Source: Bacteroidales bacterium | GTDB lineage: Bacteria > Bacteroidota > Bacteroidia > Bacteroidales > F082 | DNA: 64,000 nt | NCBI GenBank assembly: GCA_021647205.1 | Contig: JAKIVD010000003.1 | Location: forward strand, 1-64,000 | Reading direction: 5' to 3' | Part shown: positions 1-64,000 of the stretch, one piece after another | How the letters are laid out: the number at the start of each line of letters is the position of its first letter | Numbering within the stretch: the stretch's first letter is position 1 | The notes under the pieces: model-generated | Told to the model about the DNA's origin: nothing | Seen by the model: the letters and a program-made list of their open reading frames with translations, nothing else | The model's database searches: none | Made by a program: the position numbers and the translations under genes

Positions 1-477
1 GTGCGCACCGCCCATCGGCTGGTGAATCAGCACGCGGGCATGTCGTAGCGCGGTGCGTTTTCCATCGGCACCGGCACACAGCAAGATGGCACCCATCGAT
101 GCCGCCATTCCGGTACAGATGGTTGCCACATCAGGTTTGATGTACTGCATGGTATCATAAATACCTAGCCCGGCATAAACCGAACCACCGGGCGTGTTCA
201 GGTAAATCTGGATATCCCGGCTGGGGTCGTTCGACTCGAGAAACAACAATTGCGCCTGGATAATGTTCGCCACGTAATCGTCGATGGGAACGCCCAAGAA
301 GATGATCCTGTCCATCATCAAACGCGAAAAAACATCCATCTGGGCCACATTCATTTGCCGTTCTTCAATAATTGTCGGTGAAATGTAGTTGCCGTAAACA
401 GAGGAATACCTGTCCAGTGTAGTGCTACTGATTCCGTGGTGTTTAACGGCGTACTTTCTAAATTCGCTGTTGTTCAT
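1..477 (-). CDS. clpP: ATP-dependent Clp protease proteolytic subunit ClpP (C-terminus beyond window)
   Basis: Serine peptidase core of the ClpXP protease, which degrades unfolded and tagged cytoplasmic proteins. Translation from the ATG at 477 starts [17 protein letters not shown] and runs 159 codons to the window edge. The nucleophile serine lies in the block GMAASMGA and the catalytic histidine in HQPMGG, both typical of the family; the remaining C-terminal third, with the catalytic Asp, is outside the window. It lies 8 nt downstream of tig on the same strand, the usual tig-clpP(-clpX) order, so co-transcription is likely and clpX may follow to the left. Incomplete only because of the window edge. 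Confidence 0.96.
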
Positions 478-485
478 GCTGTTCG

Positions 486-1841
486 TTATTTTGTGTTGGA
501 TGCGATCTCAATAAATTTTTCTGTTGTCACTGCTTTTTTCTTCAATGACAGATGTTCTTTAAAAAAGCTGATGAATTTCTCATCAAGCAATTCGTTGTGG
601 ATTCTTTGTTTTTCCTCCTGGTTTTGCAGTACCGAATCAAGGATTCCTTCAATCTGGGCGTTGGCGGCTGAATCGCCCCCCCCCATTGCAGTAAAGTAAT
701 TTCTCACCTTATCCCTTATTTCCTCTTCACTAACGGTGATGGCGTCGCCATATTCTTCTTGCAGTTTGGCTTCGATCATCTGCCACCTGAAAGTTTTTGC
801 ATAGCTGTCGTATTGCAGGTCGAGTTGTTCGGGGGTGATTTTTCCCTTGTTGCTTTCCAACAACCACCTTTTCATAAAATCATCAGGGATTTCAAGGTCT
901 GCTTTGTCAATCAGTGCGTTTATCGAATCGGCAAGAAACTGGCGATCGGTGTCTTTGGCATAATGTTTTGTCAAATCCTCAGATATCCTTTTCCTGAAAT
1001 CCTCTTCTGTTTTCAAATCATCATTGGGGAAGACTTTTTTGTACAAATCCTCTCCCGGTTCAGCATCCCTGGTACGGATTACTTTTTCGATCTCAAAGCT
1101 GTAATCGGCTTTCCACTGTTCTTCGCTCCCGTCAGTCAGGTTCAGCACCGATTTTGTTTTCTGTTCGTCTTTTATCGCCTGATAGGGATTAAAGACAAGC
1201 GGTTTTCCGGCACCTTTGCCAATAAACTTTTTTTGGATGGTTTTTAGTTTAAGGTCGCTGATCCTGAAGAAACCGGTATACTCGTGTCCCCCTTCAACAG
1301 GGTTGCCCGCTTCGTCAAGCTGGATGAATTTCCCCTGCAGCCCATCGCCTTCTTCAGCAACTTCAGGGTTCTCCTCCGAGCCAAAACGCACTTTTACATC
1401 GGCAATGGCTTTATCAACTTCCTTGTCATTAATTGTAATGGTGTAGTAAGGGGCTTCTGTTTTTTCATCCAGTTTCAGTTCAAATTCAGGAGCCAGGGCA
1501 ATGTCAAAATACAGGTCAAACTCCTTTTGCTGGCCAAAGTCGATGGACTGGGTTTTCTCCGTGTTGGGCAAAGGGTAAGCAAGAAGGTTTAGCTTCTCTT
1601 CAACAATGTAGTTGTTCAACACTTCCGAAACCTTTTTGTTGATTTCTTCGGCCTGAACAGAATTTCCATACATCTTTTTAATCATCCCCATGGGCACTTT
1701 ACCGGGTCTGAACCCGGGCATATTGGCCTTTCTGCGGTATTCGTTCAATTGCTTGTTTACCGCCTCAATGTAATCTTCCTCTTTCAGGTTAATGTGGATA
1801 ATGGCCATCAGTTCGCCATTTTCTTCACGGGATACGTTCAT
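486..1841 (-). CDS. tig: Trigger factor, ribosome-associated chaperone/prolyl isomerase
   Basis: Binds ribosomal protein L23 at the exit tunnel and shields nascent chains. About 451 aa, the normal length. The N-terminal ribosome-docking signature GFRPGKVP is at residues 43-50; a poorly conserved PPIase-like middle and a helical C-terminal chaperone region follow. I chose the ATG at 1841; an in-frame TTG lies one codon upstream. The C-terminal part contains MGGGD, encoded by an uninterrupted run of nine G (676-684 on the plus strand), which is prone to slippage. Probably co-transcribed with clpP 8 nt downstream. Confidence 0.95.
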
Positions 1842-1948
1842 CAATTCTTTGTTTGGTTAAAATGAAATTTTGTTTCGTTCTCAGGTTTTTTTTCGTTTTA
1901 CGGATTTCCCCGGCTTTTGTTTTCAGCAATCCTGGGTTTTTATTATTG

Positions 1949-2030
1949 TGCGGATGAAGGGACTCGAACCCCCACGCCTCGCGGCACTAGATCCTAAGTC
2001 TAGCGCGTCTACCAATTTCGCCACATCCGC
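1949..2030 (-). tRNA. tRNA-Leu(UAG)
   Basis: The minus-strand sequence folds as a tRNA. The 7-bp acceptor stem GCGGATG/CATCCGC is perfect, the anticodon stem CTAGA/TCTAG encloses loop CTTAGGA (anticodon TAG), the variable arm is long as expected for a class II leucine tRNA, and the T arm has GGTTCGAGTCC. The discriminator base is A at 1949. CCA is not encoded. A -7-type promoter lies 28 nt upstream. Confidence 0.95.
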
Positions 2031-2057
2031 ATGGTTTTTCCCGAAATTTTCGGGCTG

Positions 2058-2065
2058 CAAATATA
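2058..2065 (-). promoter_or_regulatory. -7 promoter box for tRNA-Leu
   Basis: Minus-strand TATATTTG matches the Bacteroidota -7 consensus TAnnTTTG. The leader between box and tRNA holds a perfect palindrome, CCCGAAA-T-TTTCGGG (about 2040-2054). No clear -33 TTG. Confidence 0.6.
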
Positions 2066-2215
2066 CTGCTTTTTTTGTCCGCGTTTTATTTTTTGCCGAA
2101 AGCTGTTCTGTTGCGGCTGCCCGCCTGTTGAAGCGATTGGATGGATAACACCGGCTTTCACAAGATGCTGGTCAGGACAGAAAGTATCCGGCCCACTATG
2201 TTTGAAACAAAGAAA

Positions 2216-3574
2216 TTAATGTAAAGAAACAATTTGGTCAGCTTTTTCAAGCAGGAGTTTGTATTCAGTCAACATCTCCATAAATTCGGAAGGTTTGCTT
2301 TTATGTAAGCGGAAAAACCCCCATTGTTTTCGCAAATGTGTGAATCCGGAAGCCCACCGCCAGGCAAGGGCAGCAGACAGCGGCAGACTAAATAAGTAAG
2401 CCCACACAAGCCACAGCCTGTCAAGAACAAAAAAAACGGCAACTGTCTGGAACAAATAAAAGATAGGGAAAGCAAGCATCGACACAACAAATTTGAAGGA
2501 GCTCCTGAATTGGGGGTCTTTTATTTTCTTTCCCGCCCAAACGGTGATTCCATAGGGGAGGAAATTGTTCAGCCAACCGTAGACAAACAACGGAAAAGTA
2601 AACAACAGCAGGAATGATTTCAACAAAAGAGAAGAAACCGGATCGGCTCCGTTCGCAAGCATCCTGTTGGTCATACCAAACTTATCCCGTTTGGAGGCAA
2701 AAGCGCTCAGCAGCTTTTGCAGGCCGGGCATTGCGTCGGGATTCTGCTTTTCATATTGCGAAAAGCGGTGTACAAATTCCTGATCTGCTTTCAGTTTATA
2801 GGGTTGTCCGACTTTGGGAAACCCCAGGTTTGCACACATCCGGTCGCTGTAAACATCCCTGAATTCATCGTACAATCCGTAGAACTCACCACTTTCGATA
2901 TTGACAATCAGCTCTTTCATTTTTTCAGCCAACTCATCTTTGAGCAGCTTCATCGCGATAGCCGGGCTTTCCCTGTACTGTGCATAATAATCACTTACCG
3001 AAATCACCGGCCCGAAATTCACAAGCAGCGTTGTGCGAAGGTCCTGGTAGTTGCTGTAGTCGATGCCAACCGGGAGTATCTTTAAATCCAGCGAAAAGTT
3101 GTTTATTTCTTCTGTTTGAAAAGCAATCCGCGCAAAACCTTTCTTGAGTGGTCGCAATTTATGTACGCCCTCATGGCTGCCTTCGGGCAGGATGACCAAA
3201 CCATTTCCAGCCGTCAGAATGTCAACCGTCCTTTCAAAAATCATTTCATTTTTCTTCACGGCCTCTTTTCCGTCCCGGTCGCGGTAAATGGGCAATATCT
3301 TTAAAAAATATAAGATAGCTGCAACGGCAGGTTTGGCAAAAATATCGGCACGTGCCATAAAGACCAGACGGCGGGGGACGGTAAAAAGTAAGGCCGTGGC
3401 ATCCATCAGGGCATTCTGGTGGTTGGGCGTAAAAATAACCCTTGCATCGCGGGGTATGTTTTCCGAATTGTGAACAATTATTTTTCGGTAAAAAACCACG
3501 TTGTGCCAAATACGCACCCAAAAGTAGAGCAGCTTATACCCTAACGACTTTTTCCCGATGTTGTGAATCCCCAT
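2216..3574 (-). CDS. PlsC-type lysophospholipid acyltransferase with C-terminal membrane region
   Basis: Predicted 1-acyl-glycerol-3-phosphate-type acyltransferase (452 aa) acting at the inner membrane. Motif I is NHQNALMD (residues 51-58; His52 and Asp58 give the HX4-5D catalytic pair) and a later LPEGSHEG matches the substrate-binding EGxR-like block, here with Ser-His replacing Thr-Arg. The C-terminal ~130 residues add several hydrophobic segments (for example LLLFTFPLFVYGWLNNFLPY), making it longer than a minimal PlsC (~240 aa). It lies 23 nt downstream of the symporter gene on the same strand. The acyl acceptor cannot be read from sequence; a role in glycerophospholipid or ornithine-lipid acylation is possible. 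Confidence 0.8.
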   Translation of the reverse strand: MGIHNIGKKSLGYKLLYFWVRIWHNVVFYRKIIVHNSENIPRDARVIFTPNHQNALMDATALLFTVPRRLVFMARADIFAKPAVAAILYFLKILPIYRDRDGKEAVKKNEMIFERTVDILTAGNGLVILPEGSHEGVHKLRPLKKGFARIAFQTEEINNFSLDLKILPVGIDYSNYQDLRTTLLVNFGPVISVSDYYAQYRESPAIAMKLLKDELAEKMKELIVNIESGEFYGLYDEFRDVYSDRMCANLGFPKVGQPYKLKADQEFVHRFSQYEKQNPDAMPGLQKLLSAFASKRDKFGMTNRMLANGADPVSSLLLKSFLLLFTFPLFVYGWLNNFLPYGITVWAGKKIKDPQFRSSFKFVVSMLAFPIFYLFQTVAVFFVLDRLWLVWAYLFSLPLSAALAWRWASGFTHLRKQWGFFRLHKSKPSEFMEMLTEYKLLLEKADQIVSLH

Positions 3575-3597
3575 TTGTTCAAAAGTTTCGTTTTCTC

Positions 3598-4575
3598 TCA
3601 GAGCTGAGCTGTTTCATTTTTGCGGAGCCCAAAATTAAACCTCGTCCACACACCGGCCAGTATTATCCCGGAAACAATGTGCCAGATACCCCACCAGGCT
3701 GCAATAATTGCCATCCCGCCGAGTTCCATTTCCGGCGGGAAGATTTTGGGGTTAAAAATCAAAACCAGTGCAAGGCCCGAGTTTTGGATACCGGTTTCGA
3801 TAGCAAGTGCCCTTCTGTCCTTCAACGGCCTTTTAAAAACTGCCCCCAAACCGTAGCCCGAGGCCAGTGCGACAGCATTGTGGATTAAGACAATAAAAAA
3901 GATAAATTCAATGGCTTTCAGGAAGTGGTCAAAATTCTTTGCCAGGGCAATCACAACAATGGCAGAAAAGACGATAATCGAAAGCCTTTTTATCGGCCTG
4001 ACAATACGACCGGCAAGCAACGGAAATTTATTGTTAAAGAAAATGCCCACAAGCAAAGGAAGGCCCAGTATGATAAACACTGTTTTAAACATTTGAAAAG
4101 CATCTATTTCGAGCGGCCTGACAAGGGTTTCCGTGCCAGAATGGGCATAAACGCTGATGGCCATCTTTCCCCACAAAGCAAAGTTAAGCGGTGTAAGCAC
4201 GACAGCACCAATGGTAGCAATGGCGGTAAGACTGACGGAAAGGGCAACATTTCCCCTGGCAATTGATGAAATGAAATTAGAGATATTTCCTCCCGGGCAA
4301 GCAGCTACCAATATCATCCCCAACGCCATGCTTGGAGAAAGAATCTTTCGAAAAACGACCACCAGGACAAATGTCAGAAACGGCAGTACGAGAAACTGTG
4401 AACCAAAACCGATAATGGCCGACTTTGGGTCCTGCACCAACTTTTTAAAATGTGCCGTTTTAATTTCAAGCGCAACCCCAAACATGATGAATGCCAAGGC
4501 GATATTAATCAAATGTAAGCTTTCCGGACTAAAATTCAGACGAATGTGGTCAAGCTCCGATAAGGTTTCCTGCAT
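3598..4575 (-). CDS. Bile acid:sodium symporter family (BASS) transporter
   Basis: Polytopic membrane protein of about 325 aa. ALAFIMFGVALEI (TM1), ILVAACPGGNISNFISSIARGN and, near the C-terminus, ETGIQNSGLALVLIF carry the residues that form the two Na+ sites in BASS carriers. I prefer the ATG at 4575 (MQETLSELDHIR), because family members begin there; an upstream in-frame start at 4620 would add 15 residues with no support. Substrate unknown: bacterial members take up bile acids, pantoate or other organic anions. Probably in an operon with the acyltransferase 23 nt downstream. Confidence 0.85.
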   Translation of the reverse strand: MQETLSELDHIRLNFSPESLHLINIALAFIMFGVALEIKTAHFKKLVQDPKSAIIGFGSQFLVLPFLTFVLVVVFRKILSPSMALGMILVAACPGGNISNFISSIARGNVALSVSLTAIATIGAVVLTPLNFALWGKMAISVYAHSGTETLVRPLEIDAFQMFKTVFIILGLPLLVGIFFNNKFPLLAGRIVRPIKRLSIIVFSAIVVIALAKNFDHFLKAIEFIFFIVLIHNAVALASGYGLGAVFKRPLKDRRALAIETGIQNSGLALVLIFNPKIFPPEMELGGMAIIAAWWGIWHIVSGIILAGVWTRFNFGLRKNETAQL

Positions 4576-4704
4576 ACGAAATTTGATTGGTTTTTTTAAT
4601 GTAAGCGGGCTAAAATACAAAATACATCTGACAGTCTCTTGTTTGGAGTTGTTCCTTTTTCCCCGCCAAAGAAAAATTATAAATAGCAGAAAATGATGGT
4701 TAGG

Positions 4705-4735
4705 ATTGGCAGGTGCGGCGAAAATCTTAACTTTG
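4705..4735 (+). promoter_or_regulatory. Bacteroidota-type promoter (TTG-N19-TAACTTTG)
   Basis: ATTG at 4705-4708, exactly 19 nt, then TAACTTTG at 4728-4735. This is a full match to TTG-N19-TAnnTTTG. It lies inside the longest possible ORF and so fixes the start of the next gene at 4763. Confidence 0.8.
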
Positions 4736-4762
4736 GCGGTTCGTAATTCAAGCTTGCATTAC

Positions 4763-6289
4763 ATGAAGTGGAAGAAACAAGCAAAGGCAAACAATAAGAC
4801 TTTAAGGGGGTTCCTGTTCATTTGTTTCGCACTACTCCAACCCTGGCTTTCGGCACAGGAAATGTTGGGGTTGTCGCAGGGAAATTACAGCGGGGTAAAC
4901 AGTATTTTGTCGAACCCGGCCATGCTGACAAATACACGCAATTATTTTGACCTGAATTTTTTCGGGCTTGGTTTTTTTGCGCGGAACAATTCTGTTTATA
5001 TTCCTGCGAGCGACTATAATATTTGGAAAGCCATCCGGCAGGAAGACCTGCCCACCTACGGCGAAGACAACCGCAGTGTACTGTATTACAAGAACCAACG
5101 CAATAAATTTTCGGCTGTTAATTTAAGGCTGCTCGGCCCCTCGGCCATGATTCAGTTGGGAGACCATGCTTTTGCACTGAGCACTGCTGTACGGGTAATT
5201 GTTTCAACTAACGGGATTCCGTGGGAAATGCCTGTTCTTGGAATTGAAGGCTTGCAGTACAAACCTCTTCAAAATACAAACTTCAACGACAACAACATTG
5301 ATTTTTCCACTGCCCAGTGGATGGAGGCCGGCTTAAGTTATGCGTACAATGTCCACCAGCGCATGGACAACAGGCTTACCATTGGTGTAACTGTTAAAAA
5401 ACTTTGGGGCTATAGTGGCGCCTACCAGGCAACAAAAAATGTAAATTATATTGTCCTGAACGACAGTACCATCAACATAAAAAACCTGAACGGTGAGGTC
5501 GGGTTCTCCGTTCCGGTAGATTACAATACCAATGATGTTCCTGTCGGCCCTAACTTTAGGGGAAGCGGTGTTGGCCTTGATGTGGGTGCGGTTTTTATCA
5601 AGCAAAAATATGTTGGCAAGCAAAGGCTGGGCCGCTTGTGCGGACAACGTTTCGAGGAGTACATCTACCGGATTGGCATTTCGGTACTGGATATCGGACG
5701 CTTAAAATTTAAAGACAATGCGCAACTGCACAGCTATGATGATGTATCGGTGTACTGGCAGAATTTTGACACCACCAACTTCAACAGCATTAACAGGACA
5801 GTGGCAGAACTGAGCGAACTTTTTTACGGAGACCCCACTGCATCCTACCGGGGAAATGTCATGAAAATCGGGCTGCCGACCGCCATCAGTATCCAGGGTG
5901 ATTATAATATCAGGAAGCATGTTTATCTCGGTGCTTTCTGGATACAACCCATCCGTTTCAACCTGAACACCATGCGAAGGCCGGCACAACTGGCTTTTAT
6001 TCCGAGGTACGAGTCAAAATACCTTGAAGTCAACCTGCCCATCTCCCTATTGGAGTACCGCTACCCACGGGTCGGTTTATCGGCTCGCTTTTATTTCCTT
6101 ACCGTGGGTACCGAACGCTTGGGAACCTGGCTGGGTCTGGCCGACTTAAACGGGCTTGACTTTTATTTTGCGCTCAAGTTTAGCATCGGAAAAGGAAGCT
6201 GCAAACAAAAAAAAGAAGGTGCCTGCTACAACAGCGAATTTGGTTATTCCGACAAGGAAAAAGCCATGTTCAGAAAACGGAAGAGATAA
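4763..6289 (+). CDS. DUF5723 family outer-membrane/secreted protein
   Basis: About 508 aa, no enzymatic motif. The ATG at 4763 gives MKWKKQAKANNKTLRGF, a basic stretch, then a hydrophobic signal segment ending ...LSAQ with predicted cleavage before EMLGLSQGNY. The mature part (YSGVNSILSNPAMLTNTRNYFDLNF) resembles DUF5723, predicted beta-rich and probably an outer-membrane barrel related to PorP/PorV-like proteins; alternating aromatic strands such as RYPRVGLSARFYFLTVG support this. Upstream ORF extension is rejected because a consensus promoter lies at 4705-4735. Monocistronic and convergent with oppC. Function unknown. Confidence 0.75.
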   Translation: MKWKKQAKANNKTLRGFLFICFALLQPWLSAQEMLGLSQGNYSGVNSILSNPAMLTNTRNYFDLNFFGLGFFARNNSVYIPASDYNIWKAIRQEDLPTYGEDNRSVLYYKNQRNKFSAVNLRLLGPSAMIQLGDHAFALSTAVRVIVSTNGIPWEMPVLGIEGLQYKPLQNTNFNDNNIDFSTAQWMEAGLSYAYNVHQRMDNRLTIGVTVKKLWGYSGAYQATKNVNYIVLNDSTINIKNLNGEVGFSVPVDYNTNDVPVGPNFRGSGVGLDVGAVFIKQKYVGKQRLGRLCGQRFEEYIYRIGISVLDIGRLKFKDNAQLHSYDDVSVYWQNFDTTNFNSINRTVAELSELFYGDPTASYRGNVMKIGLPTAISIQGDYNIRKHVYLGAFWIQPIRFNLNTMRRPAQLAFIPRYESKYLEVNLPISLLEYRYPRVGLSARFYFLTVGTERLGTWLGLADLNGLDFYFALKFSIGKGSCKQKKEGACYNSEFGYSDKEKAMFRKRKR

Positions 6290-6297
6290 AGGATACA

Positions 6298-6327
6298 GTT
6301 GGGAAGTTGAACGTTGGAAAGTTGAGC
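6298..6327. repeat. Two-copy 15-nt simple repeat in a convergent spacer
   Basis: GTTGGGAAGTTGAAC (6298-6312) is followed directly by GTTGGAAAGTTGAGC (6313-6327), with two differences. Simple repeats with other units occur in spacers elsewhere in the window. Confidence 0.6.
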
Positions 6328-6382
6328 GTACTGTTTCCGTGCGCCAGTCTTTTGTCTTCAAAAACCCGGCAGCACCAAAGAA

Positions 6383-7600
6383 TCATTCCCTCAGAATTTT
6401 CACATCAAGCGCATCGCGCAAGGTGTTGCCGAGTGTCATAAAAGCCAGCACAAGGATAACGATGGCGATTCCCGGGCTAAGTGCCAGGTAGGCTGAATCA
6501 AGTATTACAAAAGCATAGTATTCCTTAATCATCCCACCCCATGAAGGAACAGGCGGCTGTACGCCGATACCGAGAAAACTCAGTCCGGCTTCGATAAGAA
6601 TGGCCGCGGCAAAGTTGGCTGCCGAAATAACAATTAACGGGCTCATCGCATTGGGAAGGATGTGACGGAAAATCACCCTGAAATCAGAATAACCCATCGC
6701 GAAGCCTGCTTCAACAAACTCCTTTTCGCGCAAGCTGATGATTTGTCCCCTGACCACACGGGCGACCTCAACCCACATCGTGAGCCCCACTGCAACAAAT
6801 ATTTGCCAAAATCCCCGGCCGAGTGCAAACGTAATGGCGATCACCAAAAGCAAGGTGGGAATTGACCAGACCACATTGATGAACCAACTGATGAAATCGT
6901 CTGTCTTGCCCCCGTAAAAACCGGCCAGCGAACCGAGCAGAATACCTACAACAAGGGAAATAAAAACCGAAATGGCGCCCACCGACAAGCTGACCCGTGT
7001 CCCGATGATCAGACGGCTCAACAGGTCGCGGCCAAACTGGTCGGTCCCCAGCCAATAGTGTTTTGTTTGAATGTTTTCAGTCTCAATCTCTTTTTGAAGT
7101 CTTTTCCTGTCAGTTGTTGTTGTTGTTTCATTAATCAAGGTGAGGGTGACGCTGTTTTCTTTCCAATGTGGTGCTGCTGCCAGCGGGTAAACCACATCGG
7201 CCAGCAGAAAACTTTTCTCCATCCCATCGCCTTCCGGTGTAAAAAGCTGTACTTTAATTTTATCGTCCGAAAAAGAAAAAGAAGTGATGGGAATCTCCCG
7301 AAAATTGCTTTTTGCCCCGAAGAGCATTTTCCATAAAAAGGAAGTTTGCACAGCCGGTCCATTTTTTCGAACACGGAGAACCTGAACCTTAAAGCCTGGC
7401 TTTTGCATGCCCAGTTCCAGTGTTTGCCGGTTGGCGTATGGGCTTGAGTCGGGAGCAATCAGGTAAGCGAACAGGGCCACCAACACCGTAAGTGCAATCA
7501 GGTACAAGGCAAGCATGCCGGGAACATTTTGTCTGAAATTTTTCCAGGCAAGTTTTGACAGCGAAGCCGACGAAACGTATTTTTTCTTTTTGAAAAACAT
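6383..7600 (-). CDS. OppC-type ABC transporter permease with large periplasmic insertion
   Basis: Inner-membrane permease subunit (405 aa) of a peptide/nickel (Dpp/Opp) importer-type ABC system. The first TM (about residues 30-50, MLALYLIALTVLVALFAYLI) is followed by roughly 130 residues of extracytoplasmic insertion before the canonical HYWLGTDQFGRDLLSRLIIGTRVSL entry into the permease domain. The EAA loop that contacts the ATPase is EFVEAGFAMGYSDFRVIFRHILPN, and SFLGIGVQPPVPSWG is the usual C-terminal signature. No oppB, oppD, oppF or binding-protein gene is adjacent, so partners are elsewhere. A -7 box ends 7 nt before the ATG. Confidence 0.88.
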   Translation of the reverse strand: MFFKKKKYVSSASLSKLAWKNFRQNVPGMLALYLIALTVLVALFAYLIAPDSSPYANRQTLELGMQKPGFKVQVLRVRKNGPAVQTSFLWKMLFGAKSNFREIPITSFSFSDDKIKVQLFTPEGDGMEKSFLLADVVYPLAAAPHWKENSVTLTLINETTTTTDRKRLQKEIETENIQTKHYWLGTDQFGRDLLSRLIIGTRVSLSVGAISVFISLVVGILLGSLAGFYGGKTDDFISWFINVVWSIPTLLLVIAITFALGRGFWQIFVAVGLTMWVEVARVVRGQIISLREKEFVEAGFAMGYSDFRVIFRHILPNAMSPLIVISAANFAAAILIEAGLSFLGIGVQPPVPSWGGMIKEYYAFVILDSAYLALSPGIAIVILVLAFMTLGNTLRDALDVKILRE

Positions 7601-7607
7601 GAATGTT

Positions 7608-7615
7608 CAAAAATA
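7608..7615 (-). promoter_or_regulatory. -7 box immediately upstream of the OppC-type gene
   Basis: Minus-strand TATTTTTG matches TAnnTTTG. Its 3' end is 7 nt from the ATG at 7600, implying a leaderless or nearly leaderless mRNA if active. No matching -33 TTG. Confidence 0.5.
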
Positions 7616-7715
7616 CACAAACCCGCGTACAAACAGCAGTTTGTCCAACCAAAACCAAACTGCCGGCAGGAGGAGGAAAAAAATAATCCGCAATATTTAC
7701 AAACAGAATAATTTT

Positions 7716-7723
7716 TATATTTG
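7716..7723 (+). promoter_or_regulatory. -7 promoter box for tRNA-His
   Basis: TATATTTG matches TAnnTTTG, 13 nt before the tRNA 5' end. The same octamer precedes tRNA-Leu on the other strand (2058-2065). Confidence 0.6.
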
Positions 7724-7736
7724 CAGCCCGTTTTAC

Positions 7737-7811
7737 GGTGGATGTAGCTCAGTTGGTTAGAGCACTAGATTGTGGTTCTAGGGGTCGCCGGTTCAAATCC
7801 GGTCTTCCACC
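7737..7811 (+). tRNA. tRNA-His(GUG)
   Basis: Anticodon stem CTAGA/TCTAG encloses TTGTGGT, anticodon GTG. The acceptor stem GTGGATG/CTTCCAC pairs except for a U-U at 6:67. The extra G-1 (7737) opposite C73 (7811), the identity element of bacterial tRNA-His, is present. T arm GCCGG-TTCAAAT-CCGGT. A full CCA is not encoded. Followed by an intrinsic terminator. Confidence 0.95.
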
Positions 7812-7822
7812 CAATAATAAAA

Positions 7823-7852
7823 GGAAGCTGTTTAAAACAGCTTCCTTTTTTT
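7823..7852 (+). terminator. Intrinsic terminator of tRNA-His
   Basis: Inverted repeat GGAAGCTG (7823-7830) / CAGCTTCC (7838-7845), extended inward by T-A pairs, then seven T (7846-7852). An A-rich stretch upstream might allow it to act for minus-strand transcripts too. Confidence 0.85.
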
Positions 7853-7983
7853 GTTCCCGGTACTGAAGTGCCGGGCAAGCGATAATGATTTCAAGTGTTG
7901 ATAATTTTGAAACGCGTTAACCGACGGGTTAACGGATGTTTCATTCCATTTAAGAACCATGCTTTGGCCATCCCTTTTTAAGG

Positions 7984-9951
<1,968 letters not shown>

Positions 9952-9982
9952 TTAATTCATTTTTTCTTCGCAAAATAACAGG

Positions 9983-9990
9983 CAAAGTTA
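9983..9990 (-). promoter_or_regulatory. -7 promoter box for gyrB
   Basis: Minus-strand TAACTTTG matches TAnnTTTG, 34 nt from the gyrB ATG. Near the expected -33 position only a TTC-type sequence is present. Confidence 0.6.
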
Positions 9991-10289
9991 CGAAATTTAT
10001 CCTTTGAACGAAGGTAGAAAAAACAAGGAATCAACTAAGTTATTAACAAGTTTAAATTATTAATAACCAGATTGGTGCGTTGAAGAAAGCCTCTCCGACT
10101 TAGGTTAAAACCTTCAAGGTGGCCAGACGACTATCGACCAGGTCAAACAGTCGTCCGACCACTAAACAAGAACCGGATAAAGTGGCCGGACATTCAGGTT
10201 ATAAAGCTGAAAAAGCGCAGAGATTGCTTCACCCCATCGCACAGGCAGGCCTGCCCTCCGTGTTCGCAATGAACGACAGTCAATTAAAT
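9991..10289. other. Spacer downstream of the barrel gene, with an imperfect two-part hairpin
   Basis: No plausible gene. 10020-10070 is AT-rich. At 10119-10162 there is an imperfect inverted repeat: GACGACT (10127-10133) pairs with AGTCGTC (10149-10155), flanking GGTGG/CCAC can partly extend it, and inside it GACC-A-GGTC (10136-10144) forms a second small stem. No T tract follows on either strand. It lies downstream of the minus-strand barrel gene, so it may end or protect that transcript. Confidence 0.5.
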
Positions 10290-12044
10290 TCAAAACTTCA
10301 AGGCAACGCCCGCCATAACGTTGACACCCTGGACCGGGTAGCTGTAAAAGCGTTCGTAATTGTTGTTCAGCAAATTGGTAACGGAAAGAAAAACAGAGAA
10401 CTCCCTGGAAACGGCATAATCAGCGCCGAGGTTGATATCGAAAAAACTGCCTAGCACTTCTTGATTAGAAAAGGTCCAAAACACTGTTGGTGTCCTGGCA
10501 TAGCGTTTTCCATAATAGAATAATTCTGTCCAAACTTTTAGCTTTCTTTTAAAAAGGTAAGATGCACCTAAATTGATTTCGGATAAAGGTTTGTGATAAG
10601 CCAGCTCCAAATTATCCAGCGAATACGAATTGTATTCTCCGCCAAACCAAACATTCAGGTAGGAATCAACTGCATAGGAAAGTTCTCCTTTAAAGGTCAA
10701 GCGGTTTCCATCGTCGTACAATATGGTAAATTTATTCGCCGGGCCATAACCAACAAAGTTACCATAATATCTGGCGCTATTCACAAAAAATGCCATGTCT
10801 TCAAATTTGCTCCACCTGACTTCCAGATTGTAAGCCAGCTTTTTGACGATGTTTCCGCGCAGCCCGCCAAAAGCAACAATTTTGTTGTTTTGCCAGCGCA
10901 GGTTTGTATCGGGAATGCCGTAAGGAGTGAAATAAGGATTCACAGTAGTTAAATTCAAATAACTGTTCTTCTGAATATTTCCATCAAGACCGGCGTAGAG
11001 CACCAGCGCTTCGGGGATGGCGGCAACCGACAGGTCGATGACGGGATAAAAATGAAAGGAAGATTCATCCGCATTCAAATAGCTGAAACGCAAAGTAACA
11101 CCAAATGCAAGGATACCATACTTTGCTTTGAAATAAGGTGAAGCGGTAATTAAAACATCGGTCGTGCTGCGCACACTGTCTTTGTTGCCAAAATAGGTTG
11201 CTTCGCCTTCCAGGCCCAGGTTCTGGTAATCCAGTACATCCGTCAGGTCGAATCCTTTGTGGAAGTCAAAGTCAAGGCTTGCATTGGTTTCGCTTGCCCT
11301 GTGCCTGTCAAAATAGTAGTAACCCGACAGATTAACGGCGTGGTGGAGTTTGTTCCTGTTTTTGTATTTGCTTTTAAATCCTATATTGGCACGAATCAGG
11401 TTAAAACTTTGTTTTAAACCCTCATCATCCGGTATAGTGACCAATGGAAAATCGTCCGGTTTAAAGCCGTAATACCTGTTGGTGTTGAGGCCGTACTGAA
11501 GCCCCAGGTCAAGCGTATGGTATTTTGAATATTTCTCAAAACCAGCGGCTATTTTGTTGTTTGAATAGGGGCTTGGCGAATAACCGGCAATATTGGCGAA
11601 GGAAGAAAAACTGCGGACAACGGCATTGAAGCGGTAGCTGCCCGCTTTGCCGCTGGAGTGGTAAAAATCGAGCAGTGGCGAAAGTTGGCTGCCGAAGCCT
11701 GCTTTCAGGTAGTTGTTGTACACCTTCACTCTTTTGTCAGCCCTGATGCTCAAAGGCTTGATTTGGCTGGCAGCGATATCGGTTTCCACCCGGCTGTCCA
11801 GCGACTGAAAAGCAAATTCCGGTGCGGTAAAAGTCAGTGGTTTTTGCGCGGGTTTCACATTAATCTTAAATGCCTGGTTAATAGTGGGGTCGAAAGAGCC
11901 AATAATGGTTACCTGTTCGTTGTGGTTACGATCCAGGTTTTGTTCCTGCTGGCCAATGGCCGGCACAACAATAACAAGAGCCATCAACAATAAAAGCTGA
12001 TGGAAACGGTGTATCTGCATATTTTTTATCAATTTCTTTTCCAT
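10290..12044 (-). CDS. Outer-membrane beta-barrel protein, TonB-receptor-like without recognisable plug
   Basis: 584 aa. N-terminal signal peptide (LLLLMALVIVVPAIGQQ), a short periplasmic stretch (VTIIGSFDPTINQAFKINVKPAQK), then successive amphipathic beta strands ending in an aromatic C-terminal strand (VNVMAGVALKF), as in BAM-inserted barrels. I see no TonB box or ~120-residue plug, so a true TonB-dependent transporter is unlikely even though homologues are often labelled so. The gene starts 2 nt after the TPR gene stop, so the two are translationally coupled and their products may work together at the outer membrane. Substrate unknown. Confidence 0.7.
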   Translation of the reverse strand: MEKKLIKNMQIHRFHQLLLLMALVIVVPAIGQQEQNLDRNHNEQVTIIGSFDPTINQAFKINVKPAQKPLTFTAPEFAFQSLDSRVETDIAASQIKPLSIRADKRVKVYNNYLKAGFGSQLSPLLDFYHSSGKAGSYRFNAVVRSFSSFANIAGYSPSPYSNNKIAAGFEKYSKYHTLDLGLQYGLNTNRYYGFKPDDFPLVTIPDDEGLKQSFNLIRANIGFKSKYKNRNKLHHAVNLSGYYYFDRHRASETNASLDFDFHKGFDLTDVLDYQNLGLEGEATYFGNKDSVRSTTDVLITASPYFKAKYGILAFGVTLRFSYLNADESSFHFYPVIDLSVAAIPEALVLYAGLDGNIQKNSYLNLTTVNPYFTPYGIPDTNLRWQNNKIVAFGGLRGNIVKKLAYNLEVRWSKFEDMAFFVNSARYYGNFVGYGPANKFTILYDDGNRLTFKGELSYAVDSYLNVWFGGEYNSYSLDNLELAYHKPLSEINLGASYLFKRKLKVWTELFYYGKRYARTPTVFWTFSNQEVLGSFFDINLGADYAVSREFSVFLSVTNLLNNNYERFYSYPVQGVNVMAGVALKF

Positions 12045-12046
12045 GA

Positions 12047-15000
12047 TTATTCCTCCCTCCCTTTTTCGTTTTTCATTGTATCGGGTTGTTCTTCTTCGGG
12101 CGGTTTTAAACGGTGTAGCTTACCACGCGCCACTTCTTTGAGATCGTCGCCCGGATAATTCTCAATCACGCTGCTGAGCGTTTGTTCGGCCTGGAAAACA
12201 TTGTCGCGCGCCACGTAAATGTCGGCCAGCAGGATGAAGGATTTGGCAATCCAGTAGTCGTAGCCGGGGTATTGGGCGGGCATTTCGTAAATGATTGTCT
12301 CGGCCTCGTCCAGTTTATTTTGGCGGTAAACGTTCAGCGCCACTTCGTATTTGGCCTCGGCACCCAGCTCGGTGGAGCTCAGCTGGTCAACAATCCTGAA
12401 CTCCTTCTCCGCCCCGGTGGGCTGCTGCAGTTCGAGTGCCGATCGCGCAAGCACGTAATGGGCATAAACAATCTGGTCTTCGCTGACATTTTCTGTTTGC
12501 AACAAGGCGGAGGCTTTCAGGCGGGCATCGGTATAATCTTTGTTCAAAAAAGCACAGCGCATCATTCCGTCGGCAGCTTCGAGCACCATTCCTTTGCTTT
12601 CGGCCAGTTCGTAGAGTTGTTGGTAATTCTCATAAGATTCCGCATACTTCTCCTTGTCGTAATTCGCACGTGCCACTTTCAGCAAAGCCGGAACAGTGTA
12701 TTGATTTTCAGGAAACGAAAGGATTTTTTCGTAATAGCCCAAAGCAGTTTCGGGATCGCCCTGTTTTTCGGCACAGACCGAAAGGTAATGGGTGGCAGAA
12801 AGCACGAAGCCCCCATCAGGAAACTGCTGCAGGTATTTCTGGAAAGCAGGCACTGCCCTTCCACAGTCGTTGTTAAGGAAATAATTCTCCCCCGTTGTGA
12901 AGGTCAGCGAATCTTCTTCGCTAATAGAAACCTGCACAAAATCAAGGGTCTTCGCGTACGCAAAATATGCATCAACCTGCCCTTTGTCCATGTATATATT
13001 CTGGAGGGTATTCAGGGCTTCTTTGGCTTCGAGCGAAGCGGGATATTTATCCACCACTTGCTTTAATGTGGTAATGGCACGGTCGTATTGGTTGTTGTTG
13101 TAATACAAAAACCCCATTTTCACCAAAGCTTTTTTGGCATAACTGCTACGTGGTTTTTCTTTCACCAGTTTGTCATAATACACGATGGCTTCGCGCTGGT
13201 TGTTCATCACGCTGTAAGTAGAAGCCATTTCGTACAGTGCATCAGCGTACAGTATCGATTTTTGATAGTTTGAGACCAGCCGGTAGAATGCTTTCACTTT
13301 TTGACCGAAGCTTCCGAGCGCCCCGTAACAGAATGCCTTTTGGTAGAGGGCGTAATCGGCATTGCGGCCACCCTGTTCGATGACCTGCTGGTACCAGTTC
13401 ATGGCAGTCTGGTAATTTTTCAGGATGAAATAACTGTCGGCCAGCCGGAGTTTGGCATCGCTGACCAAATCGGCCCGCTGTCCGCTTTGCTTTAAAAACT
13501 GCTGAAAACCTTTGATGGCACCCTGATATTGTTTCTGGTTAAATGTGGAATAAGCCAGGTTGTAGGCTGCCATGCCGTACAATTCGGATTGCCGGGCACC
13601 CGAACTTTGCAGAAAATTACGGAAACCGGAAGCCGCGGCAGCAAACTGTTTTTGGCGGTACAGGGCATCGGCTTTCCAGAAGATTGTTTGCAGTTTCAGT
13701 GGCTTGTCGGGGGTGTACAGCAGGGCTTTGTCAAAATAGTCGATGGCATCGGTATAGGAATTGCGGTTGAAATATTCAACGCCCTGCCAATAGGCCAGTT
13801 GCTGGTAAACGCCGGAAAGTTTCCGGTTGGGCCTTCCGCTTTTTTCGATGGACTGCAAAGCTGCCGAATAGTTGTTTGAGGTCAGGTAAATCTGCGCCAG
13901 CAAATCGTAGGCTTCGTTTGTCCGGGGGCCATCGGGGTTTTGCTCCAGGAAGGTATTGATGATTGTTACCGGGTCATTCAAAGGATCACCACCCATTTCG
14001 ATTGTCAGTTTCACGTAGTTGTACAGGGCATCGGTGGTAACTTCCGGGTCGGTGTTTAATTTGTAGGCTTTCAAAAAAGCATTCCGGGCAAACTTTTGCT
14101 CACCGGTTTCGAGGTAACAAAATCCGAGGTGGTACCAGGCATTTTGTTCCATTCCCCCTTTTTTACTGCTGGCATTTTGAAAATTACGAATGGCCCCTTT
14201 GTATTCCCGGTTGCTGAATTTTGCATAGCCGATGCGGTACTGTTCGTCCGGGTCTTTTTTCTGTTTGGCCAGCGGTTCGTAAATCCCGAAATATTTTGCC
14301 GCCTCGCCATAGTCATTCAAATTGTAATAAGCATTGGCCACAAGACGCGCGATTTCGCCTTTCGATTTGCGGTCGGCCTTGCCCGAATACAAACTTCCTT
14401 CATTAATTACTTTTTTGTAATCGCCCTGTTTGTAGTAGATATTAATAAGGTAAACCGGAACCAGCTTGCTGTATTTCCTGTCGTTTTCCAGCGCCTTGAA
14501 ACCGGTCAGCGCCCGGTCGTATTTTTCCTGCTGGTAGTAGATGTGTGCCGTATAATATTTTGCCGGTTTTGCATAAGGACTTTTTGTTGAACTCACCTTG
14601 CTAAACGATTTCAAGGCAGGATTTGGTTTGCTCAGCTTCAACTGGCAATAGCCCTTTTTGTAATAATACTCTGCCCGCTGGGTTTTGGTCAGTTTTGCAG
14701 GCGACACTTTACCAAAGGCTTCCAGCGCGAGCCGGTATTTGTTGCTGCCGAAGTACAGTTTTCCTAACTCGAACTGAATGGTGGGCAGCCAGACACTCTC
14801 GGGGTAAGCGGAAACAAACTGTTGCACCTGAATCAAGGCGTCTTTTTCGCGCAAAGCGATACTGCCGGCAACGGAATAGTATCTGGCATTTTCGTAAAAA
14901 CTGTTCGACTTGTCGGGCTGCTGCTGCATGTAAAGGCTAAACATTTCGCGTGCAGCGCCGTAATTTTGCTGCCCGAAAAGCACCATCGCCTGCCGGTAGG

Positions 15001-15103
15001 TTTCCTGTGGCGGGTCGTTGTACACGGTTTGCTGTGCCGAAAGCTGTAAAGTGCCCAATGCAAGAAGCACGAACAAACTGATTAGCTGAAAAGTTCTGTT
15101 CAT
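12047..15103 (-). CDS. Large secreted tetratricopeptide-repeat protein
   Basis: 1018 aa with signal peptide (LISLFVLLALGTLQLSAQQ) and TPR-like helical repeats over almost the whole length, recognisable as A-x-x-x-F-x-x-x-L and YxxGxCYxxxG patterns such as NAWYHLGFCYLETGEQKFARNAF. No enzymatic domain. It most likely acts as a periplasmic scaffold, resembling the TPR part of BamD/YbgF-like proteins. The barrel gene follows after 2 nt, so the pair probably forms an envelope complex. Homologous TPR plus barrel pairs are common in Bacteroidota but I do not know an assigned function. Confidence 0.78.
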   Translation of the reverse strand: MNRTFQLISLFVLLALGTLQLSAQQTVYNDPPQETYRQAMVLFGQQNYGAAREMFSLYMQQQPDKSNSFYENARYYSVAGSIALREKDALIQVQQFVSAYPESVWLPTIQFELGKLYFGSNKYRLALEAFGKVSPAKLTKTQRAEYYYKKGYCQLKLSKPNPALKSFSKVSSTKSPYAKPAKYYTAHIYYQQEKYDRALTGFKALENDRKYSKLVPVYLINIYYKQGDYKKVINEGSLYSGKADRKSKGEIARLVANAYYNLNDYGEAAKYFGIYEPLAKQKKDPDEQYRIGYAKFSNREYKGAIRNFQNASSKKGGMEQNAWYHLGFCYLETGEQKFARNAFLKAYKLNTDPEVTTDALYNYVKLTIEMGGDPLNDPVTIINTFLEQNPDGPRTNEAYDLLAQIYLTSNNYSAALQSIEKSGRPNRKLSGVYQQLAYWQGVEYFNRNSYTDAIDYFDKALLYTPDKPLKLQTIFWKADALYRQKQFAAAASGFRNFLQSSGARQSELYGMAAYNLAYSTFNQKQYQGAIKGFQQFLKQSGQRADLVSDAKLRLADSYFILKNYQTAMNWYQQVIEQGGRNADYALYQKAFCYGALGSFGQKVKAFYRLVSNYQKSILYADALYEMASTYSVMNNQREAIVYYDKLVKEKPRSSYAKKALVKMGFLYYNNNQYDRAITTLKQVVDKYPASLEAKEALNTLQNIYMDKGQVDAYFAYAKTLDFVQVSISEEDSLTFTTGENYFLNNDCGRAVPAFQKYLQQFPDGGFVLSATHYLSVCAEKQGDPETALGYYEKILSFPENQYTVPALLKVARANYDKEKYAESYENYQQLYELAESKGMVLEAADGMMRCAFLNKDYTDARLKASALLQTENVSEDQIVYAHYVLARSALELQQPTGAEKEFRIVDQLSSTELGAEAKYEVALNVYRQNKLDEAETIIYEMPAQYPGYDYWIAKSFILLADIYVARDNVFQAEQTLSSVIENYPGDDLKEVARGKLHRLKPPEEEQPDTMKNEKGREE

Positions 15104-15537
15104 CTGAAGTTGCGGATTTAAAGCCCCTAAAATTAAGATTCCATTCCCGGCAGGGCGATGCGGAAACGAAATTTATTAACAAAACGATTGTTGAATAAAC
15201 GGATAAAAACGGAGTTTCATGTGTGGGGGTAGGTTTTTGTCGGGAGAAATTTTTGTACTAAGACATCAGAGGGAGCTCGGGCCGGAAGAGAGAAGGGGTC
15301 AAGCAACCCGCCGGGTTGAAAAAACCCCGTCGGGTCAAAACGACAGTTGTGGTGCTTTTTTTTAAAGAGAATCATACGCAGGCAACTTCCTTAAAAGGCA
15401 AATTCTGGTATTTTTCAACTGCCTCTGTTCGTAATTTGCAAGCACGAACTTATGGGAAGGTTACCATCATTCGTTCCGTCGCAACCAACGGCCTGGCATT
15501 CCGTTCAACAAAATTAAAATCGTCCCCATCAATTCCT
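15104..15537. other. Divergent spacer between the TPR gene and the flippase gene
   Basis: No gene seen. It must hold the promoter of the minus-strand TPR gene; I find only weak TAnnTTTA-like boxes. At 15304-15318 CAACCCG-C-CGGGTTG is a perfect 7-bp-arm palindrome, followed by a looser ACCCcgtcGGGT (about 15324-15335). The palindrome could be an operator or a short RNA hairpin; it is not followed by a T tract. Confidence 0.45.
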
Positions 15538-15545
15538 TACTTTTG
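15538..15545 (+). promoter_or_regulatory. -7 box immediately upstream of the flippase gene
   Basis: TACTTTTG matches TAnnTTTG. It ends 5 nt before the ATG at 15551, suggesting a leaderless mRNA if used. No -33 TTG at the expected place. Confidence 0.5.
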
Positions 15546-15550
15546 TCGCA

Positions 15551-17035
15551 ATGCAAAAAAAGTTTTTAAAAAACCTTGCCCTGCTGGTTTTTCTTAACCT
15601 GTTGGTAAAACCTTTCTGGATACTGGGCGTTGACCGCGAGGTACAGAATGTGGTGGGTACCAGCGAATACGGTTTTTACTTTACCATTTTCAACTTCTCT
15701 TTTCTGTTTTTCATTTTCCTCGACCTGGGGATCACCAATTTCAACAACCGCAACATTGCGCAAAACAACCAGTTGCTGAACAAACACCTGGCCGGAATAG
15801 GCACGGTTAAATTATTGTTAGGGGTGTTGTACGCAGTGGTCATTCTGGTGGCTGGCTGGATGTGGGGGTTCAGGGACAGGCAGTTGTACCTCCTTGCCTG
15901 GGTGGGGTTTAATCAGTTTTTACTCTCCTTTATCCTTTACCTGCGCTCAAACATTTCGGGCTTGCTGCTTTTTAAAACCGACAGTTTTCTTTCGGTACTC
16001 GACCGCTTGTTAATGATTGGTATCGTTAGTATGCTGCTGTGGTCCGGATTGTTCCATGGCCGGTTTACTATTGAATGGTTTGTTTATTCACAGACAATTG
16101 CTTACGCCGCCACGGCATTGATTGCCCTGGCAGCCATACTGAATAAATCGGGGAAGTTGCGTTTGAACTGGAACACGCCTTTTTTCCTGATGATCCTTAA
16201 AAAGAGCCTGCCTTTTGCCCTACTGGTTTTGGTGATGAGTTTTTACAACCGCATCGATCCGGTACTTATTGAAAGATTGTTGCCTGAAGGGGTGGGCGAT
16301 CACCAGGCTGGTGTATACGCCCAGGCATTCCGCCTGCTGGATGCCGGACAAAACTTCGCTTTCCTTTTCGCGGTACTGCTTCTGCCCCTGTTTTCGCGTA
16401 TGCTGAAAGACAAGCAACCGGTAGGGCAATTGGTTCGGATTTCGTTTTCCATCATCATTTCCGGGGCGCTGATTGTTGCCTTCACAGCTGTTTTTTACGG
16501 CAAGCAAATCATGGAACTGATGTACACACCGAATGTTGGGGAGAACATTGCTGCTTACCACCTGAGGATTCATCAATCAGCCCGCATATTTCAACTGCTG
16601 ATGTTCAGTTTTGTCGCCATTTCGTCAAACTACATTTTCGGAACCCTGCTCACAGCCAACAACAGTTTAAAAGTACTCAACCTGATCGCATTTACCGGGC
16701 TGATCATCAGTGTGGTACTCAACCTCACTTTGGTTCCCGGCATGCAGGCGCTGGGTTCGGCCTATGCCAGTCTGGCCACACAAGGTGTTACCGCCCTTTT
16801 GCAGTTTTTTGTGGCGCACCGCCTGCTGCATCTAAACATCAAATACAAACTGGTGCTCAGGTTCCTTATTTTGACCGTTCTTCTTTTGTTAACCGGCTAT
16901 TCGCTGTCGTGGCTGCAATTGGACAACTGGCATTTATCGTTACTGCTTATGTTATTTGCGGGCATAATGTTCACCGTTACTTTGGGTCTGTTAAACATAA
17001 AGGAGTTGATTGGTATCTTAAAGGCAAAGGACTGA
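15551..17035 (+). CDS. Wzx-like polysaccharide flippase (MOP superfamily)
   Basis: 494 aa polytopic membrane protein with about 12-14 hydrophobic segments. The N-terminus (FLKNLALLVFLNLLVKPFWI) and the segment VGTSEYGFYFTIFNFSFLF are typical of Wzx/RfbX-like lipid-linked oligosaccharide flippases, which move undecaprenyl-linked units across the inner membrane. The ATG at 15551 gives the family-typical start. It is followed by a double Wzz-like protein and a Wzy/WaaL-like protein, giving a compact Wzx-Wzz-Wzy set, but without glycosyltransferases, which must lie elsewhere. Confidence 0.85.
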   Translation: MQKKFLKNLALLVFLNLLVKPFWILGVDREVQNVVGTSEYGFYFTIFNFSFLFFIFLDLGITNFNNRNIAQNNQLLNKHLAGIGTVKLLLGVLYAVVILVAGWMWGFRDRQLYLLAWVGFNQFLLSFILYLRSNISGLLLFKTDSFLSVLDRLLMIGIVSMLLWSGLFHGRFTIEWFVYSQTIAYAATALIALAAILNKSGKLRLNWNTPFFLMILKKSLPFALLVLVMSFYNRIDPVLIERLLPEGVGDHQAGVYAQAFRLLDAGQNFAFLFAVLLLPLFSRMLKDKQPVGQLVRISFSIIISGALIVAFTAVFYGKQIMELMYTPNVGENIAAYHLRIHQSARIFQLLMFSFVAISSNYIFGTLLTANNSLKVLNLIAFTGLIISVVLNLTLVPGMQALGSAYASLATQGVTALLQFFVAHRLLHLNIKYKLVLRFLILTVLLLLTGYSLSWLQLDNWHLSLLLMLFAGIMFTVTLGLLNIKELIGILKAKD

Positions 17036-17142
17036 GGGCTGAACCCGGCTGAATTGCAAGATTTGGCCCGGCGGTCAACATCCCCCCTGGAATCCCGGCC
17101 AAACCCGATAGATATTACTGAATTGTCACATTAACCAACAGA

Positions 17143-17173
17143 CTTGCCGGTTGAATAAAAATCACTATTTTTG
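17143..17173 (+). promoter_or_regulatory. Bacteroidota-type promoter (CTTG-N19-TATTTTTG) for wzz
   Basis: CTTG at 17143-17146, exactly 19 nt, then TATTTTTG at 17166-17173. Full consensus match. It implies that wzz can be transcribed separately from the flippase gene, with a leader of roughly 10 nt. Confidence 0.8.
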
Positions 17174-17189
17174 GCACCCTTAATTGAGC

Positions 17190-19424
17190 ATGCTGATGGA
17201 AGAACAAGATCAAGTGAGTAGGCCTTTCTTTTCGGGTGAAGCAATGCAGGTGATCATTAAATATCGACGACACCTTGCCATAATCGGTATTCTTGCAATA
17301 CTGCTGTCGGCCATCTTTTCCGGCCCCGCTTTCATTACCCCATTATACAAATCAACGGTTATTTTATACCCGACTGCCAGCAATTCTATCTCGAAAGTGC
17401 TGCTCAGTGAAAACATGGGGAACACAAAAGACATTCTTGAATTTGGGGAAGAAGAACAAACCGAGCAGATGCTGCAGGTACTGAATTCCAACAAGATACG
17501 CAAGCGTGTGATAAACAAGTACAATTTACTGGAACACTATCAGATCAAACGTGGCTCAAAATACCAGATGACCCGGCTGTTTGAAGAATACGACAACAAT
17601 TTCCGCTTTCGCCGTACTGAATTTATGGCAGTCAACATTACCGTTTACGACAGGGATGCACAACTGGCTTCTGTGATGGCCAACGACATTGCCGAACTAA
17701 TTGATTCCACCATCAACCGGATGCAGAAAGAAATAGCCGTGAAGGCATTTAAAATTGTTGAAGCAGAGTACTTAAACCTCAAGAACGAGGTACAGACAAA
17801 AGAAGATTCGCTCACCGTACTACGTGGTTTAGGGGTACACGATTACGAAAGCCAGTCGGAAATGTTCAACAGGCAATTGGCCATTGAATTGGCAAAAGGG
17901 AACGAAGCCGGCATTAAGCGACTTGAAGACAAGCTGGAAATACTGTCAAAGTACGGAGGGCCTTATGTTTCTTTGCGCGATGCACTCCTGCACGACAAAA
18001 AACAACTGAGCGAATTAAAAGCTAGGTATGAAGAAGCAAAAGTAGATGCGACGGAAAACCTTCCCCACAAATTCATTGTCAGCAATGCCGTTGAAGCAGA
18101 AAAGAAATCCTATCCCATCAGATGGCTTATTGTTGTCATCAGTACGTTTTCAGTGTTGTTCCTTGCCATTTTGATTTTTGGGGTGATGGAAGTTATTTCC
18201 GGCAGAATGGAGTTTGGAATCAAAAAAAAAAACTTTCCGCTAAGTTTTACTGAGCAGAAGGAAACAGTTCAGCCTCACCGGCAGCATTCCCCGCGTCCGG
18301 TAAAAGCTGAAACGGTAACAGCAAAAAAACCGCTAAGGGAAGAAACCGCTGAAAGCATACCAGTTGTTACGGAAGCAGCACCTGAAAATACAACAAGAAC
18401 AACTATTGCTGAGGAAAGCAATGTGAATAAAAAAATAAAAAGGGACAATAACAATATTGAGATGGACAATTATTTTAACAGTTCTAACCTGGTGAAACTG
18501 GTTAATAAATGGAAGAAACATTTACTGATTGTAGTGGCCGCATCCGCAATACTGGCAGCCATATTTTCAGGGCCGTTTTTCATCACACCAATGTACAAGT
18601 CGTATGCAGTGAGTTATCCTGCCAATGTTGAACCTTATTCCGAAGAAAGCGCTACCGAACAGATGTTGCAGATTCTAAATTCACAGGATATTGTTGACAG
18701 CGTTATCAAGCGGTTTAACCTTGCCCAACATTACGAAATAGATCACGACTACAAATACTTTAAAACCATGCTGTTGTACGAATACAACCAGAACGTGAGC
18801 ATCAGTAAGACTGCCTTCGAATCAGTACTCATCGAAGTTTATGACAAAGACCCCGTAATGGCGCGCGATATGGTGAATGCCATCCTTGATTTTTACAACA
18901 AAAAAATTCGTCGCCTGCATAAATCGAAATACGCCGAAGTAGCGGGAATGTACAGCGGGCAATTGCAGCGCAAGAAAGCGGTATTGGATTCGCTGAAACA
19001 GGTTCTTTATGACCTGGGCACCAATTATGGCCTGATTGAATATTCTGCCCAGTCGCAGGAAATTATGCGGGGCTATTTGAGGACCGTTTACGGTAACAAT
19101 GCAAAAGCCATCAATACCAAAGAAGTAAAAAGGTTACTTGAGAATATGCAAATTAAAAGCGGACAACTGATCGAAGTTGTGCAAATGATCCAGGATGAGG
19201 CACGAACGTATGTAGAGGTAAAACTTGATTACGAGCTTGCTGTCCGTTTCCTGAACGCAAACATGACTTACGAAAACATTGTAACCTATCCGTTTGTAGC
19301 CGATAAAAAGAGCTATCCTGTCCGATGGATTATTGTTGCGATTGCAGCAGTAGCATCCTTCATTTTTGCCCTGCTCATTGTTCTTTTCCTGGAAAACAGA
19401 AAGAAACTGAAAAGCGAGTTTTAA
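17190..19424 (+). CDS. Tandem-duplicated Wzz-type chain-length determinant (two Wzz modules in one protein)
   Basis: 744 aa, about twice the normal length. Module 1 (about residues 1-345) and module 2 (about 425-744) each have TM1 (LAIIGILAILLSAIFSGP / LLIVVAASAILAAIFSGP), the following FITPLYKS / FITPMYKS, a coiled-coil periplasmic region, and a terminal KKSYPIRWLIVVI / KKSYPVRWIIVAI TM2. Wzz proteins set the modal length of surface polysaccharide. The modules are joined by a ~75-residue charged, Pro/Glu/Lys-rich cytoplasmic linker. An A11 run (18222-18232) encodes KKK just after module 1; a one-base slip either way gives a stop within 4-11 codons. An internal ATG at 18462 could start module 2. 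Start choice: ATG 17190 or 17196; the promoter ends at 17173. Confidence 0.85.
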   Translation: MLMEEQDQVSRPFFSGEAMQVIIKYRRHLAIIGILAILLSAIFSGPAFITPLYKSTVILYPTASNSISKVLLSENMGNTKDILEFGEEEQTEQMLQVLNSNKIRKRVINKYNLLEHYQIKRGSKYQMTRLFEEYDNNFRFRRTEFMAVNITVYDRDAQLASVMANDIAELIDSTINRMQKEIAVKAFKIVEAEYLNLKNEVQTKEDSLTVLRGLGVHDYESQSEMFNRQLAIELAKGNEAGIKRLEDKLEILSKYGGPYVSLRDALLHDKKQLSELKARYEEAKVDATENLPHKFIVSNAVEAEKKSYPIRWLIVVISTFSVLFLAILIFGVMEVISGRMEFGIKKKNFPLSFTEQKETVQPHRQHSPRPVKAETVTAKKPLREETAESIPVVTEAAPENTTRTTIAEESNVNKKIKRDNNNIEMDNYFNSSNLVKLVNKWKKHLLIVVAASAILAAIFSGPFFITPMYKSYAVSYPANVEPYSEESATEQMLQILNSQDIVDSVIKRFNLAQHYEIDHDYKYFKTMLLYEYNQNVSISKTAFESVLIEVYDKDPVMARDMVNAILDFYNKKIRRLHKSKYAEVAGMYSGQLQRKKAVLDSLKQVLYDLGTNYGLIEYSAQSQEIMRGYLRTVYGNNAKAINTKEVKRLLENMQIKSGQLIEVVQMIQDEARTYVEVKLDYELAVRFLNANMTYENIVTYPFVADKKSYPVRWIIVAIAAVASFIFALLIVLFLENRKKLKSEF

Positions 19425-19443
19425 TTCAAAAACCCCTGCAAGT

Positions 19444-20889
19444 TTGACTGAGAAAGTAAAAATAGCCTGGGTTTATGGCCTCACCGCTTTATTCTTAATT
19501 GCAAACTTTTACCTGGTTTTGCAAAAAGACTTTTATTGGCTTTTTCTCTTACCATTGGGGCTTATTGTTTTTTATTACTACCTTATCTCGCTGGACAAAA
19601 TCATACTCTTTATCACTTTTCTCACGCCTTTTGCAGTCAATATCAGGGACCTTGAGGCCGGGCTGGGCGTTTCCCTCCCCACTGAGCCCATGATGTTTGG
19701 TGTATTGATGATGTTTATAGCCAACTTGCTGTTTGAAAATAAATACGACCGGCGGCTGTCAGGGCATCCGGTTTCCTATGTTATCTATTTTGGTTTGTTG
19801 TGGATGTTGTTAACAACATTTACCAGTGAATTACCGGTTGTTTCGCTCAAGTACATCGTTTCGCGCTTGTGGTTTGTGGTCCCCTTTTATTTTGTTGCCG
19901 CCCTCATTTTTAAGAACATGGCCAATATCCACAAGTTTTTCTGGCTTTATCTTTCGGCCTTGATTGTTATTATTATCTACACGCTCACCATCCACTCGCA
20001 ATACGGTTTTAATGAAGAGGCCGGGCACTGGGTGATGTCCCCTTTCTACAACGACCACACGGCATACGGGGCTGCCCTGGCCATGTTTGTGCCTGTTGCG
20101 GTTGGTTTTATCTTTTACCCGAAAAGCAAAAAGCTCCACCGCTTTTTTGCCATACTGGCTTTTCTGTTCCTCGCCGTCGGGCTTATTTTTTCGTACGGAC
20201 GCGCAGCCTGGATCAGCGTTGCCGCTGCGCTTGGGGTATTTATTCTTGTGATGTTGCGGATTAAGTTCTATTGGTTTGTGCTGGTGTCTGCCGTGCTCAT
20301 CGGCGGGTTCATTGTCTTTCAGCAACAAATCTTCGACAAACTGGAAAAAAACAAACAAGACTCTTCAGAAAATTTTGTTGAGCATGTCCGGTCGATAACC
20401 AATATTTCGTCGGATGCTTCCAACCTGGAGCGGATTAACCGGTGGCAGGCAGCCATCAGACTGTACGAAGAAAGGCCGGTATTGGGATGGGGTCCGGGGA
20501 CCTACCAGTTTGTGTACGCCCCTTTTCAACGCTCCAAAGAAAAAACCACCATCAGCACCAACCTCGGCGACCGGGGAAATGCACACAGCGAATACCTCGG
20601 ACCACTTGCCGAAATGGGGCTGCCCGGGATGTTGTTTGTTTTGCTGCTGATGGTTTACGTAATATATACCGGCCTAAAGGTGTATAAAAAAACAGCCAAC
20701 AGGGAAGTTAAGTTCCTGACACTCATGGCCACATTGGGGCTGGTAACCTATTATACCCACGGGGTACTCAACAACTTTCTCGACTCCGATAAACTTTCCG
20801 TCCCTTTCTGGGGGTTCACCGCCATTATTGTTGCCCTCGACACCTTCCACCTGAAGCGGGAAACTGCCCAAGAAGCGTTGCGGGACTAA
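19444..20889 (+). CDS. O-antigen ligase / polymerase family protein (Wzy_C domain)
   Basis: 481 aa, about 11-12 hydrophobic segments with a large periplasmic loop. The Wzy_C signature is clear: RINRWQAAIRLYEERPVLGWGPG, then GNAHSEYLGPLAEMGLPG. Proteins of this family either polymerise repeat units (Wzy) or ligate glycans to lipid A core (WaaL); sequence alone does not decide. Position directly after wzz (19 nt) and near wzx favours Wzy-like polymerase. The start must be TTG at 19444 (MTEKVKIAWVYG), since no ATG or GTG lies early in the frame. Ends 4 nt before the convergent lpxD-like gene. Confidence 0.82.
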   Translation: MTEKVKIAWVYGLTALFLIANFYLVLQKDFYWLFLLPLGLIVFYYYLISLDKIILFITFLTPFAVNIRDLEAGLGVSLPTEPMMFGVLMMFIANLLFENKYDRRLSGHPVSYVIYFGLLWMLLTTFTSELPVVSLKYIVSRLWFVVPFYFVAALIFKNMANIHKFFWLYLSALIVIIIYTLTIHSQYGFNEEAGHWVMSPFYNDHTAYGAALAMFVPVAVGFIFYPKSKKLHRFFAILAFLFLAVGLIFSYGRAAWISVAAALGVFILVMLRIKFYWFVLVSAVLIGGFIVFQQQIFDKLEKNKQDSSENFVEHVRSITNISSDASNLERINRWQAAIRLYEERPVLGWGPGTYQFVYAPFQRSKEKTTISTNLGDRGNAHSEYLGPLAEMGLPGMLFVLLLMVYVIYTGLKVYKKTANREVKFLTLMATLGLVTYYTHGVLNNFLDSDKLSVPFWGFTAIIVALDTFHLKRETAQEALRD

Positions 20890-20893
20890 GATA

Positions 20894-21823
20894 TTACTTG
20901 ATTTTTTTTATCAGTTCAGGGATTTGCCTGATGGCCGCAATCTGCCGCCAGTATTTTCGGGCTTCAATTGCCGGTGCACCCATATAAGCTTTGCCACCTT
21001 CAATCGATTTGTCAACACCGGTGGTAGAGTACAGTACTGCCCCTTTTCCAACAACCACATCCTTATTGATGGCTACCCTGGCCCATAAGATTACATCGTC
21101 TTCGAGCAGGGTTACGCCGGCAATGGCAGCAAAAGCACCGATGAGGCAATTTTTCCCGATTACGGTATCGTGGCCAACCTGGCAGTGGTTGTCCATTTTA
21201 GTCCCTTTGCCGATAATGGTATCACCGGTAACCCCCCTGTCAATGCTACAGGATGCACCAATCTCAACCCGGTCTTCAAGGACTACCCTGCCCCCCGACT
21301 GAAATTTAATGTAACCCTCCTTCCGTTTCTGGAAATAAAAACCATCACTACCGATGACTGAGCCGGAGTGGATAACCACCTCATCCCCAATTACCGTGTG
21401 ATCGTAAATACTTACATTGGCATGGATGAGACAATTGTTGCCGATACGTACATGGTTGCCGACAAAAGCCCCCGGTTGAATGATGGTACCTTTGCCTATT
21501 GCTGCTGTGGAACTGATGTATTGGTTGCTTTTTTCGAAAGGCCTAAAATGTTGAATCAAGTGCATAAAAGCATCAAACGGGGCATGGTGCAGCAACAGCG
21601 ATTTATTTTCCGGAACCCCGACTTTCTTGTTAACAATGATTACCGTTGCTTCGGAAGCAAGTACTTTATCGTAATATTTGGGATGGTCAACAAAAGTTAA
21701 TTCACCCTTTCTTACAACATGCAATTCGTTTAGCCCACTGACCACCCGCTCATCGTTGCCCAATATCTCGGCACCAATAATTTCGGCAAGACGGGCAACC
21801 GTCAGGAGTCGTTGGAAATCCAT
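20894..21823 (-). CDS. LpxD-like N-acyltransferase paralogue (left-handed beta-helix)
   Basis: 309 aa, second LpxD-type protein in this locus. N-terminal uridine-binding-like domain (about 1-105; ELTFVDHPKYYDKVLAS resembles LSFLANPKY in the main LpxD), then hexapeptide repeats (about 110-280) and a short helical tail. The segment NHCQVGHDTVIGKN aligns with [14 protein letters not shown] of LpxD and retains the catalytic His. It may acylate lipid A glucosamine with a different chain or act on another UDP-sugar. It starts 2 nt after efp on the same strand, so it belongs to the lipid A operon. About 40 aa shorter than the main LpxD. Confidence 0.8.
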   Translation of the reverse strand: MDFQRLLTVARLAEIIGAEILGNDERVVSGLNELHVVRKGELTFVDHPKYYDKVLASEATVIIVNKKVGVPENKSLLLHHAPFDAFMHLIQHFRPFEKSNQYISSTAAIGKGTIIQPGAFVGNHVRIGNNCLIHANVSIYDHTVIGDEVVIHSGSVIGSDGFYFQKRKEGYIKFQSGGRVVLEDRVEIGASCSIDRGVTGDTIIGKGTKMDNHCQVGHDTVIGKNCLIGAFAAIAGVTLLEDDVILWARVAINKDVVVGKGAVLYSTTGVDKSIEGGKAYMGAPAIEARKYWRQIAAIRQIPELIKKIK

Positions 21824-21825
21824 TG

Positions 21826-22392
21826 TTATGCTTTTACCCTTTCTGAATAGTCACCTGTGCGCGTGTCCACCTTAATTTTGTCACCTTCGTTGATAAACAA
21901 AGGAACCCGAACGGTTGCACCGGTTTCAACGGTAGCCTCTTTCAAAGTATTGGTGGCGGTGTTTCCCCGCTCGCCAGGTTCGGTATAAGTAACTTCGAGT
22001 ATAACATAAGTAGGCATCTCGCAGGAAATGACAGAGTCGCTTTCAGCATGGTAGGCAATCGTTACCAACTCGCCCTCTTTTAAAAGCCCGGGGGCCGGGA
22101 TGATGCTTTTATCGATAAAAGTCTGTTCATAATCGTTGGTATTCATAAAATGATAGGTATCACCTTCGTTGTACAAGTACTGGTAAGGCCGGTTTTCGAT
22201 ACGTTGAATATTGATCTTAACCCCAGAAGTGAAAGTATTGGAGACAACCTTCCCGCTTTTCACGTTTTTCAACTTGGTCCGTACGAAAGCCGGACCTTTC
22301 CCCGGTTTGACGTGTTGAAACTCAACGATTGTCCATAGGTCGCCATTGTATTCGATGCAAAGCCCGTTTCTAAAATCTGATGTTGATGCCAT
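21826..22392 (-). CDS. efp: Elongation factor P
   Basis: 188 aa, normal length. Relieves ribosome stalling at polyproline. N-terminal KOW-like domain with KPGKGPAF; Lys32 is at the position modified in other bacteria. Two OB-like domains follow, ending with VDTRTGDYSERVKA, the usual C-terminal signature. It sits between lpxA and the lpxD paralogue in the minus-strand operon, 94 nt after lpxA; that spacer holds a degenerate simple repeat. Confidence 0.95.
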   Translation of the reverse strand: MASTSDFRNGLCIEYNGDLWTIVEFQHVKPGKGPAFVRTKLKNVKSGKVVSNTFTSGVKINIQRIENRPYQYLYNEGDTYHFMNTNDYEQTFIDKSIIPAPGLLKEGELVTIAYHAESDSVISCEMPTYVILEVTYTEPGERGNTATNTLKEATVETGATVRVPLFINEGDKIKVDTRTGDYSERVKA

Positions 22393-22440
22393 TTGTTATT
22401 TTTTAAATATTGTTCTTATGCGATTTTTCCCGTATCAGGT

Positions 22441-22476
22441 TAGCGTAACCCATAACCGGTAACCCGCAACCCGTCT
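22441..22476. repeat. Degenerate heptamer-type repeat (GTAACCC/GCAACCC) between efp and lpxA
   Basis: The plus strand reads GTAACCC, ATAACC, GGTAACCC, GCAACCC in succession. The units match the heptamers that run through the ketosynthase gene at 46342-46425, so the same repeat family occurs in two distant places. Confidence 0.55.
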
Positions 22477-22486
22477 TCCCTTCCAT

Positions 22487-23281
22487 TTAATACCTGTCCT
22501 TCATCCTGACGTAGCCCTTCATAATTCCGCGTTGCGAATTGGAAATGAAACTCAGGATTTCGTCCCGGTCGGGTGTAGCCGGAACGTTGGCTTCGATGTA
22601 GCGCAGTGCCTGTGTTACGTTTCGTCCTTTGAGGTAAAGTATCCGGTAAATTTCCTGGATGTCGTTGATCCTTTCGTTTGAAAAACCCCTTCGGCGGAGG
22701 CCGATCGAATTCACACCGATAAAAGAGAGCGGGTCGCGCCCGGCTTTTGAAAATGTGGGCACATCCTTGCGCACCATACTGCCACCCGAAACCATGGTGT
22801 GTGAGCCAATGTGCACAAACTGGTGGACGGCAGAAAGGCCACCGAGAATTGCCCAATCGTCGATTTCGATATGGCCGGCCAGGTTGCAGGCATTGGCAAG
22901 TATTACATTGTTGCCGATGGTGCAATCGTGGGCAATATGAACGTAAGCCATCAGCAGGCAGTTTTTACCGATTACCGTTTCCATGTTGGCGTTGGTGCCC
23001 CGGTTGATGGTAACAAATTCGCGTACGATGGTGTTGTCACCAATTTTCACTGTTGTTTCTTCCCCTTCATATTTTAAATCCTGCGGGATGGCCGAAATAA
23101 CAGTTCCCGGAAACACACGGCAGTTCTTCCCGATACGGGCGCCTTCCATGATGGTAACATTCGAACCGATCCAGGTACCTTCTTCAACAATTACGTTTTT
23201 CTCGATGTTCACGAAGGGTTCGATTACCACATTTGGAGCTACTTTCGCTTGTGGGTGTACGTATGCAAGAGGTTGGTTCAT
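22487..23281 (-). CDS. lpxA: UDP-N-acetylglucosamine O-acyltransferase LpxA
   Basis: 264 aa. First step of lipid A synthesis: transfers a 3-hydroxyacyl chain from ACP to UDP-GlcNAc. Left-handed beta-helix hexapeptide repeats from about residue 5 to 185 (for example VAPNVVIEPFVNIEKNVIVEEG); CLLMAYVHIAHDCTIGNN contains the catalytic His region; an alpha-helical C-terminal domain follows with FIGVNSIGLRRRGF, the family signature. Placed 14 nt after fabZ in the minus-strand lipid A operon. Confidence 0.94.
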   Translation of the reverse strand: MNQPLAYVHPQAKVAPNVVIEPFVNIEKNVIVEEGTWIGSNVTIMEGARIGKNCRVFPGTVISAIPQDLKYEGEETTVKIGDNTIVREFVTINRGTNANMETVIGKNCLLMAYVHIAHDCTIGNNVILANACNLAGHIEIDDWAILGGLSAVHQFVHIGSHTMVSGGSMVRKDVPTFSKAGRDPLSFIGVNSIGLRRRGFSNERINDIQEIYRILYLKGRNVTQALRYIEANVPATPDRDEILSFISNSQRGIMKGYVRMKDRY

Positions 23282-23295
23282 TGGGATTCGTTTTC

Positions 23296-23766
23296 TTAGT
23301 TTTTAGCTATTTGAGCCGTCATTTGCCCATCCATTACACATTTGTCGCCAACATAAGCTTTGCCCCGCATTGAGCAAATACCCCTCCTGATGGGTGCAAT
23401 AAGTTCAATGGTAAACACAATCACGTCGCCCGGGACAACTTTTGCCCTGAACCTCACGTCATTAATCTTTAAAAAATATGTTGAATAGTTTTCCGGGTCG
23501 GGCACCTGGTTCAGGACAAAGATACCGCCGGCCTGTGCCATGGCCTCTACCTGGAGCACGCCGGGCATAATGGGTTCGTCAGGGAAATGCCCGACGAAAA
23601 ACGGCTCGTTCATCGAAACCGCCTTCAGGGCTACAATATGGTCGTCACTCATCTCCAGCACTTTGTCAACGAGCAGAAAAGGCGAACGGTGCGGCAGTAT
23701 TTTCTTTACCTCGTTAATATCATAAAAGGGTTCGGCATAAATATCAAAAGGCGGTTTTTTTAACAT
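23296..23766 (-). CDS. fabZ: 3-hydroxyacyl-ACP dehydratase FabZ (separate from LpxC)
   Basis: 156 aa hotdog-fold dehydratase of fatty acid synthesis. The catalytic His is in VGHFPDEPIMPG and the Glu in VLQVEAMAQ; the N-terminus DINEVKKILPHRSPFLLVDKV is typical. In many Bacteroidota FabZ is fused to LpxC as one bifunctional protein. Here lpxC ends with TAA at 23771-23773 and the fabZ ATG is at 23764-23766, 4 nt further, in a shifted frame. The open frame extends 13 codons upstream into the end of lpxC, but the ATG at 23766 (MLKKPPF) is the natural start. Confidence 0.93.
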   Translation of the reverse strand: MLKKPPFDIYAEPFYDINEVKKILPHRSPFLLVDKVLEMSDDHIVALKAVSMNEPFFVGHFPDEPIMPGVLQVEAMAQAGGIFVLNQVPDPENYSTYFLKINDVRFRAKVVPGDVIVFTIELIAPIRRGICSMRGKAYVGDKCVMDGQMTAQIAKN

Positions 23767-23770
23767 GAGA

Positions 23771-24685
23771 TTAGTCGTTAAGTTGTTTCTTAATGATTTT
23801 TGCAAACTCGGTATTGATGTGATGTCCGGGGCGGTAAGCCGTTAGGTGGCCTTTAATCGGCCTGCCCAGCAGGGCAAGGTCGCCGATAACGTCAAGCAGC
23901 TTGTGCCGTGCCGGTTCGTTCTCAAAATAGAGATCAAGGTTATTCAAAACACCTTCCGGCTTTACCTTCACTTTAGGCTTGTCAAACAATTCCGCAAGGC
24001 GGTCCAGTTCTTTCTGCGACACCCGCCTGTTAATAAAAACAATGGCGTTGTTCAGGTCGCCGCCTTTAATAAGGTCGTTGTTCAACAGGAACTCCAGTTC
24101 GTGAAGAAAAACAAAAGTACGGCAGGGGGCAATTTCTTCCGGAAAGTCTTCCATCCGTTGCAAGCGGGCTACCTGTTCGCCCAAAACACGGGTTTCAAAA
24201 TTAATGACCACGCAGGCCGAAAACTGTTCGGCTGGTTCCAGCAAAATCCTGATCTTTTTTTCAGGTATTTCCAAACTGATCGGTTCCCTGATGATTATGT
24301 AGTCCTTCTCTGCTTCCTGCTCATGCGTTCCGGCCTTTTGCAGGGCTTCAACAAAATACTTAGCCGAACCGTCCTGAATCGGGATTTCTTCCATGTCCAG
24401 GTCAATCAACACATTGTCGATTCCCAAACCTGTGAGTGCCGCAAGCACATGCTCTATAGTAAATACCCGGGCGCCGTTCGCACCGATTGTTGTACCACGC
24501 TCAGTACTGATTACATGGTCAATATTGGCCTCAATAACCGGCTGCCCTTCCAGATCAACACGTTTGAATTTGATACCGTGATTTCCGGGGGCAGGGCGAA
24601 AAGTCAAGGTGCCGTTCTGTCCCGTATGCAAACCGGAGCCTTTGACACTTACCGGATTTTTTATCGTCTTCTGCTTATCGCTCAT
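23771..24685 (-). CDS. lpxC: UDP-3-O-acyl-N-acetylglucosamine deacetylase LpxC
   Basis: 304 aa zinc deacetylase, committed step of lipid A synthesis. Zinc ligands are recognisable: the His in TIEHVLAALTG and the HKLLDVIGD block; the general acid His lies in RPGHHINTEFA. Full length for a stand-alone LpxC; the C-terminal fabZ fusion found in many Bacteroidota is missing and follows as a separate gene 4 nt away. A TATTTTTG box at 24724-24731 lies between lpxD and lpxC, so lpxC-fabZ-lpxA-efp-lpxD2 may have its own promoter. Confidence 0.95.
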   Translation of the reverse strand: MSDKQKTIKNPVSVKGSGLHTGQNGTLTFRPAPGNHGIKFKRVDLEGQPVIEANIDHVISTERGTTIGANGARVFTIEHVLAALTGLGIDNVLIDLDMEEIPIQDGSAKYFVEALQKAGTHEQEAEKDYIIIREPISLEIPEKKIRILLEPAEQFSACVVINFETRVLGEQVARLQRMEDFPEEIAPCRTFVFLHELEFLLNNDLIKGGDLNNAIVFINRRVSQKELDRLAELFDKPKVKVKPEGVLNNLDLYFENEPARHKLLDVIGDLALLGRPIKGHLTAYRPGHHINTEFAKIIKKQLND

Positions 24686-24723
24686 AGAAAAGTGTAACCG
24701 TGGGGGGTCAGTTTAGAATGCGG

Positions 24724-24731
24724 CAAAAATA
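24724..24731 (-). promoter_or_regulatory. -7 promoter box upstream of lpxC
   Basis: Minus-strand TATTTTTG matches TAnnTTTG and lies in the lpxD-lpxC spacer, 38 nt before the lpxC ATG. No clear -33 TTG. Confidence 0.55.
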
Positions 24732-24742
24732 ATAAAAAAACA

Positions 24743-25780
24743 TTATTGCGTTGTCAGCTTCTTTAGCTTGTTTTCAAGTTCATTTACCCGGTTTACCAGA
24801 TCGTTCAGGCGACGGAAATGAATGTAAGACTTTTGGAAATCCTTGTGTTTAAAAGCAGGCGAACCTTCGTATACTGTATTTTCCGTTTTTATATTGCGCC
24901 CGACACCTGATTGTGCTGTAACGATCGTTCCGTCAGCAATATTCAAATGGCCGGCAAAGCCGGTTTGTCCGGCAAGGACACAATGGCTTCCTATCCGGGT
25001 TGAGCCGGAAATCCCCGTTTGGGCTGCAACTGCCGTATTTTCACCAATTTCCACATTGTGGGCAATCTGCACAAGGTTGTCGATTATCGCCCCTTTCCTG
25101 ATGCGGGTGGAACCCAGCGTCGCCCGGTCGATGCAGGTGTTTGCACCGATTTCCACATTGTCTTCGATGACAACATTGCCAATCTGCGGCACTTTCCTGT
25201 AGTTTTTATTCTGCTGGGGGGCAAAGCCAAACCCATCTGCACCAATCACCACACCTGCATGGAGCGTGCATTTATTTCCGATAATGCAGTCGTCATAAAC
25301 TTTCACGCCGGCATAGAGTGTCGTGTTTTCACCCACTTTACAGTGTCGTCCGACAGCAGTATTCGGATACAGGAAACAGCCATCACCAATGACTGCATAT
25401 TCACCAACCGAAACAAAATCACCGATGTACACATCTTTCCCGACAACAGCCGTCGGGTCAATGGCAGCCTTCACAGAAATGCCGGAGGGTTTTCCTTTTG
25501 ATTGTTGGTACATCTCCAGCAAATCGGCGAAAGCCGAGTAAGGATCCCCGACCCTGATGAGTGTTGCATTGATTTTTTCAGTTGCAACAAAGTCTTTGTT
25601 GACAATCACGATACTTGCCTGCGTATGATAAATATGGGAAGTATATTTCGGGTTGGCCAGAAAGCTGAGTGTTCCCGGTTTTCCTTCTTCGATCTTCGAA
25701 AGGCTGGAAACCACAATTTCAGCATTCCCTTCAACAGTTCCGTTTAAGGCTTCGGCAATTTTCCGGGCAGTGAGTTTCAT
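24743..25780 (-). CDS. lpxD: UDP-3-O-(3-hydroxyacyl)glucosamine N-acyltransferase LpxD
   Basis: 345 aa, full length. Third step of lipid A synthesis. N-terminal uridine-binding domain ([23 protein letters not shown]), hexapeptide-repeat beta-helix (about 100-290) with [15 protein letters not shown] and the catalytic-His segment [15 protein letters not shown], and a C-terminal coiled coil ([18 protein letters not shown]). ATG at 25780 chosen ([12 protein letters not shown]); the frame is open 7 codons further. First gene of the minus-strand lipid A cluster, with a weak TATCTTG box just upstream. Confidence 0.94.
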
Positions 25781-25898
25781 GGTATTCAATTTTGGGTGCA
25801 AGATAGTAAATGAATTGATTGGTGATTGTAAGGATTGAAAAGCTTATCCGACAAAAAGAAGCGGAACATTATTGCCCCTTTACCTGAACACTAACTTC

Positions 25899-26813
25899 AT
25901 GAACTTACGAATCTTCTTTTTGCTTTTATTGTTTCAAGTCCTGTTTCTTTCCCCTGTCCCGGGACAGGGTTGCAGCGATGCCGGTGCCTGCTCGCTTAAT
26001 TCAATAAATTCCACGGGGGATTCGGTTGCAAGAAAAACAAGGGTCCGTTTAAGCATCACCCAGGGTATCGGTTTGGGTGAGAAATTCACCCTCATCTCCC
26101 AAACAACAGCGGGAATTCAATACCGCTTGTTCGACGGCACCACGCTCGAATTATTAAGCCCGTTTATTTTTACGTACGGGAACCTGGGGCAGACTTCCGG
26201 TGTGGGTGATTTTATTTTTTCACTAAATCAGCGGTTATTTACCAAAAATCAGAAACACATCAAACTGATCGTTGCGGGCAGGCTGAAATCAAATAATGCC
26301 AATTTTACATACGGCGGCAAGCCCCTCCCCATGGCTTATCAAACCAGCCTGGGAACCAACGATATAATTACAGGCTTACTTTTTACCATCCCAAATTGGG
26401 ACTTTTACACTGCCTACCAGCACCCTTTTGGCAGAAATAAAAATGAGTACCTCCTGACCGACCCCTCCTTGCCGGACAACAAGAAATACTTTGAGTCAGC
26501 TCAACTAAAAAGAGGGGATGACCTTTACCTGCGGGTCAGGCGCGAACTGGCGCTCAGGGACAACAATGTGCTCATCTTCACTTTGCTCACGATCTTCCGG
26601 CTGCAACAGGACGGGATCATCAAAAACGACGAAAAGGTTTTGCTCGATGGCTCCCGCGAAACAACCATCAACCTCGGTTTTAGTTGGGTAAGAAAACTTT
26701 CCACGGGGCAAAGCATGGAATTGCAGTTTGCCTTTCCTGTATTTGAAAGGGCTTACAGGGCCGATGGGCTCACCCGGAACGCAGTGGTTGCCATCAGGTT
26801 TTATAACCTCTAA
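25899..26813 (+). CDS. Outer-membrane transporter-like beta protein, unknown function
   Basis: 304 aa. Start at ATG 25899 (MNLRIFFLLLLFQVLFLS) gives a clean signal peptide. The mature N-terminus has GCSDAGACSLNS, a small Cys-pair motif. The rest alternates hydrophobic and polar residues in beta-strand style (RVRLSITQGIGLGEKFTLIS, TLELLSPFIFTYGN) and ends with an aromatic strand (NAVVAIRFYNL), suggesting an outer-membrane barrel of about 12 strands. No catalytic motif. It is divergent from lpxD and monocistronic, or leads into the next secreted protein 144 nt downstream. Confidence 0.6.
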   Translation: MNLRIFFLLLLFQVLFLSPVPGQGCSDAGACSLNSINSTGDSVARKTRVRLSITQGIGLGEKFTLISQTTAGIQYRLFDGTTLELLSPFIFTYGNLGQTSGVGDFIFSLNQRLFTKNQKHIKLIVAGRLKSNNANFTYGGKPLPMAYQTSLGTNDIITGLLFTIPNWDFYTAYQHPFGRNKNEYLLTDPSLPDNKKYFESAQLKRGDDLYLRVRRELALRDNNVLIFTLLTIFRLQQDGIIKNDEKVLLDGSRETTINLGFSWVRKLSTGQSMELQFAFPVFERAYRADGLTRNAVVAIRFYNL

Positions 26814-26921
26814 AGCCGATCAGGCAATTCCCGGTTCTGTTTCGCCAACCCTGAACCAGGAAATTTTTCTAAAATCATTTTAAATAAGGGCCTGTCCGGG
26901 GCACATTGGCGGATTATTCCC

Positions 26922-26929
26922 TATTTTTG
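26922..26929 (+). promoter_or_regulatory. -7 promoter box for the secreted protein at 26958
   Basis: TATTTTTG matches TAnnTTTG, 28 nt before the ATG. No TTG at the expected 19-nt spacing. Confidence 0.55.
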
Positions 26930-26957
26930 GTTCAACCAAATTTTAAAAGCAACCGAT

Positions 26958-27917
26958 ATGAAATATCTTTTACTTATTTGTACAATCCTTTTTAGCGTTT
27001 TTGCATCCAGCCAGGATTTAATCATCCTGAGGAACGGGGACGAAATCAAAGCCAAGGTAACTGAAATCAACGACAATGATATCCGGTACAAAAGGGAATC
27101 GAATCCCACAGGGCCAACTTACAAACTTGCAAAATCAAAGATCTTTTTCATCAGGTATGCATCGGGGGATAAAGATTTTTTCGGGGCGCCGGATGATGCA
27201 CCGGCACAAAAACAGGCTACAAGTCCGGCAAAGCCAGCTACAAAACCGGAAGCGTTTGTTTACGACCCCACTATCGGTGATGTGGGCTGCCAGATAAAGA
27301 AAAAGTTTGGCACACGGCTTTACGGCCGGCAGGCCGGACAGGTTTACTACGGTTACAACCTCGTATACTATGGCTTCGATTTCACCTACCTGATATTATC
27401 CAATGGCAGCAAAATGGGGCATAGTTCCGAATTGATTCAAAAGTATTTTTACACCTGGAACAAGGAACTGAGCGACGAGATGCTTTCGTTTCAAAACCTG
27501 AAGAGGTGGATGAAGAAACCTTCGATGGTACTTGGCAATCCTGTTTTTTCAAACTACACCAAACGCGACCCGCACCAATTTGTCAGCCCTCAGAATTACT
27601 GTATTTCTTTTATCGATTTACAAAAGATTATCAAGTCTTATGTTTTAAGGGAGCAACAGGGAGTCGGTATGGTCATTAATCTGGTCAACTTCAACAAAGA
27701 GCGCGAATACGCCCTGGTTTATGTTACCTTTTTTGATATCGCAACAAGGGAGATCCTTTTTGCCGTCGAGGCTTCCGGAAAGGCCGGGGGCGGGGGCATG
27801 ACAAAACATTGGGCAACGGGTGTCGAGTCTGCAGTCAGGGAGATGTTTATTGACGAAGTTTATAAACACCGCTGGATGAACAATGGCATGGTCCCCGGCA
27901 AGTTGCTATTCTACTAA
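26958..27917 (+). CDS. Secreted protein of unknown function, paralogue of the 32580 gene
   Basis: 319 aa. Signal peptide KYLLLICTILFSVFASSQ; a short beta domain follows (DLIILRNGDEIKAKVTEINDND, with PTYKLAKSKIFFIRYASG), of the kind found where Bacteroidota proteins carry an N-terminal SH3-like unit; then an Ala/Lys/Pro linker (about 78-96). The C-terminal ~210 residues share a layout with the protein at 32580: YYGFDFTYLIL / WYGLDYTHAYF near the start, and VTFFDIATREILFAVEASGK / VTFFDIKSRKVITTERFLGK, then GKAGG and W near the end. Function unknown. Confidence 0.7.
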   Translation: MKYLLLICTILFSVFASSQDLIILRNGDEIKAKVTEINDNDIRYKRESNPTGPTYKLAKSKIFFIRYASGDKDFFGAPDDAPAQKQATSPAKPATKPEAFVYDPTIGDVGCQIKKKFGTRLYGRQAGQVYYGYNLVYYGFDFTYLILSNGSKMGHSSELIQKYFYTWNKELSDEMLSFQNLKRWMKKPSMVLGNPVFSNYTKRDPHQFVSPQNYCISFIDLQKIIKSYVLREQQGVGMVINLVNFNKEREYALVYVTFFDIATREILFAVEASGKAGGGGMTKHWATGVESAVREMFIDEVYKHRWMNNGMVPGKLLFY

Positions 27918-28011
27918 GGACAAACCGGTTTGAGGTTTTTACGTCCGGCTGACTTTTAACCGCCCGTAAACCCCTGCGCTATTTCCAGGCATCCCCTAAC
28001 TTAGTTTGCCC

Positions 28012-28019
28012 TATCTTTG
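28012..28019 (+). promoter_or_regulatory. -7 promoter box for the oxidoreductase-C45-ligase genes
   Basis: TATCTTTG matches TAnnTTTG, 17 nt before the ATG at 28037. It probably drives the following three to four genes. Confidence 0.6.
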
Positions 28020-28036
28020 GCCCCAAAAATGAATCC

Positions 28037-29533
28037 ATGATAAAAAAATACGACATCGTTATTATCGGTGCCGGACTGGGCGGCCTGCAATGTGGGGCCA
28101 TACTCAGCAACAAAGGTTTCAGTGTGTGTGTACTTGAAAAAAACAGGTTTATCGGTGGGACATTACAAACCTTCCCCCGAAGGGGATGCGATTTCAGTAC
28201 CGGAATGCACTACATCGGGAGCCTTGACAAGGGGCAGATGCTTCACCGCATATTTAAATATTTCAAGCTTTTCGACGGTATTGAATACAAAAGGCTAAAC
28301 GACGACGGTTTTGAGATTTTTAATATTGCAGGAAAAGAATACAAGTATGCACAGGGGTTTGACGCGTGGCGCAGTCAAATGCACCACTACTTTCCGGCAG
28401 ATAAAAAAGCGATTGACAAATACATTGCCCGCATCAAAGCAACAGTTGATGCGCAGGATATTTATGTCCTGAAAGAACCTGGCAATGATGCCGTACAGAA
28501 CAAGGATTACCTGAAGGTAAATGCCTTCCGCGAGATTCAATCGCTTACAACAAACAAAGAATTGCAAAATGTGCTGGGCGCACTTAATTTTGTTTATGCC
28601 GGCGATAAGGAGACCACCCCCTTTTATGTTCACGCACTTATCAACAATTATTTTATCAACAGTTCCTACCGTGTGGTGGGCAAAAGCGACCAGGTTGCCA
28701 ATGCACTGGCCGATACGATTCAAAAGAACGGCGGCGAAGTGCTCACGGGTAAAAAGGCCAGTCAATTTGTTTTTGAAGGAGACAAAATGGTCGCCCTAGA
28801 AACGGCTGACGGTGAGCGTTTTTATGCCGGGGATTTTATTTCCAATGTACACCCTGCCGCCACCATGGACATGCTTGCAACGGGCCGCATTAAAAAGTCT
28901 TTCAGGAACCGGATGAATAAGTTGCCCAGCACCCATTCTGCTTTCGGGCTTCACCTGAACCTTAAAAAAGACAGTGTAAAATATTTTAATTACAACTACC
29001 AGTATTTTAAGCATGGCGATGTTTGGTTCGCCTCTGCCTACAACGAAAAAAAATGGCCGGAGCACTATTTTCTGCACACTTCACCCCTTACCGGTAATGA
29101 CGAATACGTGAGTTGCGTTGGTCTTCTCACCCACATGAGGTTTGAAGAAGTGGAACAATGGGCACAGCTCCCCATTAACAACAGGGGGAAAGACTATGAA
29201 GCGTGGAAACAGGAAAAGTCGGAGAAAATGATTGAACTTGTGGGACAACAATTTCCTGAAATAAAAGAAAACATAGTGGCGCACACGGCCTCAACACCCT
29301 TAACTTACCGCGACTACATAGGCACCCACGATGGTTCGATGTACGGCACATCGCGTGATTACCGCAATCCGATGGGCTCTTACGTCTCGCCCCGGACAAA
29401 AATCCCCAACCTCTATTTTACAGGCCAAAACCTGAATTTGCATGGCATGCTGGGCGTGAGCCTGAGTTCGCTGCTTACCTGTGGTGAGTTTGTCAGTTTG
29501 CGTGAACTAATCAACGAAATTAACAATGCCTGA
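28037..29533 (+). CDS. FAD-dependent oxidoreductase, phytoene desaturase/CrtISO-like
   Basis: 498 aa. N-terminal dinucleotide-binding motif IIGAGLGGLQCGAILSNKGF and the following Glu-Lys (VLEKN) at the strand 2 end, as in the carotenoid desaturase/isomerase and retinol saturase family; C-terminal FAD motif NLYFTGQNLNLHGMLGVSLSSL. Members act on polyene chains or related lipids, and homologues sit in aryl-polyene/flexirubin loci. Here it overlaps the C45 gene by 8 nt, so the two are coupled. A role in oxidising or isomerising the polyene is inferred from context. Confidence 0.78.
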   Translation: MIKKYDIVIIGAGLGGLQCGAILSNKGFSVCVLEKNRFIGGTLQTFPRRGCDFSTGMHYIGSLDKGQMLHRIFKYFKLFDGIEYKRLNDDGFEIFNIAGKEYKYAQGFDAWRSQMHHYFPADKKAIDKYIARIKATVDAQDIYVLKEPGNDAVQNKDYLKVNAFREIQSLTTNKELQNVLGALNFVYAGDKETTPFYVHALINNYFINSSYRVVGKSDQVANALADTIQKNGGEVLTGKKASQFVFEGDKMVALETADGERFYAGDFISNVHPAATMDMLATGRIKKSFRNRMNKLPSTHSAFGLHLNLKKDSVKYFNYNYQYFKHGDVWFASAYNEKKWPEHYFLHTSPLTGNDEYVSCVGLLTHMRFEEVEQWAQLPINNRGKDYEAWKQEKSEKMIELVGQQFPEIKENIVAHTASTPLTYRDYIGTHDGSMYGTSRDYRNPMGSYVSPRTKIPNLYFTGQNLNLHGMLGVSLSSLLTCGEFVSLRELINEINNA

Positions 29534-31223
29534 ACGAAAAAGAAAAAAAGGCCGGGGGCTGCGCAACTTTTTTATCGGGCTGCTGCTTGTTGCAGGTGTT
29601 TTTACGGGCTACTTTATCTGGGACACCAAACTGGTACCACCTGAGGTTGCTGACAAATCAATACTCAACAACAAGCGGCAAAACCCAGCCCCAGGTTTCT
29701 ATGTTTTCGATAACAACCGCCTAAAAAAAAACAAATATGGCCTGTGGGAAATGTACCTCGAGGGAAACCCGTTCGAAATGGGTGTAGCCAACGGAAAACT
29801 CACCAGGGAACTGATCAAAATCCAGGAAGACGCTTTCGTGGAACAGATTAGCGAACTGGTCCCCTCCCCCGCCTGGCTGAAGTTTCTCAAGTATTTTATC
29901 GCCTGGTTTAACCGCGACATCGACGAGAACATTAGCCCCGAATACCAACGTGAAATTTATGGTGTTTCTTTTTCGGCGGCAGACGGATACGAATACATCG
30001 GCAGCAATTACGAACGGATGCTGAACTACCATGCGGCCCACGACATTGGCCATGCGCTGAAAGACCTGGCACTGGTGGGCTGCACTTCATTTGCAACCAA
30101 CCTCCACCATGCTGACAACACCTTAATCGTAGGCCGGAATTTCGATTTCTTCGTGAATGATGACTTTGCCCGCAACAAGATTGTGGCTTTTGTCGCCCCT
30201 GAGAAGGGGCATAAATTCATGTACATCACCTGGGCAAGTATGATCGGGGTAGTATCGGGAATGAATGAAAAGGGACTAACGGTAACCATTAATGCGGCCA
30301 AATCGGACATTCCGGGCTCGGCCGCCACACCCATCTCCATCCTTGCGAGAGAGATACTGCAATATGCCGGGAACATTAAGGAAGCCATTGCCATTTCCAA
30401 AAAACGGAAGACCTTTGTTTCCGAGTCCATCCTCATTGGTTCGGCTGCCGACAACGACGCCGTTATTATTGAGAAATCACCAGCCAAACAAGGATTGTTT
30501 ACGACCACCAAAGGCTTCATGGTTTGTGCCAACCATTTTCAGAGCGAAACCTTCTCCATGGACAAAAACAACCTTGAATACATGGAGGAATCAGCTTCGA
30601 CATATCGCCAACAGCGTTGTGAACAACTCCTCCTCGAAAGCGACTCCATCGGTTACCTTCGCAGCGCAGCAATTTTACGCGATCACAAAGGACTGGATGG
30701 AGAGAATATCGGCATTGGGAACGAAAAGACCATGGCACAAATGATTTCGCACCACAGCATGATCTTTATGCCCAAAAAACTGGAAGTTTGGATTTCAACC
30801 AGCCCCTACCAACTGGGGAAATACCTGGCCTACAAACTGGATGATGTTTTCAGTTCTTTCCCCCTGTTAAGTTCTCCCGGACAGCTTTACGACACCTTAT
30901 TTACTATCGATGAAGACCCCTTTCTGCACAGCAGTGCATACACCGATTTCATTGCTTACCGAAAGCTGCGCAAGCAACTCGGCAAACACATCGAAGAAAA
31001 ATCCCGCATCGACAGGGAAGACGAATTCATCAAACAGTTCACCCGGCTCAACCCCGGTTATTTTGAAGGTTTCATGCTTGCAGGCAACTACTATTATAAT
31101 CTTGGGGAGTATGAAAAAGCCAAACGGTTCTACACTGTGGCCATGGGCAAGGAGTTTGAGAACCTGGCCTTCCAGAGAATGGTAAGGAATCGGTTGAAAG
31201 AATTAAAAAGCAGAAATAAATAA
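29526..31223 (+). CDS. Membrane-anchored C45-family (acyl-CoA:6-APA acyltransferase-like) Ntn hydrolase
   Basis: 565 aa. One N-terminal membrane anchor (NFFIGLLLVAGVFTGYFIW), then a C45/phospholipase-B-like Ntn domain. The nucleophile would be Cys186 in LVGCTSFATN, followed by NTLIVGRNFDF, the typical pattern in this family. Self-cleavage before the Cys would release about 185 residues, an unusually long pro-part. The C-terminus (about 510-565) has a TPR-like helical pair (AGNYYYNLGEYEKAKRFY). Such enzymes cleave or form amide or ester bonds with acyl chains; homologues occur in flexirubin loci, so ester or amide formation at the envelope is a reasonable guess. Confidence 0.75.
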   Translation: MPERKRKKGRGLRNFFIGLLLVAGVFTGYFIWDTKLVPPEVADKSILNNKRQNPAPGFYVFDNNRLKKNKYGLWEMYLEGNPFEMGVANGKLTRELIKIQEDAFVEQISELVPSPAWLKFLKYFIAWFNRDIDENISPEYQREIYGVSFSAADGYEYIGSNYERMLNYHAAHDIGHALKDLALVGCTSFATNLHHADNTLIVGRNFDFFVNDDFARNKIVAFVAPEKGHKFMYITWASMIGVVSGMNEKGLTVTINAAKSDIPGSAATPISILAREILQYAGNIKEAIAISKKRKTFVSESILIGSAADNDAVIIEKSPAKQGLFTTTKGFMVCANHFQSETFSMDKNNLEYMEESASTYRQQRCEQLLLESDSIGYLRSAAILRDHKGLDGENIGIGNEKTMAQMISHHSMIFMPKKLEVWISTSPYQLGKYLAYKLDDVFSSFPLLSSPGQLYDTLFTIDEDPFLHSSAYTDFIAYRKLRKQLGKHIEEKSRIDREDEFIKQFTRLNPGYFEGFMLAGNYYYNLGEYEKAKRFYTVAMGKEFENLAFQRMVRNRLKELKSRNK

Positions 31224-31271
31224 TACGGAGAAAACAACGCGCCTCACTGCACGGCCACAAAAAAACAAAAA

Positions 31272-32561
31272 GTGTACATCCCTGAAATAGAAAAAAAACC
31301 GTTAAAGCAGATCAGGGCCTATCAGGAAAACCGCCTCCCTGACTTGTTGGAATACTTAAATACGAATTCAGCATTTTATCAGCGGCTTTTCAGGAACAAC
31401 AATATCTGCATCGATAAAATAAGAACCCTCGAAGACCTCACCAAAATCCCGGTAACAACAAAAGACGATCTCCAAAAACACAAGGATGATTTTTTATGTG
31501 TACCGAAAAACAAAATTATTGACTTCGTAACCACCTCGGGTACCCTGGGCGAGCCGGTTACTTTTGCAATGACCCACAATGACCTCGACCGGCTGGCTTA
31601 CAACGAATACATTTCTTTTAGCTGCGCCAACACAACTTCCGACGATATTTTTCAACTGATGGTTACCCTCGACAAGCGCTTTATGGCTGGAATGGCTTAC
31701 TTTCTGGGCTTGCGAAAACTGGGGGCCGGCATTGTTCGTACCGGACCCGGTTTACCGGAATCACAGTTTGAGTCGATCAAAATATTTTCGCCTACAGGCC
31801 TGGTTACCATCCCCTCCTTCCTGCTCAAGCTGACTGACTATGCCGTTATTAACCAAATAGAGCTCAACAGTACCGGAGTAAAAAAAGCAATTTGCATTGG
31901 TGAGCCCATCCGCAATCCCGATTTCAGCCTCAACACGCTGGGGAAAAGAATAACCGCTAAATGGGACCTCCGGCTTTATTCAACTTACGCATCCACCGAA
32001 ATGGGAACGGCTTTTACCGAGTGTGAGGCAGCTTGTGGCGGACACCACCATCCCGAAATGATTATTGTTGAGTTTTTGGACGAAAACAACCTCCCCGTCA
32101 AAGAAGGTGAAGCCGGGGAAGTTACCATTACAAGCCTGGGGGTTGAAGGCATGCCATTGTTGCGTTTCAAAACAGGCGACATTTGTTATCACCACAGCGA
32201 GGCCTGTAGCTGCGGACGGAATACCCTGCGGCTGGGGCCGGTTATCGGACGCAAACAACAAATGATCAAGCTGAAAGGGACGACCCTTTACCCACAGGCC
32301 ATCTATGAGGTGCTGAACGGAATCGAATCCCTCGAAAACTACATCATCGAGGTCAGCACGAATAAACTCGGAACTGACGAAGTGTTGATAAAAGCCGCTT
32401 GCAAAACCATTGACACAAACCTGGAAAACAGTATCAAGAACCACTTCAGGGCAAAACTGAGGGTAACCCCAAAAATACAATTTTATTCAATTGATGAAAT
32501 TTTGAAGCAACAAATGCACGGGACGGCTAGAAAACCTGTTATTTTTGCCGACAAAAGATAA
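31272..32561 (+). CDS. PaaK-like AMP-forming carboxylate ligase
   Basis: 429 aa, phenylacetate-CoA-ligase-type adenylating enzyme. Motifs: TTSGTLGEPVTF (phosphate-binding loop, near residue 78), LYSTYASTEMGTAF (adenine-binding), FKTGDI (hinge Asp) and KLKGTTLYP. Cys/His pairs in TECEAACGGHHHPE and HSEACSCGRN suggest the structural zinc site of this family. In flexirubin and aryl-polyene loci such a ligase loads the aromatic starter acid (for example 4-coumarate) onto ACP or CoA; here that is inferred from neighbours. Start is GTG at 31272. No ammonia-lyase that would make the starter is present in the window. Confidence 0.8.
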   Translation: MYIPEIEKKPLKQIRAYQENRLPDLLEYLNTNSAFYQRLFRNNNICIDKIRTLEDLTKIPVTTKDDLQKHKDDFLCVPKNKIIDFVTTSGTLGEPVTFAMTHNDLDRLAYNEYISFSCANTTSDDIFQLMVTLDKRFMAGMAYFLGLRKLGAGIVRTGPGLPESQFESIKIFSPTGLVTIPSFLLKLTDYAVINQIELNSTGVKKAICIGEPIRNPDFSLNTLGKRITAKWDLRLYSTYASTEMGTAFTECEAACGGHHHPEMIIVEFLDENNLPVKEGEAGEVTITSLGVEGMPLLRFKTGDICYHHSEACSCGRNTLRLGPVIGRKQQMIKLKGTTLYPQAIYEVLNGIESLENYIIEVSTNKLGTDEVLIKAACKTIDTNLENSIKNHFRAKLRVTPKIQFYSIDEILKQQMHGTARKPVIFADKR

Positions 32562-32579
32562 ACCTGAAAACTGATTGAA

Positions 32580-33182
32580 ATGAAAAAATTAATTTTATCC
32601 GCAACCATTGTATTTTTTTCATCTGCTTGGCTTCGGGCACAAACGGCAGAAGATGTTTATAAGGCTGAAACAGCAAGTTGGTACGGACTTGACTACACCC
32701 ATGCTTATTTTATCACAACTTTTGATTTTCCGGACCCCTACGACCTGAAATCAAAGTTCAGGGCATGGAATGAGTTGGTGCTGATGGAAAGTGAAAAATA
32801 TAACCTGGACAAGTTCTTTAATAAGGAGGTCATCCCAAACATTGATATGATAAATAAACGCAACGACAAAATCAAACTGAAAGGGCGTATCACTGATGAT
32901 GATTTTCTGTCTTCCCACCTTGACAGGGAAAAAATCCGGGAAATAGTCTTCAGCTACAATACTGAAGACGACGAACCCGGCATTGGCCTGGTATTTATCG
33001 TTGAAAGCCTCAGCAAACCAAATGTAAAAGGTGCTTATTGGGTAACTTTCTTCGATATCAAAAGCAGAAAGGTAATCACCACCGAAAGGTTTCTTGGTAA
33101 AGCAGGCGGCTTCGGCTTGCGTAATTACTGGGCCAAGTCATATTTTAATGTGATGGTTGAAGCTGGAAAAGAATACCAATAA
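32580..33182 (+). CDS. Small secreted protein of unknown function, paralogue of the 26958 gene
   Basis: 200 aa with signal peptide KKLILSATIVFFSSAWLRAQ. It corresponds to the C-terminal region of the protein at 26958, sharing the start (WYGLDYTHAYF), the central acidic stretch and VTFFDIKSRKVITTERFLGKAGG near the end, but lacking that protein's N-terminal beta domain. It follows the ligase gene by 18 nt, so it is probably in the same transcript as the oxidoreductase-C45-ligase group. Function unknown; secretion to the periplasm or beyond is predicted. Confidence 0.7.
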   Translation: MKKLILSATIVFFSSAWLRAQTAEDVYKAETASWYGLDYTHAYFITTFDFPDPYDLKSKFRAWNELVLMESEKYNLDKFFNKEVIPNIDMINKRNDKIKLKGRITDDDFLSSHLDREKIREIVFSYNTEDDEPGIGLVFIVESLSKPNVKGAYWVTFFDIKSRKVITTERFLGKAGGFGLRNYWAKSYFNVMVEAGKEYQ

Positions 33183-33254
33183 AAGACCGTCCCCCCGAAA
33201 AGCATATTTCCACCCGCCCGCATTTGATTGCGCACACCAATCTGCCGGAATTTG

Positions 33255-33262
33255 TATTTTTG
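33255..33262 (+). promoter_or_regulatory. -7 promoter box for the YCII-domain gene
   Basis: TATTTTTG matches TAnnTTTG, 23 nt before the ATG. Confidence 0.5.
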
Positions 33263-33285
33263 CACCCTAATTAAAGACCAGACCC

Positions 33286-33948
33286 ATGATTAAAAATCTT
33301 TTTGTCCTTTTCGCCATGGTTTTTATTGTTGGTGGTACAACAGCACAAACCAACGACAACCTCTTCTTTGTTTTTTTGAATGCCAATCCTGACAGGGAGT
33401 TGCTCAGTGAAGGTGATGCAGAAGCAGTTCAGGCAGCGCACCTGCGAAATACAGACAAACTGGCCGGGGAAGGAAAGCTCCTTGCCGGCGGCCCGTTTGA
33501 AGATGGCGGTGGAATGTTTATCCTTCGCGCAAAAAGCATGGAGCAGGCAAAAACCATTGTACAAACCGACCCCGCCGTACAGGCCAACCGGTTCGACATT
33601 GCAATACATGCTTTTTCCCTTGCCATAGGTGATATGTGTGAAACTGAAGAACCCTATGAAATGGTCAACTATCAAATGGTTATTTTCTCAAGCAATGCCG
33701 GGGACAACGAACAGGCGCACCAACTAAGTTATGATACCAGGGTATTTATGGCCGAACTGAACGCCAAAAAACAAAATATTGTTGCACAGGGATACTTCGA
33801 CGGACAAACCGAAGGTGTCTTGATCCTGAATGTAAAAGACGCCGGTGCAGCTGCAAAAATTTTCAGGAAACACCCCGCGGCCAGGGCCGGGTTGATGACC
33901 TATGAGGTCAAAACAATCTGGATTGCCAAAGGGACTTTCTGCGAATAA
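33286..33948 (+). CDS. Exported protein with two YCII-related domains
   Basis: 220 aa. Signal peptide KNLFVLFAMVFIVGGTTAQ, then a clear YCII-like domain (about 25-112: HLRNTDKLAGEGKLLAGGPFEDGGGMFIL, with DP and the small loop) and a second, more diverged copy (about 120-215: VFMAELNAKKQNIVAQGYFDGQTEGVLIL). YCII domains form dimeric ferredoxin-like folds with a conserved His-Asp pair, and most are cytoplasmic. A secreted tandem version is uncommon. A substrate cannot be named. Its own -7 box suggests separate expression. Confidence 0.75.
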   Translation: MIKNLFVLFAMVFIVGGTTAQTNDNLFFVFLNANPDRELLSEGDAEAVQAAHLRNTDKLAGEGKLLAGGPFEDGGGMFILRAKSMEQAKTIVQTDPAVQANRFDIAIHAFSLAIGDMCETEEPYEMVNYQMVIFSSNAGDNEQAHQLSYDTRVFMAELNAKKQNIVAQGYFDGQTEGVLILNVKDAGAAAKIFRKHPAARAGLMTYEVKTIWIAKGTFCE

Positions 33949-34126
33949 CTTTCCTTTCAGTTTTCCGGTTCCCTTCTGCTAAGCCCTGGCCCACAGACCG
34001 GAAGAGTATATTTCCCGACGGATTCTATTTACCGGAACGTCCTCCGGAAAGAAGCATACAGTAAACATATGTTTCCCTGTTTCATTTCCCTTCAAGTGCC
34101 CGGGGGGCAATTGTCGTTTATTATTC

Positions 34127-34134
34127 TATCTTTG
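34127..34134 (+). promoter_or_regulatory. -7 promoter box for the epimerase gene
   Basis: TATCTTTG matches TAnnTTTG, 41 nt before the TTG start at 34176. Confidence 0.5.
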
Positions 34135-34175
34135 CATTGACCAATAAATACAGAAGAAACTAAAAACCTTACAAG

Positions 34176-35108
34176 TTGAAGAATATTGTCATTTTCGGAG
34201 GAAGTGGCTTCATTGGAAGGCATTTAATGAACGAACTGGGGAAGGACTATCAATTTCTGGTTCTCAGCAGAGACCCCGCCAAACTCACGGTAGAATTACC
34301 GGCTAATGCCGAAGCAATCAAAATTAGTTTTTCCAACCGAAACAAACTTATCCCATATTTCGAGCAGGCTGACGGGATTGTGAACCTTGCCGGAGAAAAT
34401 GTCAGCGGGCGCTGGACAGAGGACAAAATGCGGGAAATCGAATACAGCCGAATGAAAATTGACCGCCTGATTCTGAATACGTTTGAAATGGCCAGGCATA
34501 ACATCCGTTTTGTCATCCAGGGTTCCGGCATGGGGGTTTATGGTTTCAGCCGCAATAAGATGGAAATCGATGAAGACGCAAAATTGGGCAGGCATGGTTT
34601 CCTGACGAAGATTGGCTACGCACATGAAAAATCGATGCGCCCCCTGCAGGACAAAACGCGCCTTGTTTATATCCGAACAGGAATCGTGCTGGATGGAAAA
34701 GAGGGTGCCCTGCCCAAAATGGCAAAGCCATTCAATTTTAAGCTCGGCGGCCCTTTGGGCAGTGGAAAGCAATGGAATTCGTGGATACACATTAAAGATG
34801 AAGTACGGGCCATCAGGTTCCTTATCGAAAACGAAACTTCCAAGGGCGCCTACAACCTTACCGCCCCCAATGCTGTCCGACAGGCAGAATTTGCACAATT
34901 GCTCGGGGAAGCCCTCGGTAAACCTTCTTTCCTCAGAAAACCCTCTTTTTTGCTGCGGATGATGCTTGGAAAAATGGCTGATGAGCTCATCTTAAGAGGC
35001 CTAAATATCAAACCCAAGCGACTGCTTGAAGAGGGTTTTACCTTCAACTTCAACACCCTCGAGGAAGCACTCTTGGATATTTACGGGAGCCATTCAACCC
35101 CAAAATGA
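34176..35108 (+). CDS. TIGR01777-family NAD(P)-dependent epimerase (SDR39U1-like)
   Basis: 310 aa, extended short-chain dehydrogenase fold. N-terminal Rossmann motif GGSGFIGRHL, VNLAGENVSGRW (a hallmark of the TIGR01777 family), and a C-terminal KPKRLLEEGFTFNF. The classical YxxxK pair is not obvious (GYAHEKSM), as in many of this family. Start is TTG at 34176 (MKNIVIFGG). Its stop overlaps the start of the yccF remnant by ATGA, showing that epimerase and yccF once formed a coupled pair. Cellular substrate unknown. Confidence 0.85.
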   Translation: MKNIVIFGGSGFIGRHLMNELGKDYQFLVLSRDPAKLTVELPANAEAIKISFSNRNKLIPYFEQADGIVNLAGENVSGRWTEDKMREIEYSRMKIDRLILNTFEMARHNIRFVIQGSGMGVYGFSRNKMEIDEDAKLGRHGFLTKIGYAHEKSMRPLQDKTRLVYIRTGIVLDGKEGALPKMAKPFNFKLGGPLGSGKQWNSWIHIKDEVRAIRFLIENETSKGAYNLTAPNAVRQAEFAQLLGEALGKPSFLRKPSFLLRMMLGKMADELILRGLNIKPKRLLEEGFTFNFNTLEEALLDIYGSHSTPK

Positions 35109-35191
35109 AAACCATTGGAAATATTATCTGGCTGGTATTTGGCGGCTTTGCGGTAGTATCCCAAAAAGTGTGTAATGCTCTTTTATTTTGA
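35105..35191 (+). pseudogene. Truncated yccF N-terminus
   Basis: The ATG at 35105 overlaps the epimerase stop (ATGA). The frame reads MKTIGNIIWLVFGGFAV, which matches the start of YccF-domain inner-membrane proteins, then departs to VSQKVCNALLF and stops at 35189-35191. About 17 of the expected ~130 residues remain. The break is followed by TCCCAAAAAGTGTGTAA, which resembles the terminal inverted repeats of IS256-type elements, but no transposase or second end is present. The following 156 bp is AT-rich and has no gene. Confidence 0.65.
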
Positions 35192-35347
35192 ATTGAAAGT
35201 TAAACAATATTTTTCTTTTCTTTTTTTTTTGAATGAATGGAAGTGAAGCGGAGGCGTAGCCGGAGCGAAGTGCCATACTCTTTTTTCATGGCGGTTTAGA
35301 CCTCTACCCACAAAAATGGTAGTAGAACCAAAGTTTACTTCTTTTAA

Positions 35348-37363
35348 TTAACGGTTCAGTGCCACTTTTTTGGTTACGATATTTTCATCAGTTTGAATGG
35401 TGATGAAATAAATGCCATTACTTAAACCAGACACATTGATGCTACCACCGGTGAAATCATCATATTGGGCAACTAAACTGCCCGTGGATGTATAAACGCC
35501 AACAGTTGCTTTTTCAAATCCGCTGATGTGTAAAATTCCTTTTGTAGGGTTGGGGTACAACTTCACTTTTGCAGCCAACGGGTTTTCAATTCCCTGGATA
35601 AGTGAGAAACTCATGGTGTATTGCTTGTGGGTAGCCAAATCTTCGGCAAAAACATCGATGGTTGTCGTGCCGGGAAGTTCGTTGGCCGGTACGATAACTA
35701 CCCTGGCATTCTCGTCAACGGCCTCGGCAGTTACTACCGGAACCTCTTCACTGCCTTCGGGTAATTCCATATAATAATCTAAGACGGCGGGATCAAAATC
35801 CGGTACCGGTGTGCCATCAACGCTCATGGAGTTAAGGTTGTCATCCGTAGCAAAAGCTGCGTTCTCAACGGAATAGATGGACTGATAAACCGCAGTAGAT
35901 GGCTGGTCCTGAACAATAACAATCACGCCGAGGTCGTCCCATTCTTCCACATTAGTGCCTGCCAGATCAACACTTTGGGTGTAGGTAACCGGCTCCCTGT
36001 CAGTAAAATCAGTTATTGTTCCATTGGCATCGGGCATCATTTTCATCATCACATGCTCGAATGAGGTTTCGCCGTTGTTACCCACATTTCCGGTGGTTTC
36101 GTACTCGAAAACAATCACCTGCACCATCCCGTTATCAAACCCGGCATAGGGTAAAACCGTTGTGGTTACGTCCATTACAGTTCCCGTTAAAGTATGTGAA
36201 GAAGCAATGGCAGCAAAGGAAGGGTTATCCATTGAGGCGCTAAAAAAGGAGTTCACCGCACCCATGTCAGTCGATACAAACTCGCCATCGCCAACCAGCC
36301 AGGGTACCCAGGTTACACCGTAATATCCCCGTCTCACACCACCTTCATCGGTATAGTAAGGGTCACCTGAACCGGGCCAGTTCATCTGATATTTTATCAA
36401 AGCGATATCGTCTTCGTTGGTATTGCACCAGGGAACAAACTGGGCATTAAATGAAGCGCAGGGTGCACAGGTTGAACTGGTAAATTCTTCAAAAAGAGGT
36501 GTTCTTTGTTCCGAAAAGCTGGCCACATTGATGCTCTTTGTCAGTGAGTCGTTGTCAGGATTGTTGTCGGGGGCGCCGTTAACATTGGCAATCCAAACAT
36601 CAAGTACATGGGGGCCGACCGGGAAATTGAAGAGATCGTTACAGCTGTAGTCGTAGCTGTCGCCTAAATCGAGGGAAAGCCCATCGAAAGAGGTGGTAAA
36701 AATATCACCCCCATCTACCTGCCAACTCACATCAACAGAGGTGACCTGGTTTGATCCTTTGTTATTGAATACTCCCGTTACCGGTGATGGCCCGTTCAGT
36801 ATAGAAGGTGTTGTGATCGATATCATCTGCGCATCAATTGCAAAAGGAATAAACAGTTCAATATCATCAACATACCAGTAATCCAGGTTATAGAAGTTCC
36901 CATCAAGGTAAAAACAAAACTGGAAATCTGATTGGCCCACATCGCTGTTTTCAATGGTAAGCATTTGATTTTCGGGACCTACATCACTGGTGGGATTAAT
37001 CTCCCAAACACTGGTCCATTCTCCGCCCTGCGAACGGGTGGCTACGCCCAATTTGGGTCCGGCTCCCGAATAATCATCGTAAAAATGACTAAAGGCGAGT
37101 GTAACCGAAGTCTCGCCGGTCAGGTCAACCGAAGGGGAAATTAAACGTGTTACCGCGATGTTTTGTGAATAAGTAAATTTTCCTTCAGGCGCTACACCAC
37201 CTGCATTTACAGAAGCAGAAGTGCTCCAGTTGGAAGCAAAGCCATCAATTGTCCACCCGGAGGGCGGCATCTGATTGGCACTAAAATCCTCATCAACAAA
37301 CGTTTGCGCATTTAAAAAGGATAGCGTTGCCAGAAAGGCAAAAAGTAAAGTAATTTTTTTCAT
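35348..37363 (-). CDS. T9SS-exported Omp28-like multi-domain protein
   Basis: 671 aa from the ATG at 37363 (MKKITLLFAFLATLSFLNAQ signal peptide). Domains: a choice-of-anchor/cleaved-adhesin-like sandwich (about 20-170; DEDFSANQMPPSGWTIDG), a CARDB-like domain (about 180-275), an Omp28/thioredoxin-like domain with CAPC in FEEFTSSTCAPCASFN (about 285-490), a cadherin-like sandwich (about 510-595) and a C-terminal T9SS type A sorting domain (KLYPNPTKGILHISGF ... GLSNGIYFITIQT). The sorting domain directs export through SprA and cell-surface attachment. The CxxC suggests redox or disulfide chemistry at the surface. On the minus strand, inside a plus-strand region. Confidence 0.82.
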   Translation of the reverse strand: MKKITLLFAFLATLSFLNAQTFVDEDFSANQMPPSGWTIDGFASNWSTSASVNAGGVAPEGKFTYSQNIAVTRLISPSVDLTGETSVTLAFSHFYDDYSGAGPKLGVATRSQGGEWTSVWEINPTSDVGPENQMLTIENSDVGQSDFQFCFYLDGNFYNLDYWYVDDIELFIPFAIDAQMISITTPSILNGPSPVTGVFNNKGSNQVTSVDVSWQVDGGDIFTTSFDGLSLDLGDSYDYSCNDLFNFPVGPHVLDVWIANVNGAPDNNPDNDSLTKSINVASFSEQRTPLFEEFTSSTCAPCASFNAQFVPWCNTNEDDIALIKYQMNWPGSGDPYYTDEGGVRRGYYGVTWVPWLVGDGEFVSTDMGAVNSFFSASMDNPSFAAIASSHTLTGTVMDVTTTVLPYAGFDNGMVQVIVFEYETTGNVGNNGETSFEHVMMKMMPDANGTITDFTDREPVTYTQSVDLAGTNVEEWDDLGVIVIVQDQPSTAVYQSIYSVENAAFATDDNLNSMSVDGTPVPDFDPAVLDYYMELPEGSEEVPVVTAEAVDENARVVIVPANELPGTTTIDVFAEDLATHKQYTMSFSLIQGIENPLAAKVKLYPNPTKGILHISGFEKATVGVYTSTGSLVAQYDDFTGGSINVSGLSNGIYFITIQTDENIVTKKVALNR

Positions 37364-37396
37364 GTATGTAATGTTTAAAGGTTTTGTATTGAGGCA

Positions 37397-37404
37397 CAAA
37401 AATA
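37397..37404 (-). promoter_or_regulatory. -7 promoter box for the T9SS cargo gene
   Basis: Minus-strand TATTTTTG matches TAnnTTTG, 33 nt before the ATG at 37363. Confidence 0.55.
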
Positions 37405-37570
37405 TAAATTATGGGGGTTTTTAACTAAAAGTTAACATTATTCGGACAAAATCCCATTTTGATGTGCCGGCTTCAACGGCCCACTCTTTTACTTACTTTT
37501 ATTTTTCAGTACAGCGGAATAATAATTCGTTCTCAATTCAAACAAGCGCGCCCCGTTTATTTTTAATCCC

Positions 37571-37578
37571 TAAATTTG
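37571..37578 (+). promoter_or_regulatory. -7 promoter box for darA and following genes
   Basis: TAAATTTG matches TAnnTTTG, 16 nt before the GTG start at 37595. Likely promoter of the DarA-to-ABC-transporter run. Confidence 0.55.
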
Positions 37579-37594
37579 CTTTTTTTTTACAGCC

Positions 37595-38515
37595 GTGTCG
37601 ATAAAAAGAATATTGGTCATCAGTTATTCTCAATCTGGTCAACTGGATGAGATAGTTGCGAATATTACAAGGCCCCTTTCAGGGAAAGTGGCTGTTGTCC
37701 ACGAAAAACTGGTGCCGGTTCCCGATTTCCCTTTTCCATGGAAAGACATCTCTTTTTGGGACGCCATGCCCGAATCGGTTCAAATGATACCGTCACAACT
37801 CAAACCCCTGTCAATTGATCCAAATGTACATTTCGACCTGCTCATTTTGGCCTACCCCATCTGGTTTTTGTCGCCCCCCATCCCGCTTACTACATTTTTA
37901 AAGTCGGAAACAGCAAAAGAAATACTCAATGGCAAGCCTGTGCTTACGGTTATCGGGTCGCGAAATATGTGGGTAAACGCGCAGGAAGACATCAAAAAGA
38001 TGATAGCTGAAAACGGTGGCCAGCTCAAAGGGAACATTTCGCTTCGCGACAGGCACAACAACCTGCTGAGCGTGGTTACCATTATTTATTGGATGATTTC
38101 CGGAAAAAAAGAGCGCTACCTCGGCATTTTTCCAAAGCCCGGTATTTCTGACAAAGACATTGCGGCAGCAGAACGCTTTGGGCAGCCCATATCAGATGCG
38201 ATAGCAGCAGGGAGTTTTGAGAACCTTCATAAAGAGCTGCTGAAACTCAAATCAGTGGAGTTGGACCCGGCCATCATTTCAATCGAACAAAAAGGAAAGC
38301 GCCTGTTTAAAATCTGGTCCCGTTTTATCCTTAGAAAAGGGGGGGCCGGATCAGCAAAAAGAGAAGCCCGTTTAAAATTGTTTAAATGGTATTTGCTATT
38401 TGTTATTTTTGCAGTTTCGCCGATAGCGACAATTTTGTTTTATTTGACATACCCACTGTTCTTTTGGAGAATCAACAGGAATTTAAAATATTATAGAGGA
38501 ATTAAACTAAGGTAG
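37595..38515 (+). CDS. darA: DarA-like dialkylresorcinol biosynthesis enzyme (flavodoxin-like)
   Basis: 306 aa. The N-terminal domain (about 1-200) resembles flavodoxin/NAD(P)H reductases: RILVISYSQSGQLDEIV contains an FMN phosphate-binding-type loop, and LLILAYPIWFLSPPIPLTTFL a second FMN-contacting loop. The C-terminus ends with one hydrophobic hairpin (WYLLFVIFAVSPIATILFYL). In dialkylresorcinol (DAR) loci the DarA protein aromatises the cyclohexanedione made by DarB. Start is GTG at 37595. It is 19 nt before darB, the canonical pairing, which is the main support for the name. Confidence 0.8.
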   Translation: MSIKRILVISYSQSGQLDEIVANITRPLSGKVAVVHEKLVPVPDFPFPWKDISFWDAMPESVQMIPSQLKPLSIDPNVHFDLLILAYPIWFLSPPIPLTTFLKSETAKEILNGKPVLTVIGSRNMWVNAQEDIKKMIAENGGQLKGNISLRDRHNNLLSVVTIIYWMISGKKERYLGIFPKPGISDKDIAAAERFGQPISDAIAAGSFENLHKELLKLKSVELDPAIISIEQKGKRLFKIWSRFILRKGGAGSAKREARLKLFKWYLLFVIFAVSPIATILFYLTYPLFFWRINRNLKYYRGIKLR

Positions 38516-38534
38516 ATCAAGCAGTTGACAAGGA

Positions 38535-39671
38535 ATGAAGAAAGTTTACCTGACGAAAATTGAGAAGTACCTGCCCAACCAGGCCGTTTCGAATGATGAA
38601 ATGGAGGGGTACCTGGGGTTGGTAAACGGTAACGAATCCAAATCGCGGGGACTTGTTTTGCGAAGTAACCAGATAAAAACCAGGTATTATGCCCTGGATA
38701 AAGCAGGTAATCCTACCCACAACAACGCACAACTGGCAGCACTTGCCATTCGTAAACTATTCAGTGGGAAAATTAAACTCGAAAATATTGATCTTCTGAC
38801 CGCAGGCACTTCCTCCCCCGATTCCCTTCAGCCGGCCCATGCCCTGATGGTTCATGGCGAGTTGGGTGGGCCAAATATCGAAGTGATGTCGGCCCACGGA
38901 ACTTGCAATTCTGCTATGCTTTCCTTAAAATATGCTTTTATGTCCATTTTAAGCGAGCAGGCCAACACTGCCGTTTGTGCCGGTTCCGAAGCTTTTTCGA
39001 GCTGGATGCAGGCCAGGAATTTTGATGCAGAAATAGACCAACGCAAAGCGATAGAAGAGAACCCCTACATTGCTTTCGAAAAAGATTTTCTAAGGTGGAT
39101 GCTCTCGGATGGCGCCGCTGCCGTTTTGTTGCAGGACAAGCCAAACGATGGTGCCCTCTCATTGAAAATAGAATGGATTGACATCAAATCTTATGCTAAC
39201 GAGCTGGAGACCTGCATGTATGCCGGTGGGATAAAAAGTAAGGACGGCAGTTTTAAGGGTTGGCGGGAACTTTCGAGCGAAACGCAAAACAGGCAGTCTG
39301 TTTTTTCATTAAAACAAGATACTCGTTTGTTACAAAAACAGGTGACCAGTACAGGGATTCGACTTTTACTCGACATCATTAAAAAGCGTGATTTTGATAT
39401 TGAATCAGTAGATTATTTTCTGCCCCATATCTCTTCCATGTTTTTTAAAGATGAAATTCGCCAGCAATTTTTGAAAAACGGTGTTGATATCCCGGATGAA
39501 AAATGGTTCCTTAATTTAACGAAAGTAGGCAATGTGGGTGCGGCATCGGCTTTCCTCATGCTCGAAGAATTGTTTAATTCAGGGCAACTTCACGCTGGTG
39601 AACGCATCTTGGTTATGGTTCCTGAAAGCGCCCGCTTTTCGCATACTTATATGTTGCTGACGGTTGTTTGA
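38535..39671 (+). CDS. darB: DarB-like ketosynthase III (dialkylresorcinol-forming)
   Basis: 378 aa, thiolase fold of the FabH/KAS III type. Catalytic triad visible: Cys124 in SAHGTCNSAM, His298 in FLPHIS, Asn333 in KVGNVGAASAF. DarB condenses two beta-ketoacyl-type thioesters to a 1,3-cyclohexanedione, which DarA oxidises to a 2,5-dialkylresorcinol. In flexirubins this resorcinol is esterified to an aryl polyene acid. Adjacent to darA (19 nt). Confidence 0.87.
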   Translation: MKKVYLTKIEKYLPNQAVSNDEMEGYLGLVNGNESKSRGLVLRSNQIKTRYYALDKAGNPTHNNAQLAALAIRKLFSGKIKLENIDLLTAGTSSPDSLQPAHALMVHGELGGPNIEVMSAHGTCNSAMLSLKYAFMSILSEQANTAVCAGSEAFSSWMQARNFDAEIDQRKAIEENPYIAFEKDFLRWMLSDGAAAVLLQDKPNDGALSLKIEWIDIKSYANELETCMYAGGIKSKDGSFKGWRELSSETQNRQSVFSLKQDTRLLQKQVTSTGIRLLLDIIKKRDFDIESVDYFLPHISSMFFKDEIRQQFLKNGVDIPDEKWFLNLTKVGNVGAASAFLMLEELFNSGQLHAGERILVMVPESARFSHTYMLLTVV

Positions 39672-39763
39672 GTTTGTAGAAACCTGTCAATCACCCCCTC
39701 GCTCCTTCTTTCACGCTTTGCACATATTTCCTAATTTTACCACCTGAAAAAACCTGTAAAGTT

Positions 39764-40198
39764 TTGCTGTCGCTACCGGCCAACCAAAAAGAAGTCCTTG
39801 AACTCATCCCCCAAAAACCACCCATGCTTATGGTGGATGCTTTGATTATGAGCACTCCTGAAAAAACAGTTTCACAACTTCAGTTACATGCCGGCAATAT
39901 TTTTTGTCAGGCAGGACTTTTCAGGGAACCCGGTATCATTGAAAATATAGCCCAGACAGCAGCTTTAGGAAATGGCTTTGCTGCAAGGCAATCGGGCCAT
40001 CAACCAAAAACCGGCTTCATCGGCGCCATCAAACGGCTCACTATTTTTGAATTACCCAAAGATACCGACACTTTACAAACAACGGTCACTGTCCTTCACG
40101 AGATGTTGAATGCAACAGTCATTAAAGGGGAAGTATTTGTCGATAAAAAAATCATCGCCGAAGGCGAAATGAATATATTTTTGCAACCCACAGCCTGA
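39764..40198 (+). CDS. Hotdog-fold 3-hydroxyacyl-ACP dehydratase (ApeP/FabZ-like)
   Basis: 144 aa. Small hotdog protein similar to the dehydratases of aryl-polyene loci: ELIPQKPPMLMVDALI matches the FabZ-type N-terminus (LPHRxPFLLVD) and the following segment EPGIIENIAQTAAL matches the central helix (PGVLxxEAMAQ), with Glu and Gln kept. The GHFP-type His is not obvious; the sequence there is CQAGLFREPG. A catalytic difference from FabZ is therefore possible. Start is TTG at 39764. It would dehydrate the hydroxyacyl chain during polyene growth. Confidence 0.72.
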   Translation: MLSLPANQKEVLELIPQKPPMLMVDALIMSTPEKTVSQLQLHAGNIFCQAGLFREPGIIENIAQTAALGNGFAARQSGHQPKTGFIGAIKRLTIFELPKDTDTLQTTVTVLHEMLNATVIKGEVFVDKKIIAEGEMNIFLQPTA

Positions 40199-40272
40199 AG
40201 GACGTGATAGCTGGTGATAACGGGTATTTCATCAGTTACCCAGCCCTTTAGGACTGGTTTAAAAACGAATAA

Positions 40273-40692
40273 ATGAAAACCAAAGACGTACCGCAAGACG
40301 ACGCCAATATGATGCAGGGCAAATGGAGAGACCCCATCTACACCCTGGATGAAAATGGCAACTACGTTACTTCGTACAGCCTGGGATGGGATACAAAAAA
40401 TGCGGTTATGCTTCATGCCTGGGAAGAAATCCATGACCGGATGGAAGCCGTCAGACAAAAAGTACTGAGCGGTGAACTGAGCCCGCTGGCTTACTATTTG
40501 GAAAAAAATATCATGGATGTAGGCTTGCTGGCCAAATATGTGGGCAAATGGAAGTGGACTGTCAAAAAACATCTGAAACCCAGGTATTTTAATAAACTTC
40601 CGGACGAAATGCTGGAAAAATATGCCCGCGAGTTTAAACTCACCATAGAAGAGCTGACAGATATCGAAAGAATAAAAAATGACAACCAATAA
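40273..40692 (+). CDS. Small conserved protein of unknown function
   Basis: 139 aa, no signal peptide. An acidic N-terminal part (DPIYTLDENGNYVTSYSLGWDTKNAVMLHAWEEIHDRMEAVRQKVLSG) and a compact C-terminal helical part (about 70-135; YLEKNIMDVGLLAKYVGKWKWTVKKHLKP...EMLEKYAREFKLTIEELTDI) that looks like a small helix-turn-helix-type bundle, without a clear DNA-binding signature. Its place between dehydratase and BtrH genes suggests a pathway accessory role. I do not recognise a named family. Confidence 0.65.
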   Translation: MKTKDVPQDDANMMQGKWRDPIYTLDENGNYVTSYSLGWDTKNAVMLHAWEEIHDRMEAVRQKVLSGELSPLAYYLEKNIMDVGLLAKYVGKWKWTVKKHLKPRYFNKLPDEMLEKYAREFKLTIEELTDIERIKNDNQ

Positions 40693-40712
40693 CCAACACC
40701 AACCACCGGGAA

Positions 40713-41720
40713 ATGGATATTAAGATAGATTTTGAACACAAACAATCGGCCCATTGCGAAAATGGTGTGGTGTCTAATCTTTTAAAGTTTTATGGGATTG
40801 AATTGAGCGAGCCCATGATTTTCGGGATAGGCTCGGGCTTGTTTTTTTCACACATGCCTTTTTTAAAAGTGGGGGGAATTCCGGTTACTTCATTCAGGCC
40901 GCTGCCCGGGATTATTTTCAAACGCATCTCAAAACGACTGGGTATTACTTTTGAGAAACACAAATACCGCCAGCCGGCCAAAGCCATGAAAGCTTTAGAT
41001 GCCAATCTGAAAGAAAATATTCCCACAGGGATGTTGGTGGGGGTTTACCACCTGACCTATTTCCCTGATCCTTACCGCTTTCATTTCAACGCGCACAATA
41101 TTGTGGTCTACGGAAAGCAGGAAAACAACTACCTTATCAGCGACCCGATTATGGCAGGGGATGAAAGCCTGACGTATGACGAACTGTTGCGGGTACGCTA
41201 TGCCAAAGGGACTTTCGCCCCCAAAGGACACATGTATTGGGTAAAAAATATTCCCGAAAAATTAGATGTTGAAGGAGCTGTTGTAAAAGGCATTCAGCAT
41301 GTTTGCAAACACATGCTCACCATTCCGGTACCCATGTTCGGCGTAAAGGGCATCCGCTTTTTAGCAAAGAAATTACGGAAATATCCGGAAAAATTAGGCG
41401 CCCGAAAAGCGGCTTCCTATACCGGGCAAATTGTTCGGGCGCAGGAAGAAATTGGCACCGGTGGCGCCGGCTTCCGTTTTATGTACGGCGCTTTTTTACA
41501 GGAAGCCGCCGGCTTGTTGAACAAACCGCGTTTGCGGGAATTGTCGTTCGATATTTCTGAAATCGGTGATAAATGGCGGGCCTTTGCCGTCATCACCGGG
41601 CGCATCGTTAAAAACCGCAACAAAGCTGACGAAAGTTATGACAAAGCTGCCGACCTGCTTTTAGAAATCGCCGACCTGGAAGAAGCCTTCTTTAAGAACC
41701 TGCAAGAAAGCGTGAAATAA
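40713..41720 (+). CDS. BtrH N-terminal-domain acyltransferase-like protein
   Basis: 335 aa. The N-terminal domain has the HCENG motif (AHCENGVVSNLLKFYG, Cys15) and an inner FHFNAHNIVVYG / YLISDP pattern, as in BtrH, which in butirosin synthesis moves an acyl group from an ACP to an amino sugar using Cys and His. The helical C-terminal region (about 190-335) is not known to me. Its stop overlaps the ABC ATPase start (TAATG), so it is coupled to the exporter. A likely job is transferring the finished acyl chain from ACP to a hydroxyl or amino acceptor, possibly the resorcinol. This is inferred. Confidence 0.7.
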   Translation: MDIKIDFEHKQSAHCENGVVSNLLKFYGIELSEPMIFGIGSGLFFSHMPFLKVGGIPVTSFRPLPGIIFKRISKRLGITFEKHKYRQPAKAMKALDANLKENIPTGMLVGVYHLTYFPDPYRFHFNAHNIVVYGKQENNYLISDPIMAGDESLTYDELLRVRYAKGTFAPKGHMYWVKNIPEKLDVEGAVVKGIQHVCKHMLTIPVPMFGVKGIRFLAKKLRKYPEKLGARKAASYTGQIVRAQEEIGTGGAGFRFMYGAFLQEAAGLLNKPRLRELSFDISEIGDKWRAFAVITGRIVKNRNKADESYDKAADLLLEIADLEEAFFKNLQESVK

Positions 41721-42472
41721 TGGCAGAGCAATCATTTATAGAAATAACAGGCTTGACCAAATGGTATAAAAATACCACCGTAGCTGCTGTCGACCAGCTC
41801 AATTTAAACATCGATGAAGGGGAAATATTCGGATTGCTGGGGCCCAACGGAGCCGGAAAAACCACCACCCTTTCCATCCTTTGTAACCAGATTCCGTTTA
41901 GCGGTGGCGATATTTCCATAAATGGTTTTTCCCTTAAAAGAAATGCCATGGAACTAAAAAAAATCATCGGGGTCGTTCCTCAGGAGATTGCCCTTTACGA
42001 TAAACTAACCGCATTCGAGAACCTGCGTTTCTTTGGAAATCTCTATGGATTAAAAGGAAACTTTTTAAAAAGCCGGATTGCTGATTGCATGGTAAATTTT
42101 GGTTTGGAGGGAAAGCTGAATAAAAAAATCGACACTTTTTCAGGTGGCATGAAAAGAAGGGTAAACCTGATTGCCGGAATATTGCACAAACCGAGAATCC
42201 TGTTTTTGGATGAGCCCACAGTTGGTATCGATGTTCAATCGAAAACCGTGATTATTGACTACCTGAAAGAACTCAACAAAGAGGGGACAACTATACTTTA
42301 CACCTCGCACCACATGGACGAAGCCGAGCATTTTTGTACACGTATTGCTATTATCGATCAAGGAAAAATCATCGCAAAAGGTGCGCCCTCCGAAATGATA
42401 AAATTGCAGAAAGGCTGCGAAAGCCTCGAAGATATTTTTCTTCATTTAACAGGAAGGAAATTGAGGGACTAG
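41720..42472 (+). CDS. ABC-2 exporter ATP-binding protein
   Basis: 250 aa nucleotide-binding subunit. Walker A GPNGAGKTT (near residue 41), Q-loop VVPQEI, signature FSGGMKRR, Walker B ILFLDEPTVG, H-loop TSHHMDEAE. It belongs to the drug/lipid exporter (DrrA/NodI-like) group, and partners the permease at 42600. The 1-nt overlap with the BtrH-like gene and the 127-bp repeat-containing spacer before the permease suggest one transcript. Export of the pathway product is inferred. Confidence 0.93.
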   Translation: MAEQSFIEITGLTKWYKNTTVAAVDQLNLNIDEGEIFGLLGPNGAGKTTTLSILCNQIPFSGGDISINGFSLKRNAMELKKIIGVVPQEIALYDKLTAFENLRFFGNLYGLKGNFLKSRIADCMVNFGLEGKLNKKIDTFSGGMKRRVNLIAGILHKPRILFLDEPTVGIDVQSKTVIIDYLKELNKEGTTILYTSHHMDEAEHFCTRIAIIDQGKIIAKGAPSEMIKLQKGCESLEDIFLHLTGRKLRD

Positions 42473-42599
42473 CCAATTTGATGATTTGAAAATTTATCAA
42501 TTTGAAAATAACACCCGCAACAAAAATGACAACAAATGACGTGCGCAGCACAAATGACGGCAACGCCAAATGACCAATTAACCAATGACCAATTAAAAA
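42473..42599. repeat. Spacer of short repeats (AAATGAC, AATTTGAAAA, AATGACCAATTA)
   Basis: The stretch between the ATPase and permease genes contains AAATGAC at 42524, 42534 and 42552, CAAATGACC at about 42567 and AATGACCAATTA twice (42569-42580, 42584-42595), after an AATTTGAAAA pair. No gene fits. It resembles the low-complexity spacers found beside the thioesterase and ketosynthase genes. Confidence 0.5.
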
Positions 42600-43886
42600 A
42601 TGTGGCTCAAATTTAAAGCATCATCGGTAAAAGAAATGTTATTGCTGTTCCGCGACAGGGCCGGCCTTGCCATGCTTTTTGTGATGCCCATGGCACTCAT
42701 TCTCATCATGACTTTGCTTCAGGATTCTACCTTTAAAATCCTGGAAGAAAAACAAATGTCGGTTTTGGTGCTCAATTACGACGCCGACACTTTCGGGATC
42801 AATATTGTAGAGGGGCTAAAACAGTCAAGTGTGTTTGATGTGGTAGAAAGGCTGGATGGAAAAGCATTCGATGAAAACGCGATGAAACAACAGCTTATGC
42901 TTGGTAATTATCGCATTGGAATTGTTATTCGTAAAAATGCGACAACAGCGCTGAAAAATAAAATCAGGCTGGGCATACAAGCGCAATTTCCTGTTGAAGA
43001 AGGCCCCATCTTCGATTTGGACAGCACAGACGCCAGCGATACGGCCAATGTCAAACTCTATTTCGACCCCATTACCCAAAGTGTATTCAGGCAAAACATA
43101 ATAAGTGCGCTCCATGAGTTTTCGGCTGCTGTCGAAGCCAAAATACTGTTCGGTATTTATGCTGATTTGTTCAACGACATGCTTGACATTCAATTGAAAC
43201 CCACCCAAAAACTGAAGAACCTGGTTGTGTTCGAGCAGGAATATGCTTCAACAGCCATCAATAAAATTGTACCCAATGCCGTTCAGCACAACGTGCCGGC
43301 CTGGACTATTTTTGCCATGTTTTTTATCGTTATTCCCCTGGCGGGCAACCTCATTAAAGAAAGACAGAGTGGTGTGGCCATGCGACTGAAAACCATGCCG
43401 GGCTCCGAACAGGCCGTAGTTTTTGGAAAAGGGGTGGTTTATTTTGTGGTGGGTATTTTGCAGGCCATTTTCATGCTGCTGATTGGCTTTTACGTTCTGC
43501 CCCTTTTCGGGATGTACTCACTAAAAATCGACAGCCATACTTTACCGGCCCTGGCCCTTATCATTATTGCCACATCAATGGCTGCCACAGGCTACGGCAT
43601 TGTTATCGGCACCATTGCAACTTCACAGGAACAATCTTCTATTTTCGGTTCCATCTCGGTAGTTATTCTTGCAGCCCTCGGCGGGGTGTGGGTACCTACT
43701 TTTATGATGTCGGAATTTATGGTTACGGTCAGCAAATTGTCGCCACTCAACTGGGGGCTTAATGGTTTTTACGATATTTTTCTGCGAAATGCCAATATTA
43801 CCGAAGTGCTTCCCTATGCAGCTTCCCTTACAATTTTCTTTTTGCTTTGCCTGTTGATATCGCGATTTTATACAAAGTTCAAGTGA
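42600..43886 (+). CDS. ABC-2 type exporter permease
   Basis: 428 aa. One N-terminal TM (GLAMLFVMPMALILIMTL), a large extracytoplasmic domain (about 40-230), then TMs around 240-262, 290-312, 320-342, 350-372 and 405-425, as in NatB/YhfA-like permeases; the LKTMPGSE and LSPLNWGLNGFYDIFLR segments are typical. Forms the transporter with the ATPase at 41720. The 16-bp perfect palindrome GATTTTTT-AAAAAATC (43885-43900) overlaps the stop codon and could be a weak bidirectional transcription end. Confidence 0.9.
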   Translation: MWLKFKASSVKEMLLLFRDRAGLAMLFVMPMALILIMTLLQDSTFKILEEKQMSVLVLNYDADTFGINIVEGLKQSSVFDVVERLDGKAFDENAMKQQLMLGNYRIGIVIRKNATTALKNKIRLGIQAQFPVEEGPIFDLDSTDASDTANVKLYFDPITQSVFRQNIISALHEFSAAVEAKILFGIYADLFNDMLDIQLKPTQKLKNLVVFEQEYASTAINKIVPNAVQHNVPAWTIFAMFFIVIPLAGNLIKERQSGVAMRLKTMPGSEQAVVFGKGVVYFVVGILQAIFMLLIGFYVLPLFGMYSLKIDSHTLPALALIIIATSMAATGYGIVIGTIATSQEQSSIFGSISVVILAALGGVWVPTFMMSEFMVTVSKLSPLNWGLNGFYDIFLRNANITEVLPYAASLTIFFLLCLLISRFYTKFK

Positions 43887-43928
43887 TTTTTTAAAAAATC
43901 GTGCTTCCCTAACCTGCGCCTATTTACA

Positions 43929-43936
43929 TATCTTTG
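43929..43936 (+). promoter_or_regulatory. -7 promoter box for the thioesterase gene
   Basis: TATCTTTG matches TAnnTTTG, 30 nt before the ATG. Confidence 0.5.
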
Positions 43937-43966
43937 CCCACCTAATAATCACTGGCAAGCTTTTAA

Positions 43967-44389
43967 ATGACGAAAATATTAAAAGACCGTACCGAAGTAA
44001 AAGTCCGTTTTGGAGAAGTCGATTCCATGGGCATTGTCTGGCACGGGAATTACGTAAAATATATTGAAGAAGGCAGAGAATCCTTCGGAAAAAAATACGG
44101 TATTTCCTACCTCGATATTGCCTCCAACAATGTAATGGCACCGGTAGTTAATATGAGTATCGACTTCAAAAAACAGGTGTACTATGGAGATGTCCTGATT
44201 GTTGAGACTGAATTTGTTGACCAGGAAGCTGCCAAGATTGTTTTTAAATTTACTATTTATCGCAAGTCCGACAACGAACTGGTAGCCACTGCCGAAAGCA
44301 CCCAGGTATTTATCAACATGAAGCGTGAAATGATTTACTACCCACCCCAGTTTGTGATGGACTGGAAGAAGAAAGTGGGCTTGATTTGA
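43967..44389 (+). CDS. 4-hydroxybenzoyl-CoA-type hotdog thioesterase
   Basis: 140 aa. Classical 4HBT/YbgC signature VRFGEVDSMGIVWHGNYVKY with catalytic Asp19 and the neighbouring His; compact hotdog fold, normal length. Such thioesterases release acyl chains from ACP or CoA. Its stop codon (44387-44389) sits at the first copy of a 24-nt tandem repeat. In aryl-polyene and flexirubin loci a thioesterase of this type is a common part; chain release or editing is the inferred role. Confidence 0.88.
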   Translation: MTKILKDRTEVKVRFGEVDSMGIVWHGNYVKYIEEGRESFGKKYGISYLDIASNNVMAPVVNMSIDFKKQVYYGDVLIVETEFVDQEAAKIVFKFTIYRKSDNELVATAESTQVFINMKREMIYYPPQFVMDWKKKVGLI

Positions 44390-44507
44390 AAATGAGGCAA
44401 TTTGGTAATTTGAAAATGAGGCAATTTGGTAATTTGAAAATGAGGCAATTTGGTAATTTGAAAATGAGGCAATTTGGTAATTTGAAAATGAGATAATTTG
44501 GTAATTG
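44388..44507. repeat. 24-nt tandem repeat, five copies
   Basis: GAAAATGAGGCAATTTGGTAATTT begins at 44388, 44412, 44436, 44460 and 44484. The first four copies are identical; the fifth differs (GAGATAA, ending TAATTG). It starts inside the thioesterase stop codon. On the reverse strand it reads as a repeated FSNYQIAS frame that I do not regard as a gene. Confidence 0.9.
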
Positions 44508-44587
44508 AGTAATGTGCTGATGCGAATAAAGTTATCCAACAACATTTGGTTTTCCTGCCTGTTTTTTTCAACACCTTTAACCGATAA

Positions 44588-44833
44588 TTTTTTAACCCAA
44601 AATTTGAAATCGCCATCTATCCCAACCCCACTACCGGGAAAATTACACTTGATAATTTGGGCAGGAACATGCAGCAGTTAAAACTGACCGACCTGTCTGG
44701 AAAGGTCTTGTTTGAAGAATCAGGGGGCAATCCGACAGAAACTTTGGATATGACTTCTTTTCCGTCAGGAGTTTACATCCTCAGTATACAAACTGACAAG
44801 GTCGTTTCCACATCAAAAATCATTAAACAGTAG
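44588..44833 (+). pseudogene. Orphan T9SS type A sorting-domain remnant
   Basis: An open frame from 44588 to the TAG at 44831-44833 has no start codon near its 5' end. It encodes IYPNPTTGKITLDNLG ... LSGKVLFEES ... SFPSGVYILSIQTD ... KIIKQ, a complete C-terminal Por-secretion tail of about 75 residues. Directly upstream is TAA (44585-44587) and then unrelated spacer with repeats. It is therefore the end of a T9SS cargo gene whose body is gone. It differs in sequence from the sorting domain of the 35348 gene. Confidence 0.85.
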
Positions 44834-44924
44834 CTTACTGAAAACGCCTCCCTTATCTTCATTGTAATTTATCTGCTACGGGGTTAATTTTCCAATTTAT
44901 CAAGCCTGATTCACATTAAGGTCT

Positions 44925-44932
44925 TATTTTTG
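44925..44932 (+). promoter_or_regulatory. -7 promoter box for the first ketosynthase gene
   Basis: TATTTTTG matches TAnnTTTG, 69 nt before the ATG at 45002. No TTG at the expected spacing. Confidence 0.5.
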
Positions 44933-44957
44933 CCCCTTTCTTTCTTTGAAAGAAATC

Positions 44958-44993
44958 AACTTTAGACATTTTTGACTTTACGAACTTTAGGCA
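44958..44993. repeat. Short direct repeat in the ketosynthase leader
   Basis: AACTTTAGACA (44958-44968) recurs as AACTTTAGGCA (44983-44993), with GACTTTACG between them. It lies between the -7 box and the ATG, so it would be in the mRNA leader. Confidence 0.5.
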
Positions 44994-45001
44994 CTTATTA
45001 A

Positions 45002-47050
45002 ATGACCTACCTCATCGCCGATAACATCATATCCTCTTTAGGATTCACCACTTCCCAAAACTTTGAAGCCCTAAAGGCAGCTCGTGTGGGCATCAAAAAC
45101 ATCGATGACAAATTACTTTACCCTGAGCCCTTTCCGGCTTCTGTGGTAGATACGGATGAATTGAATGCTCATTTTGCGAAACTGAATGCCAAAACCCCTT
45201 TTGCCCGTCTCGAAAAAATGATGATCCTCTCCATTGTGGATGCATTGGGTAAAACAGGGGTTGATATTCAATCTGAAAGAACGGGCATTATTTTGTCGAC
45301 CACCAAAGGAAATATTGATTTGCTGGGAAGTGAAAGCCAAAGCAGTTTTGACCAGGAACGCGTTTTGCTGTGGCGCTTGGGTGAAGTTATTGGCCATTAT
45401 TTTGGCAACCCCAACCGGGTGGAAGTTTTGTCGAATGCCTGCATCTCCGGTGTGGTGGCATTGAATACTGCTGCCATGCTCATCAAAAACGGAAAATACG
45501 ACAACGTTGTAGTTTGTGGTGGCGATATTGTTTCGCGCTTTGTAGTCAGCGGCTTCATGTCGTTTTTATCCCTCAGCCCCACCGCCTGCAAGCCTTTTGA
45601 TGAAAAGCGCGACGGCCTTTCGCTGGGGGAAGCAGCCGGTACCATAATTGTAAGCAATACACCAAACGAAGGCCAAAATATTGTCTGGCTGGGCGGCGCT
45701 TCTGCCAACGATGCCAACCATATTTCGGGGCCAAGCCGTACCGGGGAAGGTTCGTTTATTGCCATCCGAAAAGCATTAGTCGAAGCCGGAATTGAAAGCC
45801 GGGATATCGAACACATTTCGGCACACGGAACAGCCACGCCCTACAACGACGAGATGGAAAGCATCGCCATCAGCCGGCACAATATGGAAAATGCGACGGT
45901 AAACAGTCTGAAAGGAAGTTGGGGGCACACCCTGGGCGCCGCAGGTATTATCGAAACCATTGCCCTGGCCGAAGAAATGCGGCAAAACACCCTGCTCAAA
46001 ACCGCCGGATTTGTGAAGCACGGCGTTTCAAAAGCCATCCATGTTATCAACCAAACTCAAACAAAGGAATTAACTACCTGCCTGAAAATGGCATCCGGAT
46101 TTGGCGGGAGCAATGCGGCACTGGTGTTGGGAAAGCTTGGGTCAGATGGAAGCCGGAAGTCGGGAGTCGGAAGTCAGAATCCGGCAGCCGGCAGCCGGCA
46201 GTCAGACAATCTAACAATAGAACAATCAAACCATCTAACAATAGAACAATCAAACCATCTAACAATAGAACAATCAAGCCATCTAACAATAGAACAATCA
46301 AACCTTCTAACCATTCAGCCGTCTAACAATCAAGCCATCCCGCAACCTGCAACCCGTAACCTGCAACCCGAAACCCGCAACCCGCAACCTGCAACCCGCA
46401 ACCCGCAACCCGCAACCCGCAACCCGGTCATCACCACCTGTTGCCACATCAAAAACAACAAGGTTTACCTCAACGGGAAATTGCTTTTTGAGGACAGGAA
46501 AGCGACAGATTTGAATACCTTTATCAAAAAAGCTTTTCGCCATTTCAAACCCAAATACCCCAAGTTTTTTAAGATGGACGACATCAGTAAGCTGGGTTTT
46601 CTGGCTGCGGAAATCATGCTTGCCAACAATTCCGGCACGGATTTTAAAGAAGAGGAAATTGGCGTTGTTTTGTCCAATTCACAATCAACATTGATAACGG
46701 ATTCCCGCTTTCAGGAAAGTATAAACGAGGACACTAACTTTTTCCCCAGTCCCGCTGTTTTTGTGTACACCCTGCCCAATATCATGATTGGTGAAATTTC
46801 TATTCGTCATAAGTTGAGAGGAGAGAATGCTTTTTTTATCTTTGCCGCCTTTAATGCCGGATTTTTAACCGACTACATCAACGGCCTGTTTTTCAGCCGG
46901 AAAATAAAAGCGTGTATCGGGGGATGGGTTGATGAAAAAGAAGAGGGTTACGAAGCCTTTATGTATTGGACAACAGCGCAATCCATGCAGGAAAATACGA
47001 AAGCACATTCGGCCCAAGAGGTAAACAAATTATACAATTCAATAGGATAA
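45002..47050 (+). CDS. Ketosynthase fused to a truncated ketosynthase-like domain by a repeat-encoded linker
   Basis: 682 aa. Residues 1-380 are a complete KAS I/II-type ketosynthase, with Cys147 in SNACISG, His275 in SAHGTATP and His309 in WGHTLGAAG. Residues about 382-475 are encoded by simple repeats: SRKSGVGSQNPAAGSRQ from GGAAGTC units, the octapeptide LTIEQSNH from a 24-nt unit, and PATRNPQ from heptamers. Residues 476-682 form a KS-N-terminal-like domain (DDISKLGFLAAEIML, PSPAVFVYTLPNIMIGEI, FFIFAAFNAGF) without a catalytic Cys, resembling aryl-polyene chain-length-factor-like proteins. The enzyme would extend the polyketide/polyene chain with the ACP at 47056. No stop interrupts the linker. 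Confidence 0.85.
   Translation: MTYLIADNIISSLGFTTSQNFEALKAARVGIKNIDDKLLYPEPFPASVVDTDELNAHFAKLNAKTPFARLEKMMILSIVDALGKTGVDIQSERTGIILSTTKGNIDLLGSESQSSFDQERVLLWRLGEVIGHYFGNPNRVEVLSNACISGVVALNTAAMLIKNGKYDNVVVCGGDIVSRFVVSGFMSFLSLSPTACKPFDEKRDGLSLGEAAGTIIVSNTPNEGQNIVWLGGASANDANHISGPSRTGEGSFIAIRKALVEAGIESRDIEHISAHGTATPYNDEMESIAISRHNMENATVNSLKGSWGHTLGAAGIIETIALAEEMRQNTLLKTAGFVKHGVSKAIHVINQTQTKELTTCLKMASGFGGSNAALVLGKLGSDGSRKSGVGSQNPAAGSRQSDNLTIEQSNHLTIEQSNHLTIEQSSHLTIEQSNLLTIQPSNNQAIPQPATRNLQPETRNPQPATRNPQPATRNPVITTCCHIKNNKVYLNGKLLFEDRKATDLNTFIKKAFRHFKPKYPKFFKMDDISKLGFLAAEIMLANNSGTDFKEEEIGVVLSNSQSTLITDSRFQESINEDTNFFPSPAVFVYTLPNIMIGEISIRHKLRGENAFFIFAAFNAGFLTDYINGLFFSRKIKACIGGWVDEKEEGYEAFMYWTTAQSMQENTKAHSAQEVNKLYNSIG
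46204..46330. repeat. 24-nt in-frame repeat inside the ketosynthase gene
   Basis: Unit CTAACAATAGAACAATCAAACCAT starts at 46211, 46235, 46259 and 46283, with degenerate partial copies at both ends (46307 onward). 24 nt is a multiple of three, so gain or loss of units keeps the frame (eight residues each). A GGGAGTCGGAAGTC block (46162-46175) precedes it. Confidence 0.9.
46342..46425. repeat. Heptamer tract (GCAACCC/T), twelve copies, inside the ketosynthase gene
   Basis: Twelve consecutive 7-nt units, the last five being identical GCAACCC (46391-46425). A change by any number of units not divisible by three would shift the frame upstream of the C-terminal domain. Confidence 0.9.
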
Positions 47051-47055
47051 CAGAG

Positions 47056-47310
47056 ATGGAAGAATTGATTGAAAAACTAAAAGTGCAAATTATTGAGCAG
47101 TTGAATCTGGAAGATATGGAACCGGAAGATATTGATGCTGAAGACCCTTTGTTTGGAAATGGTATGGGACTTGACTCGATTGACGCACTGGAACTTATCG
47201 TGCTTTTAGAAAAAGAATACGGGATTAAAATTCAGAATCCCAAAGACGGCCAGAAGATATTTTTTTCCATAAAAAGCATGGCCGAATTTATTACAGCCAA
47301 CCAAAAATAA
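47056..47310 (+). CDS. Acyl carrier protein
   Basis: 84 aa from the ATG at 47056. Acidic four-helix bundle with the phosphopantetheine attachment site GLDSIDALEL (Ser41). It is 5 nt after the first ketosynthase and directly abuts the second (its TAA is followed by ATG at 47311), so all three are translated together; it is therefore the dedicated carrier for this pathway. Holds the growing chain for the ketosynthases, dehydratase and thioesterase. Confidence 0.93.
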   Translation: MEELIEKLKVQIIEQLNLEDMEPEDIDAEDPLFGNGMGLDSIDALELIVLLEKEYGIKIQNPKDGQKIFFSIKSMAEFITANQK

Positions 47311-49653
47311 ATGGCAGGGCGCATTGCAGTTACAGGAATCGGGATTATTTCTTCCATCGGGAACAATGTGGAAGAAAACCACAATGCGCTCATCCGGCAA
47401 CAAACGGGAATCGGCAAAATTTCCATTTTAGAAACCGTCCACAAAGATGATTATGTATTGGGTGAAATTAAACTTACCCACGACCAACTCATCCAAATGG
47501 CGGCTGTTGACCCGGAGAAAGCCTGGACACGGACTGCCCTTTTGGGTATAATTGCCGCCCGGCAAGCCTTTGAGGATGCTGCTGTTACTGTTGGTGATTT
47601 ATCCGCCACCGGCCTGGTTTCGGCTTCTACGGTTGGCGGGATGGACCGCAGCGAATTGTATTACATCGATTTTCTTTCCGAAGCCAGACATAATAAATAC
47701 ATCGACTCGCACCATGCCGGCAACAGCACCGAAATGATTGCCGAACAATTGGGTATTTCCGAATACCTGACCACCGTGAGTACGGCCTGTTCGTCATCCT
47801 TAAACAGTATTATCCACGGGGCAAGGTTATTGCATCATGGGATTGTAAAACAGGTTATTGTAGGCGGAACCGATGCCCTTTCGAAATTCACCGTAAATGG
47901 TTTCAATACCCTGATGATTCTCGACCCGGAACATTGCCGGCCTTTTGACGAAAGCCGCCGTGGATTGAATTTGGGAGAAGGCGCTGCCTACCTGGTCTTA
48001 GAATGGGAAGGCGAAGCCCTAAAAGCCGGTAAACCCATTCACGCCCTGTTGGGTGGCTATGCCAATGCCAACGATGCTTTTCACCAAACAGCTTCATCGT
48101 CAGACGGAACCGGCCCTTTTCTGGCCATGTCGGGTGCCTTGAAAAAAGCCGGATTACAAGCTGTCGATATCGATTACATCAACGTACATGGTACCGGTAC
48201 CGAAAACAACGACCTCACCGAAGGTACGGCCATGAAGCGGCTGTTCGCTGACAAAGTGCCGTTTTTCAGTTCCACCAAAGCCTTTACCGGCCACACCCTG
48301 GGCGCCGCCGGAAGCGTAGAATCCGTCTTCTCGATACTTTCCCTGAAAAACAATACCATTTTCCCCAACATCAATTTCAAACAAAAAATTGAAGGCTTAG
48401 GTTTGTCGCCCGTTACTGAAGTTCTTTCCCAAAAACTCACACATGTGCTGACCAACTCATTTGGCTTTGGCGGTAATGATTCATCAGTTGTTTTTTCAAA
48501 ATGGGAAAAACAGACCTCCCAGCCTGCGCGCGCGATAGCCACCGGGATGGAAGCTTCTGATGAGGCAAGTGGCCGGGAGTCGGAAGTCGGAAGTGTTTCG
48601 GTTTTTATCAATGGCATCGGTGCTGTCAGCCCGCAAAACACCCTCGAACCCGGATATTTTCCGGAGAATATTGAGGCGCATGAAGAAAGATATCTGCAAA
48701 TCCAAAAGCCTGATTTCAAAAAACACATTACACCGGCAAAGCTCCGGAGGATGAGTAAAATTGTGCGGATGGGCATTGTGGCTGCCAAAACTGCCATGAA
48801 CGAAGCACAGGTACATGAACCCGGCGCCATCCTCACCGGAACGGGAATGGGCTGCCAGGCCGACACGGAAAAGTTTCTCAACGGATTGATTGACAGCAGG
48901 GAGACATTGCTCAGCCCTTCCCCTTTTGTCCAGTCAACACACAACACCATCGGGGCTCAGATTGCCTTGTTGCTGGCTAACAATAACCACAACCTTACTT
49001 ATGTACACCGTACTTTCTCTTTTGAGAGTGCGTTGCTCGACAGCCTGATGCTTATTCGGCAAAACGAAGCCGAAAGCATTTTGTTGGGCGGAATTGACGA
49101 AGTTACCGAAGAAAGCTGGACAATTAAAACAAGAATTGGCTTTTATAAAAAAGGGGCGGTAAAGAGCCTGCAACTTTTACATGACGAACAAACGGGCTCC
49201 CTTGCCGGCGAAGGTGCTGCCTTTTTTGTGCTTTCGAATGAAAAAACCGAAAAGACTTATGCCGAAATCCTCGGGACAAAGACTTTTTTCCGGCCGGAAA
49301 ACCAAAATGAGGTTGAAAAAGAAATAGCAGGATTCCTGGAAGAGAACCACCTACGCGTTGCGGATTTGGGACTGGTCATGCAGGGTTACAATGGCGACAG
49401 GGTGTTCGACAGTATTTATGAAAACCTGGAAGAAAAACTTTTTGCTAAAAACAACACCGCCTGGTTTAAACACCTTTGTGGGGAATACGACACAGCATCG
49501 TCTTTTGCCATGTGGATTGCTGCCGGGGCATTGAAATCAGGGCTTATTCCCGAACCAATTCTAAGACGTAATTTCGACAACTTTCAGAACAGGCCGGTTT
49601 TGATTTACAATCAGTTCCGAAATGTGAACCACAGCTTGATTTTGTTGGGCTGA
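47311..49653 (+). CDS. Ketosynthase fused to a degenerate ketosynthase (chain-length-factor-like) domain
   Basis: 780 aa. Residues 1-398 are an active-looking ketosynthase: Cys160 in STACSSSLNS, His293 in NVHGTGTE, His328 in FTGHTLGAAG. Residues about 430-780 form a second, diverged ketosynthase-like domain (VFINGIGAVSPQ, SKIVRMGIVAAKTAM, AILTGTGMGCQADTEKF, ILLGGIDEV). At the nucleophile position the block is YVHRTFSFESALL, with no Cys, which suggests a chain-length-factor role. The junction (residues about 400-429) includes RESEVGS from GGGAGTCGGAAGTCGGAAGT (48575-48594), the repeat also seen at the other ketosynthase junction. Likely forms KS-CLF pairs within one chain. Confidence 0.85.
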   Translation: MAGRIAVTGIGIISSIGNNVEENHNALIRQQTGIGKISILETVHKDDYVLGEIKLTHDQLIQMAAVDPEKAWTRTALLGIIAARQAFEDAAVTVGDLSATGLVSASTVGGMDRSELYYIDFLSEARHNKYIDSHHAGNSTEMIAEQLGISEYLTTVSTACSSSLNSIIHGARLLHHGIVKQVIVGGTDALSKFTVNGFNTLMILDPEHCRPFDESRRGLNLGEGAAYLVLEWEGEALKAGKPIHALLGGYANANDAFHQTASSSDGTGPFLAMSGALKKAGLQAVDIDYINVHGTGTENNDLTEGTAMKRLFADKVPFFSSTKAFTGHTLGAAGSVESVFSILSLKNNTIFPNINFKQKIEGLGLSPVTEVLSQKLTHVLTNSFGFGGNDSSVVFSKWEKQTSQPARAIATGMEASDEASGRESEVGSVSVFINGIGAVSPQNTLEPGYFPENIEAHEERYLQIQKPDFKKHITPAKLRRMSKIVRMGIVAAKTAMNEAQVHEPGAILTGTGMGCQADTEKFLNGLIDSRETLLSPSPFVQSTHNTIGAQIALLLANNNHNLTYVHRTFSFESALLDSLMLIRQNEAESILLGGIDEVTEESWTIKTRIGFYKKGAVKSLQLLHDEQTGSLAGEGAAFFVLSNEKTEKTYAEILGTKTFFRPENQNEVEKEIAGFLEENHLRVADLGLVMQGYNGDRVFDSIYENLEEKLFAKNNTAWFKHLCGEYDTASSFAMWIAAGALKSGLIPEPILRRNFDNFQNRPVLIYNQFRNVNHSLILLG

Positions 49654-49736
49654 GGCTTCCTGTTGCGGCGCATGTAAAAGCCGGTTGAAAAATAAAGAAG
49701 CCGTGACCCTCAATCCCCACAGGTTCTTCATATTTC

Positions 49737-50279
49737 TTAAAGATTAAACCGCTCCGGGTGCTTTCCGCGAAAACCGCGATAGAAATCCTGGATTTCATTG
49801 AAGTCTTTTTCAAAATTGCCTGTGGGGTAGAACAATGGGCCGATGCCGCCGCGTTTGTCAGGATAGTCAATCCACCCCAGGGCAATGGGTACTTCGGCTT
49901 TCAGGGCGATGTAATAAAAGCCGCGCTTCCAGTTTTCGACGCGTTTGCGGGTAGCTTCTGGGGTGATTACCAGCACAATCCTTTCGTGTTCGTTCACCAT
50001 TCGCGCCACCGCGTCAACCATCTTTTCATTCTTTCTCCGGTTTACCGGAATTCCGCCCAGGGCTCTCATCAGGCCACCAAAGGGCCATTTAAAAGCTTCC
50101 TTTTTAATCAGCAGCTTGATGGGGTAGGCGTAATGCCAGAAAACAATGCGGCCGATGACAAAATCCCAAAGACTGGTGTGCGGGGCCTGGATGAGGACTG
50201 CTTTTTTTATATCAGCGGGTATTTCACCACTGATTTTCCAACCAATTATTTTAAGGATGAAAGTTGCCGTTTTTTGCAT
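49737..50279 (-). CDS. PlsC-like acyltransferase paralogue A
   Basis: 180 aa. Compact acyltransferase with motif I APHTSLWD (His34, Asp39). Motif III reads TPEATRKR instead of the usual PEGTR, so the conserved Gly is Ala. Otherwise it matches paralogue B next to it (LTPEGTRKRTDKWKRGFYFIAL vs ITPEATRKRVENWKRGFYYIAL). The two genes are 1 nt apart. Convergent to the ketosynthase gene. Likely acylates a glycerol- or amino-lipid; direct evidence for a link with the polyene pathway is only proximity. Confidence 0.82.
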   Translation of the reverse strand: MQKTATFILKIIGWKISGEIPADIKKAVLIQAPHTSLWDFVIGRIVFWHYAYPIKLLIKKEAFKWPFGGLMRALGGIPVNRRKNEKMVDAVARMVNEHERIVLVITPEATRKRVENWKRGFYYIALKAEVPIALGWIDYPDKRGGIGPLFYPTGNFEKDFNEIQDFYRGFRGKHPERFNL

Positions 50280-50280
50280 C

Positions 50281-50823
50281 TCACAAATTAAAATTCTCAG
50301 GGTGCCTTCCTTTTATCCCCCTGTAAAAACCCATGATTTCTATAATGTCTTTGTCAAAATCCCCTGTCGGGTAAAAGGGCGGGCCGACCCCTGCCTCTTT
50401 TTTTTCGTAATCAATATAGCAAAGCAGGATGGGGACTTGCGCCTTGAGCGCAATAAAATAAAAGCCCCGTTTCCATTTGTCCGTTCTTTTGCGTGTCCCT
50501 TCGGGTGTGAGGGCAAAAAACATGGGGTCGTTTTCCTTGAACAGCTCAACTACCTGATCGACACGGTTGGTGCTTTTGCTCCGGTCGATGGGGATGCCAC
50601 CAACTTTTTTTAACAAGCTGCCAAAAGGCCAGAAAAAGGCTTCCTTTTTAATGACCACATTAATGGGGATGTCTTTTATCCAACAGTAAAAACGGCCAAT
50701 GTAAAAATCGAGGTTGCTGGTATGGGGTGCAATGAGGAAAACTGCCCTGGAAACCCCTTCGGGTACGCCACCCGCGGCTGTCCAACCGGTTAATTTATAA
50801 ATGAGTTTGGAAAGGGTTTTCAT
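50281..50823 (-). CDS. PlsC-like acyltransferase paralogue B
   Basis: 180 aa, same length as its neighbour. Motif I is APHTSNLD, motif III PEGTRK, both intact. ATG at 50823 chosen: a longer frame begins at TTG 50844, but the -7 box TACTTTTG (minus strand, 50842-50849) overlaps that position. Sequence, length and spacing indicate a recent-style tandem duplication with paralogue A. Confidence 0.83.
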   Translation of the reverse strand: MKTLSKLIYKLTGWTAAGGVPEGVSRAVFLIAPHTSNLDFYIGRFYCWIKDIPINVVIKKEAFFWPFGSLLKKVGGIPIDRSKSTNRVDQVVELFKENDPMFFALTPEGTRKRTDKWKRGFYFIALKAQVPILLCYIDYEKKEAGVGPPFYPTGDFDKDIIEIMGFYRGIKGRHPENFNL

Positions 50824-50841
50824 AAACGGGTTTTGTTTGCC

Positions 50842-50849
50842 CAAAAGTA
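50842..50849 (-). promoter_or_regulatory. -7 promoter box for the acyltransferase pair
   Basis: Minus-strand TACTTTTG matches TAnnTTTG. 18 nt from the ATG at 50823, supporting that start. Confidence 0.55.
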
Positions 50850-50945
50850 ATAATTCTATTTTGGATGGTATGTGAATGAAAAAGCCCCGCCATTTTTATC
50901 GGAGGGAGCCTTTCGGAATTCATCCTGTCCCGCGAAAAAAGGAGT

Positions 50946-53762
50946 TTATTCCTCTTCGGGCATCAACACTACCTTTAGGTAGTGGTCAGGTGTAAAATAT
51001 ACCCCGGCAGCCTTCTTCAGGTCTTGCTTTGTGGTACTGTTAACCAGGGTTTTTAGTTCGTCTGTTGTAAGCATCTTTGTTTTGTACCAGCCGGCATCCT
51101 TAATTTTTTGCAACCAGTACTTATTCTCTTTGACATTGGTCTCCAAGTCCCTGAGGTAGGTCTCTTTGGCTTTTTCCAGTTTTTCGTCTTCGGGTCCGTT
51201 CCGAACAAGGTATTTCATCTCGTTAAAGACAGTGCTGACGAGTGTGTCCACATTTTCGGGCCCGCAACCCCAGGTAACAAAGATGCTGTACTCGGGTTGG
51301 GGGTAGCGTGCAAGGCTTTGACGCGCGCCTACACCGTAAACCCCTCCCTGGTCTTCGCGCATGCTTTCGCGTAAGCGGATGTTCAGGGCTTTCATCAAAA
51401 GCTGGGCGTGCAGCCTGTTGGTCAGCGACCAGTCGAATTCACCATCCATCAAAATAGCTACCGAACTTTTGGGTTCCGTCCCTTTGTTGACGACGGCTTC
51501 GGTAATTCCGGAAGGGAACCTGGGTTTGACGTTTTTCCAACTACTGCCATTTCCTTCAGGAAGGCTGCCGAGGTATTTGGTGATGAGGGGGGTAATTTCC
51601 TCCACGGTGAAGTTGCCGACAAACACGAATTCAAAATCACCGGCATGGGAAAAACTACTTTTATAGAACGACCAGGCTTTGTCGAGATCGATACTGTTGA
51701 TTTGTTCTACCGTCGGGATGATAATGGTTCTGGGGTCGTTTTGTGTCGCCAGTTTGTAGAGTGTATCGTAAAAAACCATTTGTGGATTTTCGAGCATGAA
51801 ACGGAACTGGGTTTCCATCTGCGACTTGAAAGTTTTAATGGCTGTGGTGTCTTTGCGCGGCTCGGTAAAATAAAGGTAAGTCAGTTGAAACAAATCCTCG
51901 AGGTCCTTTTTAACGGCATTTCCCGAAACTCCCTGCGATAAAACACCGATTTGCGGCCGGACTCCAACTTTTTTCCCGGTCAGGTATTTTTTGAGTGCGA
52001 TGTTGTCGAAATCGCCAACGCCGCTCATCGACATGATCTGGCCGGCAAAACTGGCAGAAAGATAGTCTTCATCCGAAACAACCGAAGTGCCGCCGGGGCC
52101 AATAGAAGTCATCAGTATTTCATCGTTCTTAAAATCAGTGGGTTTCAGGGTGACTTTAATGCCGTTGTTCAAATAAAGGGTAGTCGTCCCAAAACTTTCG
52201 TCCGTGCTTGTTTTTACTACCGTTCCACTGGCAGGTTCGTTCGTGATCAAAGACGCTGCAACGGCCTCGTCTTCGTATTCTGTCAGTACTGTTTCCTCAA
52301 CACCGGCAATGGTTTCCAGCACTTCTTCTTCGGTCGGGACACGTACCCCCTCTTTGTCTGGTGCTGTAATCAGCACGAGCAAATTGCTGCCTTTGACCAT
52401 GTAAAAGGCAAGTTGGTTGATTTCGTCCAGTGTGATTCCGGGCAAAAATGAATTGGTCAGTACAACTTCGTTTTCGATTCCCGGAAAGGCTTTGCCCTCC
52501 AGAAAATTGGAAACATACCGGCCGACAAAACTGCGCGAATCTGTTTTGTCCTTTTCCTGAAATGCCTTTTGCAGGTTGCTTTCCATTTCGGCTTTTTGTC
52601 TTTGCAGTTCATTCTCGGTAAAACCAAACTGTTTCACCCGCCTGTTTTCTTCAATCAGCAGGGCGATGGCATCGTTGATCCTGTTTTCTTTGACCATAAC
52701 AAACATGGAGTAGGCATCTTTCGACCTGGCCAGAAAACTCCCGTAACTCACACCGCCATAAAGAAACGGTGCATCAGGATCCTGAAGGATTTCAAAAAGC
52801 CTGGCATTGAGCATACTGGTGTACAACTCAATTTTCAGCTTCAGCCGATAATCATTCATTGTTTCAAAAGGCAACTTGTCTTTTTTGTAAAGCAGCGCGG
52901 CGATGGTATAGGTTGCCTCTTTATCGGTAGCGATGGCCACTAGTGGCTGGTCGTTGTCAGGAATATTGTACACCGTTCTCGGCCTTTCTTTTTTAGGTCC
53001 TTTCAGTTTACCGAAATGGTCTTTAATCTGCTCTTCGGCAAAAACCGGGTCAATGTCGCCCACAACAATCACGGCCATCAGGTTGGGCCGGTACCAATCC
53101 TCGTAGAACCGTCTTAAGGCCTCGGGGCTGCACGAGTCGATAACCGACATTTTACCAATGGGCAGGCGTTCGGCATAGCGCGAGTTTTTCAGGATAATCG
53201 GGATATATTTCTTCATCATCCGGTCTTCGGCACCGAGGCCCAATCGCCATTCTTCGTGCACAACACCACGTTCTTTGTCAATTTCCTCATCCGAATAACT
53301 AACGTTGTGTGCCCAGTCTTCGAGCACCATGAAAGCCGAGTCGAGCAGCCCCTGCCTGTCAGCGGGCATTTGGAACATATAAACCGTTTCGTCGAAACTG
53401 GTGTAGGCATTCAGGTCGGCACCGAAGTCAACACCCGATTTCTCAAGAAAATTGATAAGGTCGTTTTTGTCGAAGTGCTTTGTCCCGTTAAAGGCCATGT
53501 GTTCATTAAAGTGGGCAATCCCCTGCTGGTCATCGTCTTCGAGCACGGAGCCGGCATTCACTACCAGGCGAAATTCCACGCGCTGTTCCGGTTTGCTGTT
53601 TTTGCGGATGTAGTATTTCAGCCCGTTGTCGAGGGTTCCGGTAATCACATTCGTGTCCTGTGGTAATTGGTCGTCAGCAACAGTTATCGAAACCTGGGCA
53701 TTTACTATAAAACCGGTCACAAAGAAAATACCGGTCAACAAAAGATAGGTGGATTTTTTCAT
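50946..53762 (-). CDS. M16-family zinc metallopeptidase (insulinase-like)
   Basis: 938 aa with signal peptide (LLLTGIFFVTGFIVNAQ). Inverted zinc motif HFNEH (His84, Glu87, His88) in GIAHFNEHMAFNGT, with the downstream Glu in VVHEEWRLG. The N-terminal half is the catalytic domain pair; the C-terminal half (about 500-938) is a second, inactive M16-like pair, as in pitrilysins of this size. Exported peptide degradation in the periplasm or at the outer membrane. A TACTTTTA-like box lies upstream of the ATG. Confidence 0.9.
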   Translation of the reverse strand: MKKSTYLLLTGIFFVTGFIVNAQVSITVADDQLPQDTNVITGTLDNGLKYYIRKNSKPEQRVEFRLVVNAGSVLEDDDQQGIAHFNEHMAFNGTKHFDKNDLINFLEKSGVDFGADLNAYTSFDETVYMFQMPADRQGLLDSAFMVLEDWAHNVSYSDEEIDKERGVVHEEWRLGLGAEDRMMKKYIPIILKNSRYAERLPIGKMSVIDSCSPEALRRFYEDWYRPNLMAVIVVGDIDPVFAEEQIKDHFGKLKGPKKERPRTVYNIPDNDQPLVAIATDKEATYTIAALLYKKDKLPFETMNDYRLKLKIELYTSMLNARLFEILQDPDAPFLYGGVSYGSFLARSKDAYSMFVMVKENRINDAIALLIEENRRVKQFGFTENELQRQKAEMESNLQKAFQEKDKTDSRSFVGRYVSNFLEGKAFPGIENEVVLTNSFLPGITLDEINQLAFYMVKGSNLLVLITAPDKEGVRVPTEEEVLETIAGVEETVLTEYEDEAVAASLITNEPASGTVVKTSTDESFGTTTLYLNNGIKVTLKPTDFKNDEILMTSIGPGGTSVVSDEDYLSASFAGQIMSMSGVGDFDNIALKKYLTGKKVGVRPQIGVLSQGVSGNAVKKDLEDLFQLTYLYFTEPRKDTTAIKTFKSQMETQFRFMLENPQMVFYDTLYKLATQNDPRTIIIPTVEQINSIDLDKAWSFYKSSFSHAGDFEFVFVGNFTVEEITPLITKYLGSLPEGNGSSWKNVKPRFPSGITEAVVNKGTEPKSSVAILMDGEFDWSLTNRLHAQLLMKALNIRLRESMREDQGGVYGVGARQSLARYPQPEYSIFVTWGCGPENVDTLVSTVFNEMKYLVRNGPEDEKLEKAKETYLRDLETNVKENKYWLQKIKDAGWYKTKMLTTDELKTLVNSTTKQDLKKAAGVYFTPDHYLKVVLMPEEE

Positions 53763-53972
53763 GCGGATGATGGGGTTTTAATTTGAGGGGTAAAAGTAAG
53801 AATTTTGATAAAGCAACAACAGATATTTGTGGCTTTCGTCGGTTAAAACCGGAATCCCCCCACTGTTCTGAATTTGCCTGTCCGAACGAAAATACTGGCA
53901 GTTTTTAATTCAGGGGGCGTATGTACAAGCCGGGCAAATACACTTATTGCTGTTGAGCGCGCCGTTCAGCGG

Positions 53973-54593
53973 TTACTTGCTCTCAAATTCCCCGGCAAAC
54001 AAATAATCGTTGTTCACAAAAAGGAAGTTTAGCGTTTTCCCCTTTGCCAGTTCTCCGTTGCGCTTGATGAGCCGGATGAACCTTTTGCTTTGCCTGCCGG
54101 AAAAAACACTCCAAAAAACAACAACATTGTAATCGGCTTTGGCATAACCGGACGGGTCAACGGCTTTGTTGTCAAAATTCTTGATAAATTGAAGCAGTTC
54201 CCTGAAATGAAGCAGGTTGGCAGTCGGGGCCTGTTTTTCAGGAGGAAAAGTGTCGAAGTGGCCTTGCCCGTTCCACTTCAGGTTCGGAAAGCCGCTTACG
54301 TAGCAATTGACATGGTAGGAGAGCAAACTGCCTTGTTTGTCGAAATAGAATGCCTGAAGTGGTTGTAAGTAGTTTTTTATTACTTCTTTTTGTGTTGTAT
54401 CAAACGTGCGTGCGAAAGTCAGAAAAGCCGTGTCGAGAAGGAAACTTTCGCCTGATGGGATTTTATACCTGTTTGCGTATTCCCGGATGGTTTGGTCCGA
54501 TCTGGGTTTTACTTGTTTAAAGCCATAGAACGCAGCACATCCCGTCAAGCCCAGTAAAACAAACATGATGAAAATGGCCGATAATTTCTTCAC
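53973..54593 (-). CDS. Putative lipoprotein, unknown function
   Basis: 206 aa. Lipoprotein signal peptide KKLSAIFIMFVLLGLTGCAAF with lipobox LTGC. Mature part has no motif I recognise; GYAKADYNVVVFWSVFSGRQSKRFIRLIKRNGEL is the most conserved-looking stretch, reminiscent of thioredoxin-like or redox-regulated folds without the Cys pair. It is 31 nt downstream of dnaX on the same strand, so it may share that transcript. Confidence 0.7.
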   Translation of the reverse strand: MKKLSAIFIMFVLLGLTGCAAFYGFKQVKPRSDQTIREYANRYKIPSGESFLLDTAFLTFARTFDTTQKEVIKNYLQPLQAFYFDKQGSLLSYHVNCYVSGFPNLKWNGQGHFDTFPPEKQAPTANLLHFRELLQFIKNFDNKAVDPSGYAKADYNVVVFWSVFSGRQSKRFIRLIKRNGELAKGKTLNFLFVNNDYLFAGEFESK

Positions 54594-54624
54594 TTGTCTT
54601 AATTTGGTAAGAGAAGGTCTCGGG

Positions 54625-56400
54625 CTAAAACCCCAGTTCCAGGTTCAATTGCTCTTTTAGTTTTACGATATCCGGATATTTTTTGGCCATCTGCTCAAAT
54701 TTCTCCCTGTCGGTGTAAGCAGTCTTTTTTTCGTTCTTTTCCGGGAATGTGGGCGTTAAAGTAAGTTGGTTGTTGCGGAGCTCCTTCTTTAGGAATTGCA
54801 ACAAGGCAGAAACGTTGAGCAAATCTTCGGCAATAATTTTGTTGTCCACTTTGTACGCTATCACAAAGTCATCCTTCAGTACCGGTTTGTATTTGGCAAT
54901 GGCACTGGCAAAACTTGGTGATTTTTCTTGGTAAGAAGCAGTAAACAGTTTCCAGCATGCTTCCAGTTTTTCCTGGTCAAACGGGGTGGTGAGAATTTGC
55001 TCAGCAGCCTCTTCTTCCTGTGGTTTATTTTTCTTCAGGGCGTTCAGGCTGTCCTTTATGGAGATATTCTTAATCTTCCGTCCGTTACCTTCAACGACAG
55101 CTTTTTTCTCCGCTTGATGCGCAGGTTTTTCTGTACCTTTTTTAACTTCTTCCAGTTTGGGTTTCTGTTGTTTCTCATAAGCCGGCTTGTCTTCCCGCAT
55201 TGGTTTTTGTACAGCTTGCGGGGTGTTTTGTGCCGGCAGTGTTTGTGTTTCGCGACCAGGCCTGACAACAGCAGCCTGCTTTTGTACGGCCTGGACCGGT
55301 GCCGCAGTCTGGCCGGTCAGGGTGAGTTGCATCAGGCAGATTTCCACGTGCAGGCGTTTGTTGTTGCTGGTTTTGTAACTCAAATCGTATTTGTTGCAAA
55401 TCTCCAGTGCCGCCAACAACCAGTTAACCCCGCACTGTGCTGCCTGCGTGGTATATTTTTCTTTCAGCGATGGGCTGGCGTGCATAAGTTGGACGGTGCC
55501 GGGGTCTTTAATAAGCAAAAGGTTGCGAAGGTGGTCGCCCAATCCGGTCATAAAATGCTGACCGTCGAAACCATTCTCAATAATTTCATTGAAGATAAGG
55601 AGTAAGTTACTCAGGTCTGCATTAAGCAATGCACCGGTAACCCTGAAATAATATTCGTAATCCAGGATGTTCAGGTTTTCGATAACATTTTTATACGTCA
55701 GTTTACTGCCGCTGAAACTCACGATCTGGTCGAAGGTGGACAGCGCATCGCGCAAGGCGCCGTCAGCCTTTTGGGCGATGGTGTGCAGGGCTTCTTCTTC
55801 GGCCTCCACATTTTCGTTTTCGGCCACGTAGGAAAGGTAGTCTGTGATGTCGTCAACAAGAATTCTGCGGAAGTCAAAAATCTGGCAGCGGGAGAGGATG
55901 GTCGGGATAATTTTATGCTTTTCGGTGGTGGCCAGGATGAACTTGGCGTAGGGCGGTGGCTCTTCCAGTGTTTTCAGAAAAGCATTGAAAGCTGCGGCCG
56001 AAAGCATGTGTACCTCATCAATAATATAGACTTTGTATTTACCAACCTGCGGGGGAATCCTGACGCGCTCCACCAGGTTGCGGATGTCGTCCACCGAGTT
56101 GTTGGACGCAGCATCCAGTTCATGAATATTAAATGAAGCACTGTCGTTAAAAGACGTGCAGCTCTCGCATTGGTTGCAGGCTTCGGTGCTGTCAGTAATG
56201 TTCTCACAATTAATGGTTTTTGCGAGAATACGGGCACAGGTTGTCTTGCCCACCCCGCGCGGGCCGGTAAAAAGGAATGCCTGTGCAAGGTGGTTGTTTT
56301 TAATGGCATTCTGAAGGGTGGAAGTGATGGCGTGCTGGCCGATGACCTGCTTGAAACTGTCCGGGCGGTATTTACGTGCTGAAACAATAAAATTCTCCAT
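54625..56400 (-). CDS. dnaX: DNA polymerase III subunit gamma/tau
   Basis: 591 aa clamp-loader ATPase. Walker A GPRGVGKTT (near residue 45), zinc-binding Cys set (CENITDSTEACNQCESC), Walker B VYIIDEVHML, sensor LATTEKHKI. Domains I-III occupy about 1-370, followed by a Lys/Glu/Gln-rich linker (about 375-460) and a tau-like C-terminal domain. I see no slippery sequence that would give the short gamma form. A TATTTTTG box at 56425-56432 is the likely promoter. Confidence 0.95.
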   Translation of the reverse strand: MENFIVSARKYRPDSFKQVIGQHAITSTLQNAIKNNHLAQAFLFTGPRGVGKTTCARILAKTINCENITDSTEACNQCESCTSFNDSASFNIHELDAASNNSVDDIRNLVERVRIPPQVGKYKVYIIDEVHMLSAAAFNAFLKTLEEPPPYAKFILATTEKHKIIPTILSRCQIFDFRRILVDDITDYLSYVAENENVEAEEEALHTIAQKADGALRDALSTFDQIVSFSGSKLTYKNVIENLNILDYEYYFRVTGALLNADLSNLLLIFNEIIENGFDGQHFMTGLGDHLRNLLLIKDPGTVQLMHASPSLKEKYTTQAAQCGVNWLLAALEICNKYDLSYKTSNNKRLHVEICLMQLTLTGQTAAPVQAVQKQAAVVRPGRETQTLPAQNTPQAVQKPMREDKPAYEKQQKPKLEEVKKGTEKPAHQAEKKAVVEGNGRKIKNISIKDSLNALKKNKPQEEEAAEQILTTPFDQEKLEACWKLFTASYQEKSPSFASAIAKYKPVLKDDFVIAYKVDNKIIAEDLLNVSALLQFLKKELRNNQLTLTPTFPEKNEKKTAYTDREKFEQMAKKYPDIVKLKEQLNLELGF

Positions 56401-56424
56401 GGAAGTGCAATAATATTAAGGTTT

Positions 56425-56432
56425 CAAAAATA
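56425..56432 (-). promoter_or_regulatory. -7 promoter box for dnaX
   Basis: Minus-strand TATTTTTG matches TAnnTTTG, 24 nt before the dnaX ATG; a TTG lies 21 nt further upstream, 2 nt off the ideal spacing. Confidence 0.6.
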
Positions 56433-56504
56433 CAATTTTCTGGCCCTTTTGCGCAACACTCAGGCGTTTGAATTATTAACAATCGTTGCCCTGCAAAAAA
56501 AACT

Positions 56505-56512
56505 TATTTTTG
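56505..56512 (+). promoter_or_regulatory. -7 box immediately upstream of the deacetylase-like gene
   Basis: TATTTTTG matches TAnnTTTG and ends 6 nt before the ATG at 56519, suggesting a leaderless mRNA. It also decides the start, because the longer frame begins upstream of this box. Confidence 0.55.
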
Positions 56513-56518
56513 TCGTTA

Positions 56519-57832
56519 ATGGAAGAATTACTGATTTACGTCCCGAAAAAAACAAGCCGGGTCCGATATGTGTTTCGGCTCGTGTTCCGGGATTTGCTGA
56601 ACTTTCCTTACCGGCTGATAACAAATACGGATGAATTTGAATCGGCTGACCAGCCCAAAATGATTTACGGGGAACGGGCGCACAGCGATGATCTTTTTTT
56701 CCGTTCCTGCGGGTTGCTGTTTAGCCGTGGTGTTGAAAGCATCGATCTGGAGCCTTTTGATTTTGATGGCGAGCAGGCATTTTTCCCGGTTTACGATAAA
56801 ACATCGGTCATTCCTTTCGATGTTTTCGCGGCTGTTTTTTATCTCGTTTCGCGTTACGAAGAGTACCAGCCTTTCGTGCGCGATGAGCACGGCAGGTTTA
56901 CCGCCCACCTTAGTATCAGTGCGCAACTCGGGGTGCTGGAGAAACCACTGGTCAATATTTGGGCGCTGATGGTAAAAAAGAAATTGCAGGAAAAAATGCC
57001 GGCGCTGAAATTCCCGGAAAGGAAATACAGGTTTGTGCCCACTTATGATATTGATTCGGCTTTTGCGTATGCACAAAAAGGGCTTGTCCGCTCTTTGGGC
57101 GGGTACTTTCTCGCCGCAAAGGCCATGAACTGGAATGATATTGCCCAACGAACACGGGTATTGATTGGTAAACAGCAAGACCCTTTCAATACTTTCGACC
57201 TTCAGATCGGCTACCAGAAAGAATACGGTTTGTGGCCAATTTATTTTATCCTCTTCGGGCGTTATAGCCAATACGATAAGAACATCAACATCCGCAACCG
57301 CTACTTTCGTTTTCTCGTAAAGCGCCTGAACGATTACGCCCGTATCGGGATTCATCCGTCGTACAATACCGTCGATCAGCCCGAACTGCTTGCTTTCGAG
57401 ATTGGCAACCTGGAAAAGGTTATCAACAAAGATGTAAGCTGCAGCCGCCAACACTTCCTGAGGCTGATACTGCCGGGTACGTACCGCAACCTGATTGAAC
57501 AGGATATTACCGACGATTATTCCATGGGCTATGCTGCGTTGCCTGGCTTTCGTGCGGGCATTTGCAGCCCGTTTAATTTTTATGACCTGGATTTGGAAAC
57601 AGAAACCAAGCTGCGCATTCACCCCTTTGCGGTAATGGACGGTACACTGCGCGATTACCTCGAACTGACACCTGCCGACGCCATCGAACAAATCAGGGTT
57701 TTGGTGGATGAAGTGAAAAAAGTAAAAGGCACTTTCGTTTCGCTTTGGCACAACGAATCGTTGAGCGACGAAAAACGCTGGAAAGGCTGGCGCAGGGTTT
57801 ATGAAGAATTGCTGAAAATGGCCATCCCGTAA
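56519..57832 (+). CDS. Polysaccharide-deacetylase-family-like protein (DUF7033-type)
   Basis: 437 aa from the ATG at 56519 (MEELLIYVPKKTSR). N-terminal domain (about 1-130) of the DUF7033 kind: VPFDVFAAVFYLVSRYEEY is the typical block. The C-terminal domain has NodB-fold-like motifs: FVPTYDIDSAFAY (Asp-Asp-type first motif), IGIHPSYNT (second, HxS-type) and FVSLWHNESL (late His). Members act on cell-wall or surface polysaccharide; some lack activity. The next gene, a FemAB/GNAT-like protein, follows 57 nt downstream; the two are a frequent pair next to each other in Bacteroidota and may both modify surface glycans. Confidence 0.78.
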   Translation: MEELLIYVPKKTSRVRYVFRLVFRDLLNFPYRLITNTDEFESADQPKMIYGERAHSDDLFFRSCGLLFSRGVESIDLEPFDFDGEQAFFPVYDKTSVIPFDVFAAVFYLVSRYEEYQPFVRDEHGRFTAHLSISAQLGVLEKPLVNIWALMVKKKLQEKMPALKFPERKYRFVPTYDIDSAFAYAQKGLVRSLGGYFLAAKAMNWNDIAQRTRVLIGKQQDPFNTFDLQIGYQKEYGLWPIYFILFGRYSQYDKNINIRNRYFRFLVKRLNDYARIGIHPSYNTVDQPELLAFEIGNLEKVINKDVSCSRQHFLRLILPGTYRNLIEQDITDDYSMGYAALPGFRAGICSPFNFYDLDLETETKLRIHPFAVMDGTLRDYLELTPADAIEQIRVLVDEVKKVKGTFVSLWHNESLSDEKRWKGWRRVYEELLKMAIP

Positions 57833-57889
57833 ACAAGAAATGTCATCAGCGCTGCAACTTAGAAAATTAACCATCAACCGGTTTACAGT

Positions 57890-58819
57890 TTGATAAAATA
57901 CCTGAAACATCATCAAATCGACCAGAAAAAATGGGACAACTGCATCCGTCAGGCTGTCAATGGAAATATTTATGCCTGCAGCTGGTACCTCGACCTTGTT
58001 CACGATGGGTGGGAAGCATTGGTTGAAAATGATTACGAAAGGGTAATGCCTTTGACCGGTGGCAGGAAATTTGGTGTTTCTTATCTTTTTCAGCCCTATT
58101 TCACGCAGCAACTGGGTGTTTTTTCGAGTAGTAAACTGAACCCCGAAATTGTCCGTGGCTTTGTTCAAAGCATTCCTTCCCATTTTAAATTTGCAGAAAT
58201 AAACCTCAACAGTTTTAATAAAATAAGCGAAGGTGTTTTGTTTGTGCCGCTCAAAAACTATGTTCTTGATCTGATTAACCCTTATGAAAAAATTTTAAAA
58301 AAATATTCTGCTAACACCAGGCGCAACCTGAAAAAAGGGCAGGCAAGCCAACTTTACCTTACTAAAAATATCAAACCCGAAGAATTGATCCAATTGTTCA
58401 GGGCCAACCGTGGCCGCAATTTGAAGTGGGACGATGCACATTACACAACCCTGCGGCGGATCATGTACACGGCAATCCATAAAGGGAAAGGGGCTCTTTA
58501 TGGTGTGTACACGGGCTTTAACGAATTGTGTGCGGCCGCTTTTTTTCTGAAGAACAACAACCGCCTGGTTTTCCTTTTCTCGGGAACGGATGAAACAGCA
58601 CGAAAAAACGGGGGCATGACCCTGCTTATCGATGGCGTAATCAGGGAATATGCCGCCAGCAAAACCATCTTTGATTTTGAAGGCTCAAACGATGAACAAC
58701 TGGCCAGGTTTTACCGGGGCTTTGGTGCCAAAGAAATTACTTATCCGGGATTGAGAATAAACAGGTTGTGCTTTCCGTTGAAACAGTCCTTCAGGTTTTA
58801 TAAGCAGTTTAAAAAATAA
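57890..58819 (+). CDS. FemAB/GNAT-like acyltransferase
   Basis: 309 aa. The second half is a GNAT-like fold: GVYTGFNELCAAAFFLKNNNRLVFLFSGTDETARKNGGMTLLIDGVIREYA, followed by DFEGSNDEQLARFYRGFGA, the pattern found in FemAB-like and lipid-II-type peptidyltransferase families. Start must be TTG at 57890 (MIKYLKHHQID), since no ATG lies early in the frame. Acyl or aminoacyl donor unknown. Placed after the deacetylase-like gene, so envelope glycan modification is a reasonable guess. Confidence 0.72.
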   Translation: MIKYLKHHQIDQKKWDNCIRQAVNGNIYACSWYLDLVHDGWEALVENDYERVMPLTGGRKFGVSYLFQPYFTQQLGVFSSSKLNPEIVRGFVQSIPSHFKFAEINLNSFNKISEGVLFVPLKNYVLDLINPYEKILKKYSANTRRNLKKGQASQLYLTKNIKPEELIQLFRANRGRNLKWDDAHYTTLRRIMYTAIHKGKGALYGVYTGFNELCAAAFFLKNNNRLVFLFSGTDETARKNGGMTLLIDGVIREYAASKTIFDFEGSNDEQLARFYRGFGAKEITYPGLRINRLCFPLKQSFRFYKQFKK

Positions 58820-58852
58820 TAATTTGCGCGTCCGCGGCTTGTTGTTTTCCTT

Positions 58853-58860
58853 TATTTTTG
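58853..58860 (+). promoter_or_regulatory. -7 promoter box for upp
   Basis: TATTTTTG matches TAnnTTTG, 14 nt before the ATG at 58875. It falls inside a longer frame from 58824, so it argues for the shorter start. Confidence 0.55.
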
Positions 58861-58874
58861 TTGGAAAAAGCGAT

Positions 58875-59528
58875 ATGCTAATTGAATTGGGAAAGGAGAA
58901 CAGTTTATTCAACCGTTTTTTGTCGGAGTTGCGCGACGAACAACTTCAGAAAGACCCCCTGCGATTCCGCAGAAACCTGGAAAGGGCAGGCGAGATATTT
59001 GCTTACGAAATCAGTAAACGGCTTGCATACAGCAAGGTAGAAGTAAGCACCCCCCTGGGCATTGCCGAAATGAACCTGCCTGATGAACAACCGGTACTGG
59101 CAACCATTTTACGTGCCGGGCTTCCATTGCACCAGGGCCTGCTGAATTATTTCGACCGGGCTGACAATGCGTTTGTTTCGGCTTACCGCAAATACAACAA
59201 AAAGGGCAGCTTTCGTATTATGCTCGATTATATTTCGTCCCCCTCCATCGACAACCGGATACTTATTCTCAGCGACCCGATGCTCGCCACCGGCGGTTCG
59301 CTCCTTTCAGCCCTGGACGGTTTACTGGCCAAGGGTAAACCCAAACACATTCACATTGTTTGCGTGCTGGCCAGCGAGGAGGGCATTAAGGCATTGAAGA
59401 AGCGGTACTCCCTTCGGAAGCTAAGCCTGTGGATTGGGGCCATTGATGATGAATTAACGGCAAAAGCATTCATAGTGCCGGGCCTGGGTGATGCCGGCGA
59501 CCTGGCTTTCGGAAAGAAAGAAGATTGA
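58875..59528 (+). CDS. upp: Uracil phosphoribosyltransferase
   Basis: 217 aa from the ATG at 58875 (MLIELGKENSLF). Converts uracil and PRPP to UMP in pyrimidine salvage. PRPP-binding loop ILSDPMLATGGSL, and the C-terminal PGLGDAGDLAFGKKED uracil-binding signature of UPRTases. ILRAGLPLHQGLL is the typical central block. The 17 upstream codons in the open frame are excluded because of the promoter at 58853. Confidence 0.92.
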   Translation: MLIELGKENSLFNRFLSELRDEQLQKDPLRFRRNLERAGEIFAYEISKRLAYSKVEVSTPLGIAEMNLPDEQPVLATILRAGLPLHQGLLNYFDRADNAFVSAYRKYNKKGSFRIMLDYISSPSIDNRILILSDPMLATGGSLLSALDGLLAKGKPKHIHIVCVLASEEGIKALKKRYSLRKLSLWIGAIDDELTAKAFIVPGLGDAGDLAFGKKED

Positions 59529-59572
59529 GACTTTGAGACGCTACTAACCACTGACAAACGACAACAGAAAAA

Positions 59573-60820
59573 ATGGCAAATGTTAAGTTAATTTACGAGA
59601 ACATCAAGATTTCAGCCAACTCTATTAAAAGCCACCTGCTACGGACAGTTTTAACGGTGATGATTATCGCTTTCGGAATCATGGCGCTGGTTGGCATACT
59701 CACGGCCATTGATGCAGTGGAGTATTTTCTGAATGAAAACTTTGCCATGATGGGGTCCAATACCTTCAATATCCAAAACCGCGACATCAGGGTGCACATC
59801 GGTGGCAACCGAAATGATGCAAGGTCTTTCAAAACCATTGACTACAAACAAGCCACTACATTTAAAAAGGAATACGACTTTCCTGTAATAACATCAATTT
59901 TTACCTATGGTACGGGCATTGCCACTATCAAATACAAATCGGAAAAAACAAACCCCAATACGCAGGTTTTAGGCACTGATGAAAACTACATCGCCACTGC
60001 CGGCCTTGAAATTGACAAGGGGCGCCTTTTTTCGGCTGCCGAGGTGCAGCTGGGAAATCATGTTACTATTCTTGGAAGTGCGGTTGCCGATAAACTTTTT
60101 AAAGCGAATGAAGACCCTCTCGGGAAGGTAGTTTCGATAGGCGCCGGAAAGTACAGGGTAATCGGGGTGCTGGCCGAAAGGGGTTCCAGTGGCGGCTTTA
60201 GTGGCGACCGTTCCTGCCTTGTTCCCCTGGCAAATGTGCGCCAGTATTTTTCGCGCCCCGATATGAATTATAAAATCAGTGTAATGGTTGCCGACCCCCA
60301 AAAAATGGATGCAGCCATTGGGGAGGCTATCGGGGTTTTCAGAAAAATACGAAACGACCGGATTGGTGATGACGACTCCTTCACCATCATAAAAAGCGAC
60401 AATATTGCCAGCATGCTGATTGGCCTGACAAGAAAAATTCAGATAGGGGCAACGGTCATCGGGCTGATAACCCTGCTCAGTGCGGCCATCGGCCTGATGA
60501 ACATCATGCTTGTTTCGGTCACAGAACGTACGCGTGAAATCGGAATCAGAAAAGCGGTGGGGGCAAGGCAGCGGACAATCCGTAACCAGTTTCTGGCCGA
60601 AGCCGTTGTGATTGCACAGATTGGCGGTGTCTTGGGAATCATTGCCGGTATGCTGATCGGTAACGCGGTTTCGTTTCTTACCGGAAGTGCTTTCATTATC
60701 CCGTGGTTGTGGATTGCTTTGGGGATAAGCCTTACCTTCGTTGTGGCCCTGGTTTCGGGAATTATTCCTGCCAACAAAGCCGCCAAACTCGACCCGATAG
60801 ACTCGTTGCGGTACGAGTAA
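59573..60820 (+). CDS. MacB/FtsX-type ABC transporter permease
   Basis: 415 aa. One N-terminal TM (LRTVLTVMIIAFGIMALVGIL), a MacB periplasmic core domain (about 45-270), then three TMs (about 285-310, 338-362, 370-400). The signature GLMNIMLVSVTERTREIGIRKAVGARQRTIRNQFLAEAVVI is diagnostic. MacB-type permeases couple ATP hydrolysis to envelope export or lipoprotein handling rather than classical transport. No ATPase gene is next to it. Convergent with the ROK gene, 5 nt apart. Confidence 0.9.
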   Translation: MANVKLIYENIKISANSIKSHLLRTVLTVMIIAFGIMALVGILTAIDAVEYFLNENFAMMGSNTFNIQNRDIRVHIGGNRNDARSFKTIDYKQATTFKKEYDFPVITSIFTYGTGIATIKYKSEKTNPNTQVLGTDENYIATAGLEIDKGRLFSAAEVQLGNHVTILGSAVADKLFKANEDPLGKVVSIGAGKYRVIGVLAERGSSGGFSGDRSCLVPLANVRQYFSRPDMNYKISVMVADPQKMDAAIGEAIGVFRKIRNDRIGDDDSFTIIKSDNIASMLIGLTRKIQIGATVIGLITLLSAAIGLMNIMLVSVTERTREIGIRKAVGARQRTIRNQFLAEAVVIAQIGGVLGIIAGMLIGNAVSFLTGSAFIIPWLWIALGISLTFVVALVSGIIPANKAAKLDPIDSLRYE

Positions 60821-60825
60821 GCCGG

Positions 60826-62025
60826 CTACCGCATCAGGTGTCTCTCAACAGCGTTGATTACAGAGCCTATCAGGTAGGCGTTTTGGCCAAGACTTGAAAT
60901 CTCAATTTTCAGGGAGTTTTTGATCTCCGGCAGGCAATATTTATTTAACGCATGTTCGAGGGGAATCGTCAGTAACTGGCGCGCCTGCGTTAGTTTACCA
61001 CCGAGGATAATCATTTCGGGATTCAGTACTTGCGCAAGCATGGCAATTCCTTTTCCCAGTTGAAGCCCCATTTCGATAATCATGTCGATGGCAAACTGAT
61101 CGCCTTGCAAAGCGGCTTCAATAATAATTGTGGTGAGGGCCAATTCGGGATGTGCCCCCACTTTTTTCGAGATGACCGATTGCCCCCCCTTGGCCAGTCC
61201 CGAGATAACAAGCCGTTCGAGCGCCATGCCCGAGGCAATGGTTTCGAGGCAACCATGTTTGCCACAATGGCAAAGCAAACCGTTTTCAACCACAGGGATA
61301 TGGCTGAATTCGCCCGAAAAGCCCCGTGAGCCATAATACAGTTTTCCGTTGAGAACCATGCCGGACCCAAGCCCCTGCCCAAGGTGAAGGACCAGGACAT
61401 GTTTCTTGTTTTTCGCCTTCCCGAACCAAAGTTCAGCAAGGGTCTGGGCCTGCGTGTCGTTGATCAGGAATACCGGCTTCCCGAATTTCCTGCGTAGAAT
61501 GTCGCCAAGCGATTCGTTTTCAAGAACAAGGTAAGTGTAGTTGGCGCCTTTTTCAGGATCGACAAGGCCGGGGATGTCGATGCCAACAGCCATCAATCGG
61601 TCAATGTCAAAGTTTAATTCTGCTATCGTTTCCAGGGCCAGGGTGTAGATTTTGTCAACAAAGCTGCGGGTGTTTTCAAGTTTGATATCGAACTGTTTAA
61701 AACCGTCAAGGCTGTTGTTCCTCGCATTGAGTATGGCCATTTGAGTTGATACACGGTCAACATCAATGCCCAGTATGTAGAAAGCATCTTTCTTTATAAC
61801 AAACAATTCCGTTTCAGGGCTCCCGTCAGGGGTGTCGTTTCCCCCTTTTTCTATTAGCCCTTCTTCAATCAGCTCGTTTATCAGTTCGCTTAATACGGTG
61901 ATGTTCAATGATGTTTCATCCATCAAAGATGCAGCATTCAACGCTCCTCTTAGGTAAAGAAGATGAAGGATGTGGTTTTTACAGTTTCGCTTTTTATCCT
62001 TTTTCGAGAAGTTTAGATGAGTCAT
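60826..62025 (-). CDS. ROK-family protein (NagC/XylR-like repressor or sugar kinase)
   Basis: 399 aa. N-terminal winged-helix-like segment (about 10-60: HLLYLRGALNAASLMDETSLNITVLSELINEL) followed by a ROK sugar-binding kinase fold: GIDVDRVSTQMAIL (phosphate loop region), VFLINDTQAQTLAE, LGQGLGSGMVLNG, GEFSHIP and the zinc site CHCGKHGCLE (residues 252-261). The wHTH-ROK layout fits a transcription factor that senses sugar or sugar-phosphate; kinase residues look intact, so a kinase role is not excluded. Target genes unknown. Confidence 0.85.
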   Translation of the reverse strand: MTHLNFSKKDKKRNCKNHILHLLYLRGALNAASLMDETSLNITVLSELINELIEEGLIEKGGNDTPDGSPETELFVIKKDAFYILGIDVDRVSTQMAILNARNNSLDGFKQFDIKLENTRSFVDKIYTLALETIAELNFDIDRLMAVGIDIPGLVDPEKGANYTYLVLENESLGDILRRKFGKPVFLINDTQAQTLAELWFGKAKNKKHVLVLHLGQGLGSGMVLNGKLYYGSRGFSGEFSHIPVVENGLLCHCGKHGCLETIASGMALERLVISGLAKGGQSVISKKVGAHPELALTTIIIEAALQGDQFAIDMIIEMGLQLGKGIAMLAQVLNPEMIILGGKLTQARQLLTIPLEHALNKYCLPEIKNSLKIEISSLGQNAYLIGSVINAVERHLMR

Positions 62026-62321
62026 TTTATAGTAGAAATACGGTGTTCTAAAAGTACTGCTTTTTTTTAAAAAGTCAAGTTGTTTTTAAAGAAACTGAAA
62101 AGAAGCCGGCTGAAAAGTACCTTTTTGTGTCAATTCAGCCTTAATAATCACGGATATAAACTGATGAAAGCTAAACCGGAGGTGAAGCCCCCCTTAGCCA
62201 CCGGCCAGTAAAAAAATGTTTCAGGAACAAGGGGGTAAACGCTTTGTTTTAAGGCAGGTGTTTGGTTTGGTGTTTTCAAGGGCACCGGTTGCCAGAAATC
62301 GTTTATTGGTTTGAAGTTTGC
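62026..62321. other. Spacer between the ROK gene and the T9SS plug gene
   Basis: 296 bp with no plausible gene. GGCTGAA (62108-62114) and TTCAGCC (62134-62140) form a 7-bp inverted repeat with a 19-nt loop. No clear promoter box or T-tailed terminator. Confidence 0.4.
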
Positions 62322-63602
62322 CTATTTTGTGCGGTCTTCAACAGAGTTAATTTTTGCATATCCTACCAGCCGGTCGTATTCGGGAACTTTCTCACGGTAG
62401 TACACATAAAACGTATAATCGTTGTCGGTTTCCCAGTGGTCCCCCTCGATAAGGGTAACATCGCCCCGGGTTTTCCCCTGTGGCACAACTGCGTACATAT
62501 AATCGTAATATCCTTGCTTAAGCAAAAGGTCACCGCGGTACATCCGGGTATCCGGATCATACCTCATTTTATTTTTCTTGTCCAGTTTCCAATCGTTTAA
62601 AGCACCCAGTATGTATATGTCCGCATTCCTGATCAGGTTATATTTTAAGGAGAAATCAACCCAGGCATATTCGCCTTCGATAGTGGTATTCTGATCCTTT
62701 CGGGCCTTGACGAGCCTTTTGCCGTTGATGTCTTCAACCACCTCGTAAGGTTTATGGGCTTTGGGGTAATCGGTATGGAGGATAACATTATAGCCGTTCT
62801 CATCGCTGATGATGCGGCGGATGTACATGCTCTGGTACCAGAAACTTTTCATGTCGAAATTCCGGAACTGGTTGCCGCCGTCAAAAACAATGCCGTCAGC
62901 ATAATTGTATTCCAGTTGGTTCATCATTATTGAAGTAGGTTTCAATCCGCTTTTCATATTGTCCCACCTTCCGTTTTGCCTGATGCTCACACTGATGCGT
63001 TCTTCAGGTTCCGCATTGAAAAGGTCGGGTGTGAAAAGCATCAGGTCGATTTGCTGTTTTTTTCTTGTGAACAAAAGGTTTTTCGGGTAGTAGGGGATTG
63101 TTGCTTCAACCCTGACCAGTTGTTCTACCACGAAAAAACGGCGGGTAAAGACTACATTCTCGTCATTGGGTGTGTCCACGTACACCTTTAATATGTAGTT
63201 GCCGGATAATTTGATGCGCACCTCCGGATCGGGGAAAACAAGTTCGTAATGGATGTAGGCAGGTATGGCATTGAATGAGAAAGCATAATCAAGAATCTCG
63301 CCCTCATAAAACCCGTCAAGATATTCCATCTGTTCCAGGTCAGATGTTTCCCAGTCCTTTGTGCAATGAACCAGCGTGTACCTGAACAGGTAGGACTCTT
63401 CACTAAAATCATCGAAAGAAAGCCTTAGCCTGTCGTTCGAACCCAGGCGGATAACCGGTGGGTTCAACTGACCGGAAACATGGTGCAGCAATACGGTCTG
63501 AATATTATTGTCGTAGATACTGTCGTCATTCTTAACCTTTTGTGCGAAAATACCGTTGGTTAACAGCAACAGTAAATACACCGGAATCAGTCTGTACATC
63601 AT
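62322..63602 (-). CDS. DUF5103 family protein, T9SS translocon plug
   Basis: 426 aa with signal peptide (YLLLLLTNGIFAQ). DUF5103 proteins correspond to the Plug subunit found on SprA, the T9SS outer-membrane translocon, which seals the channel between secretion events. Sequence support: YLFRYTLVHCTKDWETSDLEQMEYLDGF, typical of the family, and an Ig-like/carbohydrate-binding-like C-terminal part (about 320-410: NADIYILGALNDWKLDKKNKMRYDPDTRMYRGDLLLKQG). It fits the T9SS cargo in this window. Monocistronic; divergent from nqrA. Confidence 0.85.
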   Translation of the reverse strand: MMYRLIPVYLLLLLTNGIFAQKVKNDDSIYDNNIQTVLLHHVSGQLNPPVIRLGSNDRLRLSFDDFSEESYLFRYTLVHCTKDWETSDLEQMEYLDGFYEGEILDYAFSFNAIPAYIHYELVFPDPEVRIKLSGNYILKVYVDTPNDENVVFTRRFFVVEQLVRVEATIPYYPKNLLFTRKKQQIDLMLFTPDLFNAEPEERISVSIRQNGRWDNMKSGLKPTSIMMNQLEYNYADGIVFDGGNQFRNFDMKSFWYQSMYIRRIISDENGYNVILHTDYPKAHKPYEVVEDINGKRLVKARKDQNTTIEGEYAWVDFSLKYNLIRNADIYILGALNDWKLDKKNKMRYDPDTRMYRGDLLLKQGYYDYMYAVVPQGKTRGDVTLIEGDHWETDNDYTFYVYYREKVPEYDRLVGYAKINSVEDRTK

Positions 63603-63742
63603 GTTAATTTATGAAAATGTGAAAGTAAACTTTTTTGTTTATTTAGAGTGGATAAAAATTTGATAAAATTGAAATTTAGCGAATAATGCAAAGGTTAATT
63701 ATCTAAATTCGCCAACTAAATAACACATGAATATATACGCGT

Positions 63743-64000
63743 ATGTCAACCGTTTATTCTATTAAAAAAGGCCTCGACATCAAGCTGATCGGCGGGCCAC
63801 AAAAAACCGTTGTTGACTTAAAAGCCCAAAGGTTTGCCATTAAACCACCCGATTTCACAGGCTGTTTTCCTAAAATGCTGGTCAAAGAAGGTGATGAGGT
63901 AAAAGCTGGTTCACCCTTGTTTTTTGATAAATACAGGGATGATATTTTATTCACAGCGCCGGTAAGTGGTAAAGTCCTGACGGTAAAAAGAGGTGCAAAA
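63743..64000 (+). CDS. nqrA: Na+-translocating NADH:quinone reductase subunit A (5' part)
   Basis: 86 codons from the ATG at 63743 to the window edge. Start MSTVYSIKKGLDIKLIGGPQ and the following KPPDFTGCFPKMLVKEGDEVKAG match NqrA, the quinone-binding cytoplasmic subunit of Na+-NQR; the segment VKAGSPLFFDKYRDDILFTAPVSGKV resembles the biotin-carrier-like barrel of NqrA. The rest of the nqr operon would lie to the right. Indicates a sodium-based respiratory chain. Divergent from the plug gene. Confidence 0.93.
   Translation, partial: MSTVYSIKKGLDIKLIGGPQKTVVDLKAQRFAIKPPDFTGCFPKMLVKEGDEVKAGSPLFFDKYRDDILFTAPVSGKVLTVKRGAK

Follow-up and report, generated by a model that had tools for sequence, protein, structure and literature searches.

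A ketosynthase and a half-size chain-length-factor-like domain joined in a single reading frame by a repeat-encoded linker in a putative Bacteroidales pigment gene cluster

The window analyzed here (the whole 64-kb stretch of DNA, to which the coordinates in Table 1 refer) contains, at positions 45002-47050 of the forward strand, one uninterrupted reading frame encoding 682 amino acids (aa), which consists of a ketosynthase (KS) domain, a linker and a domain resembling a chain length factor (CLF). An earlier reading of the letters without database searches (the sequence-only reading) had described a single open frame spanning the KS, simple repeats and a C-terminal half domain, and this observation is confirmed. 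In KS-CLF pairs, condensation is carried out by the KS; the pseudo-dimer is made complete by the CLF half, which also gives the chain-length cavity its shape. The Pfam matches, the matches to the FabF fold and the Cys-His-His triad point to a KS of the KAS I/II type; the triad (Cys147, His275 and His309) is invariant in an alignment of 12 fused homologues, so that the KS appears, as had been proposed, complete and active-looking, with its end moved from residue 380 to residue 378. No second mid-ORF tandem array of comparable size was found in the 64-kb window by examination of the ORF list and with Tandem Repeats Finder.

The fusion ORF belongs to a flexirubin/dialkylresorcinol-type cluster, as judged by the matches of the cluster proteins to the DarB (NF053539; 566.5 bits, cut-off 550), DarG_fam (156.2 bits, cut-off 70) and DarH (462.5 bits, cut-off 300) models; the narrower flexirubin_DarG model scored 163.4, slightly below its cut-off of 170. 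The second KS-CLF fusion of the cluster is one gene in many genomes of the family and separate genes in others. Several other features of the neighborhood deserve mention. A 24-nt array, ATTTGAAAATGAGGCAATTTGGTA x 5.1 (44384-44506, 97% matches), lies immediately 3' of the cluster thioesterase gene, and an orphan type IX secretion C-terminal sorting domain, lacking the upstream protein (44588-44833; PF18962, E 3.7e-14), is located between the thioesterase and KS genes and is probably a pseudogene remnant. Beside the pigment cluster, on the reverse strand (49737-50844), there are two neighboring, similar acyltransferase-like ORFs (180 and 187 aa) that seem to have arisen by tandem duplication.

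Table 1 Features of the fusion ORF and of the genes downstream.
Feature	Position	Strand	Details
Ketosynthase domain	45002-46135	+	Residues 1-378; PF00109/PF02801
KS catalytic residues	Cys147 45440-45442, His275 45824-45826, His309 45926-45928	+	Intact
Repeat-encoded linker	46136-46429	+	Residues 379-476; 294 nt; stop-free and in frame
Repeat family 1, GGAAGTC/GGCAGCC heptamers, 28-nt period	46149-46206	+	Tandem Repeats Finder (7/28 nt)
Repeat family 2, 24-nt unit TCAAACCATCTAACAATAGAACAA x 4.6, 8-nt sub-period	46202-46311	+	Tandem Repeats Finder
Repeat family 3, heptamer CCCGCAA x 12.6	46339-46426	+	Tandem Repeats Finder
Half-size CLF-like domain and stop codon	46430-47050	+	Residues 477-682; profile and fold matches
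Acyl carrier protein, directly downstream of the fusion ORF	47056-47310	+	PF00550
Second KS-CLF fusion, 780 aa	47311-49653	+	PF00109/PF02801/PF13723
Short GGAAGTC heptamer run, linker of the second KS-CLF fusion	48571-48594	+	

For the C-terminal domain, Pfam produced a weak KS-N-like match (PF00109, E 0.083), and a single-sequence search of the PDB scarcely recognized it. A profile of 58 CLF-half sequences matched Iga12 (6kxd_B, E 8.5e-4), the CLF of ishigamide synthesis, and Iga12 was also the top fold match (6kxf_B, E 1.3e-5) of the predicted CLF-domain structure (pLDDT 88), with a moderate TM score (0.59) for this model against the CLF chains of Iga11-Iga12. The position of the nucleophile Cys appears to be taken by Phe617. 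These results agree with the description of this region as a KS-N-half-like domain without the nucleophile; in addition to the KS-like fold and the missing Cys, it resembles CLFs in being encoded beside the KS in nearly all loci that contain both parts, and in its predicted pairing with the KS. The half size is not odd in itself because ApeC, the CLF of the aryl polyene ApeO-ApeC pair, likewise retains only the first thiolase fold and is about half the size of a KS (6QSP; PMC8358021). The two systems share the combination of a KS with a half-size, one-thiolase-fold CLF and an aryl-polyene-type pathway, but ApeO and ApeC are separate chains, whereas here there is one chain, and the window CLF is not close to ApeC in sequence: residues 477-682 contain no match to PF13723 (Ketoacyl-synt_2), and, in a comparison with the 7f28 chains (198-203 aa), the fold match was weak (E about 3e-4).

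The linker had been described as about 94 residues translated from three simple-repeat families; the three families were recovered, and the length was revised to 98 aa. Its coding frame contains no stops, whereas the other two forward frames contain 9 and 2. Under a first-order Markov model, a linker frame is open by chance with a probability of 0.08 in the window and of 0.28, 0.78 and 0.66 in three other fused relatives; several frames of a heptamer array are open, so that openness alone, for any one species, is weak evidence.

A homologue search among metagenome assemblies, with one genome per species, yielded 80 loci. Among loci that contain both parts, about 75 from Bacteroidota carry KS and CLF as separate adjacent genes, the matched regions mostly lying 17-30 nt apart, so that the expectation of separate genes in relatives holds almost throughout. 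In the close unfused relatives (L035, L037 and L034), the junction is GCGTGATGG or similar; the nearest ones (GCGTGATGG/GCATAATGG) span 20 nt, and the KS stop overlaps the CLF start (TGATG). The repeats that the sequence-only reading had expected between the genes of unfused relatives are absent from them, and no ancestral repeat spacer that turned coding was seen there.

The fused state is found, in addition to the window, in two genomes of the same genus (G001 and G002) and in one close genome assigned to another genus, g2 (G074, locus L032; 56% complete). In all four, KS and CLF are in register and the linker is stop-free, but the linkers have almost nothing in common. That of G001 (84 nt) consists of GTCGGCA/CCAACCCT repeats; that of G002 (135 nt), of AAAATTC-like repeats and a palindromic element; and that of G074 (159 nt), of GGAAGTC/AACAGTC repeats and the same element, GGGGAGATGTCCGAAGGACAGAGGGG, which adjoins the CLF in G074 and, as a diverged copy, in G002. 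The longest stretch common to any two of the four linkers is 18 nt, which rules out a conserved linker sequence; a non-repeat linker conserved in all relatives, which would have spoken against the repeat-based interpretation, was looked for and not found. In the KS tree, the four fused loci emerge at one unresolved fork, so a single origin of this fusion is possible; the distribution supports the view that it is derived and confined to a small clade. Over all fused loci, the tree requires at least three label changes, that is, at least three gains of the fusion, the further cases belonging to genus g14 and to three order-level families. Linkers are ordinary in the order-level fusions (L019, L022 and L025) and in four of the five fused species of g14; the fifth, G091, carries TCAGATTN octamers in the linker and about 20 such arrays in its genome. 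Two unfused loci (L009 and L010) contain non-coding insertions at the KS/CLF junction.

Repeats of the kinds found in the linkers are present elsewhere in these genomes. In pattern searches, CCCGCAA-type arrays were counted at 13 other sites in the window genome, and 12 of these are intergenic, in line with the suggestion that repeats of an intergenic kind make up the linker; the remaining one overruns the end of a 490-aa ORF (L153:3008-3041; G000 C17:43607-43640), the terminal KTRNPQPAT of which is repeat-coded. Relatives of the GGAAGTC family occur elsewhere in G000, G001, G002 and G074, arrays related to the 24-nt family in G000 and G001, and the palindromic element at 4-11 sites in each of the four genomes. 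The orthologous spacer that follows a gene ending in VPEELK contains 8/24-nt repeats in the window genome and GGAAGTC heptamers in G001; this swap of repeat families at one place parallels the KS-CLF linker. Locus L176 is the orthologous VPEELK spacer in G001, holding another repeat family. At L175:2870-3090, the far side of the array carries a second copy, about 40 nt, of the end of the VPEELK gene, as if produced by template switching.

A case apart is TilS, which is a single gene in all compared genomes and never a gene junction. In G091 (L180) and G089 (L181), TilS is interrupted in frame by two repeat tracts, (ACAACAG)n and (TCAGATTC)n, which are absent from the orthologues in G082 and G125; G089 TilS has an additional SHCHSHCHSHC run. 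TilS and G091 rule out the possibility that the KS-CLF linker is the only repeat-coded one and suggest that repeats invade linkers with or without a former junction.

Analysis of substitution rates in the fused lineages (pairs with unsaturated dS) gave dN/dS of about 0.1 for the KS and 0.15-0.2 for the CLF (about 0.2 between species of the same genus), values that show purifying selection on both domains. The AlphaFold2 model (pTM 0.82) comprises two folded domains, with residues 381-471 disordered (pLDDT below 50). When compared to solved structures, the model aligned better with the single-chain KS-CLF of PfaC (6riw, TMq 0.67) than with KS-only chains (about 0.51), the pattern predicted for pairing of KS and CLF in cis, in an arrangement modeled from 12 sequences.

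Taken together, these observations make it likely, in our assessment, that the ORF encodes a single-chain KS-CLF of the pigment cluster in which the junction was replaced in an ancestor, the linker was subsequently rewritten, and the linker serves as a tether in cis. Under this scenario, the overlap of stop and start at the junction would have been swapped for in-frame sequence in the common ancestor of the genus and one close relative; afterwards, the linker would have been rewritten in each species by the short tandem repeats and the palindromic repeat of its own genome, constrained solely by the reading frame and the absence of stops. The repeats would form a disordered tether that keeps the two domains paired 1:1, the covalent linkage substituting for the translational coupling that the TGATG overlap would provide in unfused relatives. 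Repeat DNA could occupy the tether and be exchanged in it because the sequence of the tether would hardly matter.

Three alternatives are less probable. The CLF might still be translated on its own, from a start site within the frame, the open linker frame being incidental: in the linkers of G002 and G074, the palindromic element includes an in-frame ATG (MSKGQRGQIT and MSEGQRGQIA, respectively), which could serve as a start for a separate CLF, and that of G001 contains an in-frame GTG. In the window linker, however, there is no ATG, GTG or TTG in frame, and the first in-frame ATG of the CLF part, Met525, lies within the conserved KMD motif, so that a start there would remove conserved sequence. 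Because the CLF is under purifying selection and the linker lacks these codons, the CLF is apparently needed and, in the window, would be made via the linker only; most probably, it is translated only as part of the fusion, and we regard the internal start as improbable. We find it only slightly easier to accept that the linker is a phase-variable switch in which one CCCGCAA unit gained or lost turns the CLF half off. As in a contingency locus, the unit length of 7 nt is not divisible by three, the final units are near-perfect, and a change by one unit was computed to shift the frame and to terminate the protein at residues 498-501; against this, the frame is on in each of the four fused species, the units are diverged (87% matches), and the linkers of the other species contain few or no perfect heptamer runs. 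An assembly artefact or a decaying pseudogene is highly improbable: repeats are hard to assemble and the genome is a metagenome assembly, but four separate genomes are fused in frame, each with a different linker, and the selection on both domains argues against decay.

The strongest competitor accepts the single chain and reverses the order of events, so that a small deletion or stop loss first fused the genes through a short linker of ordinary sequence, into which repeats moved later, separately in each species. We assign to this course of events a somewhat less than even chance. It is exactly what is seen in g14, where G091 with its octamers stands beside the four ordinary linkers, and it is favored also by the comparably invaded TilS and by the ordinary linkers of the order-level fusions; the g14 case shows that repeats may enter after the fusion. 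It is harder to reconcile with the finding that all four linkers of the window clade hold repeats or palindromic material precisely where the stop/start used to be, with the palindromic element at the same position in G002 and G074, and with the unfused L009 and L010, in which this junction has received non-coding insertions. We lean slightly toward the insertion of repeats or the palindrome at the junction as the event that made the fusion, as opposed to later invasion.

Returning to the single-chain KS-CLF with a rewritten linker, each of its elements has partial precedents. The KS and CLF are covalently joined also in PfaC of the PUFA synthases, with which the predicted model aligns over both domains; PfaC differs in being a part of a megasynthase and much longer (923 residues in the structure), unlike the window fusion, a discrete type II enzyme with a half-size CLF and a repeat-coded linker. 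Dispersed palindromic elements of Rickettsia reside in frame within functional genes and alter the protein (PMC10969869); these are families of about 150 bp encoding a conserved peptide, whereas the linkers of the window clade consist mostly of short tandem repeats from several unrelated, species-specific families, lie at domain junctions, and include a palindromic element in only two of the four cases. With its three tandem-repeat families, and with relatives' linkers sharing at most 18 nt, the window linker was rejected as a Rickettsia-type palindromic coding element. Intergenic heptamer repeats (TAACTGA) have been described in Beggiatoaceae, Cyanobacteria and some Bacteroidetes (PMC4679880); according to the same study, modular proteins might tolerate them between their subunits. 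These are similarly short arrays, located mostly between genes, but the sequences differ, and TAACTGA contains stops in the forward orientation, whereas the CCCGCAA and GGAAGTC arrays are readable. In the literature searched, which was covered in part, we found no matching report of a KS-CLF fusion, or of any bacterial gene fusion, via simple repeats.

The interpretation that had been offered, an unusual route to a new multidomain enzyme through intergenic repeats that became coding, is partly supported: the fusion has recurred at least three times and has a known counterpart in PfaC, but the material of the linker and its turnover are unusual. Recruitment of repeats into coding sequences is known already, and the KS-CLF fusion is itself one of several; what appears to be new is a predicted enzyme whose linker is built from the simple repeats of each genome and rewritten from species to species. 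This is a comparable case of an inter-domain linker arising from non-coding repeat DNA, in which the state before (overlapping separate genes) and that after (four fused species with four linkers) can be seen side by side, and in which the process recurs independently in G091 and in TilS. Two questions become testable in this way: are repeats the cause of gene fusions or later occupants of linkers, and what is the minimal sequence that a functional linker requires? A change by one CCCGCAA unit could, in principle, switch the CLF off. More tentatively, the short tandem repeats of this Bacteroidota family may represent a standing source of in-frame coding sequence at gene junctions and linkers, which would merge operon genes and rewrite linkers while the domains stay conserved.
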